From Pseudanabaena mucicola str. Chao 1806 (GTDB taxonomy: Bacteria; Cyanobacteriota; Cyanobacteriia; Pseudanabaenales; Pseudanabaenaceae), in assembly GCF_030323025.1 (NCBI RefSeq), contig NZ_CP097329.1:3954001-4018000 (forward strand): a DNA stretch of 64,000 nt. The letters are read 5' to 3'. Below the pieces are notes generated by a model that was given only the letters and a program-made list of their open reading frames with translations, had not been told where the DNA came from and ran no database searches. Shown one piece after another: positions 1 to 64,000 of this stretch. A program made the translations under genes and the position numbers. Within the stretch, counting starts at the first letter, position 1. Every line of letters starts with the position of its first letter.

Positions 1-709
1 AGATAATTGTTGGAATTAGGATTTGCTGCCGATTTAGGACTGCTTGATCATGCTTGCCCCAAATTAATGAAGTTACAGTCATAAACAATGCACCTGTACC
101 AAACCAACCAAAGAAATTTTGGTAAGGCATTCCATAAAATTCCCCCGCTTGATGCCATTCCCAGAACGGGTATGGAGTTTGGCTCATCGCGGGATCAAGT
201 ACAAAGTCCCAAGATGTCAGCATTAACGCACCAAGGGCGATCGCGGCAATCCGATAACCCCAACCTGTACCAAAGCGCATAATTGTTGTGGCAATTAAGA
301 AGGCAGAAAAGCCCATATAAAACCATGAGAGAGGGATCGTAAATGGTACTAATCCCGCAATTTTGTAACCTAAACCGCTTAGATAGGAATATGCACCAAA
401 GGGAAAACCTGTGCTAGTGCCAAGTAATTCACTGCTTACAGAAATTCCGATCGCAGGGATGCAAAATGCTAGTGTACGCTTAAACCCAATAGTTTTCTTA
501 CCATAAAGAAATGCGGCGATCGCTCCAAAGATCATGTAGGATGCGCCGCCATTTTGCATTCCCCATGAAAAGACCTGCAAACCTACTTCAGATAAGCTTT
601 CAATAAAGGAACTATTGGGTAAGACAAAAACTAGACCAAATAGCCCAAATAACATCGAAACTAGGTGCATCCCTAAATTAAACCATTGTGCGGAGATCGC
701 TCGCCTCAT
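1..709 (-). CDS. cruF: CruF-type carotenoid biosynthesis protein, C-terminus beyond left edge
   Basis: A minus-strand frame opens at the ATG at 709-707 and stays open to the window edge, giving 236 residues of a protein of roughly 300. It is very hydrophobic, with several membrane segments. Residues 94-105 (ELLGTSTGFPFG) and the following AYSYLSGLGYK and PLSWFYMGF stretches are the hallmark of the DUF422 family that includes CruF, the gamma-carotene 1',2'-hydratase used by cyanobacteria to make myxoxanthophyll-type carotenoids in the membrane. A GTG directly before the ATG is an alternative start. The cruF assignment rests on recalled family motifs; other DUF422 carotenoid proteins are possible. 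Confidence 0.8.
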   Translation of the reverse strand, partial: MRRAISAQWFNLGMHLVSMLFGLFGLVFVLPNSSFIESLSEVGLQVFSWGMQNGGASYMIFGAIAAFLYGKKTIGFKRTLAFCIPAIGISVSSELLGTSTGFPFGAYSYLSGLGYKIAGLVPFTIPLSWFYMGFSAFLIATTIMRFGTGWGYRIAAIALGALMLTSWDFVLDPAMSQTPYPFWEWHQAGEFYGMPYQNFFGWFGTGALFMTVTSLIWGKHDQAVLNRQQILIPTII

Positions 710-919
710 CACGCCATGTACTCCCAGAAATAGTTGAAATTTACTTTATTGTAATCTCAGAGTTATTAGGCAAAGCACTTGGCTCTGCAACAAGATAAAC
801 TCTTGAGTTTAAAATTTGCTTTAATTAACTTAACAAAAATATAAGCTAGCATACCATTCAATTTAAGTTTGATGCCTCAGACACTTAAACAACAAAGGTA
901 TTAGGGCTAATTTTTATGT

Positions 920-1429
920 TTATTTCCATGCCCAAAACAATAAAAACCCCACTGTAACCGCAATCGCAAACCATAAAAAACTATCATCATTGCTAGTAGA
1001 TGGTTTTTCTAGGGGAACCTCACGGAATGGCTTTTGATTGGCACCACCTAGTCCTTTACTTCTCACGGGTTTAGATTGGTAGCTATCAGGAGATTCCAAG
1101 ACAGGAACCTCGGAGACGACACCCTGCAGTTTACTCAAGGGGATCGCTGTAAAAATTCCCAACATATAGCGTGCTGATTTACGAATACTATTGGTGGGAT
1201 GTTTTTTTAAACTTCGACATATAGTGATCGCATCTTCAGTGCGACCATTGGCATCATAGGCATTGGCTAGCCAAACTAAAATTTCACCACCTAAGTTAGT
1301 TTCGACAATTGCCAGTTCACGGGCACGCTCTAGCAGGGAGATCGATTGTTGGTAGTTGCCCCTCTCAAAGCTGGTTACGCCTTGTTGGTAAAGTTCTGAT
1401 GCTAGTTGATCGGCACTGATTTCTTCCAT
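920..1429 (-). CDS. TPR protein with C-terminal membrane anchor
   Basis: A 169-residue protein. Residues 6-90 look like two to three tetratricopeptide helical hairpins (alternating Ala, Leu, Tyr and Gly, for example YQQGVTSFERGNYQQSI). Residues 100-148 are a Pro/Ser-rich linker. Residues 149-168 form one hydrophobic segment ending in WAWK, so the protein is probably tail-anchored with the TPR part in the cytoplasm. It lies upstream of the cruF-like gene on the same strand, with about 210 bp between. No specific partner can be named. Confidence 0.75.
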   Translation of the reverse strand: MEEISADQLASELYQQGVTSFERGNYQQSISLLERARELAIVETNLGGEILVWLANAYDANGRTEDAITICRSLKKHPTNSIRKSARYMLGIFTAIPLSKLQGVVSEVPVLESPDSYQSKPVRSKGLGGANQKPFREVPLEKPSTSNDDSFLWFAIAVTVGFLLFWAWK

Positions 1430-1545
1430 CAGTAAATTTTTGCCTCCATATTTTCGAGATTTACCTTTTCCTCCATATCCTAAAGAAACTTCTCAAAATT
1501 TACAACAATTTCATTTCTGGATAAGCATACAAATTTTAAAAGCCC

Positions 1546-1625
1546 AGAAACAAAAGCTTTGCTAATCAAAGCTTTTGTTTCTGCGATTTGAGACTCTTTT
1601 GCTTATCAAAAGAATCTCAAATCGC
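1546..1625. repeat. Tandem stem-loops covering the mutT stop
   Basis: There are two adjacent hairpins. The first, 1546-1582, has arms rich in AAACAAAAGCTTT around GCTAATC. The second, 1583-1625, has arms around GCTTATC and contains the stop codon of the Nudix gene (1617-1619). The preceding AAATTTTAAAAGCCC is shared with the 157-bp repeats at 31648 and 33372, so this is probably a diverged member of that family. It could also serve as a transcription terminator. Confidence 0.7.
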
Positions 1626-2036
1626 ATTTCTTAAAGCTTGAACAATTTGGTAGTTAGCTGCAGGTAACTGGTAACTATCTAAGTCATCAACTGTTACCCA
1701 GAGGATTTCCGAACAGGCGATCGCTTGAGGTTCACCCGTAATATGTTGGCAGTGATGCACGATCAAACTGACTTTCAGGGTTTCATATTCGTGATCGATG
1801 GTAATTAAATGATCGCCAACTTCTACCTCGATCGCTAGCTCCTCTTGCACCTCTCTTTTAATGCAGGCTGCCGCATCCTCATCTGGCTCAATCTTACCAC
1901 CAGGAAATTCCCAATATCCCGCCAGTTCACCCTCAGGCAAACGACGATCTATTAGAATACGTTGGCGATCGCGATCCCAGACTACACCAACGCCAATGCG
2001 GCGATACTTTTTCAGCGGTATAGCAACATTAGTCAT
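1617..2036 (-). CDS. mutT: MutT-like Nudix hydrolase (8-oxo-dGTP diphosphatase type)
   Basis: A 139-residue protein starting at the ATG at 2036-2034; a TTG one codon upstream is less likely. It has the compact MutT layout: a first strand with GVGVVWDR, then GYWEFPGG-KIE, and the Nudix box GGKIEPDEDAAACIKREVQEEL at about residues 46-67, written here in two parts: GGKIEPDED then AAACIKREVQEEL. The REVQEEL metal-binding glutamates are intact, but the Gly that normally follows (REUxEExG) is Ala. MutT cleans oxidised dGTP from the nucleotide pool. The gene overlaps the cysK stop by 8 bp, so the two are probably co-transcribed and translationally coupled. Confidence 0.85.
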   Translation of the reverse strand: MTNVAIPLKKYRRIGVGVVWDRDRQRILIDRRLPEGELAGYWEFPGGKIEPDEDAAACIKREVQEELAIEVEVGDHLITIDHEYETLKVSLIVHHCQHITGEPQAIACSEILWVTVDDLDSYQLPAANYQIVQALRNAI

Positions 2037-3036
2037 CAATAAACTCCAATCCCCTAGCTAAAGGGGTTAAACCTTTTTCTGCTAACCATTCAGGGTTATA
2101 CATTCGGCTTTGATATCTCCCACCACCATCACAGAGAATGGTTGCAATCGTATGCCCTTTACCCAATTTTTGTGCTAACTTCACCGCACCAACCACATTA
2201 AGTGCTGCTGAACTACCAACAAATAAACCATCATGCTTGAGTAAATACTGCGCCATCTCGATCACCTGCTGGTCAGTTCCACGAAAAGCTCCATCTAACC
2301 TAGCGCGATTAAAATTCGCTGTTGCGCGATTAATACCAATTCCTTCAGTAATTGAATTACCCTCAGCCTTAAATTCACCCGTAGTGATATAGCTATACAG
2401 ACCTGAACCTGTGGGATCAATTAAATAAGTTGCAATTTGTGGATTCTGCTCCTTCAGATAAGCGGTAACACCGCCAATTGTGCCACCAGTCCCCGATGAC
2501 ATCACAATGCCATCAAGCTCACCACCCGTTTGCCTCCAGATTTCAGGGGCGGTTGTTTGGTAGTGAGCATCAGAGTTAGACATATTCTCAAACTGGTTTG
2601 CCCAAAAAGCATTTTCAATTTCTTCTGCGCGTCTTCGAGCTACATGATAGTAATTGTCAGGGTTAGTAAAAGGTGCTGGCTTAGTAAGTTCTACTTCCGC
2701 GCCTAGAGTTCTCAGCAAATCAATTTTTTCCTGTGATTGATTGCTGGGCATGACGATCACACTGCGATATCCACGGGCATTTGCAACTAGAGATAGCCCA
2801 ATACCAGTATTACCTGCTGTACCTTCTACGATCGTGCCACCTGCCTTCAGAAGCCCTGATTTTTCAGCTTCTAACACCATAAACAAAGCAGCCCGATCCT
2901 TGACACTCCCTCCAGGGTTGAGAAATTCGGCCTTACCTAAAATCGTGCAGCCAGTTGCTGCTGATAGAGACTCAATTTCAATCAGGGGAGTATTACCCAC
3001 AGAATTTGCAAAGCCAATCCGAATATCTCTGATCAT
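2029..3036 (-). CDS. cysK: Cysteine synthase (O-acetylserine sulfhydrylase family)
   Basis: A 335-residue fold-type II PLP enzyme that makes L-cysteine from O-acetylserine and sulfide. Lys46 in GGSVKDRA is the expected PLP Schiff-base lysine. Residues 71-80 (EGTAGNTGIG) bind the substrate carboxylate, and SSGTGGTIGG is the phosphate-binding Gly loop. The length is slightly above that of E. coli CysK, and the C-terminus (RYQSRMYNPEWL) matches the cyanobacterial subgroup. It starts at ATG 3036 and is the first gene of a cysK-mutT unit. Cystathionine beta-synthase-like activity cannot be excluded from sequence. Confidence 0.88.
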   Translation of the reverse strand: MIRDIRIGFANSVGNTPLIEIESLSAATGCTILGKAEFLNPGGSVKDRAALFMVLEAEKSGLLKAGGTIVEGTAGNTGIGLSLVANARGYRSVIVMPSNQSQEKIDLLRTLGAEVELTKPAPFTNPDNYYHVARRRAEEIENAFWANQFENMSNSDAHYQTTAPEIWRQTGGELDGIVMSSGTGGTIGGVTAYLKEQNPQIATYLIDPTGSGLYSYITTGEFKAEGNSITEGIGINRATANFNRARLDGAFRGTDQQVIEMAQYLLKHDGLFVGSSAALNVVGAVKLAQKLGKGHTIATILCDGGGRYQSRMYNPEWLAEKGLTPLARGLEFIDD

Positions 3037-3263
3037 GGAATATTAAAAGAAATGAACTACAGCAAAGATTTACAACTTGTTGATCAATATCAGTATATTT
3101 GGGTCTGTAATTAGTTATATAGATATTCGCAAATTTGCATTTTCTCAGTTTATTTCGAATAAACGCCATTTATTGCAAATAAACTTGCAAATAAGTGTAC
3201 AAAATAAACTAAGTCTCAAACAATGCTTTGCCAACGATATCTGCTCTATACTACGACAAACAT

Positions 3264-3716
3264 ATGAAATTTTTAGTCGCCATTGATGGCTCTCAAGCTG
3301 GCGAACATGCTCTTGACAAAGCACTAGCTCTCGCCGCACCACTTAAAGCAGAAATTGTTTTGTTGACTGTCGTTGAGCCTCTCAGCAGCTATGTTCCTGA
3401 AGTGATGTTACCTACAGGAGACTGGGTTGGCTGGCGTGGGCTGCCTGATGTGGAGCTTGAACGCAAAATCTTGAGTGCTGGACAAGCCTTATTACAAAAG
3501 GCTCAGGATACCTGTCAGTCTGCTCAACTCGAAAGTCGTACTAGACTTGAGACAGGGCAGCCTCGTGATGTAATCTGTTATGTGACCAAAGAGGAAAGCC
3601 CAGATTTATTAGTACTTGGATCAAGGGGATTAGGTTCAATTGAACGGTTGATGCTGGGTAGTGTCAGTGATTATGTAGTTCATCATTGTGTCTCTCCCGT
3701 TCTCATTGTGCGCTAG
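3264..3716 (+). CDS. Universal stress protein UspA family
   Basis: A 150-residue single-domain Usp beginning MKFLVAIDGS at ATG 3264. The frame extends 12 codons upstream, but the conserved Usp start is here. The C-terminal LGSRGLGSIERLMLGSVS carries the G-2x-G-9x-G-S ATP-binding signature, so it is likely an ATP-binding Usp. It sits divergently from cysK across a 227-bp spacer and immediately upstream of a [2Fe-2S] protein, with 14 bp between them. The physiological trigger cannot be read from the sequence. Confidence 0.88.
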   Translation: MKFLVAIDGSQAGEHALDKALALAAPLKAEIVLLTVVEPLSSYVPEVMLPTGDWVGWRGLPDVELERKILSAGQALLQKAQDTCQSAQLESRTRLETGQPRDVICYVTKEESPDLLVLGSRGLGSIERLMLGSVSDYVVHHCVSPVLIVR

Positions 3717-3730
3717 AATCTATAAAAAAC

Positions 3731-4030
3731 GTGATTGTGGATAGTCCTCCTAAACGACAAGTACTTGTATGCCAATATCGCACCTGCCTGAAAGATGGTG
3801 CAGACCGAGTTTTGGCAACATTTCAAAAAGAGTCAATTCCTAATGTCACGATCAAAGCTTCTGGGTGTCTAGGTCTCTGCGGATCTGGTCCAATGGTTGT
3901 TGTTTTACCAGACAACGTATATTACTGGCACATTAACCCCAAAAAAGCAAAAGCCATTGTCACTACGCATTTACTTGGTAATACACAAATAGAATCGCTC
4001 ATGCATCCAAGATTGCATCCACACAGATAG
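3731..4030 (+). CDS. Thioredoxin-like [2Fe-2S] ferredoxin-family protein
   Basis: About 99 residues from GTG 3731; an earlier TTG would overlap uspA and is less likely. It has the spacing of the thioredoxin-fold [2Fe-2S] family: a CQYRTC pair near the N-terminus, then SGCLGLCGSGP, giving four cysteines suited to ligate one [2Fe-2S] cluster, followed by MVVVLPDNVYYW and a helix. It is probably a soluble electron carrier or redox sensor. Only 14 bp separate it from uspA, suggesting one transcript. Confidence 0.8.
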   Translation: MIVDSPPKRQVLVCQYRTCLKDGADRVLATFQKESIPNVTIKASGCLGLCGSGPMVVVLPDNVYYWHINPKKAKAIVTTHLLGNTQIESLMHPRLHPHR

Positions 4031-4108
4031 AGTCAGTGCTAAAGCATTGCCTCTATCTGTATGATTTAGTGATATAGCAATTGAATGATTTTCAAGATAT
4101 CAAAATAT

Positions 4109-4393
4109 ATGCCAAAGGCTATTTGGAATGGTGCTGTCCTTGCGGAGAGCGATCGCTGTGAAGTTGTGGAGGGAAATCAGTACTTCCCTGCTGATTCTCT
4201 GAATATGGAATATTTCAAGCCTAGCAGTACTCATACAACTTGTGGTTGGAAGGGTGTTGCAAGCTATTACAACATCGAAGTTAATGGTGAAATCAACAAA
4301 GATGCTGCATGGTACTATCCTGAACCCAAAGATGCAGCTAAAAAGATTAAAGGGCATATAGCTTTTTGGAGAGGTGTCAAAGTTCAGGTATGA
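4109..4393 (+). CDS. DUF427 family protein
   Basis: A 94-residue protein starting MPKAIWNGAVLAES at ATG 4109; a start eight codons upstream is open but lacks family support. It contains the DUF427 core: EVVEGNQYFPADS, then STHTTCGWKGVASYYN, then AWYYPEPKDAA and a conserved GHIAFWRGV end. DUF427 proteins are small beta-barrel-like proteins of unknown function, widespread in cyanobacteria and actinobacteria. The inverted repeat 4398-4436 just downstream probably terminates the transcript. Confidence 0.85.
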   Translation: MPKAIWNGAVLAESDRCEVVEGNQYFPADSLNMEYFKPSSTHTTCGWKGVASYYNIEVNGEINKDAAWYYPEPKDAAKKIKGHIAFWRGVKVQV

Positions 4394-4397
4394 AAAG

Positions 4398-4436
4398 CAT
4401 AAAAGCAAAACGTCGTTAGCATGGCTTGCTTTTATG
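4398..4436. terminator. Inverted repeat after the DUF427 gene
   Basis: Arms CATAAAAGCAA and TTGCTTTTATG (11 bp, perfect) begin 5 bp after the DUF427 stop. The loop is 17 bp and there is no clean T-run, so terminator function is probable rather than certain. Confidence 0.5.
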
Positions 4437-4462
4437 TATTTAACGTCAAATTGACGAAAGCG

Positions 4463-4501
4463 AAAACTTGCAAAAATCGCTTAGCGATTTTTGCAAGTTT
4501 T
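4463..4501. repeat. Perfect 18-bp-arm hairpin
   Basis: Arms AAAACTTGCAAAAATCGC and its exact complement are separated by TTA. It lies between the DUF427 gene and the end of the convergent GspE-type gene, so it could act as a bidirectional terminator or be one of the small palindromic repeats seen across the window. Confidence 0.65.
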
Positions 4502-4567
4502 ATCATTTACTTTGTATGGCGAAAATAAATTTTAGAGTCAGCAAAATCTTATATCTTGCAAGATATC

Positions 4568-6259
4568 TTAAACATTAATAGCTTTGATATGGGCTTGACG
4601 TGAAGTAGGAGAACTAACTCGATGCAAAGCGCTGCGCGGTAATACTCGTAATACTTCCTCGCTGGTGGTGATACCAGAGTTGAGTTTATTGATCGCTGCC
4701 TTGCGGAAAGAATTAAAATCTATTTCGTTAAGATAGCGATTCATTTGGGTAATTGTCCCTTCATAAATCATGTGACGAAAGGCATCATCAATATCGATCA
4801 GTTCGACAATCGCTTCCCGTCCAATGTAACCTGTGAAAAAGCATTTTTTACAACCTTTGCCCTTACGCCACTTTGTGGGATCAACATCTTCTCGCTCTAG
4901 CCTTAGGGCTTGTAATTCTGGAGCTTGTGGTTGATGGGGAACTGAGCAATGGGGGCAGTTTTTACGGACAAGACGCTGAGCAACTACACCTATTAGAGCA
5001 TCACTAATTAATCCAGGATCAGGACCTAGATCCTTAAGTCGGGGGATCGCACTTGCCGCATCGTTGGTGTGCATTGTCGAGAGAACCAAATGTCCTGTCA
5101 GAGAAGCACGGACAACTGTTTCCGCCGTTTCAGGATCACGTACTTCACCAACCATAACGATATCAGGATCTTGCCTGAGGATGGCACGCAGTCCTGCGGC
5201 AAAGGTCATGCCTGCAGGTTCGCAAACTTGTGTTTGCGTAATATTTGGCAAAACATATTCAACGGGATCTTCTACGGTAATCACATTGACATGCTCTTGG
5301 GCGATCGCTTGCAGGCTGGTATACAGAGTACTGGTTTTACCCGATCCTGTCGGTCCAGTCATAATGATCAGTCCTTGAGGTTGTCGTAACCAACTGTCGT
5401 AAATTTGCAGAGTGAGATCGCTAAAGCCCAAGGATTCCAAATGATTTGAAAAAGGATTATTGCGAGGCAAAAGTCGAATTACCGCTTTTTCGCCACAGAC
5501 ACAGGGTAGGGTACTCACCCGCATATCGAGATTGAGATTGAGGTTTTCATCGCTGGTATATTCCTTGCCAATGCGTCCATCTTGAGGGCGGCGACTATCG
5601 GCAATATCCATATTGGACATTACCTTGAGGGCGACGATAATTTTGCGACTGATTTCAAGGGGCAAGGTTTTGATATCGCGCAAAATTCCATCTATGCGAT
5701 AGCGTACCCTCAGACCCGTAGGGGTTGGCTCTAGGTGAATGTCACTGGCGCGATGTTGTAGGGCGATCGAAATCAGGGCATTAATGCGCCGAGTTTGATC
5801 TACCGCTTGAGATAGGTATAAATCGGTAACTTCACCAATATCAACTTGCTCAGTTTCACCTGTGAGGGGATTGATCGGTTGTGCTGAATGAATTTGATTA
5901 GGATTAGGAACATTTTGGCGACGAAACCATGCGCGATAACTATCGGCTGAAATTCTGAGGACTTTAATTTCTGTGAGAGTGCGATCGCTAATTAGCTTGA
6001 TCTGTTCGTGACTAATATTATGGGGGCTACCGATATAAAAACAATTGCGCCATAGCAATAAGGGAATTACAGGGGGCAAAAGGCTGCGATCTTCAAATTC
6101 GCGAAAAAATCTATGATTTAAATCTTGATCTAACCAATCTAGATGGACATTGCCATGAATATCAATTAGAAATTGCAAAGCCTCTTCACAGGAAGCAATG
6201 TTGCCATGACGCAACCGTTTCCAAACTGATTCCCCTATTGATTCTAATACTTGACTCAT
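4568..6259 (-). CDS. GspE/PilB family secretion or pilus assembly ATPase
   Basis: A 563-residue hexameric ATPase of the type II secretion/type IV pilus class. After a divergent N-terminal region (1-150) it shows ASDIHLEP, Walker A GPTGSGKT (302-309), the Asp box VEDPVEY, Walker B DPDIVMVGE (364-372), the His box SLTGHLVLSTMHTND, and a zinc-binding tetracysteine (C435, C438, C470, C473). It would power pilus extension or secretion at the inner membrane. It is shorter than typical PilB because the N-terminal domain is reduced. No other pilus gene is adjacent, so pilB versus gspE cannot be decided. Confidence 0.85.
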   Translation of the reverse strand: MSQVLESIGESVWKRLRHGNIASCEEALQFLIDIHGNVHLDWLDQDLNHRFFREFEDRSLLPPVIPLLLWRNCFYIGSPHNISHEQIKLISDRTLTEIKVLRISADSYRAWFRRQNVPNPNQIHSAQPINPLTGETEQVDIGEVTDLYLSQAVDQTRRINALISIALQHRASDIHLEPTPTGLRVRYRIDGILRDIKTLPLEISRKIIVALKVMSNMDIADSRRPQDGRIGKEYTSDENLNLNLDMRVSTLPCVCGEKAVIRLLPRNNPFSNHLESLGFSDLTLQIYDSWLRQPQGLIIMTGPTGSGKTSTLYTSLQAIAQEHVNVITVEDPVEYVLPNITQTQVCEPAGMTFAAGLRAILRQDPDIVMVGEVRDPETAETVVRASLTGHLVLSTMHTNDAASAIPRLKDLGPDPGLISDALIGVVAQRLVRKNCPHCSVPHQPQAPELQALRLEREDVDPTKWRKGKGCKKCFFTGYIGREAIVELIDIDDAFRHMIYEGTITQMNRYLNEIDFNSFRKAAINKLNSGITTSEEVLRVLPRSALHRVSSPTSRQAHIKAINV

Positions 6260-6336
6260 TCCCAGTAGCTCCTTGTAGAACTAGCCAATATCCTACCAGC
6301 AAATTAAAGCTGTGATTTGTCATCTCTATAAACAGT

Positions 6337-6365
6337 AAAAGGACAAAATATTGCTTTGTCCTTTT
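6337..6365. terminator. Stem-loop after the small PCP-reductase-like gene
   Basis: Arms AAAAGGACAAA and TTTGTCCTTTT (11 bp) around ATATTGC lie 6 bp beyond the stop at 6371. On the minus strand the stem is followed by an A/T-rich tail. It is a plausible intrinsic terminator. Confidence 0.6.
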
Positions 6366-6370
6366 GCAAT

Positions 6371-6559
6371 TTACTTCATCTCATTATATTTTTTATTGAA
6401 CTGTTTCTTAGCCTGCTCATAAACCTCAAGTGTAATTTGCTGAAAGTTGTTATCTTGAGCATATTTTTCAATCTTTTTAAAGGCAAAGGGTCTCACAAAA
6501 AAAGGGATGTCCTTAAGTTTTGCCTCAGCTTCGGCAGTCCATGCGATTTTTTCACTCAT
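6371..6559 (-). CDS. PCP_red (ChlB C-terminal-like) domain protein
   Basis: A 62-residue protein starting MSEKIAWTAEAEAKL. The pattern WTAEAEAKL, then IPFFVRPFAFKKIEKYA, then ITLEVYEQAKKQF, matches the small domain found at the C-terminus of ChlB, the light-independent protochlorophyllide reductase subunit, and in stand-alone cyanobacterial proteins. The stand-alone function is unknown. An overlapping frame on the other strand has no such similarity. The stem-loop 6337-6365 follows the stop. Confidence 0.8.
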   Translation of the reverse strand: MSEKIAWTAEAEAKLKDIPFFVRPFAFKKIEKYAQDNNFQQITLEVYEQAKKQFNKKYNEMK

Positions 6560-6644
6560 TGATTTTTAATTTATACTTCGGCTAGATTTTTAGGCAGATT
6601 ACTCAATATTTTATACTTTACAAATTTTAAAGCGTTTTCTCAAT

Positions 6645-6724
6645 GGTAGTGCTGCAAAGTCTTTTTTTAGTAATTGTGATGCGGGCGCGAAGCGCCCGCA
6701 TCACAATTACATTGCATGACTACC
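6645..6724. repeat. Palindromic repeat family T, copy 1
   Basis: About 80 bp with ends GGTAGTGCTGCAAAGT and ATTGCATGACTACC and a long central hairpin with GCGGGCGCGAAGCGCCCGC at its heart. A nearly identical copy lies at 14831-14911. The size, terminal inverted repeats and lack of coding content suggest a MITE-like or REP-like element. Confidence 0.8.
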
Positions 6725-6777
6725 TTCTCGATTAGTGAAGTTCGGAGTTCTCTTGCCTTCATCAAGAAAACCCTGTA

Positions 6778-7329
6778 TCAAGGTTCTACTTCATGCCAAG
6801 TTTCTAAAAGTGCTAACGCTTCATTACACCAATCAATCCAGTCTTGCTCAAAGTTAATGCCTCGGCGTAGGGTCAAATAGGCGAAACGATATTCCCTCTG
6901 ACCGTCTTGAGATGAGTTAAAAAAATTACGCTCGATCGCTTGATAAATTTCTAGTTGTTGTTGATGCAATTGGCAATGCTCCCTAATTTTATTAACGATT
7001 TCAGCTTCAGGAATAAGGTAGCCAGCGTAAATTTTAAGCAAAAATTCATCTTTTATCGGTGCGATGGTGCTGGTTTGCCGTAACCATGTTTTTAGATGCG
7101 ACAAGCCTAAATCTGTAACTGAAAATATTTTTTTGTCGGGTCTGCCTTCCTGGGCGATCGCTTCGGCTGCAATCCAGCATTGTTGTTCTAGTTTGGTTAG
7201 CTCTCGATAAATCTGTTGGTGGGTCGCCTGCCAGAAAAATCCCACCGACCCGTCAAATAGTTTGGCGAGATCGTAACCGCTTTTCGGCTCAGAAATTAAA
7301 GAAACTAATATGGCATGAGCAAGAGACAT
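6778..7329 (-). CDS. PadR family transcriptional regulator
   Basis: A 183-residue protein. Residues 1-80 are the PadR winged helix (MSLAHAILVSLISEPKSGYDLAKLF, given here as MSLAHAILVSLI then EPKSGYDLAKLF, followed by FFWQATHQQIYRELTKLE). Residues 90-175 are the Vir_act_alpha_C-type helical dimerisation domain. PadR proteins usually repress neighbouring genes and are released by small aromatic ligands. The gene is divergent from the reductase-cupin-carotenoid oxygenase operon, and a perfect 14-bp inverted repeat (7393-7432) lies between them, so autoregulation and operon control are likely. The ligand is unknown. Confidence 0.88.
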   Translation of the reverse strand: MSLAHAILVSLISEPKSGYDLAKLFDGSVGFFWQATHQQIYRELTKLEQQCWIAAEAIAQEGRPDKKIFSVTDLGLSHLKTWLRQTSTIAPIKDEFLLKIYAGYLIPEAEIVNKIREHCQLHQQQLEIYQAIERNFFNSSQDGQREYRFAYLTLRRGINFEQDWIDWCNEALALLETWHEVEP

Positions 7330-7392
7330 ATTTTTAATCTTTTGAAAGATTTACGAAGAATAGGATTGACATATGCACTTAGTTTAATATAC

Positions 7393-7432
7393 ATTCATTT
7401 TTATATTCAACTAATTGCATATAAAAATGAAT
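7393..7432. promoter_or_regulatory. 14-bp inverted repeat, candidate PadR operator
   Basis: Arms ATTCATTTTTATAT and ATATAAAAATGAAT are perfect complements separated by 12 bp, in the 111-bp divergent spacer and ending 8 bp before the reductase ATG at 7441. Binding here would cover the start region of the operon. The assignment to PadR is inferred from position and symmetry. Confidence 0.6.
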
Positions 7433-7440
7433 ATCAAGCT

Positions 7441-8025
7441 ATGAATAAGCGAATTCTAATTTTGCAAGGAAATCCCTGCCAAGACAGCTATTGTTTTGCC
7501 CTTGCTGAAACTTATAAGAAGTCAGCGATCGACTCTGGTGCAGAAGTGCGCGAAATTATAGTTAAAGATTTACAGTTCGACCTCAATCCTCCAGAATATC
7601 AACACCAACAGCGACCTCAACTTGAAGATGATTTAATCAAATCTCAAGAAGATATTCAGTGGGCTGAACATCTCGTTTTTGTCTATCCAACTTGGTGGGG
7701 AACAATGCCTACTTTGCTAAAAGGATTTATAGATCGAACATTCACTTCAGGATTTGCATTTAAATATCGCTCAGATTCAGTTTGGTGGGATCGTCTCCTG
7801 AAAGGAAAAAGCGCCAGATTAATCGTCACCATGGATACTCCTCCCTTATATTTCAAACTTGCCTTTGGACAACCTGGGCATACAGCGATGAAAAATACTA
7901 TCCTTGAATTCTGCGGTGTCAAGCCCGTAAAAATCACTTCATTTGGCATTATTAAATCTTCTGATCTAAAACAAAGACAGAAATGGTTGCAGCAAGTAGC
8001 TTTGTTAGGAAAGAAACAGTTATGA
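7441..8025 (+). CDS. Flavodoxin-fold NAD(P)H dehydrogenase (quinone-type)
   Basis: A 194-residue protein from ATG 7441. The frame runs upstream, but only this start gives the conserved MNKRILILQGNP beta-strand and FMN loop. The HLVFVYPTWWGTMPTLLKGFIDR segment, in shorter pieces VFVYPTWWGTMP and LLKGFIDR, is the signature of the NQO1/MdaB/KefF flavodoxin-like family. It should carry FMN or FAD and reduce quinones or other electrophiles with NAD(P)H. Its stop overlaps the cupin start (ATGA), indicating translational coupling. It is the first gene of the PadR-facing operon. Confidence 0.85.
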   Translation: MNKRILILQGNPCQDSYCFALAETYKKSAIDSGAEVREIIVKDLQFDLNPPEYQHQQRPQLEDDLIKSQEDIQWAEHLVFVYPTWWGTMPTLLKGFIDRTFTSGFAFKYRSDSVWWDRLLKGKSARLIVTMDTPPLYFKLAFGQPGHTAMKNTILEFCGVKPVKITSFGIIKSSDLKQRQKWLQQVALLGKKQL

Positions 8026-8486
8026 GCATCATCGATCCTGAACAAATCCCCAACCTTAAAGGTTCTAATTATCCAGATGCTTTTAAGTCAATAGTCGCTG
8101 GACGTGAGAAAAAACGTCTCAGTGAGGTAACAGGAATCAAAAACTTTGGCGTGAATTTAACTACACTACCACCAAAAACTCAATCTGCTCTTCGTCATTG
8201 GCATACTAAACAAGATGAATTTATTTATATCTTATCGGGAGAAATAACTCTAATTACCGATGAAGCAGAATCTATTTTAAAAGTTGGTCAAGCAGCAGGA
8301 TTCCCTGCAGGCAAGGAAAACGGGCATTGTCTCTATAACCATACTGATCAAATTGCAACCTATCTTGAAATTGGCGATCGCACTCCCAATGATGCAGTGA
8401 ACTATCCCGATGACGATCTTATTGCCATAGCGACCGAACAAGGCTGGCAATTTACCCATAAAGATGGAACTCCCTATTCTTCTTAG
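8022..8486 (+). CDS. Cupin domain protein
   Basis: 154 residues from ATG 8022, which shares its bases with the reductase TGA. Cupin motif 1 is LRHWHTKQDEFIYILSGE, giving the H-x-H-x4-E metal ligands. Motif 2 is around GFPAGKENGHCLYNH. It is a single small beta-barrel that could bind Fe, Mn or Zn and act as a dioxygenase, isomerase or ligand sensor. It lies 23 bp before the carotenoid oxygenase, so a role in handling the same lipophilic or aromatic substrate is plausible but unproven. Confidence 0.82.
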   Translation: MSIIDPEQIPNLKGSNYPDAFKSIVAGREKKRLSEVTGIKNFGVNLTTLPPKTQSALRHWHTKQDEFIYILSGEITLITDEAESILKVGQAAGFPAGKENGHCLYNHTDQIATYLEIGDRTPNDAVNYPDDDLIAIATEQGWQFTHKDGTPYSS

Positions 8487-8509
8487 AATCTATAAAAAAA
8501 GAGAAAACC

Positions 8510-9940
8510 ATGACTATAACTATTTACAAACAAACAACACAAGCATCTTGGGCAAAAGCGATCGCTAAGCCAGCGATAGAATTCCCTCTCACTCAACTCT
8601 CAATTGTTTCTGGCAAAATCCCTGCCAATCTTAAAGGTTCTCTCTATCGTAATGGACCTGCCCGACTAGAACGTGGCGAAATGCAAGTGGGACATTGGTT
8701 TGATGGTGATGGCGCAATTCTGGCCGTACATTTTGCTGAAGGTCAAGTCCGTGCCACCTATCGTTATGTACAAACAGAAGGATATCTCGCAGAAGAAAAA
8801 GCGAATAAACTGATTTATGGCAACTATGGCATGACTCCTAAAGGCTTATGGTGGAATCGTTTTGGAAAATCGTCAAAGAATGTGGCTAATACTTCTGTGA
8901 TCGCTTTACCTGACAAGCTCCTTGCCTTATGGGAGGGTGGACTGCCCCATGCCCTTGATTTGGAAACTCTAGAAACCTATGGCTTAGAGAATCTGGAAGG
9001 ACTAGATCATCAACGTTCCTATTCAGCACATCCTAAGCGTGATTCTGAGACTGACGAGATCTTTAACTTTGGCGTTTCCTATGGCAAGAACGCAACTTTA
9101 AATTTGTATCGCAGCGATCGCCATGGCAAGCTAATCAAAAAAAATCAAGCGACTTTACAAGGTCTACCAATGATTCATGATTTTGTACTAGCTGGTGATT
9201 ATCTAATTTTCTGTATACCACCATTGCGGATGAATCCCTTTCCAGTATTACTCAATCTCCAAAGTTATAGCGATTCTCTAGCATGGAAGCCTCAAGAGGG
9301 TACAGAAATCTTGGTATTTGATCGCCATAATCTCGAACTAGTTAGCCGTAATATTGCTGAGCCTTGGTTTCAGTGGCATTTTGGTAATGGCTATAGTGAT
9401 CACAATGGCAATCTCGTATTTGATCTCATCCGTTATCCAGACTTTGCTACCAATCAATTCTTAAAGGAGGTTGCCACAGGTAAAATCAAGACTCCAGCTA
9501 AGGGAACTCTTTGGCAAATGCGCCTCAATCCCCAAACGGGTGAATTTCTCGAAACTTCACAGGTACTAGATCGCGGTTCTGAATTCCCCATTGTTGCCCC
9601 TGCCCAAGTTGGTAAAAATTCTCGCTATACTTATCTATCTATCCACCATTCTGAAGATGAACAAACAGAATTATTTGATGCGATCGCCCGTTATGATTAC
9701 CAAACCAATACTTTAACTGAAGCTGATCTAGGTGCAAATCGCTATCCAATGGAGCCATTATTTGCCCCTGATCCCACCAATCCTGACAAAGGTTATATTA
9801 TTACCGTCGTCTTTGATGGCGATCGCGAATGCTCCGAAGTATGGATCTTTGATAGCGATCGATTAGATGATGAGCCTATTTGTCGCATTGCCCTACCAAG
9901 CATTGTACCAATGGGATTTCACGGCACTTGGCGATCGTAA
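8510..9940 (+). CDS. Carotenoid/apocarotenoid cleavage oxygenase
   Basis: A 476-residue protein of the RPE65/carotenoid oxygenase family, with the family-typical length. The N-terminal GSLYRNGPA and HWFDGDG motifs are present. The four iron-binding histidines can be placed at H174 (SYSAHPKRD), H223 (MIHDFVL), H290 (FQWHFGNGY) and H471 (GFHGTW). It is expected to cleave conjugated double bonds of carotenoids, apocarotenals or stilbene-like compounds using a non-haem Fe(II). It is the third gene after the reductase and cupin and should be under the PadR regulator. The product of cleavage cannot be predicted. Confidence 0.9.
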   Translation: MTITIYKQTTQASWAKAIAKPAIEFPLTQLSIVSGKIPANLKGSLYRNGPARLERGEMQVGHWFDGDGAILAVHFAEGQVRATYRYVQTEGYLAEEKANKLIYGNYGMTPKGLWWNRFGKSSKNVANTSVIALPDKLLALWEGGLPHALDLETLETYGLENLEGLDHQRSYSAHPKRDSETDEIFNFGVSYGKNATLNLYRSDRHGKLIKKNQATLQGLPMIHDFVLAGDYLIFCIPPLRMNPFPVLLNLQSYSDSLAWKPQEGTEILVFDRHNLELVSRNIAEPWFQWHFGNGYSDHNGNLVFDLIRYPDFATNQFLKEVATGKIKTPAKGTLWQMRLNPQTGEFLETSQVLDRGSEFPIVAPAQVGKNSRYTYLSIHHSEDEQTELFDAIARYDYQTNTLTEADLGANRYPMEPLFAPDPTNPDKGYIITVVFDGDRECSEVWIFDSDRLDDEPICRIALPSIVPMGFHGTWRS

Positions 9941-9988
9941 AATAAAGGGGGTACAACGTACTCCATTTATTACTCCATAATTTAAGAT

Positions 9989-10588
9989 ATGAAAATTTTG
10001 CAGGCTGATGCCAACTATACTTTTCGTTCTTATTTTGAGCTATCCAATGATACAGATGAAATTTTGGCTGAGTTTGATTACAAACTTGTCAAAAAACGCT
10101 TGCAACTACCAAGAACTAGCCGTCTATTATCAGGACTGTCAGAACTAAAACAGAACCTTGAAAATGTACTTCCCTATGTGCCATTAACTAGCGAAACTGC
10201 AAGGCGAGAAATTTTGGTAGCTCCTGTGTTAAGTAAAGTTGCCATGATTTGTCAACAGATCCTGCGAATTGAATATCCTGTGAAGGTTAGCAATCTTCTG
10301 CAAGGGAATCTAGATTACTTAATTCGATCTATCCATAGTCTCATTGTTGTTGAAGCAAAACGAGATGATTTGACTCGTGGGTTTACGCAGTTAGCGGTTG
10401 AAGCGATCGCTTTATCGATGTTAGATGAAGCGCCAGATCGTCTCTATGGTGCGGTTACTATTGGCAATCTATGGATATTTGGGATTTTAGATGTTACTTC
10501 TCGAACCATATTTCAAGATATTGGTTCGTATACCTTACCCGATGATTTAGAAGATTTAATTAGCATTTTAGTAGGAATTCTAGAATGA
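9989..10588 (+). CDS. PD-(D/E)XK nuclease-like hypothetical protein
   Basis: A 199-residue protein. The arrangement GNLDYLI (D109) followed by LIVVEAKRDD (E122, K124) and GFTQLAVEAIAL resembles the PD-(D/E)XK nuclease core found in many cyanobacterial hypotheticals related to restriction-type proteins. The C-terminal part has RLYGAVTIGNLWIFGIL. It follows the oxygenase by 49 bp on the same strand but is probably not part of that pathway. Nuclease activity is inferred from the core motif only; a catalytically silent fold is possible. Confidence 0.65.
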   Translation: MKILQADANYTFRSYFELSNDTDEILAEFDYKLVKKRLQLPRTSRLLSGLSELKQNLENVLPYVPLTSETARREILVAPVLSKVAMICQQILRIEYPVKVSNLLQGNLDYLIRSIHSLIVVEAKRDDLTRGFTQLAVEAIALSMLDEAPDRLYGAVTIGNLWIFGILDVTSRTIFQDIGSYTLPDDLEDLISILVGILE

Positions 10589-10623
10589 GCAAAGGGCTTA
10601 AGCTCCTTGTTTGTCTCACGACA

Positions 10624-10668
10624 AGGGATTATTGAAAGTGTTGTGTTGCAACACTTTCAATAATCCCT
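10624..10668. repeat. Long hairpin
   Basis: Near-perfect arms of about 20 bp (AGGGATTATTGAAAGTGTTG and complement) around TGTT, 36 bp after the nuclease-like gene. It may be a terminator. The GAAAGT(G/A)TTG arm also recurs in the hairpin at 36481-36521. Confidence 0.65.
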
Positions 10669-10719
10669 TAGTTCGATTTTAGGTGCAAAGCACTGTAACA
10701 GTTCAGGCGATCGCTATAA

Positions 10720-10787
10720 TTGGTATAAGATCATCGGTTGATATTAGATTAACTTGGTATAAGATCATCGGTTGATATTAGATTAAC
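10720..10787 (+). repeat. Perfect 34-bp tandem direct repeat
   Basis: The unit beginning TTGGTATAAGATCATCGG and ending TTAGATTAAC occurs twice with no gap (10720-10753 and 10754-10787). It lies 42 bp upstream of the HTH gene start at 10830. It may be a recent duplication of a promoter or an array of binding sites for the downstream regulator. Confidence 0.85.
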
Positions 10788-10829
10788 TTTCTATTTAAAG
10801 ATCTGACCAAGTTTTCGATATTACAAAAG

Positions 10830-11249
10830 ATGCCACCAAGGTTACAGGTTAAAACCGAAGATTGCTCACCCCTAGGACTATATGTTCTTCAATATTTAGA
10901 AGAACAAGACATTAGTATGAACCATCTGGCAGAATTGGCTGGTGTGCCCCAACCAAGGCTTCGTGGTGCTTGTTTTAAAGGAACATGCCCCACACCTGAA
11001 ACCTTACGAAAGTTGGCAAAAATTATGGGGAAACATCATTTAGAGCTGTATACCCTGGCATATCAGGGTAGGATTGAACAGGTTCCCGAAGATGTCGATG
11101 ATAATTTGTTGGATATATTAATTAGGCAAATGCTAGAAACTGCCCGCGAGTTAAATTTAGCAATGCCCAAAATTCAACCATCCAAAGCAAAAATTCGTAA
11201 GGCTTTAATAGAATTGGGCTTTAGGGAAAAGCGCGAAGAGATATCTTAA
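10830..11249 (+). CDS. XRE/Cro-C1 family HTH protein
   Basis: A 139-residue protein. Residues 13-70 form an XRE-type helix-turn-helix: LGLYVLQYLEEQDISMNHLAE, given as LGLYVLQYLEEQ then ISMNHLAELAGVPQPRLRG, and LRKLAKIMG. It lacks a recognisable C-terminal enzymatic domain; residues 85-139 are charged and probably helical. It is likely a DNA-binding regulator. The perfect tandem repeat just upstream is the obvious candidate target for autoregulation. Confidence 0.75.
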   Translation: MPPRLQVKTEDCSPLGLYVLQYLEEQDISMNHLAELAGVPQPRLRGACFKGTCPTPETLRKLAKIMGKHHLELYTLAYQGRIEQVPEDVDDNLLDILIRQMLETARELNLAMPKIQPSKAKIRKALIELGFREKREEIS

Positions 11250-11292
11250 GTCTTGACGATGCAAGGCACATTAAAGATTAAGCAGTAAGGAT

Positions 11293-12123
11293 TTAAGGTT
11301 GATCTTTTCCGAGTGATGCCGCTAGTTTCTGAAACCGACGGGGATCTCCCTCTTCCAAGTTCTCCGCTCTCTCTTGACGCTTAATTTCATAGAGTTTTTT
11401 GAGAATATCCTGCCAATCATCGGGAGTTAAAGGAGATTTTTGAGCTTCAGATTGTTCTAGCTGGATAGATGTATGCGCCTCTAGTGTCGTATTTTGCTGA
11501 ATATTTTTTAAGGCAAGCCATACACGAGCACGTACTGCCAATGTTGATTCCTTATTCGCCATTTGCTCAAGTTGCGATTGAATCTCCGATAGCCAATGCG
11601 GATAGTTATCAGCGATCGTTATTGCCAAAGCCTGTAAACCCACAACCGCCGCGTAACGTACTACCCATTCATCATCCTGATGCGCGACAAATAGTAATGC
11701 TTCCAACGCTTCCTCTTGAGCAATTTCACGAAGTTCATCAGGAAACCAATGCCACTTCATTAAACCTAAACCCTTAACTGCCGCACGGCGCACACTAAAA
11801 GCAAAATCCGCAGTCGCTACACCCAGCAAAGTTGCCAATCCTCGCGGATCACCAATCCCTGCTAAAGCTCGAATTGCCCACGACCGCGCTGTGTAGTTAT
11901 GCATATCTAGAAGTTCCAATAACGCAGGAACTGCTGGATCGCCTAGCAAAATCAGTCCATCCACAGCAGCAACGGCAGCTCCAGGGTTATTGTAACTCAG
12001 AGCTTCAATCAAGGTTGGAATCGCTCCTTCTAACCGAGCATTTGCAAGATTTTGGACTGCTTCAAGTAGTCGATTAGAAGAATCTGCTTCTTCTACGGCT
12101 TGAATGAGTTGGGAAAGAGACAT
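11293..12123 (-). CDS. cpcF: CpcF-like phycobilin lyase subunit (HEAT-repeat)
   Basis: A 276-residue all-helical HEAT/PBS-lyase repeat protein. Repeats are seen at about residues 30-65, 66-98, 99-130 and 150-185, with the typical VRRAAVKGLGLM and VVRYAAVVGLQAL phrases. CpcF works with CpcE to attach phycocyanobilin to Cys84 of the phycocyanin alpha subunit. It is longer than many CpcF proteins because of a charged tail from about residue 225 (ending FQKLAASLGKDQP). It lies 58 bp after the cpcE-like gene, downstream of cpcB-cpcA. NblB- or PecF-like roles are alternatives, but the cluster context favours CpcF. Confidence 0.82.
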   Translation of the reverse strand: MSLSQLIQAVEEADSSNRLLEAVQNLANARLEGAIPTLIEALSYNNPGAAVAAVDGLILLGDPAVPALLELLDMHNYTARSWAIRALAGIGDPRGLATLLGVATADFAFSVRRAAVKGLGLMKWHWFPDELREIAQEEALEALLFVAHQDDEWVVRYAAVVGLQALAITIADNYPHWLSEIQSQLEQMANKESTLAVRARVWLALKNIQQNTTLEAHTSIQLEQSEAQKSPLTPDDWQDILKKLYEIKRQERAENLEEGDPRRFQKLAASLGKDQP

Positions 12124-12181
12124 ATATCAGTAAATTAGATGAGGCAAGCAAAGTAAAGGATAGCTTTGTAGTTTCTCTACT

Positions 12182-12997
12182 TTACAATAAATCATCCATC
12201 AGAGCCATGACCCTAACTGCACCTGCGGTCAGATCAGGAGGTGTAGCAAGCGGTATTTGTTTTTCTAATACACCTTTGAGAGAAATTAATTTGAGACTAT
12301 TTTCCGCCATTGTGTTGCTAATCGCTTCCGCTGCTCCCAAATAGCCGATCGCACCTAAATCAGAAAGAACAGTTCGCCGCAATTGTAAATCATTGTTGCT
12401 TAGAGCCTTAATCAGAATATTACCGTAATGATCTGCGGTTTCTGGATCGGACGAAAGCTGATACATGGCACGTGCCGCCGCATACTTCACTCTAGGAATG
12501 GGATGTTCCAAATATGGCAAGATCTGGGGAATTGTCTCCACAGCTCCTAAAGATCCCAAGGCTTCAAGAATTGCGTCAAAAGGTTGTTCAGTTTCTAAAC
12601 CTGATATTTCTAAGGTGATCGGTATATCAAGCATAGCCAATAACTTGGGAATACTGGCTATATCACCAAGCATTTCTAAAGATTGAGCCGCAGCCTCGCG
12701 TACATAAAAATCCTTACAGTCTAATGAGCGAATTAATGCTGAGACAGCACTGCGATCGCCAAGCTTTCCTAAAGCCCTCGCCGCATTACGTCGCAATGGA
12801 TAACCACCTGCATCGGTGCGATCGGCTTCATCATCTAGAGCATTAATTAAAAGAGCGATCGCTCTAGGATCTTTCACTCGAAATCGTCCAAGCCACCATG
12901 CTGCATAGATCCGTAATCCTAAATCTTCACATTGCAAATTAATGAGTGCCTGTTCTAAGGTCAACTGATTATCGTCAGGAAGTTCGGATTCACTCAT
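12182..12997 (-). CDS. cpcE: CpcE, phycocyanin alpha phycocyanobilin lyase subunit
   Basis: A 271-residue HEAT-repeat protein matching CpcE in length and landmarks: YAAWWLGRFR near the start, DEADRT-GGYPLRRNAARALGKLGD, DCKDFYVREAAAQSLE, YAAARAMYQLS, and NDLQLRRTVLSDLGAIGYL. With CpcF it forms the heterodimeric lyase/isomerase that loads bilin onto CpcA in the cytoplasm. It follows cpcA after about 250 bp containing a terminator and two hairpins, so its expression is probably lower than that of the structural genes. Confidence 0.9.
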   Translation of the reverse strand: MSESELPDDNQLTLEQALINLQCEDLGLRIYAAWWLGRFRVKDPRAIALLINALDDEADRTDAGGYPLRRNAARALGKLGDRSAVSALIRSLDCKDFYVREAAAQSLEMLGDIASIPKLLAMLDIPITLEISGLETEQPFDAILEALGSLGAVETIPQILPYLEHPIPRVKYAAARAMYQLSSDPETADHYGNILIKALSNNDLQLRRTVLSDLGAIGYLGAAEAISNTMAENSLKLISLKGVLEKQIPLATPPDLTAGAVRVMALMDDLL

Positions 12998-13090
12998 GTT
13001 TTGTCACTAAAAAATTTTCAAGTCTCCATTTTGTTGTGGTCAAAATGGAAATTCACATACAGCATTTTACAATCAAACAAACCCTCATTT

Positions 13091-13180
13091 TATGGCTGTC
13101 GAAGAGAAAGTCGGCGCTTCGTGCCGACTTTCTCTTCGACAGCCATAGTTGGAAAGTATTGCTTCGTAATACTTTCCAAC
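13091..13180. repeat. Two adjacent large hairpins between cpcA and cpcE
   Basis: Hairpin A, 13091-13147, has 25-bp perfect arms starting TATGGCTGTCGAAGAG around GCTTCGT. Hairpin B, 13148-13180, has arms GTTGGAAAGTATT and complement around GCTTCGT-type loop bases. They lie just beyond the cpcA terminator and may dampen read-through into cpcE or stabilise the cpcBA mRNA 3' end. Confidence 0.75.
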
Positions 13181-13181
13181 T

Positions 13182-13213
13182 AAAAAAGACACCCCCTCAG
13201 GGATGCCTTTTTT
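13182..13213 (-). terminator. cpcBA intrinsic terminator
   Basis: On the minus strand GGCATCCCTGAGGGGGTGTC, with G-U pairs in the stem, is followed by a run of six T. It lies about 30 bp after the cpcA stop at 13244. This is a standard intrinsic terminator layout for an abundant transcript. Confidence 0.7.
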
Positions 13214-13243
13214 AGAATCCGAAGAATCTAATCAAATATCGAA

Positions 13244-13735
13244 CTAGAGCAATGCGTTGATAGCATAATCGAGGTAAGAGTTTGCTTCGGAAGCAGCGTC
13301 ACCGCTCAAACCATGGTTAGCCTTGATGTACTTCAAAGCTTCAACGTACCAGCTAGGAGACAATTCAAAAGTACGGTTAATTTCAGCCAAGCCACTGATG
13401 AGGTAGTCATCAAGAGGACCTGTACCACCAACAACCAACGCATAGGTTACGATGCGAAGGTAGTAACCGATGTCTCTGGCACACTTGTCCTTGCCAGTTT
13501 GGCTGGAGGCATAGTTAGAACCAGGAGTATTGGTGGTGTAAGGGAACTTTTGGTAAACAGCATTAGCTGCACCTGCAACCAAAGAGTCAGCCTTTTCGGT
13601 CAAAGCCTTAGCAGCAGCTAGACCAGATGCTGCTTGACGAAAGCGACCAAAAGCAACTTGCAATTCACTAGCGCTGAGGAAACGACCTTGAGAATCTGCT
13701 GTAGCTAGAGCTTCGGTTAAAGGGGTTTTTGACAT
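13244..13735 (-). CDS. cpcA: Phycocyanin alpha subunit
   Basis: A 163-residue globin-like biliprotein, essentially the full CpcA length. KTPLTEAL at the start, [19 protein letters not shown], and the bilin site [13 protein letters not shown] with C85 (equivalent to Cys84) are clear. The C-terminal [20 protein letters not shown] and [12 protein letters not shown] are diagnostic of CpcA. It pairs with CpcB to form phycobilisome rods on the thylakoid surface. It lies 49 bp after cpcB in the same operon. Phycoerythrocyanin alpha is ruled out by the CARDI bilin motif and overall similarity. Confidence 0.96.
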
Positions 13736-13784
13736 GACTTACAATATCTCCAAATAAATTTTTTAAACAATCAAAAGACGCAAA

Positions 13785-14306
13785 CTAAGCAACTGCTGCA
13801 GCAGCTCTGTCAAAGTAGCTGCCAAGTTCAGCAATCAAGCTGCTGCAATCGCCGCGAGTAATTCCGTTAGGATCGTTAGCAATTGAGATCGCTGCATCCT
13901 TCATCTTTTGAACACCAACCGCAACGGAAGCACCAGGAGTACCAAGAGCCAAGTAGGTTTCTCTCAAACCGTTCAAGCAACGGTCATCCAAGATACTGGA
14001 ATCGCCTGCGAATATAGCGTAGGTTACATAGCGCAAAATAATTTCCATGTCGCGCAAGCAAGCAGCCATACGACGGTTGGTGTAAGCATTTCCACCAGGT
14101 GCGATCAATGCAGGCTGCTCAGCAAACAAAGCACGAGCAGCGCTAGCAACGATTGCAGAAGAGCTACCAGTGATACGGTTAACGATGTCAATACGCTTGT
14201 TACCATCAGCAACGAGTGCATTCAAAGCATCTAGCTGGGAAGAGGTGAGGTATGCGCCACGTGAATCAGCTTGGGATACTACCTTGGCAAATGCATCTAA
14301 TGTCAT
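13785..14306 (-). CDS. cpcB: Phycocyanin beta subunit
   Basis: A 173-residue protein (family 172). The two bilin cysteines are C83 in [13 protein letters not shown] and C154 in RGDCSSL. N73 in [10 protein letters not shown] is the site usually methylated by CpcM. The C-terminal [12 protein letters not shown] is typical. It is the first gene of cpcB-cpcA, and its upstream region on the minus strand is a 650-bp non-coding stretch suited to carry the strong promoter. No rod-linker genes (cpcC, cpcD) follow here, so they must lie elsewhere if present. Confidence 0.96.
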
Positions 14307-14830
14307 GTTACGTTTATCTCCAAATATGTTTAAGTGTCTTTATAAAGACCGAGATAGGCAGAGCCAATCATTTTTTTGCTAAATCTATGCAAGTTCTGAA
14401 CTTTAATTAATTTTTAATTTAACTAGAAAATCAAAAAGTCAGAATTAGCTAGAAAAAGTTTTTATTTTTAATTTAAAGAGTTGTTTTTCTCAACCTAACT
14501 AGCTAAATTTTTTCTCGCTGGTTTTGTTTGGCTTCGATTTCCAACTTCTATGTTTATACTATGTCGTTGGATCGTTTTTTATTACAGATTGTCACAATTT
14601 ATAACAGCTTGTTTCGAGATCAAAAAGTTGAGTATAGAAAAGCACATTTTCCTTAACAGATGAATAGCCAAAAACACTTGTATATAAAGGGTTTTCAGCC
14701 CTTTAGAAGTATTAAGAAGATTAAATATGATTTTTTCCTATATCTTCCCTAAACCAGTTAGGAAGCCATATTTCTACTCTTCTGTTCACTTGGAACCATA
14801 AATAATGATTTTTAGCTAAAAAGGAGGCAC
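14307..14830. promoter_or_regulatory. cpcB upstream non-coding region
   Basis: This 520-bp AT-rich stretch precedes cpcB and must contain its promoter and leader. On the minus strand, around 14555-14600, TTGTGACA and TAGTATAAA resemble basal promoter elements, but spacing and choice are uncertain. No supported small gene was seen. Confidence 0.45.
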
Positions 14831-14911
14831 GGTAGTGCTGCAAAGTAATTTTTTTAGTAATTGTGTTGCGGGCGCGAAGCGCCCGCAACACAATTACATT
14901 GCATAACTATC
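14831..14911. repeat. Palindromic repeat family T, copy 2
   Basis: Near-identical to 6645-6724: left end GGTAGTGCTGCAAAGT, centre GCGGGCGCGAAGCGCCCGC, right end ATTGCATAACTATC. The arms carry compensating changes (GTGATGCGGG at copy 1, GTGTTGCGGG here, each matched on its own other arm), so pairing of the stem appears to be conserved. Confidence 0.82.
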
Positions 14912-14938
14912 AAGGAGGTGCAAAGCACCTCCTTTTTT
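14912..14938 (+). terminator. Stem-loop near glyQ end
   Basis: AAGGAGGTGC-AAA-GCACCTCC followed by TTTTTT on the plus strand. The T-run orientation fits plus-strand transcripts better than glyQ, which ends at 14958 on the minus strand, so it may insulate glyQ from the cpc upstream region. Confidence 0.55.
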
Positions 14939-14957
14939 GAGAAGTTTTTTGAGGGAT

Positions 14958-15872
14958 TTAAGAAGCCACCTTTAGATCTGCACTCAAGGGGAAACCTAAT
15001 GCTTCGCGTTGAGCATAATAAAGTTTTGCCACCTGTCGAGCCAGATTACGAATGCGTCCAATATAGCGAGTACGCTCGGTTACGGAGATTACTCCTCGCG
15101 CATCTAGTAAGTTAAAGGAATGGGAGCATTTCAATACATAGTCAAAGGCGGGTAACACTAACTCGGATTCTAGTAAATTCCCTGCTTCCTTTTCATATTG
15201 GAGGAATAGCTGAAACAATAGGTCAGAATCTTGAGGCTTACCGCCAAAGTTGCCAAAGTTGTAGCCGCTATGCTCGACTTCGCCTTGGTGATGTACTTGA
15301 CCATATTTGATGTCGCCTAATTCTGGGTGTGATCGCCACACAATGTCATACACTGAGTCCACGCCTTGGAGATACATCACCAAGCGCTCTAAACCATAGG
15401 TGATTTCCGCAGAAACAGGGCGACAGTCTAGACCACCAACCTGTTGGAAGTACGTGAACTGGGTAACTTCCATGCCATCTAGCCAGACTTCCCAACCCAC
15501 ACCCCATGCACCAAGGGTGGGTGATTCCCAGTCATCTTCAACAAAGCGGACATCGTGATCGGCGGGATCGATACCAAGATATTTCAAACTATTGAGATAT
15601 TGCTCTAGCACATCATCGGGAGATGGCTTAAGAATTACTTGAAATTGATAATAATGTTGCAAACGGTTAGGATTTTCGCCATAGCGTCCATCGGTTGGAC
15701 GGCGGCATGGTTCGACATAGGCAACGTTCCAAGGCTCAGGTCCGATCGCTCTTAGGAAAGTATGCGGACTCATGGTTCCCGCACCCTTTTCAATGTCGTA
15801 GGGTTGAGCAATCAAACATCCGCGATCGCTCCAGTACTTTTGCAACGCCAAAATAACTGACTGAAAATCCAT
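14958..15872 (-). CDS. glyQ: Glycyl-tRNA synthetase alpha subunit
   Basis: A 304-residue class II synthetase alpha chain of the bacterial alpha2-beta2 type. It starts [18 protein letters not shown] and contains [15 protein letters not shown], then [19 protein letters not shown], then [13 protein letters not shown] and [12 protein letters not shown], all conserved in GlyQ. It charges tRNA-Gly together with the beta subunit GlyS, which is not encoded in this window, as is usual in cyanobacteria where the two genes are often unlinked. Confidence 0.95.
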
Positions 15873-15934
15873 GCTTTACGGGGCAATAACACTCTAATCT
15901 TCTTAATCCTACCAGCGATCGCCTTGACATTCTT

Positions 15935-15982
15935 GATAGAGGTACTTGATCCATACTTATGCAAGGATCAAGTACCTCTATC
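15935..15982. terminator. 18-bp-arm hairpin overlapping the proA-family stop
   Basis: Perfect arms GATAGAGGTACTTGATCC and complement around a 12-bp loop. The proA-family stop codon (15978-15980) lies inside the proximal arm, so the last codons of the gene are part of the stem. Likely a terminator or a repeat that has captured the stop codon. Confidence 0.65.
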
Positions 15983-17279
15983 TAAGTGACCAAGAACTAG
16001 TTAACACTTGCTTTGTTGTTGTCAAAGCATATATATCGATCATCCCTGGATATCTGGATGCTCCTCGCGTTTTTAAGCTAGACATACCTAAAGCAATTTT
16101 GACATTGCCATTGTCGCCAATTTTGGCACATCGACTAAAACGGCTATGGGCATTGACAAAGATGGTGCTGCTATTGATGCGACTCACAAAGCGATCTCGT
16201 TCAGATAGGGAGTCGGTTAGTAACACATCCGCATGACCACTACTATATTGATTGATCCAGGCGATCGCCTCTTCCGTATCCTGCACCACTTTAATGGCGA
16301 TGGTTTCATCTAAATATGATTGTCCCCACACATCTTCAAGCTCAATTGCCTTATCAATCATTGCTTTACTAGGTTTATCTGTTTCATCACTATGGTTCTC
16401 CTCAAGGAAATGACGAAAATAAGTTGTAGTCCATGCACAGCCCCTTACTACCAAACCTTGCTTTTGAAGACGAACAATCCACTCGCCTAAACCTCGATCT
16501 AGCCATGATTGATGCACAACTACTTTTTCGATCGCATTTACAGCATCAGGCTCACCTTTGCGACTATTTAAAATAATTTCCTTAGCAAAGTCGAGACTGC
16601 CTGAAGCCGATAAATATAGATAACAATTACCCATCGAGATCGGTAAGGCAGAAACGGTGGCTTGCTTACTCACCTGTTGTACAAAACTGGGGCGACCATA
16701 GGGAATAACTAACCGCAAATATTTTTCTTGAACAATTAGCTCTTTCAGAGCAACCCCTTTAGGTACAGAGGTCATACATGCTTCAGGAAATCCCCTAGAG
16801 AGGAGGACATCTTTTGCGATCGCTGCGATCGCTTCTTGAGTATATGTACCTTCATTGCCACCCTTGAGAATGATTGTGTTACCAACCTTGAGGCACATGC
16901 CTGCCGCAATCAATCCCAATTGGGGAAATCCTTCATACACAAAAGCAACTACACCTAAGGGGATGCGTTGATAACCATTGATTCCCACATGCAGGGTCAG
17001 GGGATCAGGCAAGCCAGAAAGCTGCCTCAAACATTCGATCGCGTGATTCAGTCTTTCAGGAGTTAGTTTGAGCCACTCAAGGACGATCTCAGGTACTGCC
17101 ATATCTCGGCTAGATTCTAAATCCAAGGTATTTGCTTCTAAAATTGCATTTTTATGCTTTTTAATTACTTCAGCAAGCTCTAACAATAAACTATCGCGTT
17201 CTTTTATAGGGATTTGTGCGAGTTGTAGTGCGGCAGCATGGGATTTATAAATGAAGCCTGTAAGGTCTTCTGGTGACAT
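15978..17279 (-). CDS. ProA-family protein (glutamate-5-semialdehyde dehydrogenase-like) lacking the usual catalytic Cys
   Basis: A 433-residue aldehyde dehydrogenase-fold protein aligning throughout with gamma-glutamyl phosphate reductase, the second proline biosynthesis enzyme: GVVAFVYEGFPQLG, LKGGNEGTYTQEAI, VIPYGRPSFVQQV, SMGNCYLYL and DNGNVKIALGMSSLKTRG. At the catalytic position, where ProA has (V)CN(A/T)xET, this protein reads DAVNAIEK, so the cysteine is Val247. The flanking residues also depart from the norm (GEPDA rather than QRPGV). It may be a non-catalytic or repurposed paralog; a second proA elsewhere would be expected. Confidence 0.8.
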   Translation of the reverse strand: MSPEDLTGFIYKSHAAALQLAQIPIKERDSLLLELAEVIKKHKNAILEANTLDLESSRDMAVPEIVLEWLKLTPERLNHAIECLRQLSGLPDPLTLHVGINGYQRIPLGVVAFVYEGFPQLGLIAAGMCLKVGNTIILKGGNEGTYTQEAIAAIAKDVLLSRGFPEACMTSVPKGVALKELIVQEKYLRLVIPYGRPSFVQQVSKQATVSALPISMGNCYLYLSASGSLDFAKEIILNSRKGEPDAVNAIEKVVVHQSWLDRGLGEWIVRLQKQGLVVRGCAWTTTYFRHFLEENHSDETDKPSKAMIDKAIELEDVWGQSYLDETIAIKVVQDTEEAIAWINQYSSGHADVLLTDSLSERDRFVSRINSSTIFVNAHSRFSRCAKIGDNGNVKIALGMSSLKTRGASRYPGMIDIYALTTTKQVLTSSWSLR

Positions 17280-17370
17280 ATGGGTAATAACTACTTAAAT
17301 ACAAGACTAAAAAAATTCCTATATGAATAAAAATTAGCGAAATTTTCTAAAAAATATTCTTAAAAGGTTT

Positions 17371-17787
17371 CTAAAAACTGCGACGGCGCAATATGAGCAA
17401 CCGCCATACTAACAAACTTAAAAGGGTACACAACAAGATCATTAGAGGTACTGTAAAAGCTGATTTAAGATCCAGCATCCACATAATTACTAGTGATAAA
17501 AACAGTAAAGAGGTTATATACATCAAGACTGTCTCTAGCAAAGGATATTGCTGATATTCACGAATGGCTCGCCATTTGCCAATCCATTGCCATTTATGGC
17601 GTTGAGAGTCAATCCCTCCTACCTGTAATAGACTATAGCCATCATTCTCTAACTCAAACAATAATGAGCAGCGATCGCAGCCAAAAGCATCCGTCAATGC
17701 GATCGGTTTTAACTTTCCTCGTTTGCGTGGGCAAGGACAAGGATAAATTTGCTCTAGGTCGATTTTTTGAGGCTTATGAATATGCAC
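17371..17787 (-). CDS. Two-TM protein with N-terminal cysteine cluster
   Basis: A protein of about 138 residues if begun at GTG 17787 (VHIHKPQKIDL); a TTG at 17808 would add seven residues. The N-terminal CPCP and a CDRC pair 18 residues later could bind zinc. The segments ETVLMYITSLLFLSLVIMW and TVPLMILLCTLLSLLVW are two membrane helices near the C-terminus, followed by RRRS. Probably a small membrane protein with a cytosolic metal-binding head. Not recognised as a named family. Confidence 0.6.
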   Translation of the reverse strand: MHIHKPQKIDLEQIYPCPCPRKRGKLKPIALTDAFGCDRCSLLFELENDGYSLLQVGGIDSQRHKWQWIGKWRAIREYQQYPLLETVLMYITSLLFLSLVIMWMLDLKSAFTVPLMILLCTLLSLLVWRLLILRRRSF

Positions 17788-18030
17788 TAGACAAACAAGC
17801 TCAACCAAAATGCTAACAAAATGTATATTCAGAGCAAGAGTGAGTTATCTAAAAATTGTATATCAATACAAATAAGGTAAGGGCAACAATATTAAGTAGC
17901 CTATTTACCAATATAGCGATCATCTTAAATTCATTAAAATTTCATACTACAGCATTCTCAAAAAAATTTGTGCTGCAATTCACCAAGATTGATGTATTAT
18001 TCAATTCGGTGTCAAAAACACCTATCACAA

Positions 18031-18111
18031 GCGGATGTGGCGGAATTGGTAGACGCGCTAGATTTAGGTTCTAGTATCTCTGATGTGAGAGTTCGAGTCT
18101 CTCCATCCGCA
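18031..18111 (+). tRNA. tRNA-Leu (UAG anticodon)
   Basis: An 81-nt cloverleaf with acceptor stem GCGGATG/CATCCGC, D-arm with GGCGGAATTGGTAGACGCG, anticodon stem CTAGA/TCTAG with loop TTTAGGT (anticodon TAG), a long class-II variable arm and T-loop GTTCGAGTC. The long variable arm and GGTAGACGCGC D-region fit leucine. CCA is not encoded. Confidence 0.97.
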
Positions 18112-18112
18112 T

Positions 18113-18165
18113 TTAACAAAACCAAAAGAGCCAGTGCATAGCACTGGCTCTTTTGGTTTTGTTAA
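18113..18165. terminator. Terminator after tRNA-Leu
   Basis: A very long perfect hairpin (arms TAACAAAACCAAAAGAGCCAGTGC around ATA, here shortened: AACAAAACCAAAAGAG then CCAGTGC) starts 2 bp after the tRNA. The 3' arm ends in GGTTTTGTTAA. It fits an intrinsic terminator for the tRNA transcript. Confidence 0.75.
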
Positions 18166-18341
18166 GTCTCATCAAGATTATTACAGGCTCTTTAATCTGT
18201 AAGAGATCCAAGGATTTTTCAAAAATTTATGTTATAAGTTCTTATCTCATTCTATAAATAAATGCCCTATCATCACTTATTGAGAATTGAGATAAATGCT
18301 TACTGACCTAGACTTACTCTTTAAAATCCCCCAAATTACTT

Positions 18342-19580
18342 ATGTCCGAAACTGTAATTAGAGTAGAGAATCTAAGTAAAAAATATATAATTGGTCACGA
18401 GAGAGAAAGATATACAGCTCTAAGAGATGTTATCGCTAATGGCATAAAATCAATAGGTAAAAGATTTTCTAAGCAGGAATATATTGATCCAAATATCGAA
18501 GAATTTTGGGCACTTAAAGATATCTCTTTTGAAATTAAACAAGGCGATCGCGTTGGCATCATCGGACGCAATGGCGCAGGCAAATCAACATTATTAAAAA
18601 TTCTTAGCCGCATCACTGAACCCACTACTGGCAAAATTTCAATTAAAGGGAGAGTCGCCAGTCTTCTAGAAGTAGGTACAGGATTCCATCCAGAACTTAC
18701 AGGCAGAGAAAACATCTATCTCAATGGTGCAATCCTAGGCATGGATCGCACTGAGATAAAGAGGAAATTTGATGAAATAGTGACCTTTGCAGAAATCGAG
18801 AAATTCTTAGATACTCCCGTCAAACGTTATTCTTCAGGAATGTACGTGCGCCTAGCCTTTGCCGTAGCCGCCCACCTAGAACCAGAGATTTTAATAGTTG
18901 ATGAAGTCCTAGCCGTAGGTGATGCCCAGTTTCAGAAAAAATGTTTAGGAAAGATGGAAGATGTTGGTAAAGAAGGAAGGACAGTCTTATTTGTTAGTCA
19001 TAACATGACTGCGATTCGGACGCTATGTTCAACTGCAATGCTATTAAAAACTGGGAAATTAGTCAGTATTGGTAGTTCTTTAAGCTGTTTGAAAATTCAT
19101 GAAGCTGAAAATATAAAAAATCAAGGCTCTGTTTGGAAGAGATCAGAAAAATATCAAAATGGTAGTTTAGTAATTACTCAAATCACTATTGATCTAATAG
19201 GGAAACAGCCAAATCTAGAACTAGAAATAGAGTTGCATCTTAAATCACTAGATAGTCATAAGCCAGCATTTTTAGCAATTGATATTTTGGATTCTACTGG
19301 TGCAGCTATCATGCAGGCGATTCCTTGCTATGATGATCTAATATATTATAAAAGAACACTTCATTTATTAAGAATAAATATTCATCTGCCTCCACTTATT
19401 CCAGGGAAATACTTGGTTTCTGCTTGGGTTGGAAGTCATAATGATGAAACAATAGATTGGATCAAAGAAGCTGTGTTGTTTGAGATTAATGAATCACCAA
19501 TTCTTAATAGAAGCTATCCTTATAGTATTGATCATGGATATATAATTCCTATATCTTCCTGTATTAAGCTTAAATACTAA
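18342..19580 (+). CDS. Wzt-type polysaccharide ABC transporter ATPase
   Basis: A 412-residue protein. Residues 1-235 are an ABC ATPase of the polysaccharide export subfamily: a long insertion before the domain core, Walker A GRNGAGKS (75-82), signature YSSGMYVRLAFA, Walker B ILIVDEVLAVGD and H-loop FVSHNM. Residues 245-412 are a beta-rich Wzt_C-like carbohydrate-binding tail. It would energise export of an undecaprenyl-linked glycan across the inner membrane. The permease partner (Wzm) is not in the window. It leads the glycan cluster, 14 bp ahead of the first methyltransferase. Confidence 0.88.
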   Translation: MSETVIRVENLSKKYIIGHERERYTALRDVIANGIKSIGKRFSKQEYIDPNIEEFWALKDISFEIKQGDRVGIIGRNGAGKSTLLKILSRITEPTTGKISIKGRVASLLEVGTGFHPELTGRENIYLNGAILGMDRTEIKRKFDEIVTFAEIEKFLDTPVKRYSSGMYVRLAFAVAAHLEPEILIVDEVLAVGDAQFQKKCLGKMEDVGKEGRTVLFVSHNMTAIRTLCSTAMLLKTGKLVSIGSSLSCLKIHEAENIKNQGSVWKRSEKYQNGSLVITQITIDLIGKQPNLELEIELHLKSLDSHKPAFLAIDILDSTGAAIMQAIPCYDDLIYYKRTLHLLRINIHLPPLIPGKYLVSAWVGSHNDETIDWIKEAVLFEINESPILNRSYPYSIDHGYIIPISSCIKLKY

Positions 19581-19594
19581 TAAATTAACCTAAC

Positions 19595-20266
19595 ATGCTA
19601 AGTTATTTACGCAAGATATTTCACAAACAGAAAGAAAATTTAATATTCAAGAGAACGTATAAGAAATTTAAGAAATTTACTATGATTCCTGAGTCAATTT
19701 ATATTAGCAACTTAGTTTTAGCTAAGAAAATAATTGATCTAGATGGATGTGTTGTTGAGTGTGGTGTCTGGCGAGGAGGTATGATCGGCGGTCTTGCAGA
19801 TATATTAGGAGATACGAGATTCTATCATTTATTTGATAGTTTTGAAGGACTTCCTAAGGCTCAAGAAATCGATGGTCAATCAGCCCTTGACTGGCAGAAT
19901 AATATTGATGGTGCAATGTATTTTGACAATTGTTATGCCCCTAAAGAATACGCAAAAGAGGCAATGTCGATTTCCTGTGCAAAGAAATATACTTTTGGTG
20001 AGGGCTGGTTTGAAGAGACACTACCTAATTTTAGACCAGATACTCCAATCGCTCTGCTTCGTCTTGACGCTGACTGGTATAAGTCAACAAAAACCTGCTT
20101 AGATAATCTTTTTGATTTGGTAAAAGAAGGAGGTTTAATAATTTTGGATGACTATTATACTTGGGATGGCTGCAGCAAAGCCCTTCATGACTTTTTAAGT
20201 GAGAAATCTTGTTCAGAGAGAATTGAATCATTCAATAAGGTCTGCTTTATTATCAAAAAATCATGA
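19595..20266 (+). CDS. TylF/MycF-like sugar O-methyltransferase
   Basis: A 223-residue class I methyltransferase of the macrocin O-methyltransferase family. VECGVWRGGMIGGLA is the SAM-binding loop, FDSFEGLP is the conserved substrate-side loop, and LLRLDADWYKST and LDDYYTWDG provide the metal-binding acids. Enzymes of this family methylate hydroxyls of deoxysugars, so it probably decorates the exported glycan. The stop overlaps the next ATG by 4 bp (ATGA), indicating coupled translation. Confidence 0.82.
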   Translation: MLSYLRKIFHKQKENLIFKRTYKKFKKFTMIPESIYISNLVLAKKIIDLDGCVVECGVWRGGMIGGLADILGDTRFYHLFDSFEGLPKAQEIDGQSALDWQNNIDGAMYFDNCYAPKEYAKEAMSISCAKKYTFGEGWFEETLPNFRPDTPIALLRLDADWYKSTKTCLDNLFDLVKEGGLIILDDYYTWDGCSKALHDFLSEKSCSERIESFNKVCFIIKKS

Positions 20267-20973
20267 GTATTATCAACTACAGTCACTCAGGAAATATGCA
20301 TCTTATAGATGCGCCTTCCGTAATATTCCCAATTATTAATGAATTGTATAGACCAAAGAATATATTAGATGTTGGTTGTGGAATAGGGACATGGCTAAAG
20401 ACAGTTTCTGATCATGGAATTGAAGACTATCTTGGAATTGATGGGATAGAAGTAGGTGTAAATGAGTTTCTTGTTTCTAAAGAAAAATTTAAAAAATATG
20501 ATCTGACACACCATTGGGATCTTGGAAGAAAATTTGATTTGCTGTTATGCCTTGAAGTAGCAGAACATTTGCCAAGTGATTTAGCTTCTGATTTTGTTCA
20601 GTCTCTTACAAATCATTCTGACATAATAATATTTTCGGCAGCATGTCCAAATCAACCTGGGCAAGGACATATTAATTGCCAATGGATTGATTATTGGCAA
20701 GACTTATTTAATAAGCATAGATATGCTTGTTTTGATGAAATTAGACCTTTAGTTTGGAATAAAGATTTCCCTGAATGGTGGTATAAGCAAAATATTTTCG
20801 TTGCTAAAAAGGATGAAATAAATGCTGGCAAGGAAACCAAATTGATGTCTATAATCTATCCTGATTTGTATATTGAAACATTTAAATCATTACATAAACT
20901 TTTGGAAGGAAATGCTGGTTTTAAAACATATTTGAAAATATTTTTGAAGAAAATTAAAAATAGATTCTATTGA
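20263..20973 (+). CDS. Class I SAM-dependent methyltransferase
   Basis: A 236-residue protein with motif I ILDVGCGIGTWLKTV and the acidic end of strand 2 YLGIDGIEV, then LLLCLEVAEHLPSD. It begins within the stop of the previous gene. Substrate is probably a sugar or glycan end; terminal methylation commonly caps ABC-exported O-polysaccharides. Exact acceptor unknown. Confidence 0.75.
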   Translation: MSIINYSHSGNMHLIDAPSVIFPIINELYRPKNILDVGCGIGTWLKTVSDHGIEDYLGIDGIEVGVNEFLVSKEKFKKYDLTHHWDLGRKFDLLLCLEVAEHLPSDLASDFVQSLTNHSDIIIFSAACPNQPGQGHINCQWIDYWQDLFNKHRYACFDEIRPLVWNKDFPEWWYKQNIFVAKKDEINAGKETKLMSIIYPDLYIETFKSLHKLLEGNAGFKTYLKIFLKKIKNRFY

Positions 20974-21004
20974 AAAATAAACTATTAAATAATTGCTTGT
21001 TTAT

Positions 21005-21955
21005 ATGAATTCCTCTATTTTAATTAGCGTTATTATTTGTACATATAATCCGCGTCTTGATTATTTGAATCGAGCATTGCAAGCTCTTGATGCTCAAACT
21101 TTATCTAAAGAAATGTGGGAGTTACTATTGATTGATAATGCTAGTGAAAAGATCCTCTCAAGTGAAATAAATCTAAAATGGCATTTAAATTCTCGTCATA
21201 TTAGAGAAGAAAAACTAGGATTAACTCCTGCTAGATTAAGAGGCATTGAAGAAGCTAAATCAGATATTTTGGTTTTTGTTGATGATGATAATGTTGTAGA
21301 GTCTAATTATCTTGAAGAATGTTTAAATATTTTTAATAATTATCCTTATCTTGGCGCGATAGGAGGTACTGTAGTTGCAGAAACAGAGACTCCTGTCGAA
21401 GAATGGCAGAAGCCATACTTATCTTTTCTTACGGTAAGAGAAATCAAGAAGCCAATTTGGGGAAATGTATCATTCAATGATCAAAATTTGCCTTATGGTG
21501 CTGGAATGTGTATTCGACGAAAAGTAGCTTTACACTACAGAAATTTGGTAAAATACGATCCAGTTAGAATTTTGCTTGATCGTAAGGGAACCTTATTATC
21601 AAGTGGTGGAGATTCAGACTTATCTCTCACCTCATATGATTGTAATTACGGCACTGGTCTTTTCCCATCACTTAGGTTGACACATCTGATACCTGTCAAA
21701 CGTTTGACAGAAGAATATCTATTGCGTTTAAAACGTGAAGGCGGAGCTTCAGGTTATATACTTGACTACATCCGTCATGGTAAGACTCCCCAAGTTATCC
21801 AAAAAAATTTAATTACTCGCCTTATTGAGCAATTGCGTTTAATACGACTTTCTCATATAGAAAGAAAGATGAGGCAAGCTGAGAATGAGGCAGTCATTTT
21901 AGCCATAGAAGAAATTAAAAAAATTCAGATTGGTAAAGGTTACAATGTTAACTAG
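21005..21955 (+). CDS. Family 2 glycosyltransferase
   Basis: About 316 residues from ATG 21005; an upstream TTG adds four residues. GT-A fold: SVIICTYNPRLDYLNRAL at the start, LLIDNAS, and the nucleotide-sugar metal motif ILVFVDDDNVVE. The later segment AVIGGTV-type LGAIGGTVVAETETPVEEW and PYGAGMCIRR fits the acceptor region of GT2. It transfers a sugar from a nucleotide donor to a growing glycan on the cytoplasmic side. Its end overlaps the next gene by 11 bp. Confidence 0.82.
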   Translation: MNSSILISVIICTYNPRLDYLNRALQALDAQTLSKEMWELLLIDNASEKILSSEINLKWHLNSRHIREEKLGLTPARLRGIEEAKSDILVFVDDDNVVESNYLEECLNIFNNYPYLGAIGGTVVAETETPVEEWQKPYLSFLTVREIKKPIWGNVSFNDQNLPYGAGMCIRRKVALHYRNLVKYDPVRILLDRKGTLLSSGGDSDLSLTSYDCNYGTGLFPSLRLTHLIPVKRLTEEYLLRLKREGGASGYILDYIRHGKTPQVIQKNLITRLIEQLRLIRLSHIERKMRQAENEAVILAIEEIKKIQIGKGYNVN

Positions 21956-22895
21956 TCTGCCTAAGATTACTTATTTCTTATCGGATAAATTTAACTATAA
22001 CCTGATGATATGCTCTGATGCAGGTCCAAATTATGCATCAGCTTATGGTTGGCAAACCCAATCTATTTCTTCGCTGATTGATAGTAACGCTAGTATTTGC
22101 ATAATAGATAATCGTATTGACCCTGATGAGTTTCAATTACTACAAGGAGCTTTAAGTAGAAGTGATAGCCTGTTTTTATTAAAGTTTGTTGATAGTGATT
22201 TTAGATGCCTTGAACAACCATATGTTGAGTTTATATTCTCAATTAAGCCCCAATCTAATTTGTTTTTTTTAAGCCCATACCATCCTGTTGAATTAGGTGA
22301 GGAATTAGTACAAAAGCATGGAAGTAGCCATTTTATCAATATTCCTTATGCATATGATGAGTCAAGAGAGATTAATATTCCTTTAAAGAACAAGAAAAAA
22401 AGAATTCTCCTTTCAGGAAGAATAGACCCTGATGGTTATCCTTTGCGTCATAGAATTCATAAAGAAACTTATCGTAAGCTATGGTCTTTCTTTAAAGTAA
22501 GCTACCTCAAGCATAGTGGCTACCCAGATATTGGCTTACCTCTAATGCATAATTATATTAATCAAAAATATATTGACTTGATAGCTCAGCACTGTTTTAT
22601 GCTGGTAACGCCCAGTCGGATAAACTATGAACTTCTAAAGTACAGTGAGTGTGCTTATGGTGGTAGTGTTCCAGTGGGAAAGAAGCCTTCAAGTTTTAAT
22701 CACATGCCTAGTAATCTATTTTTTGAGATTGATGAAAATGATATTCACAGTTCTATAAATAAGTTATTTAGGATTCCTTACCAGGATCTTAAGCTTATGG
22801 CAAACGGCTACCGTCAATGGATGAGAGACAATCGTAATCCTAAATATCTTAATACACTTTTATTCTTACAATTAGAAAAACTATTCAATGGATAA
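21945..22895 (+). CDS. Putative glycosyltransferase (GT-B-like), unassigned
   Basis: About 316 residues from ATG 21945, overlapping the previous gene. No confident family motif. RILLSGRIDPDGYPLRHRI, then LITPSRINYELLKYSECAYGGSVPVG (here LVTPSRINYELLKYSE and CAYGGSVPVG) resembles the sugar-nucleotide binding end of GT-B enzymes, where a conserved E and a Gly-rich loop follow. Context within a run of glycosyltransferases supports the role. It could equally be a glycan-modifying enzyme. Confidence 0.55.
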   Translation: MLTSLPKITYFLSDKFNYNLMICSDAGPNYASAYGWQTQSISSLIDSNASICIIDNRIDPDEFQLLQGALSRSDSLFLLKFVDSDFRCLEQPYVEFIFSIKPQSNLFFLSPYHPVELGEELVQKHGSSHFINIPYAYDESREINIPLKNKKKRILLSGRIDPDGYPLRHRIHKETYRKLWSFFKVSYLKHSGYPDIGLPLMHNYINQKYIDLIAQHCFMLVTPSRINYELLKYSECAYGGSVPVGKKPSSFNHMPSNLFFEIDENDIHSSINKLFRIPYQDLKLMANGYRQWMRDNRNPKYLNTLLFLQLEKLFNG

Positions 22896-23661
22896 TAGAG
22901 TAATACAATCACTATGGATTGGAGATAGCTTATCAACCATTGAGAGACTCTCAATTTCTTCATTCCTAAAAAATGGACATCAATTTCACTTATATACATA
23001 TGACACTGTAAATAATGTTCCAGAGGGGACTCTAATTATTGATGCTAGAGAAATTTGTGAGTTTGATAATTCAATTAAAATTAATACAGGATTTGGGCAA
23101 GGTTCATATGCTCCATTTTCTGATTATTTCCGATTTCAGCTTCTTGCTCAAAGAGGTGGATGGTGGGTTGATTTAGATGTTGTTTGCCTTAAATCATTTC
23201 AAAATCTTCCTGATGCACTAATTGCTACTAGTTTTGAGATACCAGAAGGTGACATACCTAATTGTAATGTATTATCTTTTCCTACAAATCACTGGTTTCC
23301 CAAAGAGTGCATTAAACGATGGGAAAAGGATTTTAATGAAAATTTTCACTATGCCTTTGGTGTCGAGATAGTTAAATCTTTAGTTGCTGAAAGTATAGCT
23401 AATGAATTGCTTGTTCCTCATTATATATTTAATCCTGTAAGTTGGCGACATGTGCGCTACTTAATTCAAAAACCTGAACCAGTTTGGAAACCCATGGGAT
23501 TAAAAAGATTATTAGGATTAAGAGAACCTATCGGCAAAATTTCTAGCAACTCTAGAGCTATTCATCTTTGGAATGAAGGATGGCGACAAGCAGGGTATGA
23601 TAAAGACGCAAACTATTCAGAAGATTCAATTTTTGAGGTTTTGAAACGGCGTTATTTATAA
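22888..23661 (+). CDS. GT32-like glycosyltransferase with DXD motif
   Basis: A 257-residue protein starting MDNRVIQSLWIGDSLS. The segment YAPFSDYFRFQLLAQRGGWWVDLDVVCLKS, in parts SDYFRFQLLAQRGG and WWVDLDVVCLKS, contains the D-x-D motif of the GT32 (OCH1/TcdA-like, capsular polysaccharide) group. It uses a nucleotide sugar and a divalent metal. It overlaps the preceding gene by 8 bp and precedes a GT4 gene by 4 bp, all consistent with one operon. Confidence 0.78.
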   Translation: MDNRVIQSLWIGDSLSTIERLSISSFLKNGHQFHLYTYDTVNNVPEGTLIIDAREICEFDNSIKINTGFGQGSYAPFSDYFRFQLLAQRGGWWVDLDVVCLKSFQNLPDALIATSFEIPEGDIPNCNVLSFPTNHWFPKECIKRWEKDFNENFHYAFGVEIVKSLVAESIANELLVPHYIFNPVSWRHVRYLIQKPEPVWKPMGLKRLLGLREPIGKISSNSRAIHLWNEGWRQAGYDKDANYSEDSIFEVLKRRYL

Positions 23662-23665
23662 TAAA

Positions 23666-25003
23666 ATGAAGCTTTTATTTCTCATACCTGAATATCCCCC
23701 TCATTTTGGAGGAGGAATTGCTACTTTTTATAGAGATATACTTCCAGAAATTGTTAATCAAGGTTGTCAGGTTGATGTTTTAGTGGGAAGTGCTTTTACG
23801 TCAACTCTTCCTAGTTATAAAAGTGGTGGAGTTAATGTTGATTTCCTGAGTCAAGATTTAGTCCAATTTTATCGTGATCAGTTCAATTACTATCAACCAT
23901 TTCCTGAGCTACAAAAACACCTAGCTGCCGCATGGGCGATGTGGCAACAAACCAATAGAGGCAAGGGTTATGATCTAGTAGAAATGACAGACTGGGGGCT
24001 TTTATTTGTTCCTTGGATCGTTAAGCAAGATAGCAGTCCTTCAATTCTTGTACGTCTTCACGGTAGCATCGGGCAAATAGATTATTACGATCCAAAGCTT
24101 GATAGTTTAATGCAAGGTCATTTAATTCGCTTATTAGAGGCAGCTTTACTCTCTATTGCTGAGGAATTAAGCTCTTATAGTATAACAAATGTTCGATACT
24201 GGCAAAATATAACTAATCGCTCTGTTAGCTATATTTTACCTCCATTACCTTGCACTTCCAGTACGCAATCTACTAACCTTGGCACTAATGGTTTAGTAGT
24301 AGGACGAATTCAGTATTGGAAAGGAGTAAGTGTTCTTTGTGAAGCCCTAAAGCAAATGGGTAATCAATCTCCCATCATTGATTGGATTGGTAGAGACACA
24401 GCCTATGGAAATTCTCAAACTTCCATGTCTGATTATCTATCTCTGCATTATCCAGACATATGGGGAAAGAAAATTAAACCTATAGGAACTTTTTCTCCAG
24501 ATAAAATCTGTCAGTTTCAAGCTAATGCAAAATTTATTATTGTTCCTTCTATATGGGATGTATTTAATTTTACTTGTATAGAAGGAATGTACCATGGTAA
24601 AGTTGTATTATGTTCTGATAATGCTGGAGCATCTGAGTTAATTACTAATGGGGTTAATGGTTTAACCTTTCAAGGAAATAACTCTAATAGTTTAGTTGAG
24701 GCGTTAAATACATTAATTTCTTGGAATGATCGTCAGTTAGAAGATGTGGGACGAAATGCAAGAGAAACTGTTACTAAATTACTTGATTGCTCTTTAGTTG
24801 CTAAACAATATATTGAGTTTTATCAAAGCTTAATCGAGAGAAAAAAAAGATATATAAAGCCTAATCAATGGTTAATTGATGCAGTTTCTCCTAGAGAGAA
24901 ATTAGAGAAACCACTGAGTTTTTTGGATAATTTCCCGTTGAAAGATTTGTCTAGATACACAACAGATAGATTTATAAAAAAAATAGTTAGCAAATTCCTA
25001 TGA
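23666..25003 (+). CDS. Family 4 glycosyltransferase
   Basis: A 445-residue GT-B enzyme. The N-terminal LFLIPEYPPHFGGGIATFYRDI is the acceptor-binding glycine loop of GT4. The C-terminal IVPSIWDVFNFTCIEGMYHGKVVLCSDNAGASELI, in pieces FNFTCIEGMYHGK and GASELITNGVNG, carries the E-x7-E type donor site. It adds a retained-configuration sugar to the glycan. It overlaps the following gene by 4 bp. Confidence 0.84.
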   Translation: MKLLFLIPEYPPHFGGGIATFYRDILPEIVNQGCQVDVLVGSAFTSTLPSYKSGGVNVDFLSQDLVQFYRDQFNYYQPFPELQKHLAAAWAMWQQTNRGKGYDLVEMTDWGLLFVPWIVKQDSSPSILVRLHGSIGQIDYYDPKLDSLMQGHLIRLLEAALLSIAEELSSYSITNVRYWQNITNRSVSYILPPLPCTSSTQSTNLGTNGLVVGRIQYWKGVSVLCEALKQMGNQSPIIDWIGRDTAYGNSQTSMSDYLSLHYPDIWGKKIKPIGTFSPDKICQFQANAKFIIVPSIWDVFNFTCIEGMYHGKVVLCSDNAGASELITNGVNGLTFQGNNSNSLVEALNTLISWNDRQLEDVGRNARETVTKLLDCSLVAKQYIEFYQSLIERKKRYIKPNQWLIDAVSPREKLEKPLSFLDNFPLKDLSRYTTDRFIKKIVSKFL

Positions 25004-25950
25004 TAAATATTTCTTTAGCATTATGTATTCCAGCCTATAATGCTGCTTCTTTTCTTCCTCGTTTATTAAAATCTGCTTTATCTCAAACGGTCTCTTTTGA
25101 TGAAATTTGGGTTTACGATGATTGTAGTACTGATGAAACTAGACAAATTGCAATAAATTATGGAGCAATGGTTATTAGAGGTGATATTAATCGAGGCTGT
25201 TCTTATGGGAAGAATGTATTAGCAAAAACAACAAATTGTGACTGGATCCATTTCCATGATGCTGATGATGCCTTATATCCGAATTTTGTAGAACAAGCTC
25301 ATAAATGGATGGAATTAGAGAATCATCCAGATATTATTTTGTTTGATTATGAATGGCGAAGAGATGATTCTGGGGAGCTAATTAGTATTCGAGAATTTGA
25401 TGATAATGAATTAAGAAGAGACGCTATATCGTATGCAATTCGAGAACAAATCAATCCTTTTTGTGGTTTGTATCTTCGTTCTGCATATTTACGTGCAGGG
25501 GGGTATGATACTGATCCTTTAGTCCTTTACAACGAGGATGTGGCATTTCATTGTCGGATGGCGATCGCTGGCTTAAAGTTTGCAGCCGACCCAACTATCA
25601 CAGTTATTAATTACTACCGCTCAAATTCCATGTCTTCTGCTAATCAACTTAAATGTATAAAAGCTAAATTTCATGTTATGCGAAAGGTAGCTGAAGCCCT
25701 TAAAGGTAACTATACTGAAGAAATCACTCAAAATCTTTGGGGGATCGCTGGTAATGCGGCTGCCTATTTGGATTGGCAGACGGCTGATAGATGTTTGCAA
25801 CTAGCTTTATCTCTTCATAATAAACCTCCAAAAAAATTAAGATTTTTGTTCCGATTATTATCTAGCTATAATCCTTATTTAGCAATTCGCTTAAGAGAAT
25901 GGTTAATTAGGATTTTGAAACCACAACTTCGTAGTAATTTTTTAAATTAA
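25000..25950 (+). CDS. Family 2 glycosyltransferase
   Basis: A 316-residue GT-A enzyme: LCIPAYNAASFLPRLLKSAL, EIWVYDDCSTDETRQIA, and the metal site WIHFHDADDALYP. The YNEDVAFHCRMA segment is the likely catalytic-base region (ED). The first HIP1 octamer of the cluster's second half is inside it (25561). It overlaps the GT4 stop (ATGA) and is followed 8 bp later by another GT2 gene. Confidence 0.83.
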   Translation: MINISLALCIPAYNAASFLPRLLKSALSQTVSFDEIWVYDDCSTDETRQIAINYGAMVIRGDINRGCSYGKNVLAKTTNCDWIHFHDADDALYPNFVEQAHKWMELENHPDIILFDYEWRRDDSGELISIREFDDNELRRDAISYAIREQINPFCGLYLRSAYLRAGGYDTDPLVLYNEDVAFHCRMAIAGLKFAADPTITVINYYRSNSMSSANQLKCIKAKFHVMRKVAEALKGNYTEEITQNLWGIAGNAAAYLDWQTADRCLQLALSLHNKPPKKLRFLFRLLSSYNPYLAIRLREWLIRILKPQLRSNFLN

Positions 25951-25958
25951 ACATATCA

Positions 25959-26924
25959 ATGCAACCACTAGTTTCTGTTTTAATTCCAGCCTACAATGCT
26001 GAGCTATACATAGCAGAAACATTGGATTCGGCAATAGCCCAAACTTGGCAGAATAAAGAAATTATCGTTGTTGATGATGGTTCTAGAGATAGTACTTTTG
26101 CGATCGCTAAAACATACGAATCAAAAAAAATAAAGGTAATCTGTCAAGGCAAAAACTTAGGTCAAACTGCTGCACTAAATCGTGGTTTGGCAGAGGCTCA
26201 GGGAGATTTTATTCAATATCTTGATGCAGATGATATTTTAGAACCTCAAAAAATTGAAGTTCAAGTTAATCGTCTACTAAAAGAGGCATCGGGTACATTA
26301 GCGATCGCACCTTGGGCAAGATTTTATAAAAATGATATGTCAACAGCAAAATTTGTGCCTAATAAGGACTGGAAAGATTATGACGATGTCATAGCTTGGT
26401 TAGTAGATTGCTGGACAGGAAATGGCACAATGCCTCCAAGTTCTTGGTTATATCCGCGAGAGATTATTGATGTTACTGGGTTATGGCATGAATCGTTAAC
26501 TCTTAATAATGACATGGAGTATTTTACAAGAGCCGTACTTTCTAGCAACCGATTAGTATTTTGTCCAGAAGCTAGATGGTACTATCGTTCTGGAAATCCT
26601 AGCCTTAGTGGGCAACGCTTTCAAAAAGCGTTATGGTCGCAGTATGAAGTTATTCGACTTAGCACAGAAAGATTATTGTCTGTAGAAAATAGCGATCGCA
26701 CTCGTTTGGCATCGGCATACTATTGGCAATATTTTATTTTTATGGCATATCCTCAAGTTCCAGATTTAATAAAATACGCGACTCAGAAAGTTGTTGATTT
26801 AGGGGGATGCCATTTAAAGCCTGAAGGGGGAAATCTATTTAAGATGATTCGTGATCTTTTCGGATGGAAGATCGCTATACATTTACAAAGGATTTACTAT
26901 AAATACCGTTATCCAGCTAAATAA
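25959..26924 (+). CDS. Family 2 glycosyltransferase
   Basis: A 321-residue GT2. The start VSVLIPAYNAELYIAETLDSAI, then EIIVVDDGSRDST and FIQYLDADDILEP, are the textbook N-terminal, first-Asp and DxD motifs. The acceptor half has WLYPREIIDVTGLWHESL and NNDMEYFTRA, with the ED-type base. Probably cytoplasmic, acting on a lipid-linked glycan. Together with its neighbours it implies an oligosaccharide of several different sugars. Confidence 0.84.
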   Translation: MQPLVSVLIPAYNAELYIAETLDSAIAQTWQNKEIIVVDDGSRDSTFAIAKTYESKKIKVICQGKNLGQTAALNRGLAEAQGDFIQYLDADDILEPQKIEVQVNRLLKEASGTLAIAPWARFYKNDMSTAKFVPNKDWKDYDDVIAWLVDCWTGNGTMPPSSWLYPREIIDVTGLWHESLTLNNDMEYFTRAVLSSNRLVFCPEARWYYRSGNPSLSGQRFQKALWSQYEVIRLSTERLLSVENSDRTRLASAYYWQYFIFMAYPQVPDLIKYATQKVVDLGGCHLKPEGGNLFKMIRDLFGWKIAIHLQRIYYKYRYPAK

Positions 26925-26941
26925 GAATTTCCTCAAATTAA

Positions 26942-28168
26942 ATGACCAAAATCCTCATTCTCATTGGTGGACATTTATGTACTGCTCCACGTCCCCAGAA
27001 AGAAGCTGAGACTTTGGCTAATGCTGGCTATGATGTAATCGTGGGTGGAATTTGGTTTAGCCCAGAACTAGTTGAACGCGATCGCCTATTAATATCTCAA
27101 CAAAAATATAAATTTGAGCCAATAATCGATATCCAACCTAATCGTAAATTTATTAATTATTGGATTCGTATTCAAACAAAAATTGCTAAAGAAGTTTTTA
27201 GAAGATTTAAACTTTTTTTGCCTGAACTGCTTGGTTATGGAACAAGGAGAATATTGAAATATGCCCAAAATCTTCAAGCCGATTTAACTATTGTCCATTC
27301 AGAATCTGGACTTTGGATTGGGCAACAGTTAATAGCTCAAGGACTTAAAGTGGGAGTCGATTTTGAGGACTGGTTCTCTGAGGATCTGTTACCTGAGGTG
27401 CGTATTAATCGACCTATTCATAAGTTAAGGCATCTGGAAAGACAACTAATGCATGAATGTAAATATTGTTTAACAACTTCTCATGCATTGGCTAAATCTC
27501 TAGCAAAGGCTTATGAAGCAACCCAACCGACAGTTATTTATAATGTGTTTCCTTGGGCAGAGCGATCGCAAATAGATAAGAAAATTTGCGATCGCCAAAA
27601 TCTTGATTTGCTCTCAATTCATTGGTTTTCGCAAACTATAGGACAAGGGAGAGGATTAGAAGTTCTTTTCCAATCACTTCCATATATTCATCAACCAATA
27701 GAAATTCATCTACGCGGAAATTATCCCGAAAGTTCGCGTCGGTGGTTAGAGCCACAGATTCCTGACGAATGGCGCGATCGCTTATTCATTCACCCCACTG
27801 TTTCTAATGGTGAACTACTATCTCGGATTGCTGAACACGATATTGGCTTGGCTTTGGAAACAACTGCAATCCCTAGTCGAAACTTGACGATTACTAACAA
27901 GCTTTTTCAGTATTTACAAGCTGGGTTAGCAATAATTGCTACGAATACAGAGGGACAAAGTGAGATTTTATCTCAATATCCTGAGGTCGGTGAACTCATA
28001 CCAAGTAACGATCCCATTGCATTAGCGAACGCGATTAATAATTTAGTGAATAACTATCCTAAGATACTTCTCGCTAAGCAAGCAGCACTGAAAGCTGCTC
28101 AGTCACAACTCAATTGGGAAAGTCAAACAAATATTATTTTAAGAACTTTGGAAAAAGCGATTAAGTAG
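26942..28168 (+). CDS. Family 4-like glycosyltransferase
   Basis: A 408-residue GT-B protein starting MTKILILIGGHLCTAPRPQKEAETL. The middle has LDLLSIHWFSQTIGQGRGLEVL and the C-terminal donor region RLFIHPTVSNGELLSRIAEHDIG, shortened here to SNGELLSRIAEHDIG, followed by LTITNKLFQYLQAGLAII, a typical GT4 donor site in which N-K-x-x-Q replaces the usual glutamate pair. The stop codon (28166-28168) lies in the left end of the 104-bp palindromic repeat starting at 28162. Confidence 0.76.
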   Translation: MTKILILIGGHLCTAPRPQKEAETLANAGYDVIVGGIWFSPELVERDRLLISQQKYKFEPIIDIQPNRKFINYWIRIQTKIAKEVFRRFKLFLPELLGYGTRRILKYAQNLQADLTIVHSESGLWIGQQLIAQGLKVGVDFEDWFSEDLLPEVRINRPIHKLRHLERQLMHECKYCLTTSHALAKSLAKAYEATQPTVIYNVFPWAERSQIDKKICDRQNLDLLSIHWFSQTIGQGRGLEVLFQSLPYIHQPIEIHLRGNYPESSRRWLEPQIPDEWRDRLFIHPTVSNGELLSRIAEHDIGLALETTAIPSRNLTITNKLFQYLQAGLAIIATNTEGQSEILSQYPEVGELIPSNDPIALANAINNLVNNYPKILLAKQAALKAAQSQLNWESQTNIILRTLEKAIK

Positions 28169-28265
28169 CTCAACTTAATTAAAACCCAAAACGAGAGTTT
28201 GTTCCGCCCGCGTAGCGGGCGGAACAAACTTCTCGGTTTTTAGTTTACTTATGTCTAGCTACTTA
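28162..28265. repeat. Palindromic repeat family S, copy 1
   Basis: 104 bp with ends TAAGTAGCT and AGCTACTTA and a central hairpin TTTGTTCCGCCCGC-GTA-GCGGGCGGAACAAA. A copy in opposite orientation lies at 41324-41428. The left end contains the stop codon of the upstream glycosyltransferase gene. MITE-like. Confidence 0.85.
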
Positions 28266-28311
28266 GTTTATAGGGAAATTTCTGTGATGTAGCAAGTTGC
28301 AAAAATTTTTA

Positions 28312-30006
28312 CTATTGACGGACTGGTAAACAAATTGTGCGGGTGACTTGGCAATTTATGCCCTGATAATCTCGGCAAACTTTCTTAGCTACGTTTTCTG
28401 CCTCAGTAGAAGATTTTACTGACCATGCTGAGCCTGCTGCACCGTTAGACCCTTCAGCAATTGACATACAGGCATTTCTTGCCCAGACGAGAACTTGACA
28501 ATCTGTTGCATTAGAAACGCTTTCACATTCGCTTAAAGCCCTAGTCTCAGCCGCTTTTTGGTTAGAATAATTCCATGAATATCCTTTGTCCTGAGTTGAT
28601 GGTGAACGGGCGATCGCCCCATAACTAACAGTGCTTGTTGTATCAGGGGGTGTTGTTGGGACTACTGTCTGAGTAGGTATGGGGGTAGGAGTTTCAGGTT
28701 TGGAAATAGCGCTTTGAGTTACTGTTGGTCTAGGAGATTCTGGACTTGGTGAAGATTTTGGAGATTCACTAGGAGTATTAGCTGGCGAAGCAGTGGGAGA
28801 AATAGAAGCAGATATTGTAGTTGAGGCTTCAGGCTTAGAATTATTGTCTGCTGGACGATTAGTAATTTTGGGCAAGAGCATCGCAGTGGCGATCGCTGCA
28901 AAAACTGAGGTTAAACCAACGAGAGCGAACCATAAAATGAAGTTCGTAGAATTAGAGGGCTGACTTGGCGCGGAAATAGTTGGATGAGACTCTGTTCTAG
29001 GAGTTTGGGGAGTAGTGATTGCAGGACTAGGTGTAGTTGTACTGCCTTGAGCAAAATTGGGGGCAATCGTTGGTGGTACGGATCCTCCTGATGATGGATA
29101 TTGAGGATGAGTGATAGCTTCGGTTGGAGCAATATTTACGGTAGGAACATTGTCTGTATTGATGAAATTGATGTTAGTGGCTGACAGAGAGCGAATGGCT
29201 TGCAGAGCTTCAAGCGCAGATTCATAGCGCTGGTTAAAATGATAAGCCACCATTTTCTGCAATACTGCGGCAAATTCTGGGCTGACCTGTGCGCGATCGC
29301 GCCATAAGACCTCACCAGTATGAGGATCTTCCTGTAAGCTATCTGGTGCAATACCCGTCAAGGCTTGAATACCAATCATGCCCACAGCGTAGACATCACT
29401 ACTCAAACGAGGTTTACCCCTTGCTTGTTCACTGGGCATGTAGCCTGGGGAACCGATACTAACCGTAACACTAGTATTGCCTTGCGAATCGGTTCCTAAA
29501 GCACCTACATCCTTTACAGCACCAAAATCAATGAGGACAATTTTGCCATCTTGACGACGACGCATGAGGTTAGCCAGTTTGATATCACGATGGATGACAT
29601 TATGTTGATGCACAAAGGCAAGTACCTCAAGAATATCTAAAAGTAAAGTAATAGTGTCACTTTCCGATAGTTTGTGCCCGACAGGAATTTCTTGGGGTAA
29701 GCTATAGCCATCCACAAATTCTTGAACTAAAAAGAACTCTCCATTTTCTTCAAAGTGTGCAAATAATGTAGGAATTTGGGAATGGGAATTACCTAATTTG
29801 TAGAGGTAGTCAGCTTCGCGTTCAAAGAGACTTTTGGCAATTGGCAATACTTGTGAACTAGTATCTTTGGGCTTAAGTTGTTTTACCACACACTTAGGAT
29901 GCCTTGGCAAGTCAATATCTTCGGCTAGGTAAGTATCCCCGAAGCCACCACTTCCTAACACTTGTAGAATTCTGTAGCGATTCCTTAATGTTGTACCTAT
30001 TAGCAT
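28312..30006 (-). CDS. Ser/Thr protein kinase with C-terminal DUF4189 domain
   Basis: A 564-residue protein. Residues 10-275 are a Hanks-type kinase: GSGGFGDTYLA glycine loop, K42, HRDIKLANL with catalytic D141, DFG at 160-162, SPGYMPSEQARG activation segment. Residues 280-350 are a Pro/Thr/Ser-rich linker, 360-383 a membrane helix, 390-460 another Pro/Ser/Thr-rich stretch, and 466-562 a DUF4189 domain with paired cysteines (YGAIARSPSTQDKGYSWNY, SECESVSNATDCQVLVWARN in parts). The kinase would be cytoplasmic and the DUF4189 domain periplasmic, suggesting a sensor receptor. It is convergent with the glycan cluster. Confidence 0.88.
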   Translation of the reverse strand: MLIGTTLRNRYRILQVLGSGGFGDTYLAEDIDLPRHPKCVVKQLKPKDTSSQVLPIAKSLFEREADYLYKLGNSHSQIPTLFAHFEENGEFFLVQEFVDGYSLPQEIPVGHKLSESDTITLLLDILEVLAFVHQHNVIHRDIKLANLMRRRQDGKIVLIDFGAVKDVGALGTDSQGNTSVTVSIGSPGYMPSEQARGKPRLSSDVYAVGMIGIQALTGIAPDSLQEDPHTGEVLWRDRAQVSPEFAAVLQKMVAYHFNQRYESALEALQAIRSLSATNINFINTDNVPTVNIAPTEAITHPQYPSSGGSVPPTIAPNFAQGSTTTPSPAITTPQTPRTESHPTISAPSQPSNSTNFILWFALVGLTSVFAAIATAMLLPKITNRPADNNSKPEASTTISASISPTASPANTPSESPKSSPSPESPRPTVTQSAISKPETPTPIPTQTVVPTTPPDTTSTVSYGAIARSPSTQDKGYSWNYSNQKAAETRALSECESVSNATDCQVLVWARNACMSIAEGSNGAAGSAWSVKSSTEAENVAKKVCRDYQGINCQVTRTICLPVRQ

Positions 30007-30203
30007 AATAGTTATCTACCAAGCTCCAGAGAATTTCTATGATTTTAAGCTTAACAAACAGAGATATGATTGGGCTACAGTGCTTAATTAATCATATTAG
30101 GACTGTTCAAGAAGCAAAATTTTTGTGGTGCGGCGCAGCTATGCTACAAAAATTTAGTAACTATACTAAAGTTTCTGGCTAATTATCACAGAACCAAGAC
30201 TGA

Positions 30204-30824
30204 ATGCAAAATCAAAGAGCTATCGTATTAGGAGTATCTGGGGCATCAGGCATGATCTATGCTGTGCGATCGCTCAAATTTTTACTGACTAATGATTACA
30301 ATGTTGATCTGGTTGCATCTAAGGCGGCGATGATGGTATGGCAATCAGAGAATAAGATAGCCATACCGAGTAACTTGCGATCGCAGGAACAATTTTGGCG
30401 CGATCAAGCTGAGAGCCAATCAGGAAAACTTATTTGTCATCAATGGGCAGATGTGGGGGCAACCATTGCCAGTGGCTCATTTCGGACATTGGGAATGTTA
30501 ATTATTCCTTGTAGTATGGCAACAGTAGCCAAAATTGCCCATGGTTTGAGTTCTGATTTATTAGAACGCGCTGCTGACGTGCATTTAAAGGAGGGTCGCC
30601 GCCTTGTGCTCGTACCCCGTGAAACTCCTTTCAGCTTAATTCATTTACGAAATCTCACCACATTAGCAGAGGCAGGCGCAAGGATTGTCCCTGCAATTCC
30701 TGCGTGGTATCACAATCCGCAAACCATTGAGGACTTAGTAGACTTTGTAATTGCGAGAGCACTTGATCAATTAGATATTGATTCCGATTTAATCCAACGT
30801 TGGCAGGGTAAACAGTCACCATAA
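30204..30824 (+). CDS. ubiX: Flavin prenyltransferase UbiX
   Basis: A 206-residue flavoprotein-fold enzyme that prenylates FMN to make the cofactor of UbiD-type decarboxylases. VLGVSGASGMIYAVRSL is the FMN-binding start; MLIIPCSMATVAKIAHG, then LLERAADVHLKEGRRLVLVPRETPFSLIHL, split as LLERAADVHLKEGRR and LVLVPRETPFSLIHL, are diagnostic. In cyanobacteria it serves plastoquinone synthesis with UbiD. It is followed 71 bp later by a LapA-like membrane protein. The hairpin 30827-30857 begins 3 bp after its stop. Confidence 0.92.
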   Translation: MQNQRAIVLGVSGASGMIYAVRSLKFLLTNDYNVDLVASKAAMMVWQSENKIAIPSNLRSQEQFWRDQAESQSGKLICHQWADVGATIASGSFRTLGMLIIPCSMATVAKIAHGLSSDLLERAADVHLKEGRRLVLVPRETPFSLIHLRNLTTLAEAGARIVPAIPAWYHNPQTIEDLVDFVIARALDQLDIDSDLIQRWQGKQSP

Positions 30825-30826
30825 TA

Positions 30827-30857
30827 TTAGTGTGCAGTGCGAAGCTCTGCACACTAA
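30827..30857. terminator. Stem-loop after ubiX
   Basis: Arms TTAGTGTGCAG and CTGCACACTAA around TGCGAAGCT, 2 bp after the ubiX stop. The stem is strong and an A/T tail follows, so partial termination is plausible. The GCGAAGC loop also resembles the hairpin centres elsewhere. Confidence 0.55.
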
Positions 30858-30895
30858 ATATAAGCTGCAAATATTATTGAAAGAGTGTAATAACC

Positions 30896-31480
30896 ATGAC
30901 GCGATCGCCATTTGCTTCTAAATCTCAAACCAATAACTCTAAAAAAAATGCAGGAACCTTGCCAATCATGCCACTGCTCATCTTAGGCATAGGAATTACT
31001 CTCATCGCCGCAGTGATCATCCAAAATTTACAGCCTGTAGTGCAGATTTTCTTTTTAGGACAAAAGACGATCCCCATTCCTCTAAGTATGGCAATGTTGA
31101 TTGCTTTTATGTCTGGAGGCTTCATTGCTTTTGTCTGTAATGCGATCGCCTCTTGGCAACAAAATATGACGATCCGTCGCGCAATTGTCGCCGCAGGTTA
31201 TGACAAAGAGACTCAAAAAGAGCAGGTCAAATCAACTAATTCTGCCAATAATTATCCTCAAGATAAGGCTCAATCGCAGGATAATCAAGACTTAGAAGAT
31301 GATGAGTTTTACGATGAAGATGAAGATGATGAGCTAGAGGAAGATGAGGATCTTTATGAAGAAGAGGAAGACGAAGATCCTGATACTGTCCCCTATGGCG
31401 ATCGCAAAAATTTAAAACCCGCCAAACTTAATCGCGAAAAGCGTGATCGTCCTCCACTTGAAGCTAAATATATTCGCTAG
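30896..31480 (+). CDS. LapA-domain membrane protein with acidic tail
   Basis: A 194-residue protein with two membrane segments (residues 23-44, LPIMPLLILGIGITLIAAVI type, and about 65-85) flanking QNLQPVVQIFFLGQ, the pattern of the LapA/DUF1049 family involved in lipopolysaccharide assembly in other bacteria. Residues 125-170 are almost entirely Asp/Glu, followed by a basic end. Likely cytoplasmic tail facing inward. The partner YciM/LapB is not nearby. The function in cyanobacteria is not established. Confidence 0.7.
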   Translation: MTRSPFASKSQTNNSKKNAGTLPIMPLLILGIGITLIAAVIIQNLQPVVQIFFLGQKTIPIPLSMAMLIAFMSGGFIAFVCNAIASWQQNMTIRRAIVAAGYDKETQKEQVKSTNSANNYPQDKAQSQDNQDLEDDEFYDEDEDDELEEDEDLYEEEEDEDPDTVPYGDRKNLKPAKLNREKRDRPPLEAKYIR

Positions 31481-31563
31481 ATTAAGTATTACTAATCATG
31501 CGTCAATTCCAATCAGCACTTATGCGAAAATAAAATTCACAAGAAAATAATGTAAATTAAAGT

Positions 31564-31613
31564 CCTAAATTTATTTTTGCTTCGCACCCTATATGCGCGA
31601 AGCAGAAATTAGG
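31564..31613. repeat. Imperfect hairpin between lapA-like gene and repeat R1
   Basis: CCTAAATTTATTTTTGCTTCGCA pairs with TGCGCGAAGCAGAAATTAGG around CCCTATA, with a few mismatches (arms quoted: CCTAAATTTATTTTTGC and GCAGAAATTAGG). A probable terminator for the LapA-like gene, or another palindromic repeat. Confidence 0.5.
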
Positions 31614-31647
31614 GTTTGATTTATAAATATGCTGAGCTAGTTAATAG

Positions 31648-31804
31648 TAATTAACGTGAGTTCGGGTTAAGCTGGCAAATTTTAAAAGCCCAAAAGTAAA
31701 AGTCTTGCCTAGCAAGACTTTTACTTTTGGGCTTTGAGAGAGAGTTTGCTACGCAAACCCTCTCTCAAAGCCTGTTTCAAATTATCCCGAACTCACGTTA
31801 ATTA
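31648..31804. repeat. 157-bp palindromic repeat R, copy 1
   Basis: Ends TAATTAACGTGAGTTCGGG and CCCGAACTCACGTTAATTA are perfect 19-bp inverted repeats. Inside are two nested hairpins, one with AAAAGTAAAAGTCTTGC/CTAGCAAGACTTTTACTTTT arms and one with GAGAGAGTTTGC/GCAAACCCTCTCTC arms. An inverted copy is at 33372-33530. The stop codon of the sugar transferase (31802-31804) is the last three bases of this repeat. Confidence 0.85.
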
Positions 31805-33256
31805 ATATGCACCATTACCAAATAAAACGAGTCTGACGGTTTCAATGAGAATTTCGAGATCGAAGTTGAGTGACCAGCGATCTATATAGAAGAGATCTAA
31901 CTTAGCGACATCATCAATTGTATCTAGGTCTGATCGCCCCGAAATTTGCCATAATCCCGTAATCCCCGGCATGACTAAATGGCGCGTATGATGCCAACTG
32001 GAAAATTTTGCGACATCCCGTATCGGCAAAGGTCGAGGTCCCACAAGGCTCATTTGTCCTACTAAAACATTAAATAATTGTGGAAGCTCATCAAGACTGG
32101 TACAGCGCAAAAAATGTCCAATGGGAATAATACGGGGATCGCGTTCAATCTTGAACATGACTCCATCAGAACTTTTATTGAGATGTTCTAATTCCGCTTG
32201 GCGACGATCTGCATCCATGAACATACTCCGAAATTTCCACATTCGGAATACATTTCCCTGTAAACCAATGCGATCTTGGGTATAAAACACACTGCCCTTT
32301 GAGCTAGCCTTAATCGCGATCGCGATCGCGACAAATACAGGGGACAGGAAAATTATGCCAATCAAAGCTGATACAAAATCTAGACACCGCTTAAAGATAT
32401 ATTCCCAATTAGCTAGTAATGATGGCTCAATCCGAATCATTGGCATGGAGGCAAAAATTTCAGGATTACCACGTCGATGCAGCAACATCAAACTTGATGG
32501 CACAAGCCTAAGTCCAATTCCTGCATTACGAAGTTGCCAATACAACTGTGAAGCTAGTTGAGTTTCAGGCAGCCCCTCGGCAATGACCTCCTTTGCACCC
32601 GAATTCATAATTGCCTGAATGGAGTGAGAAGAATTGGCTAGTGAAGAAACTAGTACACCGACGACTCTATAGCCCGTCCGTTTTTCGACAATATTTGCCA
32701 AATAGGAAAGGCGATCACTAGGGGCAATAATAAAAACGGGTGTATGGGTTCTAGCGATCGGAAATTGGTCAAATATCAAAGTTAAAACTAACCGTAAACC
32801 AATCACCATAATGATACTGCCTAACCACGCGGGCAAGAATAGTGATCGCGGAGCATCCACTTTCGGATCATAAAAATAACAAACTACCAACGATAATAAG
32901 TAAACGCTACTAATAAATTTCGCCTGTCTGACGTAATTACGCCATTGGGACTCACTTTTATAAAAATTGTGATAAGCAAAACCTGTGACAATTACAGCCG
33001 CAAAAGCCCAAAACAAACCCGTTAACCCTGCAAATTCTCCCCAACTTAGTTCAGGCGGTAAAGTTGAGAAAGCTTGATTAAACCCCAGTGAAGCTTTCCA
33101 AGCGATCGCTAACCCAAAAATATCACTCAAGATCAGCATGAGGGTTCGTAGCCAGTTCATTTCCACCATCTGCCATTGTTGAAAATGATGCCCTGCCCGA
33201 AGGTCACGCTTACAAAAGCGTTTTTCAGTTGGTTTGCGATCTCTACTCACTCTCAT
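31802..33256 (-). CDS. Exopolysaccharide polyprenyl glycosylphosphotransferase (WbaP/CpsE-like)
   Basis: A 484-residue membrane enzyme. Four or five N-terminal helices (residues 30-175) precede a CoA-binding-like middle domain (IIAPSDRLSYLANIVEKRTGY, then AKEVIAEGLPE), another helix (about 285-310, DFVSALIGIIFLSP), and the Bac_transf catalytic domain FYTQDRIGLQGNVFRMWKFRSM, given as YTQDRIGLQG and FRMWKFRSMF, then RCTSLDELPQLFNVL and GPRPLP. It transfers a sugar-1-phosphate to undecaprenyl phosphate, the first step of glycan assembly, and may prime the cluster upstream. It is framed by two inverted repeats. Confidence 0.88.
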   Translation of the reverse strand: MRVSRDRKPTEKRFCKRDLRAGHHFQQWQMVEMNWLRTLMLILSDIFGLAIAWKASLGFNQAFSTLPPELSWGEFAGLTGLFWAFAAVIVTGFAYHNFYKSESQWRNYVRQAKFISSVYLLSLVVCYFYDPKVDAPRSLFLPAWLGSIIMVIGLRLVLTLIFDQFPIARTHTPVFIIAPSDRLSYLANIVEKRTGYRVVGVLVSSLANSSHSIQAIMNSGAKEVIAEGLPETQLASQLYWQLRNAGIGLRLVPSSLMLLHRRGNPEIFASMPMIRIEPSLLANWEYIFKRCLDFVSALIGIIFLSPVFVAIAIAIKASSKGSVFYTQDRIGLQGNVFRMWKFRSMFMDADRRQAELEHLNKSSDGVMFKIERDPRIIPIGHFLRCTSLDELPQLFNVLVGQMSLVGPRPLPIRDVAKFSSWHHTRHLVMPGITGLWQISGRSDLDTIDDVAKLDLFYIDRWSLNFDLEILIETVRLVLFGNGAY

Positions 33257-33697
33257 ATTCCTCTTGTCTTCTTACCCTAATTTTGCGTCACGACAATACA
33301 GCTAGTTAATCCCTGCTTAATTATCTTGCCCAAATTCATTAGGACTTAAACAGTCAAGAGGACTCTGTAATTTAATAAAACGTGAGTTCGGGATAATTTG
33401 AAACAGTCTTTGAGAGAGGGTTTGCTACGCAAACCCTCTCTCAAAGACCAAAAGTAAAAGCCTTGCTAAGAAAGACTTTTACTTTTGGGCTTTTAAAATT
33501 TGCCAGCTAAACCCGAACTGACGTTAATAAAGAACCAGATTTTTAATAGCGAAGCGAAGATGTGTCATTAAAAGTCGTTAATCTAAAAGCTAAAGGCTAA
33601 TAGCCAAGAGCTTTTAACCAAATCCAACGAGTTATGTGTAAGGTTTATGCTAGTATCACTAAGGCAAAAATATGGCTTTGGAGTTGTGTTTCACTAA
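33257..33697. other. Non-coding interval with repeat R copy 2
   Basis: The 441 bp between divergent genes hold the promoter regions of the sugar transferase and the TPR gene plus repeat R copy 2. The segment 33570-33625 has AAGCTAAAGGCTAATAGCC-type short repeats. No further gene is supported. Confidence 0.55.
33372..33530. repeat. 159-bp palindromic repeat R, copy 2 (inverted)
   Basis: Reverse complement of the repeat at 31648-31804, with the two inner hairpins in the opposite order. Ends TTAATAAAACGTGAGTTCGGG-type and CCCGAACTGACGTTAATAA. Several substitutions distinguish it from copy 1, so it is not a very recent duplicate. It lies 115 bp upstream of the sugar-transferase start. Confidence 0.85.
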
Positions 33698-34120
33698 ATG
33701 AGTACCGAAGTTGCGGAAGATTTATTCACTCAAGGTTTAGAGCGATACAAAGAAGGTGAGTCTGCGGCGACCTTAATTCCTGTGTTTGAAAAAGTGTGTG
33801 ATCGCCAGCCCAAAGTTGCAAGTGGTTGGATTTGTTTGTCTTGGTTATATTTACTAGACAATAACGCCAAGCTTGCTGTCAAAGCCGCCCAAAAAGCAGT
33901 CAAACTTGCCCCCGAAGATCCTCAAGGACGGATTAACCTTGCGATCGCTATGCTGGAATTGTCCCAAAAAGGAGTGCGCGAGCAAATCGAGGCAGCCCAA
34001 AATTGGCTCATGATCCTCAAAGATATCAAGCCAGAAATTGTTGAGAATTTTGAAGAAGGGCTTCGTCGTCGTCCAGATTGGAAAGCACTTGAAAAGGTTA
34101 GAGATTGGGTACTAAGCTAA
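33698..34120 (+). CDS. Tetratricopeptide repeat protein
   Basis: A 140-residue soluble protein with about three TPR units: residues 5-35 (AEDLFTQGLERYKEGE), 40-72 (PKVASGWICLSWLYLLDNNAK), and 73-105 (AVKAAQKAVKLAPEDPQGRINLAIA, in parts AVKAAQKAVKLAPED and RINLAIAMLELS). The last 30 residues (FEEGLRRRPDWKALEKVRDWVLS) form a capping helix. A protein-protein interaction module, conserved in cyanobacteria; partner unknown. Confidence 0.75.
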   Translation: MSTEVAEDLFTQGLERYKEGESAATLIPVFEKVCDRQPKVASGWICLSWLYLLDNNAKLAVKAAQKAVKLAPEDPQGRINLAIAMLELSQKGVREQIEAAQNWLMILKDIKPEIVENFEEGLRRRPDWKALEKVRDWVLS

Positions 34121-34357
34121 GTCACAGACAGTAAATTTTCTCTTTCTTTAATATTTATTAAACCCGATTGATTGGGTTTTGTGTATAACTTTACCTAAAC
34201 TCGCAAAACTTTATAAATAACCGTATTTTGTCATAAAAACTTAACATAGGTTTTTTGTCAAGAGTGTTAGGCTACCTAGAATATAACAAACCATTAAAGT
34301 TGTTAAATTCTTTAGCCGATAGTTATAAATCTTTGTATTGAAAAGGAAGTTAGTCTC

Positions 34358-34570
34358 ATGATTTTAGAAAATGTTAGAGTCAAGCCTGACACCCGCAACC
34401 ACAAGGGCTTTTTTGTTTTAGAGGCTTCTTACAAGCTGATTAACATTGATGGCAATGGTTGGGCGTTGATTTGTTTGGATGACTATGCCTGCCATTACGT
34501 TGACCCTGACGATCTTAAGTTACCTAGAGGATGGAAAACTACAACTACGAAAGAGGTAGTAGGCGCTTAA
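34358..34570 (+). CDS. Small conserved hypothetical protein
   Basis: 70 residues starting MILENVRVKPDTRNHKG with a good ribosome site (AAGGAAG, 9 bp upstream). It appears to be a small beta-rich, SH3-like domain with aromatic residues (GNGWALICLDDYACHYVDPDDL). No named family could be recalled with confidence. It is followed by a terminator hairpin at 34641-34675 and has a 237-bp leader region upstream. Confidence 0.6.
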   Translation: MILENVRVKPDTRNHKGFFVLEASYKLINIDGNGWALICLDDYACHYVDPDDLKLPRGWKTTTTKEVVGA

Positions 34571-34640
34571 TTGTAGCTTTCTGTTTTCTTTTATGTTTGA
34601 TTTTGAAAAAAAACTAGTTTTGACAAATAATTCAATAAAT

Positions 34641-34675
34641 AAAAAAGAGCGTAACTTGATACACTCTTTTTTATT
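34641..34675 (+). terminator. Terminator after the 70-residue gene
   Basis: AAAAAAGAGCGTA-ACTTGA-TACACTCTTTTTTA with one mismatch, then a T-rich run on the plus strand. Standard intrinsic terminator shape, 70 bp after the stop. Confidence 0.7.
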
Positions 34676-34698
34676 TTTTTATATCGCTTTTTAATCAA

Positions 34699-34749
34699 AA
34701 AACTAAATCCAAATAGCGGCGCAAAGCACTGCTGCTTGGATTTAGTTTT
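34699..34749. repeat. Hairpin with 14-bp arms
   Basis: Arms AAAACTAAATCCAA and TTGGATTTAGTTTT enclose GGCGCAAAGCACTGCTGC-type sequence. It abuts the 119-bp element at 34750-34868. Confidence 0.6.
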
Positions 34750-34868
34750 CATATGGCATTCCTAAAATGAGATGTGAGTTGCTTCGACTTCGCTCTGCCA
34801 TCTATAAACCGATGGCTGAGCGAAATCAAAGCCAATGATTTCTAAAACTAATTTAGGAATGCCATATG
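34750..34868. repeat. 119-bp element with 17-bp terminal inverted repeats
   Basis: Ends CATATGGCATTCCTAAA and TTTAGGAATGCCATATG are perfect 17-bp inverted repeats. The interior has no coding sense. MITE-like; no second copy was seen in the window. Confidence 0.7.
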
Positions 34869-34892
34869 AAAGCAAAAATTTATCTACAAAAA

Positions 34893-34920
34893 TTCCAGAG
34901 GTAATATGTCACCTCTGGAA
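34893..34920. terminator. Stem-loop downstream of the DUF3155 gene
   Basis: Arms TTCCAGAGGT and ACCTCTGGAA around AATATGTC. It lies about 95 bp beyond the stop at 35016. Terminator function is plausible but the T-run is weak. Confidence 0.45.
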
Positions 34921-35015
34921 GATGGAATAAAAAACTTAAACAGGTATTATGTATTAAAGAAGTAGCACGAGTTAGTAGTGATACTTCTTTATATTTCTGA
35001 CGACTTAATCAAAAT

Positions 35016-35324
35016 TTATCGAGATACAGCAAGTGCAACTTCTCTTTCTTCAGGCGGTTTTAGACTAGGGAACAAGAAGTGATTTTCTTCAACATACTGT
35101 GCTCCAAATAGTCCTTTTTCTGCCCAGAAGTATCGATCTGTTGTATGTTCGTTGCGTCTTACAAGCAACAGTGCTGGAGGAAGAATGCCATGTGTATGGA
35201 TGTACTTACGTGCAGCCGTCACAGGCTTATCTTCGCCGCTATCGATACTAAATTGAGGAATATGTTCTAGGATTTTGCGCCCTTCTTGGCGACGTCTACT
35301 TTTGCGCTTACGTCTCCTTGCCAA
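35016..35324 (-). CDS. DUF3155 family protein, TTG start
   Basis: A 102-residue basic cyanobacterial protein starting (M)ARRRKRKSRRRQEGRK. The start is a TTG at 35324-35322, preceded on the minus strand by a strong AGGAGGT Shine-Dalgarno 5 bp upstream; the longer frame beginning 17 codons earlier has an ATG but no such site. FSIDSGEDKPVTAARKYI and RNEHTTDRYFWAEKGLFGAQYVEENHFLFP, in parts RNEHTTDRYFWAEKGLFG and AQYVEENHFLFPSL, are the conserved core. The basic tail suggests nucleic-acid or ribosome association, but the function is unknown. Confidence 0.82.
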   Translation of the reverse strand: MARRRKRKSRRRQEGRKILEHIPQFSIDSGEDKPVTAARKYIHTHGILPPALLLVRRNEHTTDRYFWAEKGLFGAQYVEENHFLFPSLKPPEEREVALAVSR

Positions 35325-35816
35325 ATCGATACCTCCTAATTTAGACCCTGAAATGCGATCGGGATTACAAAACATTGTTATTATAGCTAGGGAAAATAAA
35401 AAATTTCAACTTTTCTTTACAAATTTTTGTTGGATTGTCCCAAATTTGCCTAATTAGATACATTTTAGAATTGACAAAAAGCTTACAAAATAACGTATAT
35501 GCTCTCTTTTTCACTGAAATCTTATTCAAACACAGATAAAAAGCTCAGAGTGTACACACAACTTAACGTATTAAGCATACTTTTTTAAGTTTTATTTTGT
35601 ATTTAATTACAATCTGCTTCTTAACGACGGATAGGCAATCCCAAAACTTGATTCTTAATTAGGTTGTCAAATGTAAATAATTCCAATAGAAACTTTAGTT
35701 TCGACTTCTCTCAGCGATCAATGCAAGGATTACTTAGCGAAGTGCATCTTCAAGTTATTTAAAACATCTATAACTATGCTCACAGTTAGTAATTACCAAT
35801 TATCTAAATTTTGAAC
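35325..35816. other. Non-coding interval between DUF3155 gene and nrdR
   Basis: About 490 bp, AT-rich, containing the promoter of the DUF3155 gene and the nrdR 3' region. I see no supported gene or clear hairpin; a short weak AT-rich stretch at 35580-35640 holds nothing recognisable. Confidence 0.5.
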
Positions 35817-36269
35817 TTACTTCGCATCAAAGTAATTTAAAGCTTCAGCAAAATCTCGTACTCCTCGAAACTGTCGATAGACTGACGCAAAACGTACATA
35901 GGCAACTTCGTTAATATCTTGCAAATATTGCAAAACCATCTCGCCAATTTCGACGCTAGAAACTTGATGCCGATCGCGTGTTTGGAGTTGTGCCTCGATT
36001 TCATCGATGATCGATTCAAGGGTGGTCTGTGATACCCCAGTTTTTTCACAGGCGCGGATCATGCCTCGCAATAATTTGGAGCGATCAAAGGACTCACTCA
36101 CTCCATCGCGCTTTAACACGGTAATGGGTACAAACTCGATGCGCTCGTAGGTAGTAAAGCGACGCTGACAACTGAGACATTCACGTCTACGTCGAATACT
36201 ACTGCCCGCCTCTGCCGAACGAGATTCTAAAACACGGCTATCGGTGTGCTGACAAAACGGGCAGAGCAT
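35817..36269 (-). CDS. nrdR: Transcriptional repressor NrdR
   Basis: A 150-residue repressor of ribonucleotide reductase genes, starting at ATG 36269 (MLCPFCQ); an upstream TTG is rejected because NrdR begins at this zinc ribbon. The CPFC and CLSC pairs form the zinc ribbon (residues 3-34). Residues 45-135 are the ATP-cone ([24 protein letters not shown], in parts [12 protein letters not shown] and [10 protein letters not shown]), which senses ATP/dATP. It binds NrdR boxes upstream of nrd genes. None is adjacent here. Confidence 0.94.
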
Positions 36270-36298
36270 AACATCTCTCAAAATAATGAATTATTGAA

Positions 36299-36400
36299 TG
36301 ATGTTACGTGGAAGTTTCTAAGACACTCACCACTAGTCCCTCTCCCTTAATGGGAGAGGGGGTTGGGGGGTGAGGGTGATACTTGTTCCACGTAACATCA
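36299..36400. repeat. 102-bp element with 15-bp inverted ends
   Basis: Ends TGATGTTACGTGGAA and TTCCACGTAACATCA are perfect 15-bp inverted repeats. The interior CACCACTAGTCCCTCTCCC-TTAATGGGAGAGGG is a second hairpin, similar in sequence to the element at 51459-51558 (CCCTCTCCC core). MITE-like, just upstream of nrdR. Confidence 0.75.
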
Positions 36401-36480
36401 GTTATTGATAGACTAGGCTTTGTTTTGAACTGTCCCAGCTATCTATTAACTTTAAATTATAGTGAGTCATTCCAAAATAT

Positions 36481-36521
36481 TATTTGTTGAAAGTATTGCT
36501 TTACAACACTTTCAACAAATA
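36481..36521. terminator. Hairpin downstream of the PLP decarboxylase
   Basis: Arms TATTTGTTGAAAGT and ACTTTCAACAAATA around a TATTGCTTTACAAC-type loop, 26 bp after the stop at 36548. The GAAAGT arm is shared with the hairpin at 10624-10668. Confidence 0.55.
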
Positions 36522-36547
36522 AAAGACAAGGATCTTAAGCTTCTCGT

Positions 36548-37915
36548 CTAACCTGCGTAGGGATGTAAGACGACGGCTTTGAGAATGCGATCGCCTTTCC
36601 ACAGTGGCAAAGACAGCCATAATTTCCCATCGTCGATCCATTTTTGCCGCAAGAGCGCACTACTTAGATTGGGATTATTAGATTTCAAACAGATAATATT
36701 TAGAGTTGGTTCACAAACTAGTTTTAATTCGGGTGATGCTTCTACCCTTTGTCGCAAATTATCAGCGAGAGTTAGTGATCGCTCAACGAGATAGCGACAA
36801 CCTGAAATTCCCATTGCTCTGAGCGCTATCCATAGCTTGAGACTATCGGTGCGGCGAGTTCCTTGTAAATTTAGGTTCCCAAAATTGAGAGTGTGATCGT
36901 CCATATAAGGAAGTTCTCCATCAAAACCATCGATGAGATGCTGCTTATCCTTGACGATAAGCATGGCACAGGTTCGCGCTACCCATAGCCATTTTTGGGG
37001 ATTAAAGGTGATCGAGTCCGCCAGTTCACAGCCTTGAAATAGTGGTTGCAATTTTGGCGAAAAAATTCCTGCACCACCGTAGGCAGCATCGATGTGAAAC
37101 CAGCAATCGTAGCGTTTTGCAATTTCACCAACAGATTGAATTGGATCGACTGCACCCGTGATCGTCGTTCCAGCGATCGCGGCAACAAAAAAAGGTTGTT
37201 TCCCTTGGCTAATTGCTTTTTGGATTTCTAGTTCTAATTCTTCGAGAATGATTTCACCACGATCATTGGTGAGAACTCGGACTAAGTTCTCTTTGCCAAC
37301 ACCGATGACATTCATCGCTTTCCCAAAGGAAGTATGGGCAGCATCGGATACAAATGCAACTAAATTATTCACATCACCTAAGGTCTTACTATGAGGCTGT
37401 TTCCAGTTTCGCGCTAATAATAGTCCCGAAATATTGGCAAGACTTCCCCCTGCGGTCAATGTGCCGAAGCAATTAGTTCCCATTCCAAAGAGATTCCCAA
37501 ACCATTGCATCAGTTGTGCTTCCATTTCCGTAAATACAGGAGCGAGTTCATAACTGAGCATATTGTTATTAATAGCCGAGATCAGTGCATCTGCCCAGAT
37601 CGTAATTGCGGTAGGTACACTGTCCATATGTCCCATGTAGCGAGGATTTTGGAAATTGACAGTACGCGGTAAAATCTGTGATCGCACTTCCGCTAGTAAG
37701 TCGTCAAATTTAGTTCCGTGTTCGGGAATATTAATCTTCAATGAAGATTCATCCTGAACGAATGCTTGATTTTGCGTATCTAGAACCGAATCAACAATGA
37801 GATCGACAAAGGCATAGCCCAACTTGCGGATGTCTTCAAGATTAGAGCGATCGGGATTGAGAAAGTGGGAATCAAGAAAATTTTGCGGTAAAAAATCGGG
37901 AGGGAAATCGGGCAT
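36548..37915 (-). CDS. Group II PLP-dependent amino acid decarboxylase
   Basis: A 455-residue enzyme of the aromatic-L-amino-acid/diaminobutyrate decarboxylase family. FQNPRYMGHMDSVPTAIT, TLTAGGSLANISGLLLAR, IHIDAAYGGAG-type FHIDAAYGGAGIFS, and the PLP lysine K308 in NPQKWLW are clear. The family-length N-terminal domain is present. It would decarboxylate an aromatic, basic or acidic amino acid; tyrosine/DOPA-, glutamate- or diaminobutyrate-type activity cannot be told apart. Downstream is the convergent nrdR region; upstream is the ABC ATPase gene on the same strand. Confidence 0.85.
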   Translation of the reverse strand: MPDFPPDFLPQNFLDSHFLNPDRSNLEDIRKLGYAFVDLIVDSVLDTQNQAFVQDESSLKINIPEHGTKFDDLLAEVRSQILPRTVNFQNPRYMGHMDSVPTAITIWADALISAINNNMLSYELAPVFTEMEAQLMQWFGNLFGMGTNCFGTLTAGGSLANISGLLLARNWKQPHSKTLGDVNNLVAFVSDAAHTSFGKAMNVIGVGKENLVRVLTNDRGEIILEELELEIQKAISQGKQPFFVAAIAGTTITGAVDPIQSVGEIAKRYDCWFHIDAAYGGAGIFSPKLQPLFQGCELADSITFNPQKWLWVARTCAMLIVKDKQHLIDGFDGELPYMDDHTLNFGNLNLQGTRRTDSLKLWIALRAMGISGCRYLVERSLTLADNLRQRVEASPELKLVCEPTLNIICLKSNNPNLSSALLRQKWIDDGKLWLSLPLWKGDRILKAVVLHPYAG

Positions 37916-37940
37916 TGTCGCAGTTAATGATTTATAGTCA

Positions 37941-37971
37941 CTAGGAAAAGATACGAAGTATCTTTTCCTAG
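37941..37971. terminator. Hairpin between the ABC ATPase and decarboxylase genes
   Basis: Arms CTAGGAAAAGATAC and GTATCTTTTCCTAG around GAA, 2 bp from the ABC ATPase stop. A likely terminator separating the two minus-strand genes. Confidence 0.65.
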
Positions 37972-37972
37972 A

Positions 37973-39757
37973 TTAATTATTGACATAGGGAATACGCGGA
38001 ATCGAAGCGATTAAAGACTTGGTATATTCATTTTGGGGATTAGTTAACACACCCTTAGTACTGCCCTGCTCTACAATCTTACCTCTACGCATCACCGCAA
38101 TACGATCGCAGAAAAATTGAGCAACGGCGAGATCGTGGGTAATAAAGATATAAGTGAGCTTAAATTCCTGTTTGAGATCGCGCATCAGTTGCAAAACTTG
38201 GCTCTGGATCGACGCATCAAGCATACTGACTGGCTCATCGCAAATAATAAATTTGGGATTGGTAATCAAGGCACGGGCGATCGCCACCCGTTGCAGTTGA
38301 CCACCTGATAAGTCCGATGGATAGCGATCAGCAAGCTGAGAATTAAGTCCAACTTTTTCGAGAATTGCATAGACTTTATCCTTAGCTGCTTCGATGGTGG
38401 GGACAAGGTTATGGATTAGTAAAGGATCGGCGACGCTATTTAGAACAGTCATATATGAACTAAAGCAAGCACGAGGATCTTGGAAGATCATTTGCATTTG
38501 CGATCGCATTTGGCGCAATTGTTCACCCTTGAGTCTGGTTAGCTCTACTCCATTAAATCGCACTGAACTGCCGCGATCAGGTTTGATTAATTGCAAAATT
38601 GCCCGACCTGTTGTACTTTTGCCAGAGCCACTTTCACCAATAATGCCAAAGGTTTCGCCTGAAATAACTTCTAAATCAATACCATCGACGGCTTTGACTA
38701 AACCACTGGAAGGATCAACAAATCGTGTTAGCAGATTCCCACCTGTGACATAATGCTTTTGCAAACGATTGACATGGAGAATTACTCTGGAGGAAGGTTT
38801 TAGAGTGGTTACTGACTTCTCAATTATCACAAATTCTGGACTATTCCCTTTCGTTTCTCGATCACTTGCTGCAACCCCTGCATCAGAAGTTATAGAAACA
38901 TTTTCGATAACATTTTGATTAGCCTCTTCTTGATTAACCTCTTCGCTAACTTTTTGATCTTGAAATTCCGATTTATCTTTACTGGTAGTTAAGGCTTCGG
39001 GATTGAAATGGAGAACGGAAGCTAGCAAACTTTTGGTATATGGATGTTGGGGATCACGGAAAATCTGCTCCACATAGCCTGTTTCGACAATATTTCCATT
39101 ATACATTACGGCAATGCGATCACAATATTCGGCAACCATTCCGAGGTCATGGGTAACTAGCAGTAAGCCCATCGATCGCGTTTTGCGAAGTACAGTTATC
39201 TCCTTGAGAATATCGGTAGCAACAGTGACATCGAGACTCGTAGTTGGCTCATCGGCAATTAATAAAACGGGATTTAGCAATAGCGATAAAGCGATCGCCA
39301 CTCGTTGCCGCATTCCGCCGCTAAATTCATGGGGATATTGCTTAGCGCGAGTTGGATCGATGCGAACCGATCTCAGGACATCATGGATGCGTTGTTTTGC
39401 GGACTGAGATGGTAGTTTCGGATAGTGAGAAGATATCACTTCCAATCCGTGATCTTCAATGCTCATCAAGGGATCAAGCCGCGTCATCGGATCTTGAAAA
39501 ATCAAGCCAATCTTCTCGCCGCGCCATGTTCCATCTTTTTTCTCAGCAATTTCTTCGCCATCGACGCAGATTTTCCCTTCAACATTGGCATATTTGGGTA
39601 ATAGCTTGATTAGCGCTCGCCCGATGGTAGATTTACCACAGCCGCTTTCACCAATTAATCCGAGCGCTTCACCTGCTTGTAAATGAAAAGTCACGTGATC
39701 GACCGCAGGCATTGTTTCGCCATAACGAACAGTCAAGTTGTCAACTTCAAGCAGCAT
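37973..39757 (-). CDS. Fused double ATPase of an oligopeptide/dipeptide-type ABC importer
   Basis: A 594-residue protein with two nucleotide-binding domains in one chain, corresponding to DppD and DppF. NBD1 has Walker A GESGCGKST (36-43 region), signature LSGGMRQRVA-type FSGGMRQRVAIA, and Walker B LLIADEPTTSLD. NBD2 (about 340-594) has GESGSGKSTTG, LSGGQLQRVAIARAL and FIICDEPVSMLD. It energises uptake of peptides or opines with membrane and binding partners, none of which is adjacent. GsiA-like glutathione import is an alternative. Residues 255-330 are a variable charged linker. Confidence 0.87.
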   Translation of the reverse strand: MLLEVDNLTVRYGETMPAVDHVTFHLQAGEALGLIGESGCGKSTIGRALIKLLPKYANVEGKICVDGEEIAEKKDGTWRGEKIGLIFQDPMTRLDPLMSIEDHGLEVISSHYPKLPSQSAKQRIHDVLRSVRIDPTRAKQYPHEFSGGMRQRVAIALSLLLNPVLLIADEPTTSLDVTVATDILKEITVLRKTRSMGLLLVTHDLGMVAEYCDRIAVMYNGNIVETGYVEQIFRDPQHPYTKSLLASVLHFNPEALTTSKDKSEFQDQKVSEEVNQEEANQNVIENVSITSDAGVAASDRETKGNSPEFVIIEKSVTTLKPSSRVILHVNRLQKHYVTGGNLLTRFVDPSSGLVKAVDGIDLEVISGETFGIIGESGSGKSTTGRAILQLIKPDRGSSVRFNGVELTRLKGEQLRQMRSQMQMIFQDPRACFSSYMTVLNSVADPLLIHNLVPTIEAAKDKVYAILEKVGLNSQLADRYPSDLSGGQLQRVAIARALITNPKFIICDEPVSMLDASIQSQVLQLMRDLKQEFKLTYIFITHDLAVAQFFCDRIAVMRRGKIVEQGSTKGVLTNPQNEYTKSLIASIPRIPYVNN

Positions 39758-40031
39758 GATTTTTCGAGTTTTTTTAAGTATTAATTTATATGCATCTCAA
39801 GCTAAAATATCATGCTATTGCTACTTACTTCCCTATACTTGGTCTTGAAATCACTTTAACTTAGCCAAAAATCCAGTAAGATATTAATTCTTTCTTAAAT
39901 TATTAGGATAGTGATCGATTAAATTACCAGAAATCAATAAGTAAATCGTATCCGTAGACTAGCTTTATACAAACTTAGATCGCGATCGCGGTTATCATCA
40001 GTGATAATTTCTGGAAAGGAGTAAGCTTTCG

Positions 40032-40994
40032 ATGTCCGCAGTCAATCAGCAAGAAGTTTTAGCAAGCTTTAAGGTATTGGTAAGCATGGCAAAAGCCGAC
40101 GGCAAAATGCTCGAAGAAGAGTTCGCCAGTCTCGCCGACACTTTTGAAGAAATTCATCTGCCTGATGGAGTTACCGTTGATCGCCTATTGAACGAAGAAG
40201 ACGAACCTATCGACATATTACTTTCGCAAATCACCAGCGACATCGCCCAAGAAATGGTCTATCAGTCTGCCTACGCGATGGCAAATATCGATGGTGAATG
40301 TAGTTCTGAAGAAAAAGAACTTTTAGACAAAATTGGTACAACCTTTACAAGTTCTAAACTATGGGGGAAACAAGAGTGGCTAGAAACTTTAGAACGTCGT
40401 TCTTTACGGTCATCAATCTCAGAACAAGTGCGCCAAATTGATGATCCCGACAAACGGGCGAGTGAGGTGGAAAGTGCCATTACTGATACCTGCTTCCTCA
40501 ATGCTGTGCTAGGCGCATTCCCGTTACCAGGGATCGCGATTGCCTTCGATATGTTGATCTATTGGAACCAACTCGACCTCGCTCAAACTATCGGACAAAG
40601 TTGGGGCTATGATCGCGACAATGAAAACCTGCGTAAAGCACTCTTTGGCAGTTTGGGGATCACAGGAACCCGCATCGCTGTCAGCAATCTCGCTAAGCTT
40701 GTTCCCGTCTTTGGTATGGTCGTTGGTGCTACTACTGCATATGCCAGTACATGGGCTCTTGGTAAAGTAGCTAACGAATATTTTGCTTCTGGTGGTGAGA
40801 TGGATGTCTTTAGCCTCCGCCAAGCCTTCAAGAAAGCGAAAAAAGAGGGTGAAGCAATTTACAAAACTAAAGCCGAAGAGATTGCTGAGAAGAAACAAGC
40901 AATTGAGCCTCAAGTCCAATTGCTGAATGAGGAACTAAAGGCAGGTAGCATTACTCCTGACGAATATCAAGCAAAATTGAAGGAACTTCTTTGA
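40032..40994 (+). CDS. TerB-like/DUF697/SHOCT protein
   Basis: A 320-residue protein. Residues 1-110 resemble the TerB tellurite-resistance helical domain: KADGKMLEEEFASLADTF and MANIDGECSSEEKELLDKIG, with acidic metal-binding loops. Residues 150-260 are a DUF697-like hydrophobic region (FLNAVLGAFPLPGIAIAFDML, PVFGMVVGATTAYASTWALG, in parts), probably membrane-inserted. Residues 260-320 are a charged helix ending LKAGSITPDEYQAKLKELL, a SHOCT-like tail. Good ribosome site (AAAGGAG). Function unknown; stress or ion homeostasis is a guess. Confidence 0.72.
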   Translation: MSAVNQQEVLASFKVLVSMAKADGKMLEEEFASLADTFEEIHLPDGVTVDRLLNEEDEPIDILLSQITSDIAQEMVYQSAYAMANIDGECSSEEKELLDKIGTTFTSSKLWGKQEWLETLERRSLRSSISEQVRQIDDPDKRASEVESAITDTCFLNAVLGAFPLPGIAIAFDMLIYWNQLDLAQTIGQSWGYDRDNENLRKALFGSLGITGTRIAVSNLAKLVPVFGMVVGATTAYASTWALGKVANEYFASGGEMDVFSLRQAFKKAKKEGEAIYKTKAEEIAEKKQAIEPQVQLLNEELKAGSITPDEYQAKLKELL

Positions 40995-40998
40995 TTAG

Positions 40999-41025
40999 AG
41001 AGAGGGACACATTGTGTCCCTCTCT
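40999..41025 (+). terminator. Terminator of the TerB-like gene
   Basis: Stem AGAGAGGGACAC-AT-TGTGTCCCTCTCT followed by TT and A-rich sequence, 5 bp after the stop. Strong stem, short T-run. Confidence 0.7.
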
Positions 41026-41323
41026 TTAAAGATGAGAAGGAAGAGCAGATAGCAGAGAAATCTATACGATTGCCTCGAAGATGAGTGCAAAAATGGGTTC
41101 CGTGATTGCCACATTTTTAATTTGTGTAGTCATAAAAGGAGGCAGCAAGACAAACTGCGCTAAGGGTGAGAACTTCTTTAGTCATTGACAGTTACTGCCA
41201 ATTGAAGACAGCGATCGATTTAATCACAAGGGTTAAAGATCTTGCTCAAATACAGCCATAGCACAATGGGTGATTGCAGATGCAGATAAACCGCAATCCC
41301 TAATTAAATACTTCCATGATTAA

Positions 41324-41428
41324 TAAGTAGCTAGACATAAGTAAACTAGAAACCGAGAGTTTTGTTCCGCCCGCGTAGCGGGCGGAACAAAACTCTCGGT
41401 TTGGGTTTTAATTAAGTTGAGCTACTTA
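41324..41428. repeat. Palindromic repeat family S, copy 2 (inverted)
   Basis: Inverted copy of 28162-28265: ends TAAGTAGCT and AGCTACTTA, centre TTTTGTTCCGCCCGC-GTA-GCGGGCGGAACAAAA, flanks CTAGACATAAGTAAACTAG and AACCCAAAACGAGAG-type. Identity is high along the full 105 bp. Confidence 0.85.
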
Positions 41429-41744
41429 CCACTCACAAAAAAAACAGTTTCTAACTCTGCCTCTGTCAAATATTTAATACCTGTGGATGCTTTGCCTGAC
41501 ATCTTGCAAGAGCACAAATTAGCGCAAATGTAGTGTTAAGAGTCCATTGTTGGGCTAGTTAATTCCGTGAGCGTTGAGAAGTTAATAAAAATTCTTTATT
41601 AGCAGTCAGACTATGCACAATTCAATTTGCGCCGATCTATCTAGAGATTCGTATCATTTCAGTAGTGAACACTCAATGATCATCTTACATGGAGCTCAGA
41701 TCAAGTCACTAGATCGCGATCACCTACAAGACAACAATGATTGA

Positions 41745-41778
41745 GCATAGAAAATAGGCGAAAGCCTATTTTCTATGC
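41745..41778. terminator. Stem-loop after ispE
   Basis: Arms GCATAGAAAATAGGC and GCCTATTTTCTATGC around a GAAA tetraloop, 3 bp beyond the ispE stop. The stable tetraloop and position support an intrinsic terminator. Confidence 0.7.
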
Positions 41779-41781
41779 TTG

Positions 41782-42690
41782 TTAAGCTTCAAAAATCGAT
41801 CTAACTAAACTCTTGGCAACCCATACATCAATATCGTCGGTTCTAACTGCTTCAGCGATTTGGTGGGCTCGATCTAAATCAGCGGTGAACGCAAACATAG
41901 TTGACCCAGAGCCAGACATTACTGCACCAAGACATTCTTGCTCAAGTAATTTGTTTTTAATAGAAACAAGTTCAGGATACTCAGGCAATACGACCCGTTC
42001 TAAATCGTTGTATAGCAATCGTCCAATTTTCGCTGGTGCAGCTTCACCTCCAGAGGCGATCGCCGCCACCATTTGACTAGAGATTCCCTTAAGTTTAGTC
42101 GGATTGTACGCTAATAAACCTTGGGATCGGAAAGTTTGATAAGCCCAGACGGTAGAGATCGAAATATGACGCGGCTTGCAAATTACGAAGATTAAATCCT
42201 TAAGATCGGGAAGAGGTGACAAAATTTCGCCACGACCTGTCGCTAGAGCCGTACCTCCAACTACACAAAATGGAATATCAGAGCCTAACTGAGCAGCAAA
42301 ATCACAAAGCTGTGACTGGGTGAGTCCTAAATTCCAGAGGTGATCAATTCCCACCAAAACAGCTGCTGCATTTGCGGACCCACCTGCAAGCCCTGCTCCC
42401 ATGGGAATTTGCTTGTGAATCGCAATCTCGACCCCCCCAATCTCTGGAAAAACACTTTGCAACAAGGCAGCAGCTTTATAGGCAAGATTACTACGATCAC
42501 AAGGTACTTTAGGATTAGTGCAAGTTACTTGAATCGCGTCAATACCAAGTTTCCTTAGATCAACGCGATCACAGAGGTCAATACTCTGCAAGATCATCAC
42601 CAAGTCATGGTAACCATCAGGTCGATTACCCGTAATCTCTAGGTAAAGATTAATTTTTGCAGCAGCCTTGAGAGAGATACGCGATGTCAT
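41782..42690 (-). CDS. ispE: 4-diphosphocytidyl-2-C-methyl-D-erythritol kinase
   Basis: A 302-residue GHMP kinase of the MEP isoprenoid pathway, phosphorylating CDP-methylerythritol. AAAKINLYLEITGNRPDGYHDL at the start, HKQIPMGAGLAGGSANAAAVL for the ATP loop (parts IPMGAGLAGGSANAAAV), GSDIPFCVVGGTALATGRGE, and the C-terminal GAVMSGSGSTMFAF complete the family pattern. It supplies precursors for carotenoids, phytol and plastoquinone. The ATG overlaps the pipX stop by 4 bp, so its translation should be coupled to the PII-responsive regulator. Confidence 0.93.
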   Translation of the reverse strand: MTSRISLKAAAKINLYLEITGNRPDGYHDLVMILQSIDLCDRVDLRKLGIDAIQVTCTNPKVPCDRSNLAYKAAALLQSVFPEIGGVEIAIHKQIPMGAGLAGGSANAAAVLVGIDHLWNLGLTQSQLCDFAAQLGSDIPFCVVGGTALATGRGEILSPLPDLKDLIFVICKPRHISISTVWAYQTFRSQGLLAYNPTKLKGISSQMVAAIASGGEAAPAKIGRLLYNDLERVVLPEYPELVSIKNKLLEQECLGAVMSGSGSTMFAFTADLDRAHQIAEAVRTDDIDVWVAKSLVRSIFEA

Positions 42691-42956
42691 TGGGAAAAAG
42701 TGCGCTTGTAGATATGTTGGAGATTTTTTTGATCAGTGTCAGACCCCATACGTCGAAGCGATCGCATTTGATTTTCAACCATGAGCTTTGCATCTGCTCG
42801 CGAGACTGGCTCAAATTGAATACCTTCGGGACTACTGGTAATTAGGAAAAATAACCTTTGGGCATAGAGGGTAGTGAACAAACTACGAAACTCATCTACC
42901 CTACATAGGCGAGATAGCAAGCCAAAAGTAGGATGATTTAGATAATGTTCGGACAT
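42687..42956 (-). CDS. pipX: PII-interacting protein PipX
   Basis: An 89-residue protein, exactly the family length, starting MSEHYLNHPTFGLL at ATG 42956. FATLYAQRLFFL-type FTTLYAQRLFFLIT, FEPVSRADAKLMVENQMR (in parts) and LQHIYKRTF match PipX, the cyanobacterial Tudor-like coactivator of NtcA that is sequestered by PII. The frame runs about 21 codons further upstream but lacks conservation there. It ends inside the start of ispE. In many cyanobacteria pipX is followed by pipY, which is not present here. Confidence 0.93.
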   Translation of the reverse strand: MSEHYLNHPTFGLLSRLCRVDEFRSLFTTLYAQRLFFLITSSPEGIQFEPVSRADAKLMVENQMRSLRRMGSDTDQKNLQHIYKRTFSQ

Positions 42957-43328
42957 TTGGCGGGCTGAGAAATTTAATAATGTAAGACGTGTAAATTTTT
43001 TCTGTATCGCAAACGACACAAGCTTGACGAATATTTCATAAAAAAGAATTTAAGCCGAGACTTAGAATACTTCTAGAAATTAGACAATACAACCTATTCG
43101 ACAATATTGCGATTACTATTTTGATATGTTTAGTGCGATTAATTAGAAAATATTATCAAACCTTAATGACTTTTTGTACAACCTAGCTTTATTGACAAAT
43201 TTTTTTAAATTGATTGCAGAATTGTTTCTACAGCATAATTAGAACAATGCTAGAAGCAAATCCCTCTTGAAAATCAGTGGATGCTGAGCCTCACAATATT
43301 AACTCTTTACATGAATTTCGAGCAAATT

Positions 43329-43736
43329 ATGAGTCGATTTCTTCGTTTCCACGTCTTTACTAAATTTTTATTAGTTATTTTTATATTTACAACTATTCTC
43401 TTGACAAATAGTCAAGCGATCGCGGCGGAGCGTCGTCCTGTGATCCCCGCTAACGGACAACCAATTCTTAGTGGCAATATGCATGGCTCTGATTGGATTG
43501 CTGCTTCCCGTGATTCTAAGCAAGCCTATTGCGAAGAAGCCTTTGCTGCTTTTCGGGGTTCTGCGGCTCAGAGCTATATCATTAGCCATAATATTCAAAG
43601 CCTTAGCCCTGAAGGTTTATGCGATCGCATGGATCAGTACTACAGTCTCGAAGAATATCTCGATGATCGCTTGGGATCAGCAGCAGCAATCGCTCCAATT
43701 CTGTTTGCTGATACACCTCTTGGTACTAAATACTAA
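43329..43736 (+). CDS. Secreted protein of unknown function
   Basis: About 135 residues from ATG 43329 (MSRFLRFHVFTKFLL); ATGs upstream add up to 16 residues. Residues 1-32 are a clear signal peptide: basic n-region, hydrophobic LLVIFIFTTILL core, and an AIAAE-type cleavage site. The mature part is small, with two cysteines (YCEEAF and GLCDRM) that could pair, and a conserved-looking HGSDWIAASRDSKQAYCEEAFAAF, split as GSDWIAASRDSKQ and AYCEEAFAAF. Probably periplasmic. No named family recognised. Confidence 0.6.
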   Translation: MSRFLRFHVFTKFLLVIFIFTTILLTNSQAIAAERRPVIPANGQPILSGNMHGSDWIAASRDSKQAYCEEAFAAFRGSAAQSYIISHNIQSLSPEGLCDRMDQYYSLEEYLDDRLGSAAAIAPILFADTPLGTKY

Positions 43737-43999
43737 GCTTTAATCTATAAGCTGCAACTATATCTAAACTAGGAAAACACAGTTTTTAGCAAATTGTCTT
43801 ATAGGTAAAACTTGATTTTTTAGGCAATCCTTAGGTAAAAGTGTGGCAAAAGCAAGAGAAAATTATTCAGATCCGTATAATTACTTATTAGATATGTTTA
43901 TGGGTATACAAAAATACACATAACATAGGCTAGAATCTGAGGCATAAATATTTTTGTGGTGTGATCACAACGTTTTTCCAAAGTGTTTTAAAGGAAAGT

Positions 44000-44182
44000 A
44001 TGAGCAAACAAACTGAAGCCCTAACAAAAGAGATTTCTACATTGAACGTAGCAACCAAAAAGTTATATTCCGAAGAGGTTCAAGCTGAACTAGCGGAATT
44101 GCAATCCGATATCGATGTTCTTTTTCAGCAATTGCAAAGCTTGAGCCGTCAAAGATTGATCACCGCAGGGAGTGCTCAGTAG
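44000..44182 (+). CDS. Small coiled-coil protein upstream of desA
   Basis: 60 residues from ATG 44000 ([13 protein letters not shown]); 13 further codons are open upstream but lack a ribosome site. [35 protein letters not shown], quoted in halves, is one long amphipathic helix with heptad spacing. The stop (TAG, 44180-44182) shares its G with the GTG start of the desaturase, so translation is coupled. Possibly a regulatory or scaffolding peptide for the membrane enzyme; this is inference from position. Confidence 0.5.
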
Positions 44183-45210
44183 TGATTGCCATACAAAACT
44201 CCTCACACACTCTTACCCCTGAGACCACCCTCCGCGATATCATTAAAACTATCCCCTCTGAATACTTCGAGAAAAATCCTCTCAGAGCTTGGCTAAGTGT
44301 AATGTTTTCTGTAATAGCCGCCGCTCTTGGGTATGCTAGCATTGCGTTCTCTCCTTGGTATTTGTTACCTTTCGCTTGGATTTTTACAGGTACTGCTCTA
44401 ACGGGTTGGTTCGTAATTGGACACGATTGTGGACATCGCTCTTTTTCTAACAAGAGTTGGGTAAATGACCTAGTTGGGCATATTGCTTTCTTGCCACTCT
44501 TATACCCTTTCCACGGTTGGCGTTTCAAGCATGATCATCATCACTTGCATACTAATAAGATGGGAGAAGATAATGCTTGGTATCCATTCACCATTGAGGA
44601 ATATGAGCAAGGACAGGGGCTTATTTCTAATGTTTATAGGATGATTCGTACCAATTTTTGGTGGATTGGATCAATTATCCACTGGGCAAACTTGCACTTT
44701 AAGGAGAGTCTCTATCCTGAGCGTCAACAGAAGCAAGTAAAGTTTTCCTATCGCCTAGTGATTTTATTTGGTGTTATCGCTATTCCTACTTTGATCTACA
44801 CCACAGGTTTCTTTGGTTTTATCAATTTCTTTTTGATGCCTTGGTTGGTTTATCACTTCTGGATGAGTACTTTTACACTCGTTCATCACACAATGCCAGA
44901 TATACAATTCAAGAGTCAAGATAAATGGCATGCGGCAACCGATCAGCTAACTGGAACTGTTCACTGTGACTACCCAGCTTGGGTGGAATGGCTATGTCAC
45001 GATATCAATGTTCACGTTCCTCACCATGTTTCTACAGGTATTCCTTCCTACAACTTGCGTCTAGCCCACAAGTCTCTAGATGAGAATTGGGGAGAATATC
45101 TATATAAGACTAAGTTCTCATGGGAACTTATGAAAGACATCGGCGATCGCTGTCATATCTACGATGCTGACAAATGTTATAAATCTTTTTCAGAAGTTGA
45201 TATTAATTAA
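44182..45210 (+). CDS. desA: Acyl-lipid delta-12 type fatty acid desaturase
   Basis: A 342-residue integral membrane di-iron enzyme from GTG 44182. The three histidine boxes are HDCGH (81-85), HDHHHLH (117-123) and HVPHH (278-282), separated by the expected membrane segments. [15 protein letters not shown] and SYPAW-type CDYPAWVEW place it in the DesA group, which introduces double bonds at the delta-12 position of membrane lipids and supports growth in the cold. DesB (omega-3) is less likely from the box variants. A terminator (45233-45267) follows. Confidence 0.87.
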
Positions 45211-45232
45211 TCGCTTTAGATAATTTCGTATT

Positions 45233-45267
45233 AAAAAAAGAAGGATACAGTGTATCCTTCTTTTTTT
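45233..45267 (+). terminator. desA terminator
   Basis: AAAAAAAGAAGGATAC-AGT-GTATCCTTCTTTTTTT, 22 bp after the desA stop, with poly-T on the plus strand and poly-A 5'. A textbook bidirectional terminator. Confidence 0.85.
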
Positions 45268-45329
45268 GGTAGGATAAATTTTCATTGTATTATTGATGTG
45301 ATACAGCGCTTATATAAAACTCTGAAACA

Positions 45330-45877
45330 GGGAGCATTCCAAGTTTGTGCTAAGTAGAAATACTTAGAGATGGAGAATTATTAAGAAAAGCAGTACGCAA
45401 GCGTAAGATCTTGGGAACATTACGTTGACTCCAAGAAGCACCAGCCAGTTTGACCCTGAAGCCAATTTGCTTAATCGTCGATTCCACAGGAGCATCAGGT
45501 TGATTACGATGGAGATAAGTAACCTGTAAGAGTTCAACCGCACAGACACTTAAAAAGCCTAACAATGTCTTCATCCCTTCAGCAGCAAGACGATAACGTT
45601 CACACTGACAGCCAGACTTAAAGATTTTATGGAAATCTTCCACCCGCCAACGGTAAGTATACCAACGTAAAATCTTAATGGCAGTTTCTAAGTCTTCCAC
45701 GACTTCCGAGGTCAAGAGCATCCACTCCAAAGGAGTTTCACCTTCAGGGCAATCGATCTCTGTTGCATAGACAGCATAAACTGGTAATGGGTCACGATTG
45801 TCAGTCATGAGACTAGCGAGGATTGACTCGCTTTTTTGATAACTGAGATCTTGCACCATTCTAGAAAGGGGGCGCAA
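45330..45877 (-). pseudogene. Chimeric transposase remnant: IS4-type part joined to ISKra4-type C-terminus
   Basis: A 175-codon frame (45350-45877) whose first 130 codons (TDNRDPLPVYAVYATE, RWYTYRWRVEDFHKIFKSGC) are the C-terminal half of an IS4-type DDE transposase, while the last 45 (VESTIKQIGFRVKLAG, WSQRNVPKILRLRTAFLNN) match the ISKra4-type transposase seen intact at 57061-58154. At 45330 the sequence GGGAGCATTCCAAG, with GTGCTAAGTAGAAATACTTA, resembles that element's terminal repeat. The N-terminus of both transposases is missing, so this is an inactive recombination product. Confidence 0.7.
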
Positions 45878-45881
45878 AAAG

Positions 45882-45981
45882 GGCGTTGCACATATTCATA
45901 ATGTTATTCAAATATTGTGTCGATAGATCCTTGCCTAGTAAGCCCCATCAACGATTGATCATTACGAATATATGCAACGCC
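45882..45981. repeat. 100-bp element with 22-bp inverted ends
   Basis: Ends GGCGTTGCACATATTCATAATG and CATTACGAATATATGCAACGCC, here each 22 bases long, match at 20 positions as inverted repeats (first 18 bases quoted: GGCGTTGCACATATTCAT). No coding content. MITE-like or the boundary of the IS remnant beside it. Confidence 0.6.
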
Positions 45982-46044
45982 AAATGATTGGTCCATCTGC
46001 TTCCCTAGATGTGCAAAAAGTTGACTCCAGAGTCTTGCCAATAA

Positions 46045-47148
46045 CTACGATTCTTTCATTTTGCTTGTTGAGATAATATGAATATCCACATTCTTGAGTA
46101 TCCGCAGGATTCTTTGAGTAAGCGATCCTTTAAACAAAATCTGCCATCTTGACTTTTGGCTTTCACCCATTACAATCTGTGTAATCCGATAGCTTTTCGC
46201 TGTATCCACGATCGCTTTTAAAGCATTGCTATCGCGCACCCGAATGAAATCACCATCAAACTCTTTGCAAAGTCTTTCACAAGTCTCGATATGTAAACTT
46301 TCGGCTTTAGTTAAAAAGCGATCAGGATCATCAACGAATAAAACATAAAGCTGGGCGTGCATATAGTTGGCAATCCTTGCACCCCTTCTCAGTAATTGCA
46401 GCGAATTGGGATAAGTAGAAACGCAAACTAAAACCCGCTCGTGGATATTACAAACTAGGCTCGTTGCCGAAACCGACAGATCATGGGCTACTAGATCATC
46501 TTCGATATTGTCCGCAATTTCCCTCAACGCCAGCTCTCTTAGGGCAATTAAATGGCGACGTTGGAAAAAGTTGTTTAGTGATTGATCGATTTTTTCTGGC
46601 GCGTAGATTTTGCCATCCCGTAACCGTTCCTGAAGAGTTTCAGGGGTAACATCAACTACCACTACTTCATCAGCATCTTCCAAGATGCGATCAGGAATAC
46701 GTTCACGCACGATCACGCCTGTAATCTTTGCTACCGTATCATTAAGGCTTTCAATATGTTGAATATTTAAAGTGGAATAGACATCAATTCCTGATGCAAG
46801 TAGAACTTCTACATCTTGATAACGCTTTTCGCGTTCTGCATTGGGGATATTCGTATGCGCTAATTCATCAACTAGAGCGAGTTGAGGCTGCCGTTTAAGA
46901 ATCGCATCCGTATCCATTTCTGTTAGGGTAGTAGATTCGCAACTAATCTGTTGACGGGGAACTAGTTCCAACCCTATTGCTTTTTCCATAGTTTCTGCGC
47001 GATTATGGGTTTCCAGCAAACCAATGACCACATCAATGCCTTCCGCTTTTAAGCGATGCCCTTCCTCCAGCATTCGGTAGGTTTTGCCCACTCCTGGACT
47101 CATGCCGATAAAGATTTTATGTTTGCCGCGCCGATGAGTTTTAGTCAT
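46045..47148 (-). CDS. kdpD: Truncated KdpD (N-terminal KdpD domain plus Usp)
   Basis: A 367-residue protein against about 900 in E. coli. Residues 8-215 are the KdpD domain: FIGMSPGVGKTYRMLEEG with the Walker-type GVGKT, LVDELAHTN and STLNIQHIESLNDTV. Residues 228-365 are a Usp-like ATP-binding domain (VCVSTYPNSLQLLRRGARIA, VMGESQKSRWQILFKGSL). The membrane, GAF and histidine kinase domains are absent, and no kdpE lies beside it. Short KdpD proteins are known in cyanobacteria. It may bind ATP or c-di-AMP and regulate the pump by direct contact. The start overlaps the kdpC stop by 4 bp. Confidence 0.9.
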   Translation of the reverse strand: MTKTHRRGKHKIFIGMSPGVGKTYRMLEEGHRLKAEGIDVVIGLLETHNRAETMEKAIGLELVPRQQISCESTTLTEMDTDAILKRQPQLALVDELAHTNIPNAEREKRYQDVEVLLASGIDVYSTLNIQHIESLNDTVAKITGVIVRERIPDRILEDADEVVVVDVTPETLQERLRDGKIYAPEKIDQSLNNFFQRRHLIALRELALREIADNIEDDLVAHDLSVSATSLVCNIHERVLVCVSTYPNSLQLLRRGARIANYMHAQLYVLFVDDPDRFLTKAESLHIETCERLCKEFDGDFIRVRDSNALKAIVDTAKSYRITQIVMGESQKSRWQILFKGSLTQRILRILKNVDIHIISTSKMKES

Positions 47149-47735
47149 AAAGAATCTAAAGCTAAGTTGAGCTTTAACACATTTACGCCATCTTCGCCAA
47201 AGATACCGAGAAAACGGCGATCGCTATTTTGATCAATTAACTTTTCAAGCTGGCTAGGTTCCACTTTGCGGACTTGAGCAATTCTGGCAATTTGCGTGAT
47301 CGCAGATTCATGAGTGATATGAGGGTCGAGGCTAGAGCTAGAAGTATAGACTAAATCAGCAGTTGGCGAAATTCCTGATTGTTGGAGCTTAGATATATCT
47401 GTTTTAATTCTTTTCAGCAAATCAGGATTACTCGGCGCGAGATTGCTTGCTCCTGAAACACCTGTTTTGAGAATATTTGCTGTATCCGCTTTCGGATCAG
47501 CAGTGCTGTAGTTGGTGGTGCTGGGGCGGCTATTGAAATAGCGATCTCTAGTAAATGGCTGTCCAATCATAGCCGAGCCGACAACTTGCCCTTGAGCATT
47601 GCGGATGAGGCTACCATTGGCTTGATAGGAGAGAAAAGGTAACTGTGCGATCGCTAACATTCCAAAGGGATAGATAACGGCAACGAGTACCCAGAGAATA
47701 AGAGTGGCGCGAATGGCTTTGATGATTTCGTTCAT
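47145..47735 (-). CDS. kdpC: Potassium-transporting ATPase subunit C
   Basis: A 196-residue single-span protein: a membrane helix at residues 10-33 (LILWVLVAVIYPFGML) then a soluble part with GSAMIGQPFTRDRYFNSRPS, ASNLAPSNPDLLKRI, PADLVYTSSSSLDPHIT and RIAQVRKV. KdpC bridges KdpA and KdpB in the high-affinity K+ uptake P-type ATPase. Its stop overlaps the kdpD start, and it follows kdpF/G after a 106-bp interval of short repeats. Confidence 0.93.
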   Translation of the reverse strand: MNEIIKAIRATLILWVLVAVIYPFGMLAIAQLPFLSYQANGSLIRNAQGQVVGSAMIGQPFTRDRYFNSRPSTTNYSTADPKADTANILKTGVSGASNLAPSNPDLLKRIKTDISKLQQSGISPTADLVYTSSSSLDPHITHESAITQIARIAQVRKVEPSQLEKLIDQNSDRRFLGIFGEDGVNVLKLNLALDSL

Positions 47736-47758
47736 ATGGGGATTGGTAATTGGGGATT

Positions 47759-47850
47759 GGCTTTTAGCTTTTGGCTTTTAGCTTTTGGCTTTTTAAAGTT
47801 TGTTAGCTAACAGCTAATCGCTAACAGCTAACAACCCAAAACTAAAACTT
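47759..47850. repeat. Short tandem repeats between kdpF/G and kdpC
   Basis: GGCTTTTAGCTTTT recurs about three times in 47759-47793, followed by TTAGCTAACAGCTAATCGCTAACAGCTAAC. Similar GCTAAAAGCC-like units are seen at 33585-33625. They may fold and separate kdpF/G from kdpC within the operon. Slippage-prone and likely variable between strains. Confidence 0.6.
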
Positions 47851-48075
47851 CTCTGGTTGGAACATGACGACAAATAGATAGATAGAGAAAGCAAAGGTGG
47901 CGATTCCTAAAAGTCCTAGGGCATAGGCTTGAAATTTTGTGAAACTCTCGACATTAGCGGCATAGACTGCGGGAGCTATGATGAGATTGAAAAGCATCAA
48001 GCAAAATAATTTGACTGATACTGAGTGCTTAGGCTTCGATAGAGTGGAAAAATGTAAATTTTTAAGTAATTGCAT
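47842..48075 (-). CDS. KdpF/KdpG-like small membrane subunit
   Basis: A 77-residue protein with two hydrophobic segments: residues 20-38 (VKLFCLMLFNLIIAPAVYA, signal-like) and 49-72 (AYALGLLGIATFAFSIYLFVV). The end VVMFQPEKF resembles KdpF, the tiny stabilising subunit of the Kdp pump; the extra N-terminal part resembles the cyanobacterial KdpG placed between kdpB and kdpC. It is 8 bp after the PLD-like gene. Confidence 0.7.
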   Translation of the reverse strand: MQLLKNLHFSTLSKPKHSVSVKLFCLMLFNLIIAPAVYAANVESFTKFQAYALGLLGIATFAFSIYLFVVMFQPEKF

Positions 48076-48083
48076 AATGATGT

Positions 48084-49286
48084 CTATTGGTTGGGTGGAT
48101 AAATTAGATCTAGGGATTCAGAATTTGCTGAAAACAAAAATTCTGCTAACTCTGGTCTATGCCATCGCATATAAGAGCTTGATTGCCAATGATGAAATGC
48201 TTGTTTAGCTGTAAGAATTGCGGTATGCCATTTCTCTAATAGTTTTTCAGGTATCAATATATTTGAGTCCCAAGGGAAATATATAAGTCTCAAGTCTTTT
48301 CCATTTGTCCATCGTTCCTCAAACTTGTATTCTCTAAAAGTTTTACCAGCAAAATCTATTGACTCAAGCGCAATATCATTTTTCCAAACATATTGTTCTT
48401 CTAAATCAGTATATTCAGAAAAATCAATACATAGAGTTATTTCCAAAATCGCTCTTTTAGAAATATATTTGAATGCCAACATTTTCCATTGACCTAGATT
48501 CAGAACTAGCCGATTGTTACTTATGAATGTTATAGATAGTCCTCTATCTAGAAATGGATCATCTTTTACAACATTTCTAAGTATATTAATTAGCTCTAAA
48601 GCTTTCAACAGATCTGCTTTTCTAGGAAAGACAGTTTGCACGATCTGGACAACTTCTGTATTAATTTTTAAAGCTGATTTAGGCTTTTTCTTAGGTTCTT
48701 TCTTATTGCCATACTTAGATTTAGAAACCTTGATTGACTTGGCAAGATACGTTTTAGAGACTGCCTGATTTTCATTAGCTTCAACTCTTTTCAGGATCAA
48801 TGCTGATTGATAAGCTGATCTTAGTTGCTCTAAATTGATTGAATCTCTACCATTAGTTAAGCTCTCAACCCATCTGAACACCTCTAAAGTAAATTGAGCA
48901 TCATGTATGAAAATACTTGCTTCATGATTCTGTCCAAGTCCAGAATTTGTGAAATTAGCTGAACCAATCAGAGCCTTTGTTCCTCTCACAAATATTTTGG
49001 CGTGAAGAGACGGGATATCAAATAGTGTTAGCTGATTATTTTTAATTAGCTGAGCAAATAATTCAAATTCATTTTCACTCCTAATATTATTCCTGATCTC
49101 TTCTAAGTCTGTCACCAACTCCAAAACACAATGTATTTCGCTACATATATTTTGAATTACTGACAATGAGAAGTAAGGAGTAAGCATTACAGGCGAACCT
49201 TCTTCATTAACAATTTGCTCAATCGCTTGATCAAAAGGATTGACTTTATCAAAATTTAAGTTGTGAGCAATAAATTGTACTTGCAT
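48084..49286 (-). CDS. Phospholipase D-like (HKD) protein inside the kdp operon
   Basis: A 400-residue protein. Residues 1-145 form one PLD-like half: an N-terminal strand-rich part, LHAKIFVRGTKALIGSANFT with H95 and K97 and the following GSAN (108-111), and HEASIFIHD with E122. The motif H-x-K-x10-GSAN is characteristic of PLD-type nucleases and phosphodiesterases, which usually pair two such halves or dimerise. Residues 146-220 are a Lys-rich linker (KSKYGNKKEPKKKPKSA); residues 225-400 are unassigned and beta-rich. It sits 37 bp after kdpB and 8 bp before kdpF/G, so it is co-transcribed with the pump. No role in Kdp is known to me. Confidence 0.8.
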   Translation of the reverse strand: MQVQFIAHNLNFDKVNPFDQAIEQIVNEEGSPVMLTPYFSLSVIQNICSEIHCVLELVTDLEEIRNNIRSENEFELFAQLIKNNQLTLFDIPSLHAKIFVRGTKALIGSANFTNSGLGQNHEASIFIHDAQFTLEVFRWVESLTNGRDSINLEQLRSAYQSALILKRVEANENQAVSKTYLAKSIKVSKSKYGNKKEPKKKPKSALKINTEVVQIVQTVFPRKADLLKALELINILRNVVKDDPFLDRGLSITFISNNRLVLNLGQWKMLAFKYISKRAILEITLCIDFSEYTDLEEQYVWKNDIALESIDFAGKTFREYKFEERWTNGKDLRLIYFPWDSNILIPEKLLEKWHTAILTAKQAFHHWQSSSYMRWHRPELAEFLFSANSESLDLIYPPNQ

Positions 49287-49323
49287 AAGTTATCTTACCT
49301 AGATCTGATTCCTCAAGCTTACT

Positions 49324-51408
49324 TTAAATAATCGGCAGTAGAACGTCGATGAATTTAATCGCAATAAATGGCGCAACTACTCCACCTAAACCGTAAAGCA
49401 GAATATTTCTTTGCAAGAGTTGATCGGCGGTGAGAGGGCGGAATTTTACTCCTTTTAAAGCTAGAGGAATCAGTGCAGGAATAATTAAGGCGTTGTAGAT
49501 TAGTGCTGAGAGAATTGCTGATTGGGAACTTTTTAGACCCATGATATTTAATGCGCCGATACCTGATGCTGCAAAGATCGTGGGGATGATCGCAAAGTAT
49601 TTGGCGATGTCATTGGCGATCGAGAAAGTGGTCAATGCGCCACGAGTGATCAGTAATTGTTTACCGATCGCTACAAGATCAATCAACTTAGTCGGATCGC
49701 TATCCAAATCCACCATATTTGCAGCTTCTTTGGCAGCCTGTGTGCCTGAATTCATTGCAACACCGACATTTGCTTGGGCTAGGGCTGGTGCGTCATTGGT
49801 TCCATCACCTGTCATGGCGACTAATTTACCCTGAGACTGTTCACGGCGAATTACTTCGATCTTGTCTTCGGGTGTGGCTTCAGCGATGAAATCATCAACT
49901 CCCGCTTCTTCGGCAATCACCGAAGCCGTAATCTGGTTATCACCTGTGAGCATGATTGTGCGGACACCCATGCGTCGCAGTTGATCGAAACGTTCGCGCA
50001 GTCCTGATTTGACAATATCTTTGAGATAGATCACACCATAGAGATCGCCACCCTGACAGATTCCCAACGGCGTGCCGCCCAGTCTTGAGACTTTCTCATA
50101 GGCTGCTTCAAATTCTTCAGGAACATTTCCAGAACGCGATCGCACAAAGCCACGAATCGCATCTACAGCACCTTTACGAACTTCGATACTTTCGGGTAAA
50201 TCTGTGCCACTCATGCGAGTTCGAGCCGAGAAATCTACTCCTTTAGCTTGGTTGCGATCAAATTTGACAACGGCTCCTGATTGTTCCGCAAGTTGAACTA
50301 TGGAACGACCTTCTGGAGTTTCATCAAAGATGCTTGCCGCCAGCGCAACCGTGGCAACTTCCGCCAGAGTATGTCCATTCACAGGGATAAATTCATCGGC
50401 GAGGCGATTGCCCAGTGTGATTGTGCCAGTTTTGTCCAACACCAAAGTATTGATATCGCCGCAAGCTTCGACAGCGCGACCTGACGTGGCGATTACATTG
50501 AACTGAGCGACACGATCCATGCCTGCAATACCGATCGCGCTGAGCAATCCGCCAATCGTGGTAGGAATCAGGGCAACCAATAGAGAAACTAAAATCGCGA
50601 TCGTGGTGGGTGTATTTACATAATTGGCGATCGGCGTAATTGTGGCGACGACAATTAAGAATACCTGAGTTAGAACCGTCAGCAGCACCGTCAAAGCAAT
50701 TTCATTTGGTGTTTTAGAGCGCTCGGCTCCTTCCACTAGGGCAATCATGCGATCAATAAATCCCTGACCTGGATCAGCTGAAATCTTGATCGTTAATTCA
50801 TCGGAAACTACGCGCGTACCTCCTGTAACTGAACTGGAAATATCTGTACCAGCTTGCTTGAGAACGGGAGCTGACTCACCTGTAATTGCTGACTCATCGA
50901 CGGAGGCTAAACCCGCAATCACTTCTCCATCCGCAGGGATCATTTCCCCGATCGCTACTTTGATTAAGTCACCACGCCGCAATTCTGTCGAGCTAGTTGG
51001 CTGAATTGTGCCATCGGGCAGCATTTTACGAGCGATCGTGTCCGATCGCGTTGTGCGTAATGAGTCGGCTTGAGCTTTACCACGTCCCTCAGCGATCGCC
51101 TCAGCAAAGTTAGCAAATACTACTGTAAAGAAGAGAATTATCGTAATTGAGCCGTTGAGAATCCGCTCCTGATTGGGATCGCCTTGAACTGTTCCAAAGA
51201 GATTGGGATCGATCGTAACTAGTAAAGTCACAATTGTACCGACCCAAACCATAAACATGACAGGATTTCGCACCGCAATCTTGGGATTGAGTTTACGGAA
51301 AGCATCACGAACAGCATGTTGATAAAGTCCCACCATTGAGGCTTTGGGCGTATGTTTACGCGAGTCGCGAGTGCCGCTAGGCATCGATTTTAATGAAGAA
51401 TTGTTCAT
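49324..51408 (-). CDS. kdpB: Potassium-transporting ATPase subunit B
   Basis: The catalytic P-type ATPase, 694 residues. TGES (176-179), the phosphorylation site D325 in [13 protein letters not shown], and [19 protein letters not shown] are all present. The membrane helices and the N-terminal (1-55) hydrophilic extension are typical. It drives K+ import by ATP hydrolysis in complex with KdpA, KdpC and KdpF. It follows kdpA after 150 bp that contain a palindromic repeat, and is followed by the PLD-like gene. Confidence 0.96.
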
Positions 51409-51458
51409 GGATTTTAGGGAAAAACATTTGGAATATGAATTGACTAGGATCTTCTAAG

Positions 51459-51558
51459 ACCCTCACCCCTAGCCCCTCTCCCTTTTTGGGAGAGGGGAAC
51501 AAGAAAAATCTCTTACTCCCCCTCTCCCTTTCTGGGAGAAGGGGTTGGGGGATGAGGG
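51459..51558. repeat. Pyrimidine-rich repeat between kdpA and kdpB
   Basis: CCCTCACCCCTAGCCCCTCTCCC pairs at distance with GGGAGAAGGGGTTGGGGGATGAGGG (quoted in shortened form: CCTAGCCCCTCTCCC and GGGAGAAGGGGTTGGGG), with an internal hairpin. The CCCTCTCCC core is shared with 36299-36400. It ends one base before the kdpA stop codon (51559-51561). Confidence 0.75.
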
Positions 51559-53253
51559 CTATCCACCTCTAGCAATCAAAAAAGCTTCAGCTACTGAACC
51601 AAGAGCCAATACAGGAAAGAAAGTCAATGCACCCATAATTAAAATCACACCTGCGGTAACGCTCGTAAAAAGAACAGTATCGGTACGCAATGTTCCTGTT
51701 GTCATCGCCACAGGTTGCTTACGCGATATGCCATCGGCTAACAGCAATAAAGCAATTAAAGGAATATAACGACCACCTAGCAAGCTAACGGAAGTGCTGA
51801 GATTCCACCAGAGCGTATTATCAGCTAGACCTTCAAAGCCAGAGCCATTATTCGCGGCTGCCGAAGCATATTCATAAACCACCTGCGAGAGTCCATGAAA
51901 TCCTGAATTGCTAATACCAGCTAACTGTTCAGGAAATGCTAAAGCGATCGCACTGGGAATGAGAATAAAAATGGGATGGATTAACAAAATCAAAAAACTC
52001 GTCAAAACCACTTCATTCTTCTCAATCTTGCGCCCTAGAAATTCGGGAGTTCGCCCCACCATTAAGCCAGTCACAAATACTGCCAAAATCGAATAGGCAA
52101 ATAGATAAGCAGTTCCCGTTCCCTGTCCACCCCAAATAATTTGCAGAAACATATTCGATAAAGTTATAAAGCCGCCGCTTGGCATTAGGGAATCATGCAT
52201 GGAGTTAACCGCACCCGTCATCGTTCCCGTTGTCGTCACCGCAAATAATGCTGACTGCGCCCAACCAAAGCGAACTTCTTTTCCTTCTAGATTAGGACTT
52301 TGCGAACCTAATACTGCATTTACTAAAGGATTGCCCTGATATTCGCCAATGGCAGCTACAGCAATAAAAATGACATAGAGAATAAACACCATGCCAAAAA
52401 TCAGCCATGCTTGCTTGCGACTATTGGCAATTTCGCCATAGGCAAAAATCAACGCTGAAGGTATGGAAATCATTGTCAAAATCTGAATCAGATTTGTGAA
52501 GCCATTGGGATTCTCAAAGGGATGGGCAGAATTAGAACCAAAAAAACCGCCGCCATTTTCGCCGAGTTGCTTAATGATCTCAAAATGTGCCACAGGACCG
52601 ATCGCGATCGCCTGACTGATATTTGCATCTTCTAAAGTCGGGACAATCACAGGTGCTGATAAGGTTTCGGGTACACCTGCGGCGATAAATATGATTGCCC
52701 CAATAATGCTAATTGGTAGGAGGATTCTGGTAATCGCCTGCGTGAGATCTTTATAGAAATTGCCAAGCGATCGCCCAGTTAAACCTCGAATAAAGGCGAT
52801 CGCCACCGCGATACCTGTCGCGGCTGAGGTGAAAAATAGAAATCCTAAACCTAGCATCTGGGTAAAGTAGCTAAGGGTAATTTCACCAGAATAATGTTGT
52901 TGATTGGTATTGGTAATAAAGGAAATCGTCGTATGTAAAGCGAGATCCCAACTAGGAGCGCTCAAGCCTGTCGGATTTAATGGTAATGCTCCCTGAAATA
53001 TGAGCATCAGAAATAGCATGATTGCCATTACCAAATTGCTATACAAAATTGAACGGGCATATTGCCAACCTGTCATTTGCATTTGAGAATTAACTCCACT
53101 GAGAGTAAATATCAAACTCTCCAGTGGGTTCAAAGCTCTATCCAGTAAAGTCTTTTGTCCTAAGAACACTCTTGCGATGTAGCGCCCAAAAATCGGGGCG
53201 ATCGCTACAATCAGCACCAGTGTAATTCCTATCTGAATCCATCCTTGTAGCAT
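51559..53253 (-). CDS. kdpA: Potassium-transporting ATPase subunit A
   Basis: A 564-residue channel-like subunit starting [12 protein letters not shown] at ATG 53253; an upstream TTG adds 14 residues. About ten membrane segments and the four selectivity-filter-like loops are visible, for example [21 protein letters not shown] with [18 protein letters not shown] nearby, [13 protein letters not shown], and [10 protein letters not shown]. The Gly-rich filters that select K+ are intact. It heads the kdp operon. Three 11-bp repeats 158-190 bp upstream are candidate regulator sites. Confidence 0.95.
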
Positions 53254-53595
53254 GGAAATTTCTGCTTCCTTTTGAGTCGATGAAGTATCAAGCAATTGCT
53301 GTGATAGTCAAATCATCAACCTATTTCTCTACTCTGACAAGGTATATCTTTTTGTTTAGAATGCTTGTGCTTACTTAAGTATAGGTTTTAAACACTTTCG
53401 AGATTGCGCTGTTTAGATAGCGTTTAGATGGTGTTTAGTTAGCGATCTTCTATACATCTCATGATCAAAGTAACAGTTGATCATTATCTCTTCTAGCCTA
53501 TTTGTCTTTAATTAGAAAGTTTCCACTCATTGGCTGTTAGATAGGATATAAAATGGTAAATATAGTTTGCTAAAGCGTTATGAGGATTTACATCT
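53254..53595. other. Divergent spacer between kdpA and the DUF433 gene
   Basis: About 340 bp. It holds the three 11-bp repeats (53411-53443) and the promoters in both directions. I see no gene or strong hairpin in the rest; 53470-53560 is plain AT-rich sequence. Confidence 0.5.
53411..53443. promoter_or_regulatory. Three 11-bp direct repeats upstream of kdpA
   Basis: GTTTAGATAGC, GTTTAGATGGT and GTTTAGTTAGC follow one another directly at 11-bp spacing, one helical turn, 158 bp before the kdpA ATG and about 150 bp before the divergent DUF433 gene. Such in-phase direct repeats are typical of OmpR/KdpE-class response regulators. No such regulator gene is adjacent. Confidence 0.6.
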
Positions 53596-53922
53596 GTGAT
53601 CATCAAAGAGTTAGAACAGCAACTTCTTGCACTCAGACCTAGTGAAAAGGTGCAGGTGATCCAGTTACTTGCTCAAAGTCTGGGTAGCAATTGGCAGGGA
53701 ATTGAGAAAACGCCTAGAGTTTGCGGTGGTCATGCTTGCATTGCGAATACAAGAATTCCTATTTGGGTACTGGTAGAGGCTCGCCGTCTTGGATATAGCG
53801 ATGTTGATTTGTTAACGAGCTATCCAACGATTACGGCTACAGATTTAGCAAACGCTTGGGTATATGCGGCGGCACATACGGATGAGATGGATTTGCTGAT
53901 CGAGCAGAATGAGGCTGCTTAG
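53596..53922 (+). CDS. DUF433 family protein, antitoxin-like
   Basis: A 108-residue protein from GTG 53596. Residues 1-35 are helical (KELEQQLLALRPSEKVQVIQLLAQ), and residues 40-90 are the DUF433 winged-helix-like core: TPRVCGGHACIANTRIPIWVLVEARRLGYSDVDLLTSYP, in parts PRVCGGHACIANTRIPIW and LVEARRLGYSDVDLLTSYP. Only 3 bp separate it from a DUF5615 PIN-like gene, the usual partner. DUF433 is thought to be the antitoxin half, binding the toxin and the promoter. Confidence 0.82.
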   Translation: MIIKELEQQLLALRPSEKVQVIQLLAQSLGSNWQGIEKTPRVCGGHACIANTRIPIWVLVEARRLGYSDVDLLTSYPTITATDLANAWVYAAAHTDEMDLLIEQNEAA

Positions 53923-53925
53923 GAG

Positions 53926-54267
53926 ATGGCACGTTTTTACGCGGATGAGCAGTTTCCTTTTCAGGTTGTGGAATTGCTGCGAAATTTTGGTCATGATGTT
54001 TTGACAGCGCAAGAAGCGGGAAATGCCAATCAACGAATACCTGACGAGCAAGTGTTAGCGTTTGCTGTAGGTCAAGAGCGCTCTATTTTGACTATCAATA
54101 GAATTGACTTTATCCGTTTGCATCGTCGTGATGATGAGCATTTCGGGATTGTGGTTTTTACGAATAATCGTAATTGGGAACAGTTTGCGGCACGGGTTAA
54201 TGAAGCAGTAATAGCAGAGGGATCGTTACAGAGAAAGTTAATTCGGGTGGTTCGTCCGTCTGTTTAA
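53926..54267 (+). CDS. DUF5615 PIN-like toxin candidate
   Basis: A 113-residue protein. The acidic residues expected of a PIN/Mut7-C-type RNase are at D8, E9 (FYADEQF), E31 (TAQEAGNAN), D41 (PDEQVL) and D62 (TINRIDFI). It follows the DUF433 gene by 3 bp, with an AGGAG ribosome site inside the spacer. Probably the toxin of a type II-like pair that degrades RNA when free; untested. Confidence 0.8.
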   Translation: MARFYADEQFPFQVVELLRNFGHDVLTAQEAGNANQRIPDEQVLAFAVGQERSILTINRIDFIRLHRRDDEHFGIVVFTNNRNWEQFAARVNEAVIAEGSLQRKLIRVVRPSV

Positions 54268-54410
54268 ATGAGCGATCGCCTATTCATTTCATTGGTAAAA
54301 TTGCCTCTTGCTTGTTGATAGGTTTATGAATACTGCGATCGCTTCATACCAAATTACAGCTACGATTAATTAAAACTTAAATCTTTAAAAGATATTTCTA
54401 AAAATTTATT

Positions 54411-56081
54411 ATGGCTAATCAAGAACATTTAGATATTTTCTGGCAAGGTTCAGATGTTTGGAACAAATGGATAGTCAAAAATCCTGATATCAAACCTGAT
54501 TTGAGCTATGCAGATCTTAATGGGGTAGATTTGAGTGATTCTACTTTTAACGGTGATATGAGTTATGCAAATCTTAGTGGAGCCAATTTAACCAAAGCTA
54601 CATTCTTCTTCGTGAACTTATCTGGAGCTATATTTCAAAAAACTAATTTCATTCGGTCTGTTTTCATACCACATAAGCCTGCTGGATTTGCACAAGCTTA
54701 TGCTCATATTGGTTCTTATAAAAATTTTGTTTTGGGTAACACAAATCTAAGTCATGCTAATTTAAGTAATTCAAATATGACTAATTTTTCATTTAGTAGC
54801 GGCGTTATTTTTAAAGGAGCTAGATTTGAAAAAGCAAATATTATTGAAGCAATATTTAAAGAGTTTAATCTTGAAGAAATCGACCTTAGTGGTGCAAATT
54901 TAATTGAATTAGATCTCCGTAGTTTTAACTTAAAAAGTTATTGCCTAATGAATTGCGATCTTAGTAAATCTAACTTAAGTGGGATGGATTTGAGCAATAT
55001 CAATTTTGAATCTACAAACTTAAGTAATGCAAAACTTATAAGGGTTAACTTGTCTAATGCTAACTTAACAAAAGCAATTCTAAAAGATTCAGATTTAGAA
55101 TATGCAAACCTCAATTACACGAATCTTAATAAATCAGATTGTGAAGGAGTCAATCTAAACAAAGCTGATCTTAGTTACTCGTGCTTTTTCAAAGCGAATA
55201 TGAGCCAAGCAAATCTATATCAATCTAAATGTTATCAAACAGACTTCCGAGAAGCAAACTTAGAATCAGCTAAGTTTGCAAATTCTGATTGCTTAAGAGC
55301 CAGTTTTTATAAGTCTAATCTTAGATTTTCAGTTTTCAATGGAGCTAATATTAAATTTGCAAACTTTCAGCAAGCAAATCTTCAAAAATCATTATTTTAT
55401 GCAGTGAATGCAATCAACTGTAATTTCTCTAATGCGGATTTAACAGATGCTTGCCTTGCCGCAATGCGTGGAATTGAAGCAAACTTTTCTGAAGCTAATT
55501 TAACTGGGGTTTGTATTGAAGATTGGAATATTAATGCAAAGACAAATTTGCAAAATACACTTTGCGACTATGTTTACAATAAATCTGGATGGGATGACGA
55601 TGGTAAATTTTTGCCTTCAGTTCGACTACCGCATGATCCAGCAATAAATTTTAAAACAGGAGAATTTGAGAAATTCATCCAAAAAGCCCAAAATACAGTC
55701 GATCTGATTTTTACTAATGGCATTGACTGGCAAGCATTTCTACAAGCATTTTTAAAGCTAAAATCTGAAACTGGCGACGAACTATCTATTTATTCGATAA
55801 AAGATAAGTGGGATGGTTATTTTGTTATTCGTGTCAATGTCCCGCCTGATGCAGACAAAAAGGAAATTGAGACTTTGCTCAAGGTAAAAGACACTCAAAT
55901 TGAAGGATATCGCAGAGAAAATACTAACTTGTTGAACCTATTGCAAACTGCCTTGCAACAACCTAGTCAAGCTTTTCATGCTCCTGTTTATGGAGTGGCA
56001 GGTAACTTGCAAGGCGATCAAAAAATTTATCCACTTAAACCTGATAATATTCAGGGTAATTATAATGAAAATGAGGAGTGA
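54411..56081 (+). CDS. Pentapeptide-repeat protein with C-terminal motif and tail
   Basis: A 556-residue protein. Residues 30-390 are a long run of A(D/N)LxX pentapeptides (LSYADLNGVDLS, LSHANLSNSNMT, and so on), expected to form a right-handed quadrilateral beta-helix. Residues 395-490 are a globular domain (WDDDGKFLPSVRLPHD, DWQAFLQAFLKLKSETGDE, DKWDGYFVIRVNVPPDAD). A short coiled coil follows, and then FHAPVYGVAGNLQGDQKIY (522-540), a motif also found in the third gene of this unit. It starts a three-gene unit with 6 bp to the next gene. Function unknown. Confidence 0.78.
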   Translation: MANQEHLDIFWQGSDVWNKWIVKNPDIKPDLSYADLNGVDLSDSTFNGDMSYANLSGANLTKATFFFVNLSGAIFQKTNFIRSVFIPHKPAGFAQAYAHIGSYKNFVLGNTNLSHANLSNSNMTNFSFSSGVIFKGARFEKANIIEAIFKEFNLEEIDLSGANLIELDLRSFNLKSYCLMNCDLSKSNLSGMDLSNINFESTNLSNAKLIRVNLSNANLTKAILKDSDLEYANLNYTNLNKSDCEGVNLNKADLSYSCFFKANMSQANLYQSKCYQTDFREANLESAKFANSDCLRASFYKSNLRFSVFNGANIKFANFQQANLQKSLFYAVNAINCNFSNADLTDACLAAMRGIEANFSEANLTGVCIEDWNINAKTNLQNTLCDYVYNKSGWDDDGKFLPSVRLPHDPAINFKTGEFEKFIQKAQNTVDLIFTNGIDWQAFLQAFLKLKSETGDELSIYSIKDKWDGYFVIRVNVPPDADKKEIETLLKVKDTQIEGYRRENTNLLNLLQTALQQPSQAFHAPVYGVAGNLQGDQKIYPLKPDNIQGNYNENEE

Positions 56082-56087
56082 CATAAC

Positions 56088-56261
56088 TTGCTTTCAGAAG
56101 CGCAGTTAAAAAAATGCTTTCTAGTTTGTCAAAGCCTATCAAGTATGTATTTACCCATTTATCTCGTCAGATTTGATTCACGATATAATGCTATTTACAT
56201 TCTCGCAGGCGAAGAAACAGAAGTATTGATTGGTAGTAACGGCGAAATAGTGGAGATATAG
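56088..56261 (+). CDS. Small 57-residue protein (DUF6888-like), TTG start
   Basis: 57 residues from TTG 56088 with GAGGAG 9 bp upstream. It reads LSEAQLKKCFLVCQSLS, then MYLPIYLVRFDSRYN, then AIYILAGEETEVLI and SNGEIVEI. The frame is closed immediately before the next gene (2 bp). The pattern resembles a small cyanobacterial family I recall as DUF6888, usually paired with a DUF6887 partner; this memory should be checked. Too short for simple gene callers, but start, spacing and codon use look real. Confidence 0.72.
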   Translation: MLSEAQLKKCFLVCQSLSSMYLPIYLVRFDSRYNAIYILAGEETEVLIGSNGEIVEI

Positions 56262-56263
56262 AG

Positions 56264-56842
56264 ATGATCCAGCCTGATTACAAACAAATGACTCGTACCG
56301 AACTACGGGAATATATGTTAGCTCACCGTGATGATGAGCAAGCCTTTCACACCTACATGGACAAAGTTCAGCAAGAAGCAGTCAAAACTCCAATCAATGA
56401 TGAAGTAATCGCCGATCCCCAAAAATTTGCTACTTTCATTGAACAAAATAAACAACGCAAACAGCAAGAAGCTACAGTACAACCAACCAATTCATTTAGC
56501 CAAAACTTTCACAGCACTGTCTATGGTGTCGCTGGTCATGTTGCAGGGAACCAAGTCATTAACGCCCAGCAACAAAGTCTAGTAAGTGCCGCAATGGAAA
56601 TCCAAGCACTTTTGACACAACTCGCTCAAGATTACCCTGAAGGCTCACCAGAAGAGAAACAAACAGTCGCTAAGATGGAACTTAGACGCAAAGTTAAAGA
56701 AGATCCAACTCTTAAAGATCGTTTGCTAAGTGCAATCAAATCTGGTGGTATTGAGACAGTGAAAGTTCTCACAAATAATCCCTTTGTCAGCATTCCAATA
56801 GAAACTATCAAAGGTTGGCTAGAAGCAGAACCTCAAAAATAG
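56264..56842 (+). CDS. 192-residue protein with DUF6887-like N-terminus and shared YGVAG motif
   Basis: Residues 1-46 (MIQPDYKQMTRTELREYMLA, then HRDDEQAFHTYMDKVQ) resemble the partner family of the preceding small protein, recalled as DUF6887. Residues 82-100 are FHSTVYGVAGHVAGNQVIN, matching residues 522-540 of the pentapeptide protein at 11 of 19 positions. Residues 101-192 are a helical domain (SLVSAAMEIQALLTQLAQDYPEG, then SPEEKQTVAKMELRRKVKE, and NPFVSIPIETIKGWLE). No enzyme motif. Third gene of the unit. Confidence 0.65.
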   Translation: MIQPDYKQMTRTELREYMLAHRDDEQAFHTYMDKVQQEAVKTPINDEVIADPQKFATFIEQNKQRKQQEATVQPTNSFSQNFHSTVYGVAGHVAGNQVINAQQQSLVSAAMEIQALLTQLAQDYPEGSPEEKQTVAKMELRRKVKEDPTLKDRLLSAIKSGGIETVKVLTNNPFVSIPIETIKGWLEAEPQK

Positions 56843-56918
56843 ATATTGGGATTATAGCGATCGCTGATTGTGGGGATGAATAGGCGATCGCTATTTAATT
56901 AATTTTTGAGAAAGGCGA

Positions 56919-57054
56919 ATGGTTGTGAGAAATTCTATACGTATAGCTAAACAATCATCACCTTGGCGATCGCCTACATTTTTGATGATTGTAGGATTAA
57001 TTGGGTTGGTGATTGTTTTAGAATTCTCTACACCGCCCGAATATGTGATGGGGG
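56919..57054 (+). pseudogene. 5' fragment of a histidine-kinase gene cut by the IS
   Basis: A 44-codon frame begins at ATG 56919 and reads WRSPTFLMIVGLIGLVIVL, then EFSTPPEYVMG, which equals the N-terminus of the intact kinase at 59595 (WRSPTFWMIVGLIGAVIVL). DNA identity runs from 56962 to 57053 against 59614-59703. At the IS boundary the frame runs into the element and stops a few codons later (EHLN). A broken paralogous copy. Confidence 0.85.
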
Positions 57055-58237
57055 AGCATCTCAATTAGGCACTGAGTAAATATACTTAGAAGAATAGAAG
57101 TAGCCATTGAGATAAGCGCAACGATGTCTCAAAACTTGAGCAACATTGTTTTTATTCCACTGAGCACCCGAAATCTTGACCCGACGACCAATTTGTTTAA
57201 TCGACGATTCAACTGAGCCAGAGCCAATGGTAAGTCCCTGTTTCTGTAGATAACCATACTCAGGTATACGATGGTGATGATTGCGTAAATAAGCCAGAAA
57301 ATTGATAAATCGTTTGGATGTACACCCTGCAAATAGGTCAATAGCCTGCTCAACATCACCTTGCCATAGCAAATCTTCTACCTTGTCTAGACGACGCAAA
57401 GAACCACCAACAGCGTAAAGATGTTCTTTCAAATGATACCAGTCCAATATTTCAAACCTTTGCTCTGATGGTGCTATGGCTGCAAATAAGTTCCAGATCC
57501 CGTCATGCCCATCACCCAAACAAGAGAATATTTCAGCCAATGGTTGTTTTTGTACCCAATCAACCAAACCTTGGTTATCGAGAAAATAAGCTGCTACTGT
57601 GCCTTGAGCATTTACGGCTTTGTAATCTTTCCACTCACACTTTTTTCCTTTCTCAGTTCGCAATCTCACTTTACCGCCATCGATACTCATTTCTTCAACG
57701 GTTTTGGTGATGCTCATCTCTAGAAATTCCTGTTTCTGGACTAATCTCTGTTGGCTGCTATGGCTAATCTTGATTCCTGTTAATTCGGCAATATTTGCTT
57801 CCGTTCTGGCGTATGACTCACTGGCACTTACCAATAGGCAGCATTTTTCTAGTTGGGGACTCAATCTCGCTCTTGCTTTTACTTGCAACTTCTTTGCTTG
57901 CTTGCTCTTCAGTTTGAGTTCACCAATGCAGCTTTTTAGTTTTCTTTCTTTCCCTGCTTTTGTCCCACTGCTTTTTTCGACAAAAAAATTCCCACGTTTG
58001 GGCTGACATTTTCTAGCATTTGCTCCCGTACCGCTATTTCTATTCCTTCTAGTGTTTTCAATTGCTCAGCATCTTTTGCTTCTGCATTACGATACAAGAT
58101 TTCTGCTATCTCTCTGGTGCAGGCTTCGAGTCTTTCTTTTTCTTCTGGTGTCATTTGCTTTGACTAGATAACTTTTTTCTATTTTATCTCTCTTTTGCCT
58201 TAAGTATTTCTACTCAGTGCCTAATTGAGATGCTCCC
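57052..58237 (-). mobile_element. ISKra4-family insertion sequence, 1186 bp
   Basis: Left end GGGAGCATCTCAATTAGGCA and right end the reverse complement, with about 35 of 37 terminal bases matching (first 27 perfect). One transposase gene runs on the minus strand. No target duplication is seen (left flank ATGTGATGG, right flank GAATTGATA), and the flanks match two different nearby genes, so the junctions were formed or reshuffled by recombination. Confidence 0.85.
57061..58154 (-). CDS. ISKra4-family transposase in two overlapping frames
   Basis: The first frame (58154-57936, 72 codons) reads MTPEEKERLEACTREIAEIL and continues to VSPNVGIFLSKK, then stops. The second frame (from about 57981 to 57061) carries on with VEKSSGTKAGKERKLKSC, then the DDE core: MSIDGGKVRLR, GDGHDGIWN and GSGSVESSIKQIG. 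The switch is a -1 shift at a T7 run (57988-57982), where T TTT TTG lies in the reading register at 57987-57981. The joined protein would be about 364 residues, the usual family length. Either programmed frameshifting or a one-base deletion. Confidence 0.82.
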
Positions 58238-58290
58238 GAATTGATATTTGATCGAGAACGTGATCGCTATTAACTCGTTTGTACAAGAGA
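58238..58290 (+). pseudogene. xisI fragment with a nonsense codon
   Basis: Reads ELIFDRERDRY-stop-LVCTR, against ELIFDREHDRYQLVCTG in the intact xisI gene at 58928. The CAA codon has become TAA. It abuts the right IS end. A small remnant of a second xisI copy. Confidence 0.8.
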
Positions 58291-58299
58291 CATCGACAA

Positions 58300-58372
58300 C
58301 TACAGCAAATAATGCAAGAATAAAAATCTGTGCGATCGCAAAGGGACACGTCACAGGAAAAGTATTGTTTTG
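58300..58372 (-). pseudogene. DUF29 C-terminal fragment 1
   Basis: On the minus strand it reads NTFPVTCPFAIAQIF, the FPxxCP...QI end of DUF29 proteins. DNA is similar to 59224-59290 (GGAAAAGTATTG and surrounding bases in both). Only the extreme C-terminus remains. Confidence 0.7.
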
Positions 58373-58438
58373 TATGAAATGCGATGTTACTATCATAGCT
58401 CTAATAGTTCTACATATTCATTTTCTTGTTGCTACTTT

Positions 58439-58852
58439 ATGGCAAAAGATCTCTTCCATCAAGCCGTAAAAACAGCCTTAATCAAAGACGGCTGGACGAT
58501 TACCCACGATCCGCCTTACTTGAATATTGCGGAAGTTGAAATTTATATCGATATCGGCGCAGAGCAAGTATTTGCCGCAGAAAAAGACAATAACAAAATA
58601 GCAGTTGAAGTGAAAACCTTTCTAAATCCATCTGCAATTTCTGAATTTCACTCAGTACTTGGTCAATGCCTCAACTACCGCCTAGCCCTAAAATTAGAAG
58701 ATACACAACGCATCCTATATCTAGCCATCCCAGAAACTATTTGGAATACCTTTTTTCGGCGAGAATTTGCTAAACTAGCTATAGCCGAATATCAAATAAA
58801 TCTCATTATTTTTGACGTATCAGAGGAGAGAATTGTCCAATGGTATCCATAG
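58439..58852 (+). CDS. xisH: XisH family protein
   Basis: 137 residues from ATG 58439 (MAKDLFHQAVKTALIKDGW). Upstream codons open to 58370 have no family support. IDIGAEQVFAAEKDNNKIAVEVKTF with the PD-(D/E)XK-like E-V-K (residue E75, K77 region) and LGQCLNYRLAL are typical of XisH, an endonuclease-fold partner of XisI originally seen as an accessory to fdxN element excision in heterocystous cyanobacteria. Overlaps xisI by 13 bp. In non-heterocystous strains its role is unknown. Confidence 0.9.
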   Translation: MAKDLFHQAVKTALIKDGWTITHDPPYLNIAEVEIYIDIGAEQVFAAEKDNNKIAVEVKTFLNPSAISEFHSVLGQCLNYRLALKLEDTQRILYLAIPETIWNTFFRREFAKLAIAEYQINLIIFDVSEERIVQWYP

Positions 58853-59175
58853 AAAGCTATCGAGACATAGTACAGGAAATCCTGCGGGAATATAGCACCC
58901 ATCAACCAGCCTATGGTGACGTAGACATGGAATTAATATTTGATCGAGAACATGATCGCTATCAACTCGTTTGTACAGGCTGGAGCCAAAAACGCCGTAT
59001 TTATGGCTCCCTCATCCATATCGATCTCAAAGGTGACAAAATCTGTATTCAGAACGATGGAACTGAAGTCGGCATTGCTAATTTGCTAGTAGAGCGAGGC
59101 ATTCCCAAACAGAATATTCTCCTAGCCTATCAACCACCTGACTTGCGTCAATATACAGAATTTGCCTTGGCTTAA
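58840..59175 (+). CDS. xisI: XisI family protein
   Basis: A 111-residue protein, full family length, starting MVSIESYRDIVQEILREYS. ELIFDREHDRYQLVCTGW, GSLIHIDLKGDKICIQNDGTE, and the C-terminal IPKQNILLAYQPPDLRQYTEFA, quoted in parts, are conserved XisI features. It probably binds XisH. The start lies inside xisH, so translation is coupled. A broken second copy sits beside the IS at 58238-58290. Confidence 0.92.
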   Translation: MVSIESYRDIVQEILREYSTHQPAYGDVDMELIFDREHDRYQLVCTGWSQKRRIYGSLIHIDLKGDKICIQNDGTEVGIANLLVERGIPKQNILLAYQPPDLRQYTEFALA

Positions 59176-59223
59176 AATCTGCTGATTTGGAATTAGCGAA
59201 GATACAAATCAGCATAGTCGTTA

Positions 59224-59478
59224 CTATTCTTCAAGAATTTGCGTGATCGCAGAAGGGCAAATAGCAGGAAAAGTATTGAGTCCTGTCTCACGCTCATCCG
59301 CGATTACCGCCAACTTATAAATTCTATCTAGTATTGAAATTAAATGTGGCTTGAGGCTAGGGCTATTGTCAAGTAGCGATTGTAAACGGAGTCTCTGTTC
59401 TTTAATTATTAATTCTCAAATACGCCACCTTAGATTTGGTTGGAATTTCCACTTAAGCAGATGGATAATTAAAACTTC
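59224..59478 (-). pseudogene. DUF29 pseudogene with internal stop
   Basis: On the minus strand the frame reads HLLKWKFQPNLRWRI-stop-ELIIKEQRLRLQSLLDNSPSL, then ETGLNTFPAICPSAITQILEE-stop, in shortened pieces. This is the C-terminal two thirds of a DUF29 protein with one TGA codon, and its N-terminus is missing. The 3' end near 59224-59290 is duplicated at 58300-58372. It fills the 340 bp between xisI and the kinase. Confidence 0.8.
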
Positions 59479-59594
59479 CATTCAGATCTCTATAGTCGTA
59501 TTATCTACGACTACTTGTGAAAGTTACTCCACGTAAGTCTAGCAAAACTATAGATTCTTGCGCTTTAAAAAGTAGCGATCAACCCTTAAAAAAT

Positions 59595-60683
59595 ATGAGA
59601 CATTTAGAACAAACTTGGCGATCGCCTACATTTTGGATGATTGTAGGATTGATTGGGGCGGTGATTGTTTTAGAATTCTCTACACCGCCCGAATATGTGA
59701 TGGGTTATCTCTACATCAGTCCGATTCTGATCGCTAATTCCCAATTGAGCCGTACTAGTACTTTTGGGTTCACACTAGCTGCTGCAATTTTGACACTCAT
59801 TAATATTTGGATTCCTAATTATGAAATAATTCAAGCTTCTATGGTTGTCAATCGTTTAGTAACTATATTTGCTCTAGTCGTGACCGCACTCCTGTGCGAT
59901 CGCAATCGACAAATACAGCAAATTTTAGTGCAGCAACAAGCCAAACTTCAAGCGCAAGAGAAAATTATGAATGTGCGCGAAGACTTTGCCTCTACATTAG
60001 CTCATGATTTAAAAACTCCCTTACTTGGTGCGATCGAGACTCTGCAAGCTTTTGACCGTGAACAATTTGGAACTATTGATACTAAACAAAAAACTGTAGT
60101 GAACACAATGATCCGTAGTCATCAGAATAGTTTGCAACTAGTGGAAACTCTCCTTGATGTCTATCGGAATGAAACGGAAGGTTTGCAATTACAATTAGAA
60201 CCAATTAATTTAGCCATTCTGGCGGAAGATGTGGCAACTTCACTGTTGAGTTTATCTACTAGTCGCCGTGTTTACTTAAATCTAAATTATGGAGAATCAG
60301 ACTTTCGTAAATTCCTTTGGGTTCATGGTGATGCCTTTCAATTGCGCCGAGTTTTTACAAATTTATTGACTAATGCAATTAATCATTCTCCGCGAGGTGC
60401 AAAAGTAGAATTAGTGCTAGAAACCCAATCTTCGCATCAGATTGTCCAAGTAATTGATGTTGGTGCAGGGCTTAAATCTGATGAGCAGCCCTACTTATTT
60501 GAGCGATTCTATCAAGGTCAAAGCGATCGCCTAGCTACTGGTTCGGGGCTAGGTTTGTACCTAACTCGTCAAATTATCGAAGCGCATAGCGGTACAATTT
60601 GGGCAGAAAATCGACATCCTCAAGGTGCGATCTTTGGTTTTCGCTTGCCAGCTTTGCCCTATTCATCCCATAACATTACCTAA
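59595..60683 (+). CDS. Membrane sensor histidine kinase
   Basis: 362 residues from ATG 59595 (MRHLEQTWRSPTFWMIVG). Three or four N-terminal membrane segments to about residue 100 (MIVGLIGAVIVLEF, YLYISPILIA, FGFTLAAAILTLI, VTIFALVVTALL) form a membrane-embedded sensor. The HisKA H137 sits in ASTLAHDLKTPLLG; the ATPase domain has NLLTNAINHSPRG (N-box), DVGAGLKSDEQ, FERFYQG and GSGLGLYLTRQI (G boxes). Signal unknown. The response regulator gene is 32 bp downstream. Confidence 0.9.
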   Translation: MRHLEQTWRSPTFWMIVGLIGAVIVLEFSTPPEYVMGYLYISPILIANSQLSRTSTFGFTLAAAILTLINIWIPNYEIIQASMVVNRLVTIFALVVTALLCDRNRQIQQILVQQQAKLQAQEKIMNVREDFASTLAHDLKTPLLGAIETLQAFDREQFGTIDTKQKTVVNTMIRSHQNSLQLVETLLDVYRNETEGLQLQLEPINLAILAEDVATSLLSLSTSRRVYLNLNYGESDFRKFLWVHGDAFQLRRVFTNLLTNAINHSPRGAKVELVLETQSSHQIVQVIDVGAGLKSDEQPYLFERFYQGQSDRLATGSGLGLYLTRQIIEAHSGTIWAENRHPQGAIFGFRLPALPYSSHNIT

Positions 60684-60715
60684 ACGGTCGCCACACCGAA
60701 GATTATTCTAAAAAA

Positions 60716-61390
60716 ATGACCTTAGATCACCTCAAAATCCTGTTAGTTGAAGACGACGAACTCTTTCGCCTCGGTTTACAGGTGCGCTTGCAGAAGGAAA
60801 CTAAAATGGCAGTTTTAGCAGAGGCAAATGATGGAGAAACGGCGATCGATCTTGCCAAACAGCAGCCTTTTGATCTCGTCCTACTTGATATTGGTTTACC
60901 AGGGTTGGGCGGTTTAGAAACCTGTCGCCAACTAAAGCTCAATCATCCCAACTTACCGATTTTGGTACTCACTTCACGCAATGAGCGATCGCTTATTTCC
61001 CGTTTAGTCACCGCAGGCGCACAGGGCTATTGTGTCAAGGGAGTCGCTGCGGCAACGTTAATTCTGGCGATGCGCTCAGTGATTGCTGGCGCTTCTTGGT
61101 GGGATGCTACCGCTACTGCCGAAATCCATCATACTTTTCAAAATCAATCTTCTGAATTTACTTCTAACAAGTTATTTGAAAATTCATCTAGATCAAAAAT
61201 CGATACTTTGACGCGCAGAGAAAAAGAAATTCTCACTTTAATGTCTGAATACAAGACGAATCAAGAAATAGCGGAGATCCTGTATATTTCATCAGGAACA
61301 GTAAGAGTGCATATTCATGCAATTTTGCATAAGCTGGAAGTCAGCGATCGCAAACAAGCGATCGACATTTATTTTAATAGTGAACGCTAA
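60716..61390 (+). CDS. NarL/LuxR-type response regulator
   Basis: A 224-residue regulator. Receiver: EDD (residues 12-14), phospho-acceptor D58 in LVLLDIGLPG, T/S and K in LTSRNE and CVKG. The linker (about 125-155) is Ser/Asn-rich. The C-terminal LuxR-type HTH (about 155-215) has LTRREKEILTLMSEYKTNQEIAEIL and SSGTVRVHIHAILHKLEV. It is surely the partner of the adjacent kinase and binds promoters as a phosphorylated dimer. Targets are not evident here. Confidence 0.92.
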   Translation: MTLDHLKILLVEDDELFRLGLQVRLQKETKMAVLAEANDGETAIDLAKQQPFDLVLLDIGLPGLGGLETCRQLKLNHPNLPILVLTSRNERSLISRLVTAGAQGYCVKGVAAATLILAMRSVIAGASWWDATATAEIHHTFQNQSSEFTSNKLFENSSRSKIDTLTRREKEILTLMSEYKTNQEIAEILYISSGTVRVHIHAILHKLEVSDRKQAIDIYFNSER

Positions 61391-62454
61391 TAGGGGTCAC
61401 GAGAGAAAAAGGAAAACCCTACGCCAACGGAATAATGGATATAGCACAGCCTGACTAGCCTAGCTATGTACATTCTTAAAATTCATCAAAGATAGGAAAA
61501 ATAAGAATATTTCATCAACTAATTTTGAGAAACTTAAACCTCAATAGAGAGGTAGATACCAAATAGCAGAAATTACAAGCTAAGTCTACATTCTTTTGCC
61601 CGTATATCTTCTAGCGAATAAAATTCTAATTGATATTAGAATTTTAGGAAGAGTAGGAAGTCTCTTTTCCTTACTCTGCAATGTTTTTACCTAATATTTT
61701 TGACTTCAGCCTAATTTCAGTGAAATAACCTTTTCAGCATCATTGTGCATTTGACGTTGATATTAGCTAAGTTTTTGCACTTAGAGTATAGTTTCTAAAG
61801 TTTCATACCTATTAAGTACTGGGTAGTACAAAGAAGGGGAAGGTCATATTCAATATATACTAAGACCCACATTGAACATGGCATTAAACCATTTTTGGGG
61901 ACCACGTAGTAAACGGACAAAAAACAACTTTAAGAAAATAGAAGCTATTTAGTCCTACCATTTTCATGTTTTTGGGGAATTATGTATGAGACTTGTTCTT
62001 CAGAAAATTAACTTTACCAACTTTCGATGCTTGGATTACCTCTTGATCCATGCCCAGAAAGGTCATGAATCAAGAGATGATTGACAAAAGATACCAACTT
62101 AAAAACAAAAGTTGGTATCTCTTGCCGCAAAAATTTTATCGTTTTTTATGAAAGGCTATTTTGTCTACAATGCATACTGGACAAGAGTTCCAGACTTAGC
62201 GTTGTTTTTTGTCTATTTACTACGTGATCCCCTTTTTGCATGACGACAACTAACGGGCAGAGATACCCCTTCAATATATAACAACGCGCCGACCAAAACC
62301 CTGAAACCTTGAAAACGGGTTGACAGCACTAAATATAAATACTCATTGATTTAAATTTAATGACAGATAATGGATCATTATTTGTTCTAAGATAAATCTG
62401 TGACGAATTAGGCTTTGTGTTAGATTTTCTAATATCATTTACTAAATTTGACTA
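61391..62454. other. 1-kb intergenic region with a 336-bp inverted-repeat element
   Basis: Besides the element at 61897-62232 I see no supported gene. It contains AT-rich sequence, a hairpin around 62076-62106 (ATACCAACTT-AAAAACAA-AAGTTGGTAT), and no clear promoters other than that for the 104-residue gene at 62455. Confidence 0.5.
61897..62232. mobile_element. 336-bp element with 32-bp terminal inverted repeats
   Basis: Left end GGGGACCACGTAGTAAACGG and right end (reverse complement) GGGGATCACGTAGTAAATAG, continuing with GACAAAAAACAAC in both; 29 of 32 positions match. The interior has no transposase. It is a non-autonomous element or the shell of a deleted IS, and it carries an internal hairpin near 62076. 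Confidence 0.75.
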
Positions 62455-62769
62455 ATGAGTGGCAATCTAACTGAGGCTTATAAGCTAGGAATGCAGGCTT
62501 ACGATCAGTGCCATACTCCAACTGTGCGATCGCTTTGGGATGCGTTTTGTTCTGAATTCAGCGAGTTGTTTGCTGAACCTTCACAAGATGAGGCTTGGGA
62601 TGTTTTACATTCCTTTGGACGCTTAACTTGGAAGTTAACGGGTATTCCGCTGTTTTGGTTGGCTAAACCAACAGTTGAGAAACATGGGCGGAGGTTTGCT
62701 GAGTCCGGCTGTATTCGCAGTTCGCGTAATTGTTTGGGTAACTGTTGCCAAAAGGCTTCTGATGACTAA
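62455..62769 (+). CDS. Small hypothetical protein
   Basis: A 104-residue protein starting MSGNLTEAYKLGMQAYDQ. It has helical SLWDAFCSEFSELFAEPSQDE and GRLTWKLTGIPLFWLAKPTVEKHG, with several cysteines near the C-terminus (SGCIRSSRNCLGNCC). Not recognised as a named family. It lies 54 bp before the Rieske oxygenase gene and may be co-transcribed. Start ATG has only a weak ribosome site. Confidence 0.55.
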   Translation: MSGNLTEAYKLGMQAYDQCHTPTVRSLWDAFCSEFSELFAEPSQDEAWDVLHSFGRLTWKLTGIPLFWLAKPTVEKHGRRFAESGCIRSSRNCLGNCCQKASDD

Positions 62770-62823
62770 ATCTATTCCTGATCAGTGCAGAAAGTAATAG
62801 ACTAAAGCCCCTAATATTAATTC

Positions 62824-63795
62824 ATGCTAAAAAATTTCTGGTATGCCGTTGAATTCTCAGATGCAATTACATCTACACCCAAGCGTATTAAAGTGCTGAA
62901 TCAATATTTAGCGGTCTATCGCACGGATTCTCAGCAGATTGTCGCTATGCAGGATCTATGCCCTCATCGTGGTGCAGCTTTATCTAGTGGACGAATCAAA
63001 GGTGAATGTATCGTCTGCCCCTATCACGGCTGGGAATATCATGCGGATGGAACCTGCATAAATATTCCTGCAAATTTACCTGATACACCTATCCCCATTA
63101 GAGCTAAAGTCAAGGTTTATGAAGCTCAAGAAAAGTATGGATGGGTATGGTTATTCATGGGTGATGTACTTGAATCAGAACGTATCTCCATTCCTGAATT
63201 ACCTAACTTTGATGATCCTAAGCTCAAATCTCTTCATGGGGATTTTCTCTGGCATACCCACTACAGCCGTGTTATGGAAAATGCCTTAGATGTTGCTCAC
63301 GCACCTTTCGTTCATGCTGGTTCCTTTGGCGATAAAGATCGTCCGCAGATTGCTGAATTTACAGTAGAAAATTATCCAACTGGTGCAGGCGCAACTGTGA
63401 TGGTCAATGCGTCACCACCTAAAGGTATTTGGGGCTTTTTGGCATCGAAGCAACCTTCAGTAATCAAAACTCGAACAGCTTTCTTTATGCCGAATATTAC
63501 TGTGCTAGAAGTAAATTTAGTATTTGGTAGATTGCTTATTTACAGCGCTCATGTTCCGATTGATGACCAGACAACCGTAAGTAAATGGATTAATCTACGG
63601 AGCTTTTTTACTGGTAATTGGGCAGATGTAGATTCACGTAAACGGGTCTTAAAGGTTTTCAATCAAGATAAACCGATTGTCGAATCTCAACATCCCCAGA
63701 TTGTCCCCTATGACCTTAATGCCGAATTGCACGTTCAATCAGATGCTTTACAGATAGAATATCGAAAAATGCGCCGTCAGTTTTTTAAGGATTAG
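62824..63795 (+). CDS. Rieske-type ring-hydroxylating oxygenase (PAO/VanA-like)
   Basis: A 323-residue non-haem iron oxygenase. The Rieske cluster ligands are C46 and H48 (CPHRGA) and C65 and H68 (CPYHGW). The mononuclear iron site is N153/D156/H159/H164 in ENALDVAHAPFVHAG. Family length and motifs fit the cyanobacterial pheophorbide a oxygenase/VanA-type demethylase group, which hydroxylate or demethylate aromatics or chlorophyll breakdown products. Electrons come from ferredoxin. The substrate is unknown. Confidence 0.85.
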   Translation: MLKNFWYAVEFSDAITSTPKRIKVLNQYLAVYRTDSQQIVAMQDLCPHRGAALSSGRIKGECIVCPYHGWEYHADGTCINIPANLPDTPIPIRAKVKVYEAQEKYGWVWLFMGDVLESERISIPELPNFDDPKLKSLHGDFLWHTHYSRVMENALDVAHAPFVHAGSFGDKDRPQIAEFTVENYPTGAGATVMVNASPPKGIWGFLASKQPSVIKTRTAFFMPNITVLEVNLVFGRLLIYSAHVPIDDQTTVSKWINLRSFFTGNWADVDSRKRVLKVFNQDKPIVESQHPQIVPYDLNAELHVQSDALQIEYRKMRRQFFKD

Positions 63796-63858
63796 TCGCT
63801 CTGCCATCCACATATCGGACAATTCCAATCACTAGACCGATCGCTCTTACTTTTCCCG

Positions 63859-64000
63859 TTAAGTACTAATTTGGGCAAGAAGCCAGCCTTGACAAAGGTC
63901 GCGTAAATTAGACCAGCCACGCCAGAGGACTTGAATATCAATGGGAGACTTACGACGATGCTCAAGATAGCCGCCAAGGAAAGCAATGGATTCGATATTA
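63859..64000 (-). pseudogene. C-terminal part of an IS4-type transposase, cut by right edge
   Basis: On the minus strand the frame reads IESIAFLGGYLEHRRKSP, then IDIQVLWRGWSNLRDLCQGW, then LLAQIST-stop (63859-63861). This is the C-terminus of the IS4-type transposase whose middle part occurs in the chimeric remnant at 45350-45877. The rest lies beyond the window, so intactness cannot be judged. Confidence 0.7.

Follow-up and report, generated by a model that had tools for sequence, protein, structure and literature searches.

A matched pair of 19-residue motifs in a pentapeptide-protein operon of Pseudanabaena mucicola: a candidate homotypic coupler between a putative sensor and a putative output protein

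The operon and its two motif copies

The window analysed here, a stretch of 64,000 nucleotides from Pseudanabaena mucicola str. Chao 1806, contains three forward-strand genes, which are separated from each other by only 6 and 2 bases. The first gene (54411..56081), identified from the ORF list, encodes a pentapeptide-repeat protein of 556 aa (Pfam PF00805, E=1.5e-53), in which the repeats (residues ~30-390) are followed by an alpha/beta linker domain (residues ~407-515; 55629..55955, forward strand) and then by a short motif at the C-terminus. The linker domain, which is kept in other pentapeptide proteins, is modelled by AF2 with strands and helices at a pLDDT of ~60-70, and it gave no match in Pfam or the PDB and no confident match in Foldseek. 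Bacterial TRADD-N domains are of RRM-like fold and have a serine conserved in the turn between beta2 and beta3 (PMC7159879). The strands and helices of the linker domain are, at the low confidence of the AF2 model, roughly compatible with this fold; the conserved serine is absent from it, and in aligned homologues the turn reads D/G or D/A. The TRADD-N label was considered for this domain and, as it would be a guess only, it has not been adopted. The second gene (56088..56261, forward strand) encodes a DUF6888 protein of 57 aa (Pfam PF21828, E=4.9e-24), with a TTG start and a GAGGAG Shine-Dalgarno sequence; this gene is real, and its ORF is too short for the ORF list, which starts at 60 aa. 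The third gene (56264..56842, forward strand) encodes a protein of 192 aa, in which a DUF6887 region (Pfam PF21826, E=3.4e-18) is followed by the motif and then, in the AF2 model, by a C-terminal helical domain of ~85 residues (56573..56833). This candidate output domain, with four predicted helices (pLDDT ~66-78), was matched by nothing in Pfam, the PDB or the fold searches, and inspection by eye did not reveal a transmembrane segment in it. The AF2 models of both motif-bearing proteins, built from shallow alignments, are of low confidence (pTM 0.37-0.39).

The first copy of the motif, FHAPVYGVAGNLQGDQKIY, on what is presumed to be the sensor side, comprises residues 522-540 of the 556-aa ORF (55974..56030, forward strand; 56.6 bits, E=1.4e-14 with the motif profile), and the second, FHSTVYGVAGHVAGNQVIN, lies between the domains of the 192-aa ORF at residues 82-100 (56507..56563, forward strand; 51.1 bits, E=7.4e-13). 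The two copies are identical at 11 of 19 residues, as the initial annotation had claimed, and the match exceeds that seen after shuffling: the best 19-residue segment has 12 identities, whereas none of 300 shuffled pairs has more than 9. The placement of the second copy two genes on from the first is also correct, the DUF6888 gene being the one between. In a BLASTP comparison of the two proteins, the motif stretch is the sole significant match (17/32, E=1e-5), and over the whole 4.5 Mb genome only the two copies in the window score significantly with the motif profile. The copies did not arise by a recent DNA duplication, since the codon is shared at just 5 of the 11 identical positions and their DNA identity is 34/57. 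The flanks, which had been described as of low complexity, are rich in Gln, Lys and Asn and predicted to be disordered. The first copy is itself disordered in the AF2 model of the pentapeptide protein, and the second lies within a segment (residues 65-102) where the pLDDT is under 50. The core sequence G-(I,V)-Q-(I,V)-G of the RHIM, PP and BASS3 motifs (PMC7885112) is absent, both copies reading G-V-A-G in its place.

Directly upstream of the operon, a DUF433 and DUF5615 gene pair (53596-54267) resembles a toxin-antitoxin module. On the other side, an insertion sequence (57053-58236) with inverted repeats (GGAGCATCTCAATTAGGCACTGAG...) and a reverse-strand transposase ORF (57061-57888) truncates what looks like the beginning of a histidine kinase gene (~56920-57052); a longer kinase ORF is found at 59517-60683.

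Distribution of the motif and its partners in cyanobacteria

When a profile of the motif alone was run over 390 cyanobacterial genomes, ~40 strong matches were obtained. Two or more matches (E<=1e-3) were present in 10 of these genomes, and in 9 of the 10 they lie within 2.5 kb of each other, in different and otherwise unrelated genes, for which the probability under random placement is ~1e-26. The same short motif is shared by an adjacent-gene pair in the window and in at least 10 other loci, and the recurrence for which the initial annotation had proposed a search is found, with the motif at protein ends or between domains. The annotation had also allowed that the motif might be an element of a folded domain, such as a cap, occurring in many unlinked proteins. 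However, a folded cap is unlikely because both copies are predicted to be disordered, and the motif-bearing genes cluster. In a scan of named genomes, the motif was limited to cyanobacteria, the nearest being those of Pseudanabaena. An exact degenerate DNA pattern for GVAGxxxG(D/N), which gave mostly chance matches, was dropped. The module formed by the motif and the helical domain is more widespread (121 of 291 cyanobacterial genomes) and occurs on many proteins, in which it is preceded by pentapeptide, HEAT, winged-helix-like and other N-terminal parts and in which the motif itself is variable.

In the pairs that carry the window's type of motif, the smaller partner consists of the motif and then the helical domain, and the larger partner differs from one locus to another. 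Based on Pfam matches, the motif is C-terminal on NACHT-HEAT NLRs (Myxacorys L138, Phormidesmis L148, L089 and L162), near the N-terminus of NB-ARC NLRs (Microcystis L137 and L170), N-terminal on a NACHT protein (L165) and carried by a TIR protein (L157); NLRs are therefore among the motif partners in other cyanobacteria, in keeping with the likeness to NLR/effector motif pairs that had been suggested for this operon. The larger partner is a HEAT protein in L167 and L168, and a pentapeptide protein in the window, in L163 and in P. tenue (L151), where the tail copy is weak (13.6 bits). In other cases, the sensor and the helical domain are parts of a single chain, viz. NACHT-HEAT-motif-helical in L164 and pentapeptide-linker-motif-helical in L142, L143 and L145, and such a covalent fusion is an alternative to motif pairing. 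Within this motif type, partners resemble each other more than non-partners do (P~0.001, or 0.003-0.004 without near relatives; 13 pairs, a small number, with motifs excised by hand). The motif-helical genes that are unpaired or fused are about as many as those that are paired, and the motif is absent from some NLR neighbours (L152, L153). One further locus (L155, 4732-4959) has an ORF of 75 aa with the window's type of motif and, by eye, a CHAT-like remnant, for which there is no Pfam match; it is possibly a decayed effector.

The larger partner differs also among close relatives. In three genomes (G213, of the same species, and the relatives G172 and G246) the DUF6887-motif gene is kept and has no motif-bearing neighbour; in G213 (L053, 8745-11642) genes of 136, 393 and 100 aa replace the pentapeptide gene and the DUF6888-DUF6887-motif part is intact. 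In another genome (G158), a pentapeptide protein is encoded next to it, with a different motif and a helical domain at its end. The partner genes therefore come and go among relatives, and the small protein in G213, G172 and G246 may be idle or may act otherwise. The window genome gave no match to either of two NLR queries.

Further motif types in an independent set of NLR proteins

An independent set of NLRs was gathered by NACHT homology alone, the motif playing no part in their selection, and their gene neighbourhoods were then read. Four further types of C-terminal motif are present on many of these NLRs, each of which recurs in the N-terminal part of the NLR's own downstream small protein, viz. 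VGN.N.G.V.I.G(D/N)QIG (L180, L189, L207), FPNAxKVQIFE, referred to as type 3 (L178, L181, L186), DLRGAxIxNLAxxVxGxQI (L182) and FNAPVGxVxxG..TVHGDNIxTQNN (L193, L194, L198, L203, L204, L210); some NLRs of the set have no such tail. For the 13 unfused NLRs with typed tails, the comparison of the tail with its own neighbour gave a mean of 73 and with the others a mean of 47 (0 of 50,000 permutations), and for the 9 less redundant loci among these the own-neighbour match has P=1e-5, values which are somewhat flattering, as the tails were typed by regular expressions written after the pairs had been seen, so that the score matrix is independent but the choice of tails is not. With every NLR tail included, the first permutation had reached no better than P=0.015. 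This was due to fused NLRs and HEAT tails, for which the helical or HEAT proteins of other loci are also matches, and the restriction to unfused typed tails removed these cross-locus matches. As a positive control, the same procedure was applied to NB-ARC-TPR NLRs, for which a motif at the N-terminus of the receptor matches the C-terminus of the small neighbour (overall P=0.007; e.g. L244, L251, L224 and L228), in agreement with the order published for BASS/BELL systems (PMC7889193, PMC12261475). In four loci (L244, L245, L249, L251) the receptor motif reads NAKGYQVxVxGGTAYIGD and has its counterpart at the C-terminus of a neighbouring protein of ~150 aa, which is the classical BASS-like layout.

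In about ten of the 37 NLRs, the helical domain is instead part of the same chain. If such a fusion arose from an existing pair of genes, then both copies of the motif should be retained in the fused protein. The fused NLRs of L177 (5644-8901) and L184 (5521-8283) contain the type-3 motif twice in succession, with the start Met of the small protein inside, and this sequence arrangement would fit, as expected, the fusion of an existing pair. TIR proteins of the same motif type are found nearby in both of these loci, and in L189 the small partner has a CHAT domain. TIR and CHAT are known executioner domains. As they stand where the helical domain would otherwise follow motifs of these families, that domain probably has an output role too and is hence a candidate effector.

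Interpretation of the matched motifs

Based on these results, we consider it somewhat likely (a probability of roughly 0.6) that the operon pair comprises a sensor or scaffold and an output protein, for which the motif serves as a homotypic coupler, probably by prion-like assembly. The pentapeptide protein would be the sensor or scaffold and the DUF6887-motif-helical protein the output, the two being encoded, together with the DUF6888 protein between them, in one tight operon, and the 19-residue motif would be an unstructured coupler. If the sensor becomes clustered, then its C-terminal motif would recruit the output protein and template the same motif in it, the resulting assembly would probably be cross-beta and prion-like, and by the assembly of the output protein its helical domain would be oligomerised. 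The matching sequences suggest a physical interaction of the pentapeptide and 192-aa proteins, and the cross-beta, prion-like coupling is suggested by resemblance to known signalling motifs; a role in defence or cell death may likewise be envisaged.

Gene pairs of an NLR and an effector with matching motifs have been described before. In the BASS/BELL systems of NLR amyloid signalling (Dyrka et al. 2020), short matching amyloid-like motifs are present in adjacent NLR and effector genes and, in the published accounts (PMC7889193, PMC12261475), the order is NLR N-terminus with effector C-terminus. The loci described here are similar to these in having short matching motifs of several families, adjacent genes for an NLR and a small partner (helical, TIR or CHAT), and an occurrence in multicellular bacteria including cyanobacteria. 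However, the layout is here the mirror image (NACHT-HEAT C-terminus with the N-terminus or middle of the effector), the Pfam, PDB and fold searches recognised in the partner's helical domain no BELL domain, which would have a hydrophobic helix, and the window has a pentapeptide protein where, for this motif type, other genomes have an NLR; this distinction is drawn from the published descriptions of the BASS families. In fungal HET-S/NWD2 and PP and in mammalian RHIM, a receptor and an executioner also share a short Gly/Asn-rich motif, but the window motif differs from these in its core (G-V-A-G), as do its associated domains and topology. The cyanobacterial TRADD-N/EAD conflict systems (Kaur et al. 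2020, 2021; PMC7159879, PMC8195603) similarly combine unvarying adaptor modules with a changing range of pentapeptide, HEAT and NLR proteins, for the most part in multicellular bacteria; however, those adaptors are folded domains and the present one is a disordered motif of 19-24 residues. No description of a receptor with the motif at its C-terminus, or of a pentapeptide protein acting as the sensor, was found in the literature searched, in which the 2020 BASS work is covered through later accounts. A review (PMC7889193) asks whether signalling amyloids operate in NLR-independent bacterial pathways, the searches having been biased to the NLR/executor layout, and the window pair, with two 19-residue motifs in one operon, is a concrete and compact candidate for such a case. 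The wider set provides matched receptor-effector motif pairs of reversed topology from several lineages, and it points to matching motifs and gene fusion as two ways of wiring one sensor to one output. More tentatively, and at somewhat below even odds, these loci may represent a cyanobacterial mirror-image amyloid signalling code, in which several families of motifs at receptor C-termini are matched by effector N-termini, are interchangeable with fusion and reach pentapeptide sensors.

The pairing and type matching in genomes would fit any homotypic interaction, and the type-3 motif looks more amphipathic than Gly/Asn-rich. Hence, the matched motifs could instead dock one-to-one, by ordinary beta-strand pairing or as a small folded heterodimer, without any amyloid or prion-like templating. 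We regard this as rather unlikely, as AF2 gives no fold for either copy, and the Gly/Asn/Gln-rich sequence, the disorder and the NLR/TIR/CHAT setting are like those of proven amyloid signalling motifs (PMC7889193). The motif could also be a relic, viz. no more than the conserved N-terminal linker of the helical domain, left on the pentapeptide protein after it lost a once-fused helical domain. The existence of fused pentapeptide-motif-helical proteins, of sister genomes with fused or different tails and of orphan small genes would agree with such a loss. However, the loss of a C-terminal domain cannot account for the N-terminal motif on NB-ARC and NACHT proteins, a protein with one motif would, on splitting, give a single copy where the pairs have two, the fused NLRs of L177 and L184 have tandem copies with an internal start Met, and the matching holds across several motif types; a relic is therefore improbable. 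We give equally little weight to a non-immune scaffold, in which the pentapeptide and DUF6887/6888 proteins would co-assemble in housekeeping or developmental roles, since, despite the similarity of the pentapeptide part to the cyanobacterial HetL/Alr5209 families, the lack of PADLOC matches for the window proteins and the absence, in the literature searched, of work on DUF6887/6888 (or on the motif letters), elsewhere the motif is partnered by NLR and TIR proteins, and the set of partners differs between close relatives, as in conflict systems. Homotypic coupling of a sensor to an output protein, replaceable by covalent fusion, is the simplest reading.

Two minor observations concern the wider set of loci. 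Toxin-antitoxin-like genes recur beside many of the motif loci, e.g. L138, L148 and L172. In L172, L191, L202 and L206, NACHT-HEAT NLRs have, by eye, a C-terminal TIR-like domain at the position where others carry the motif tail.
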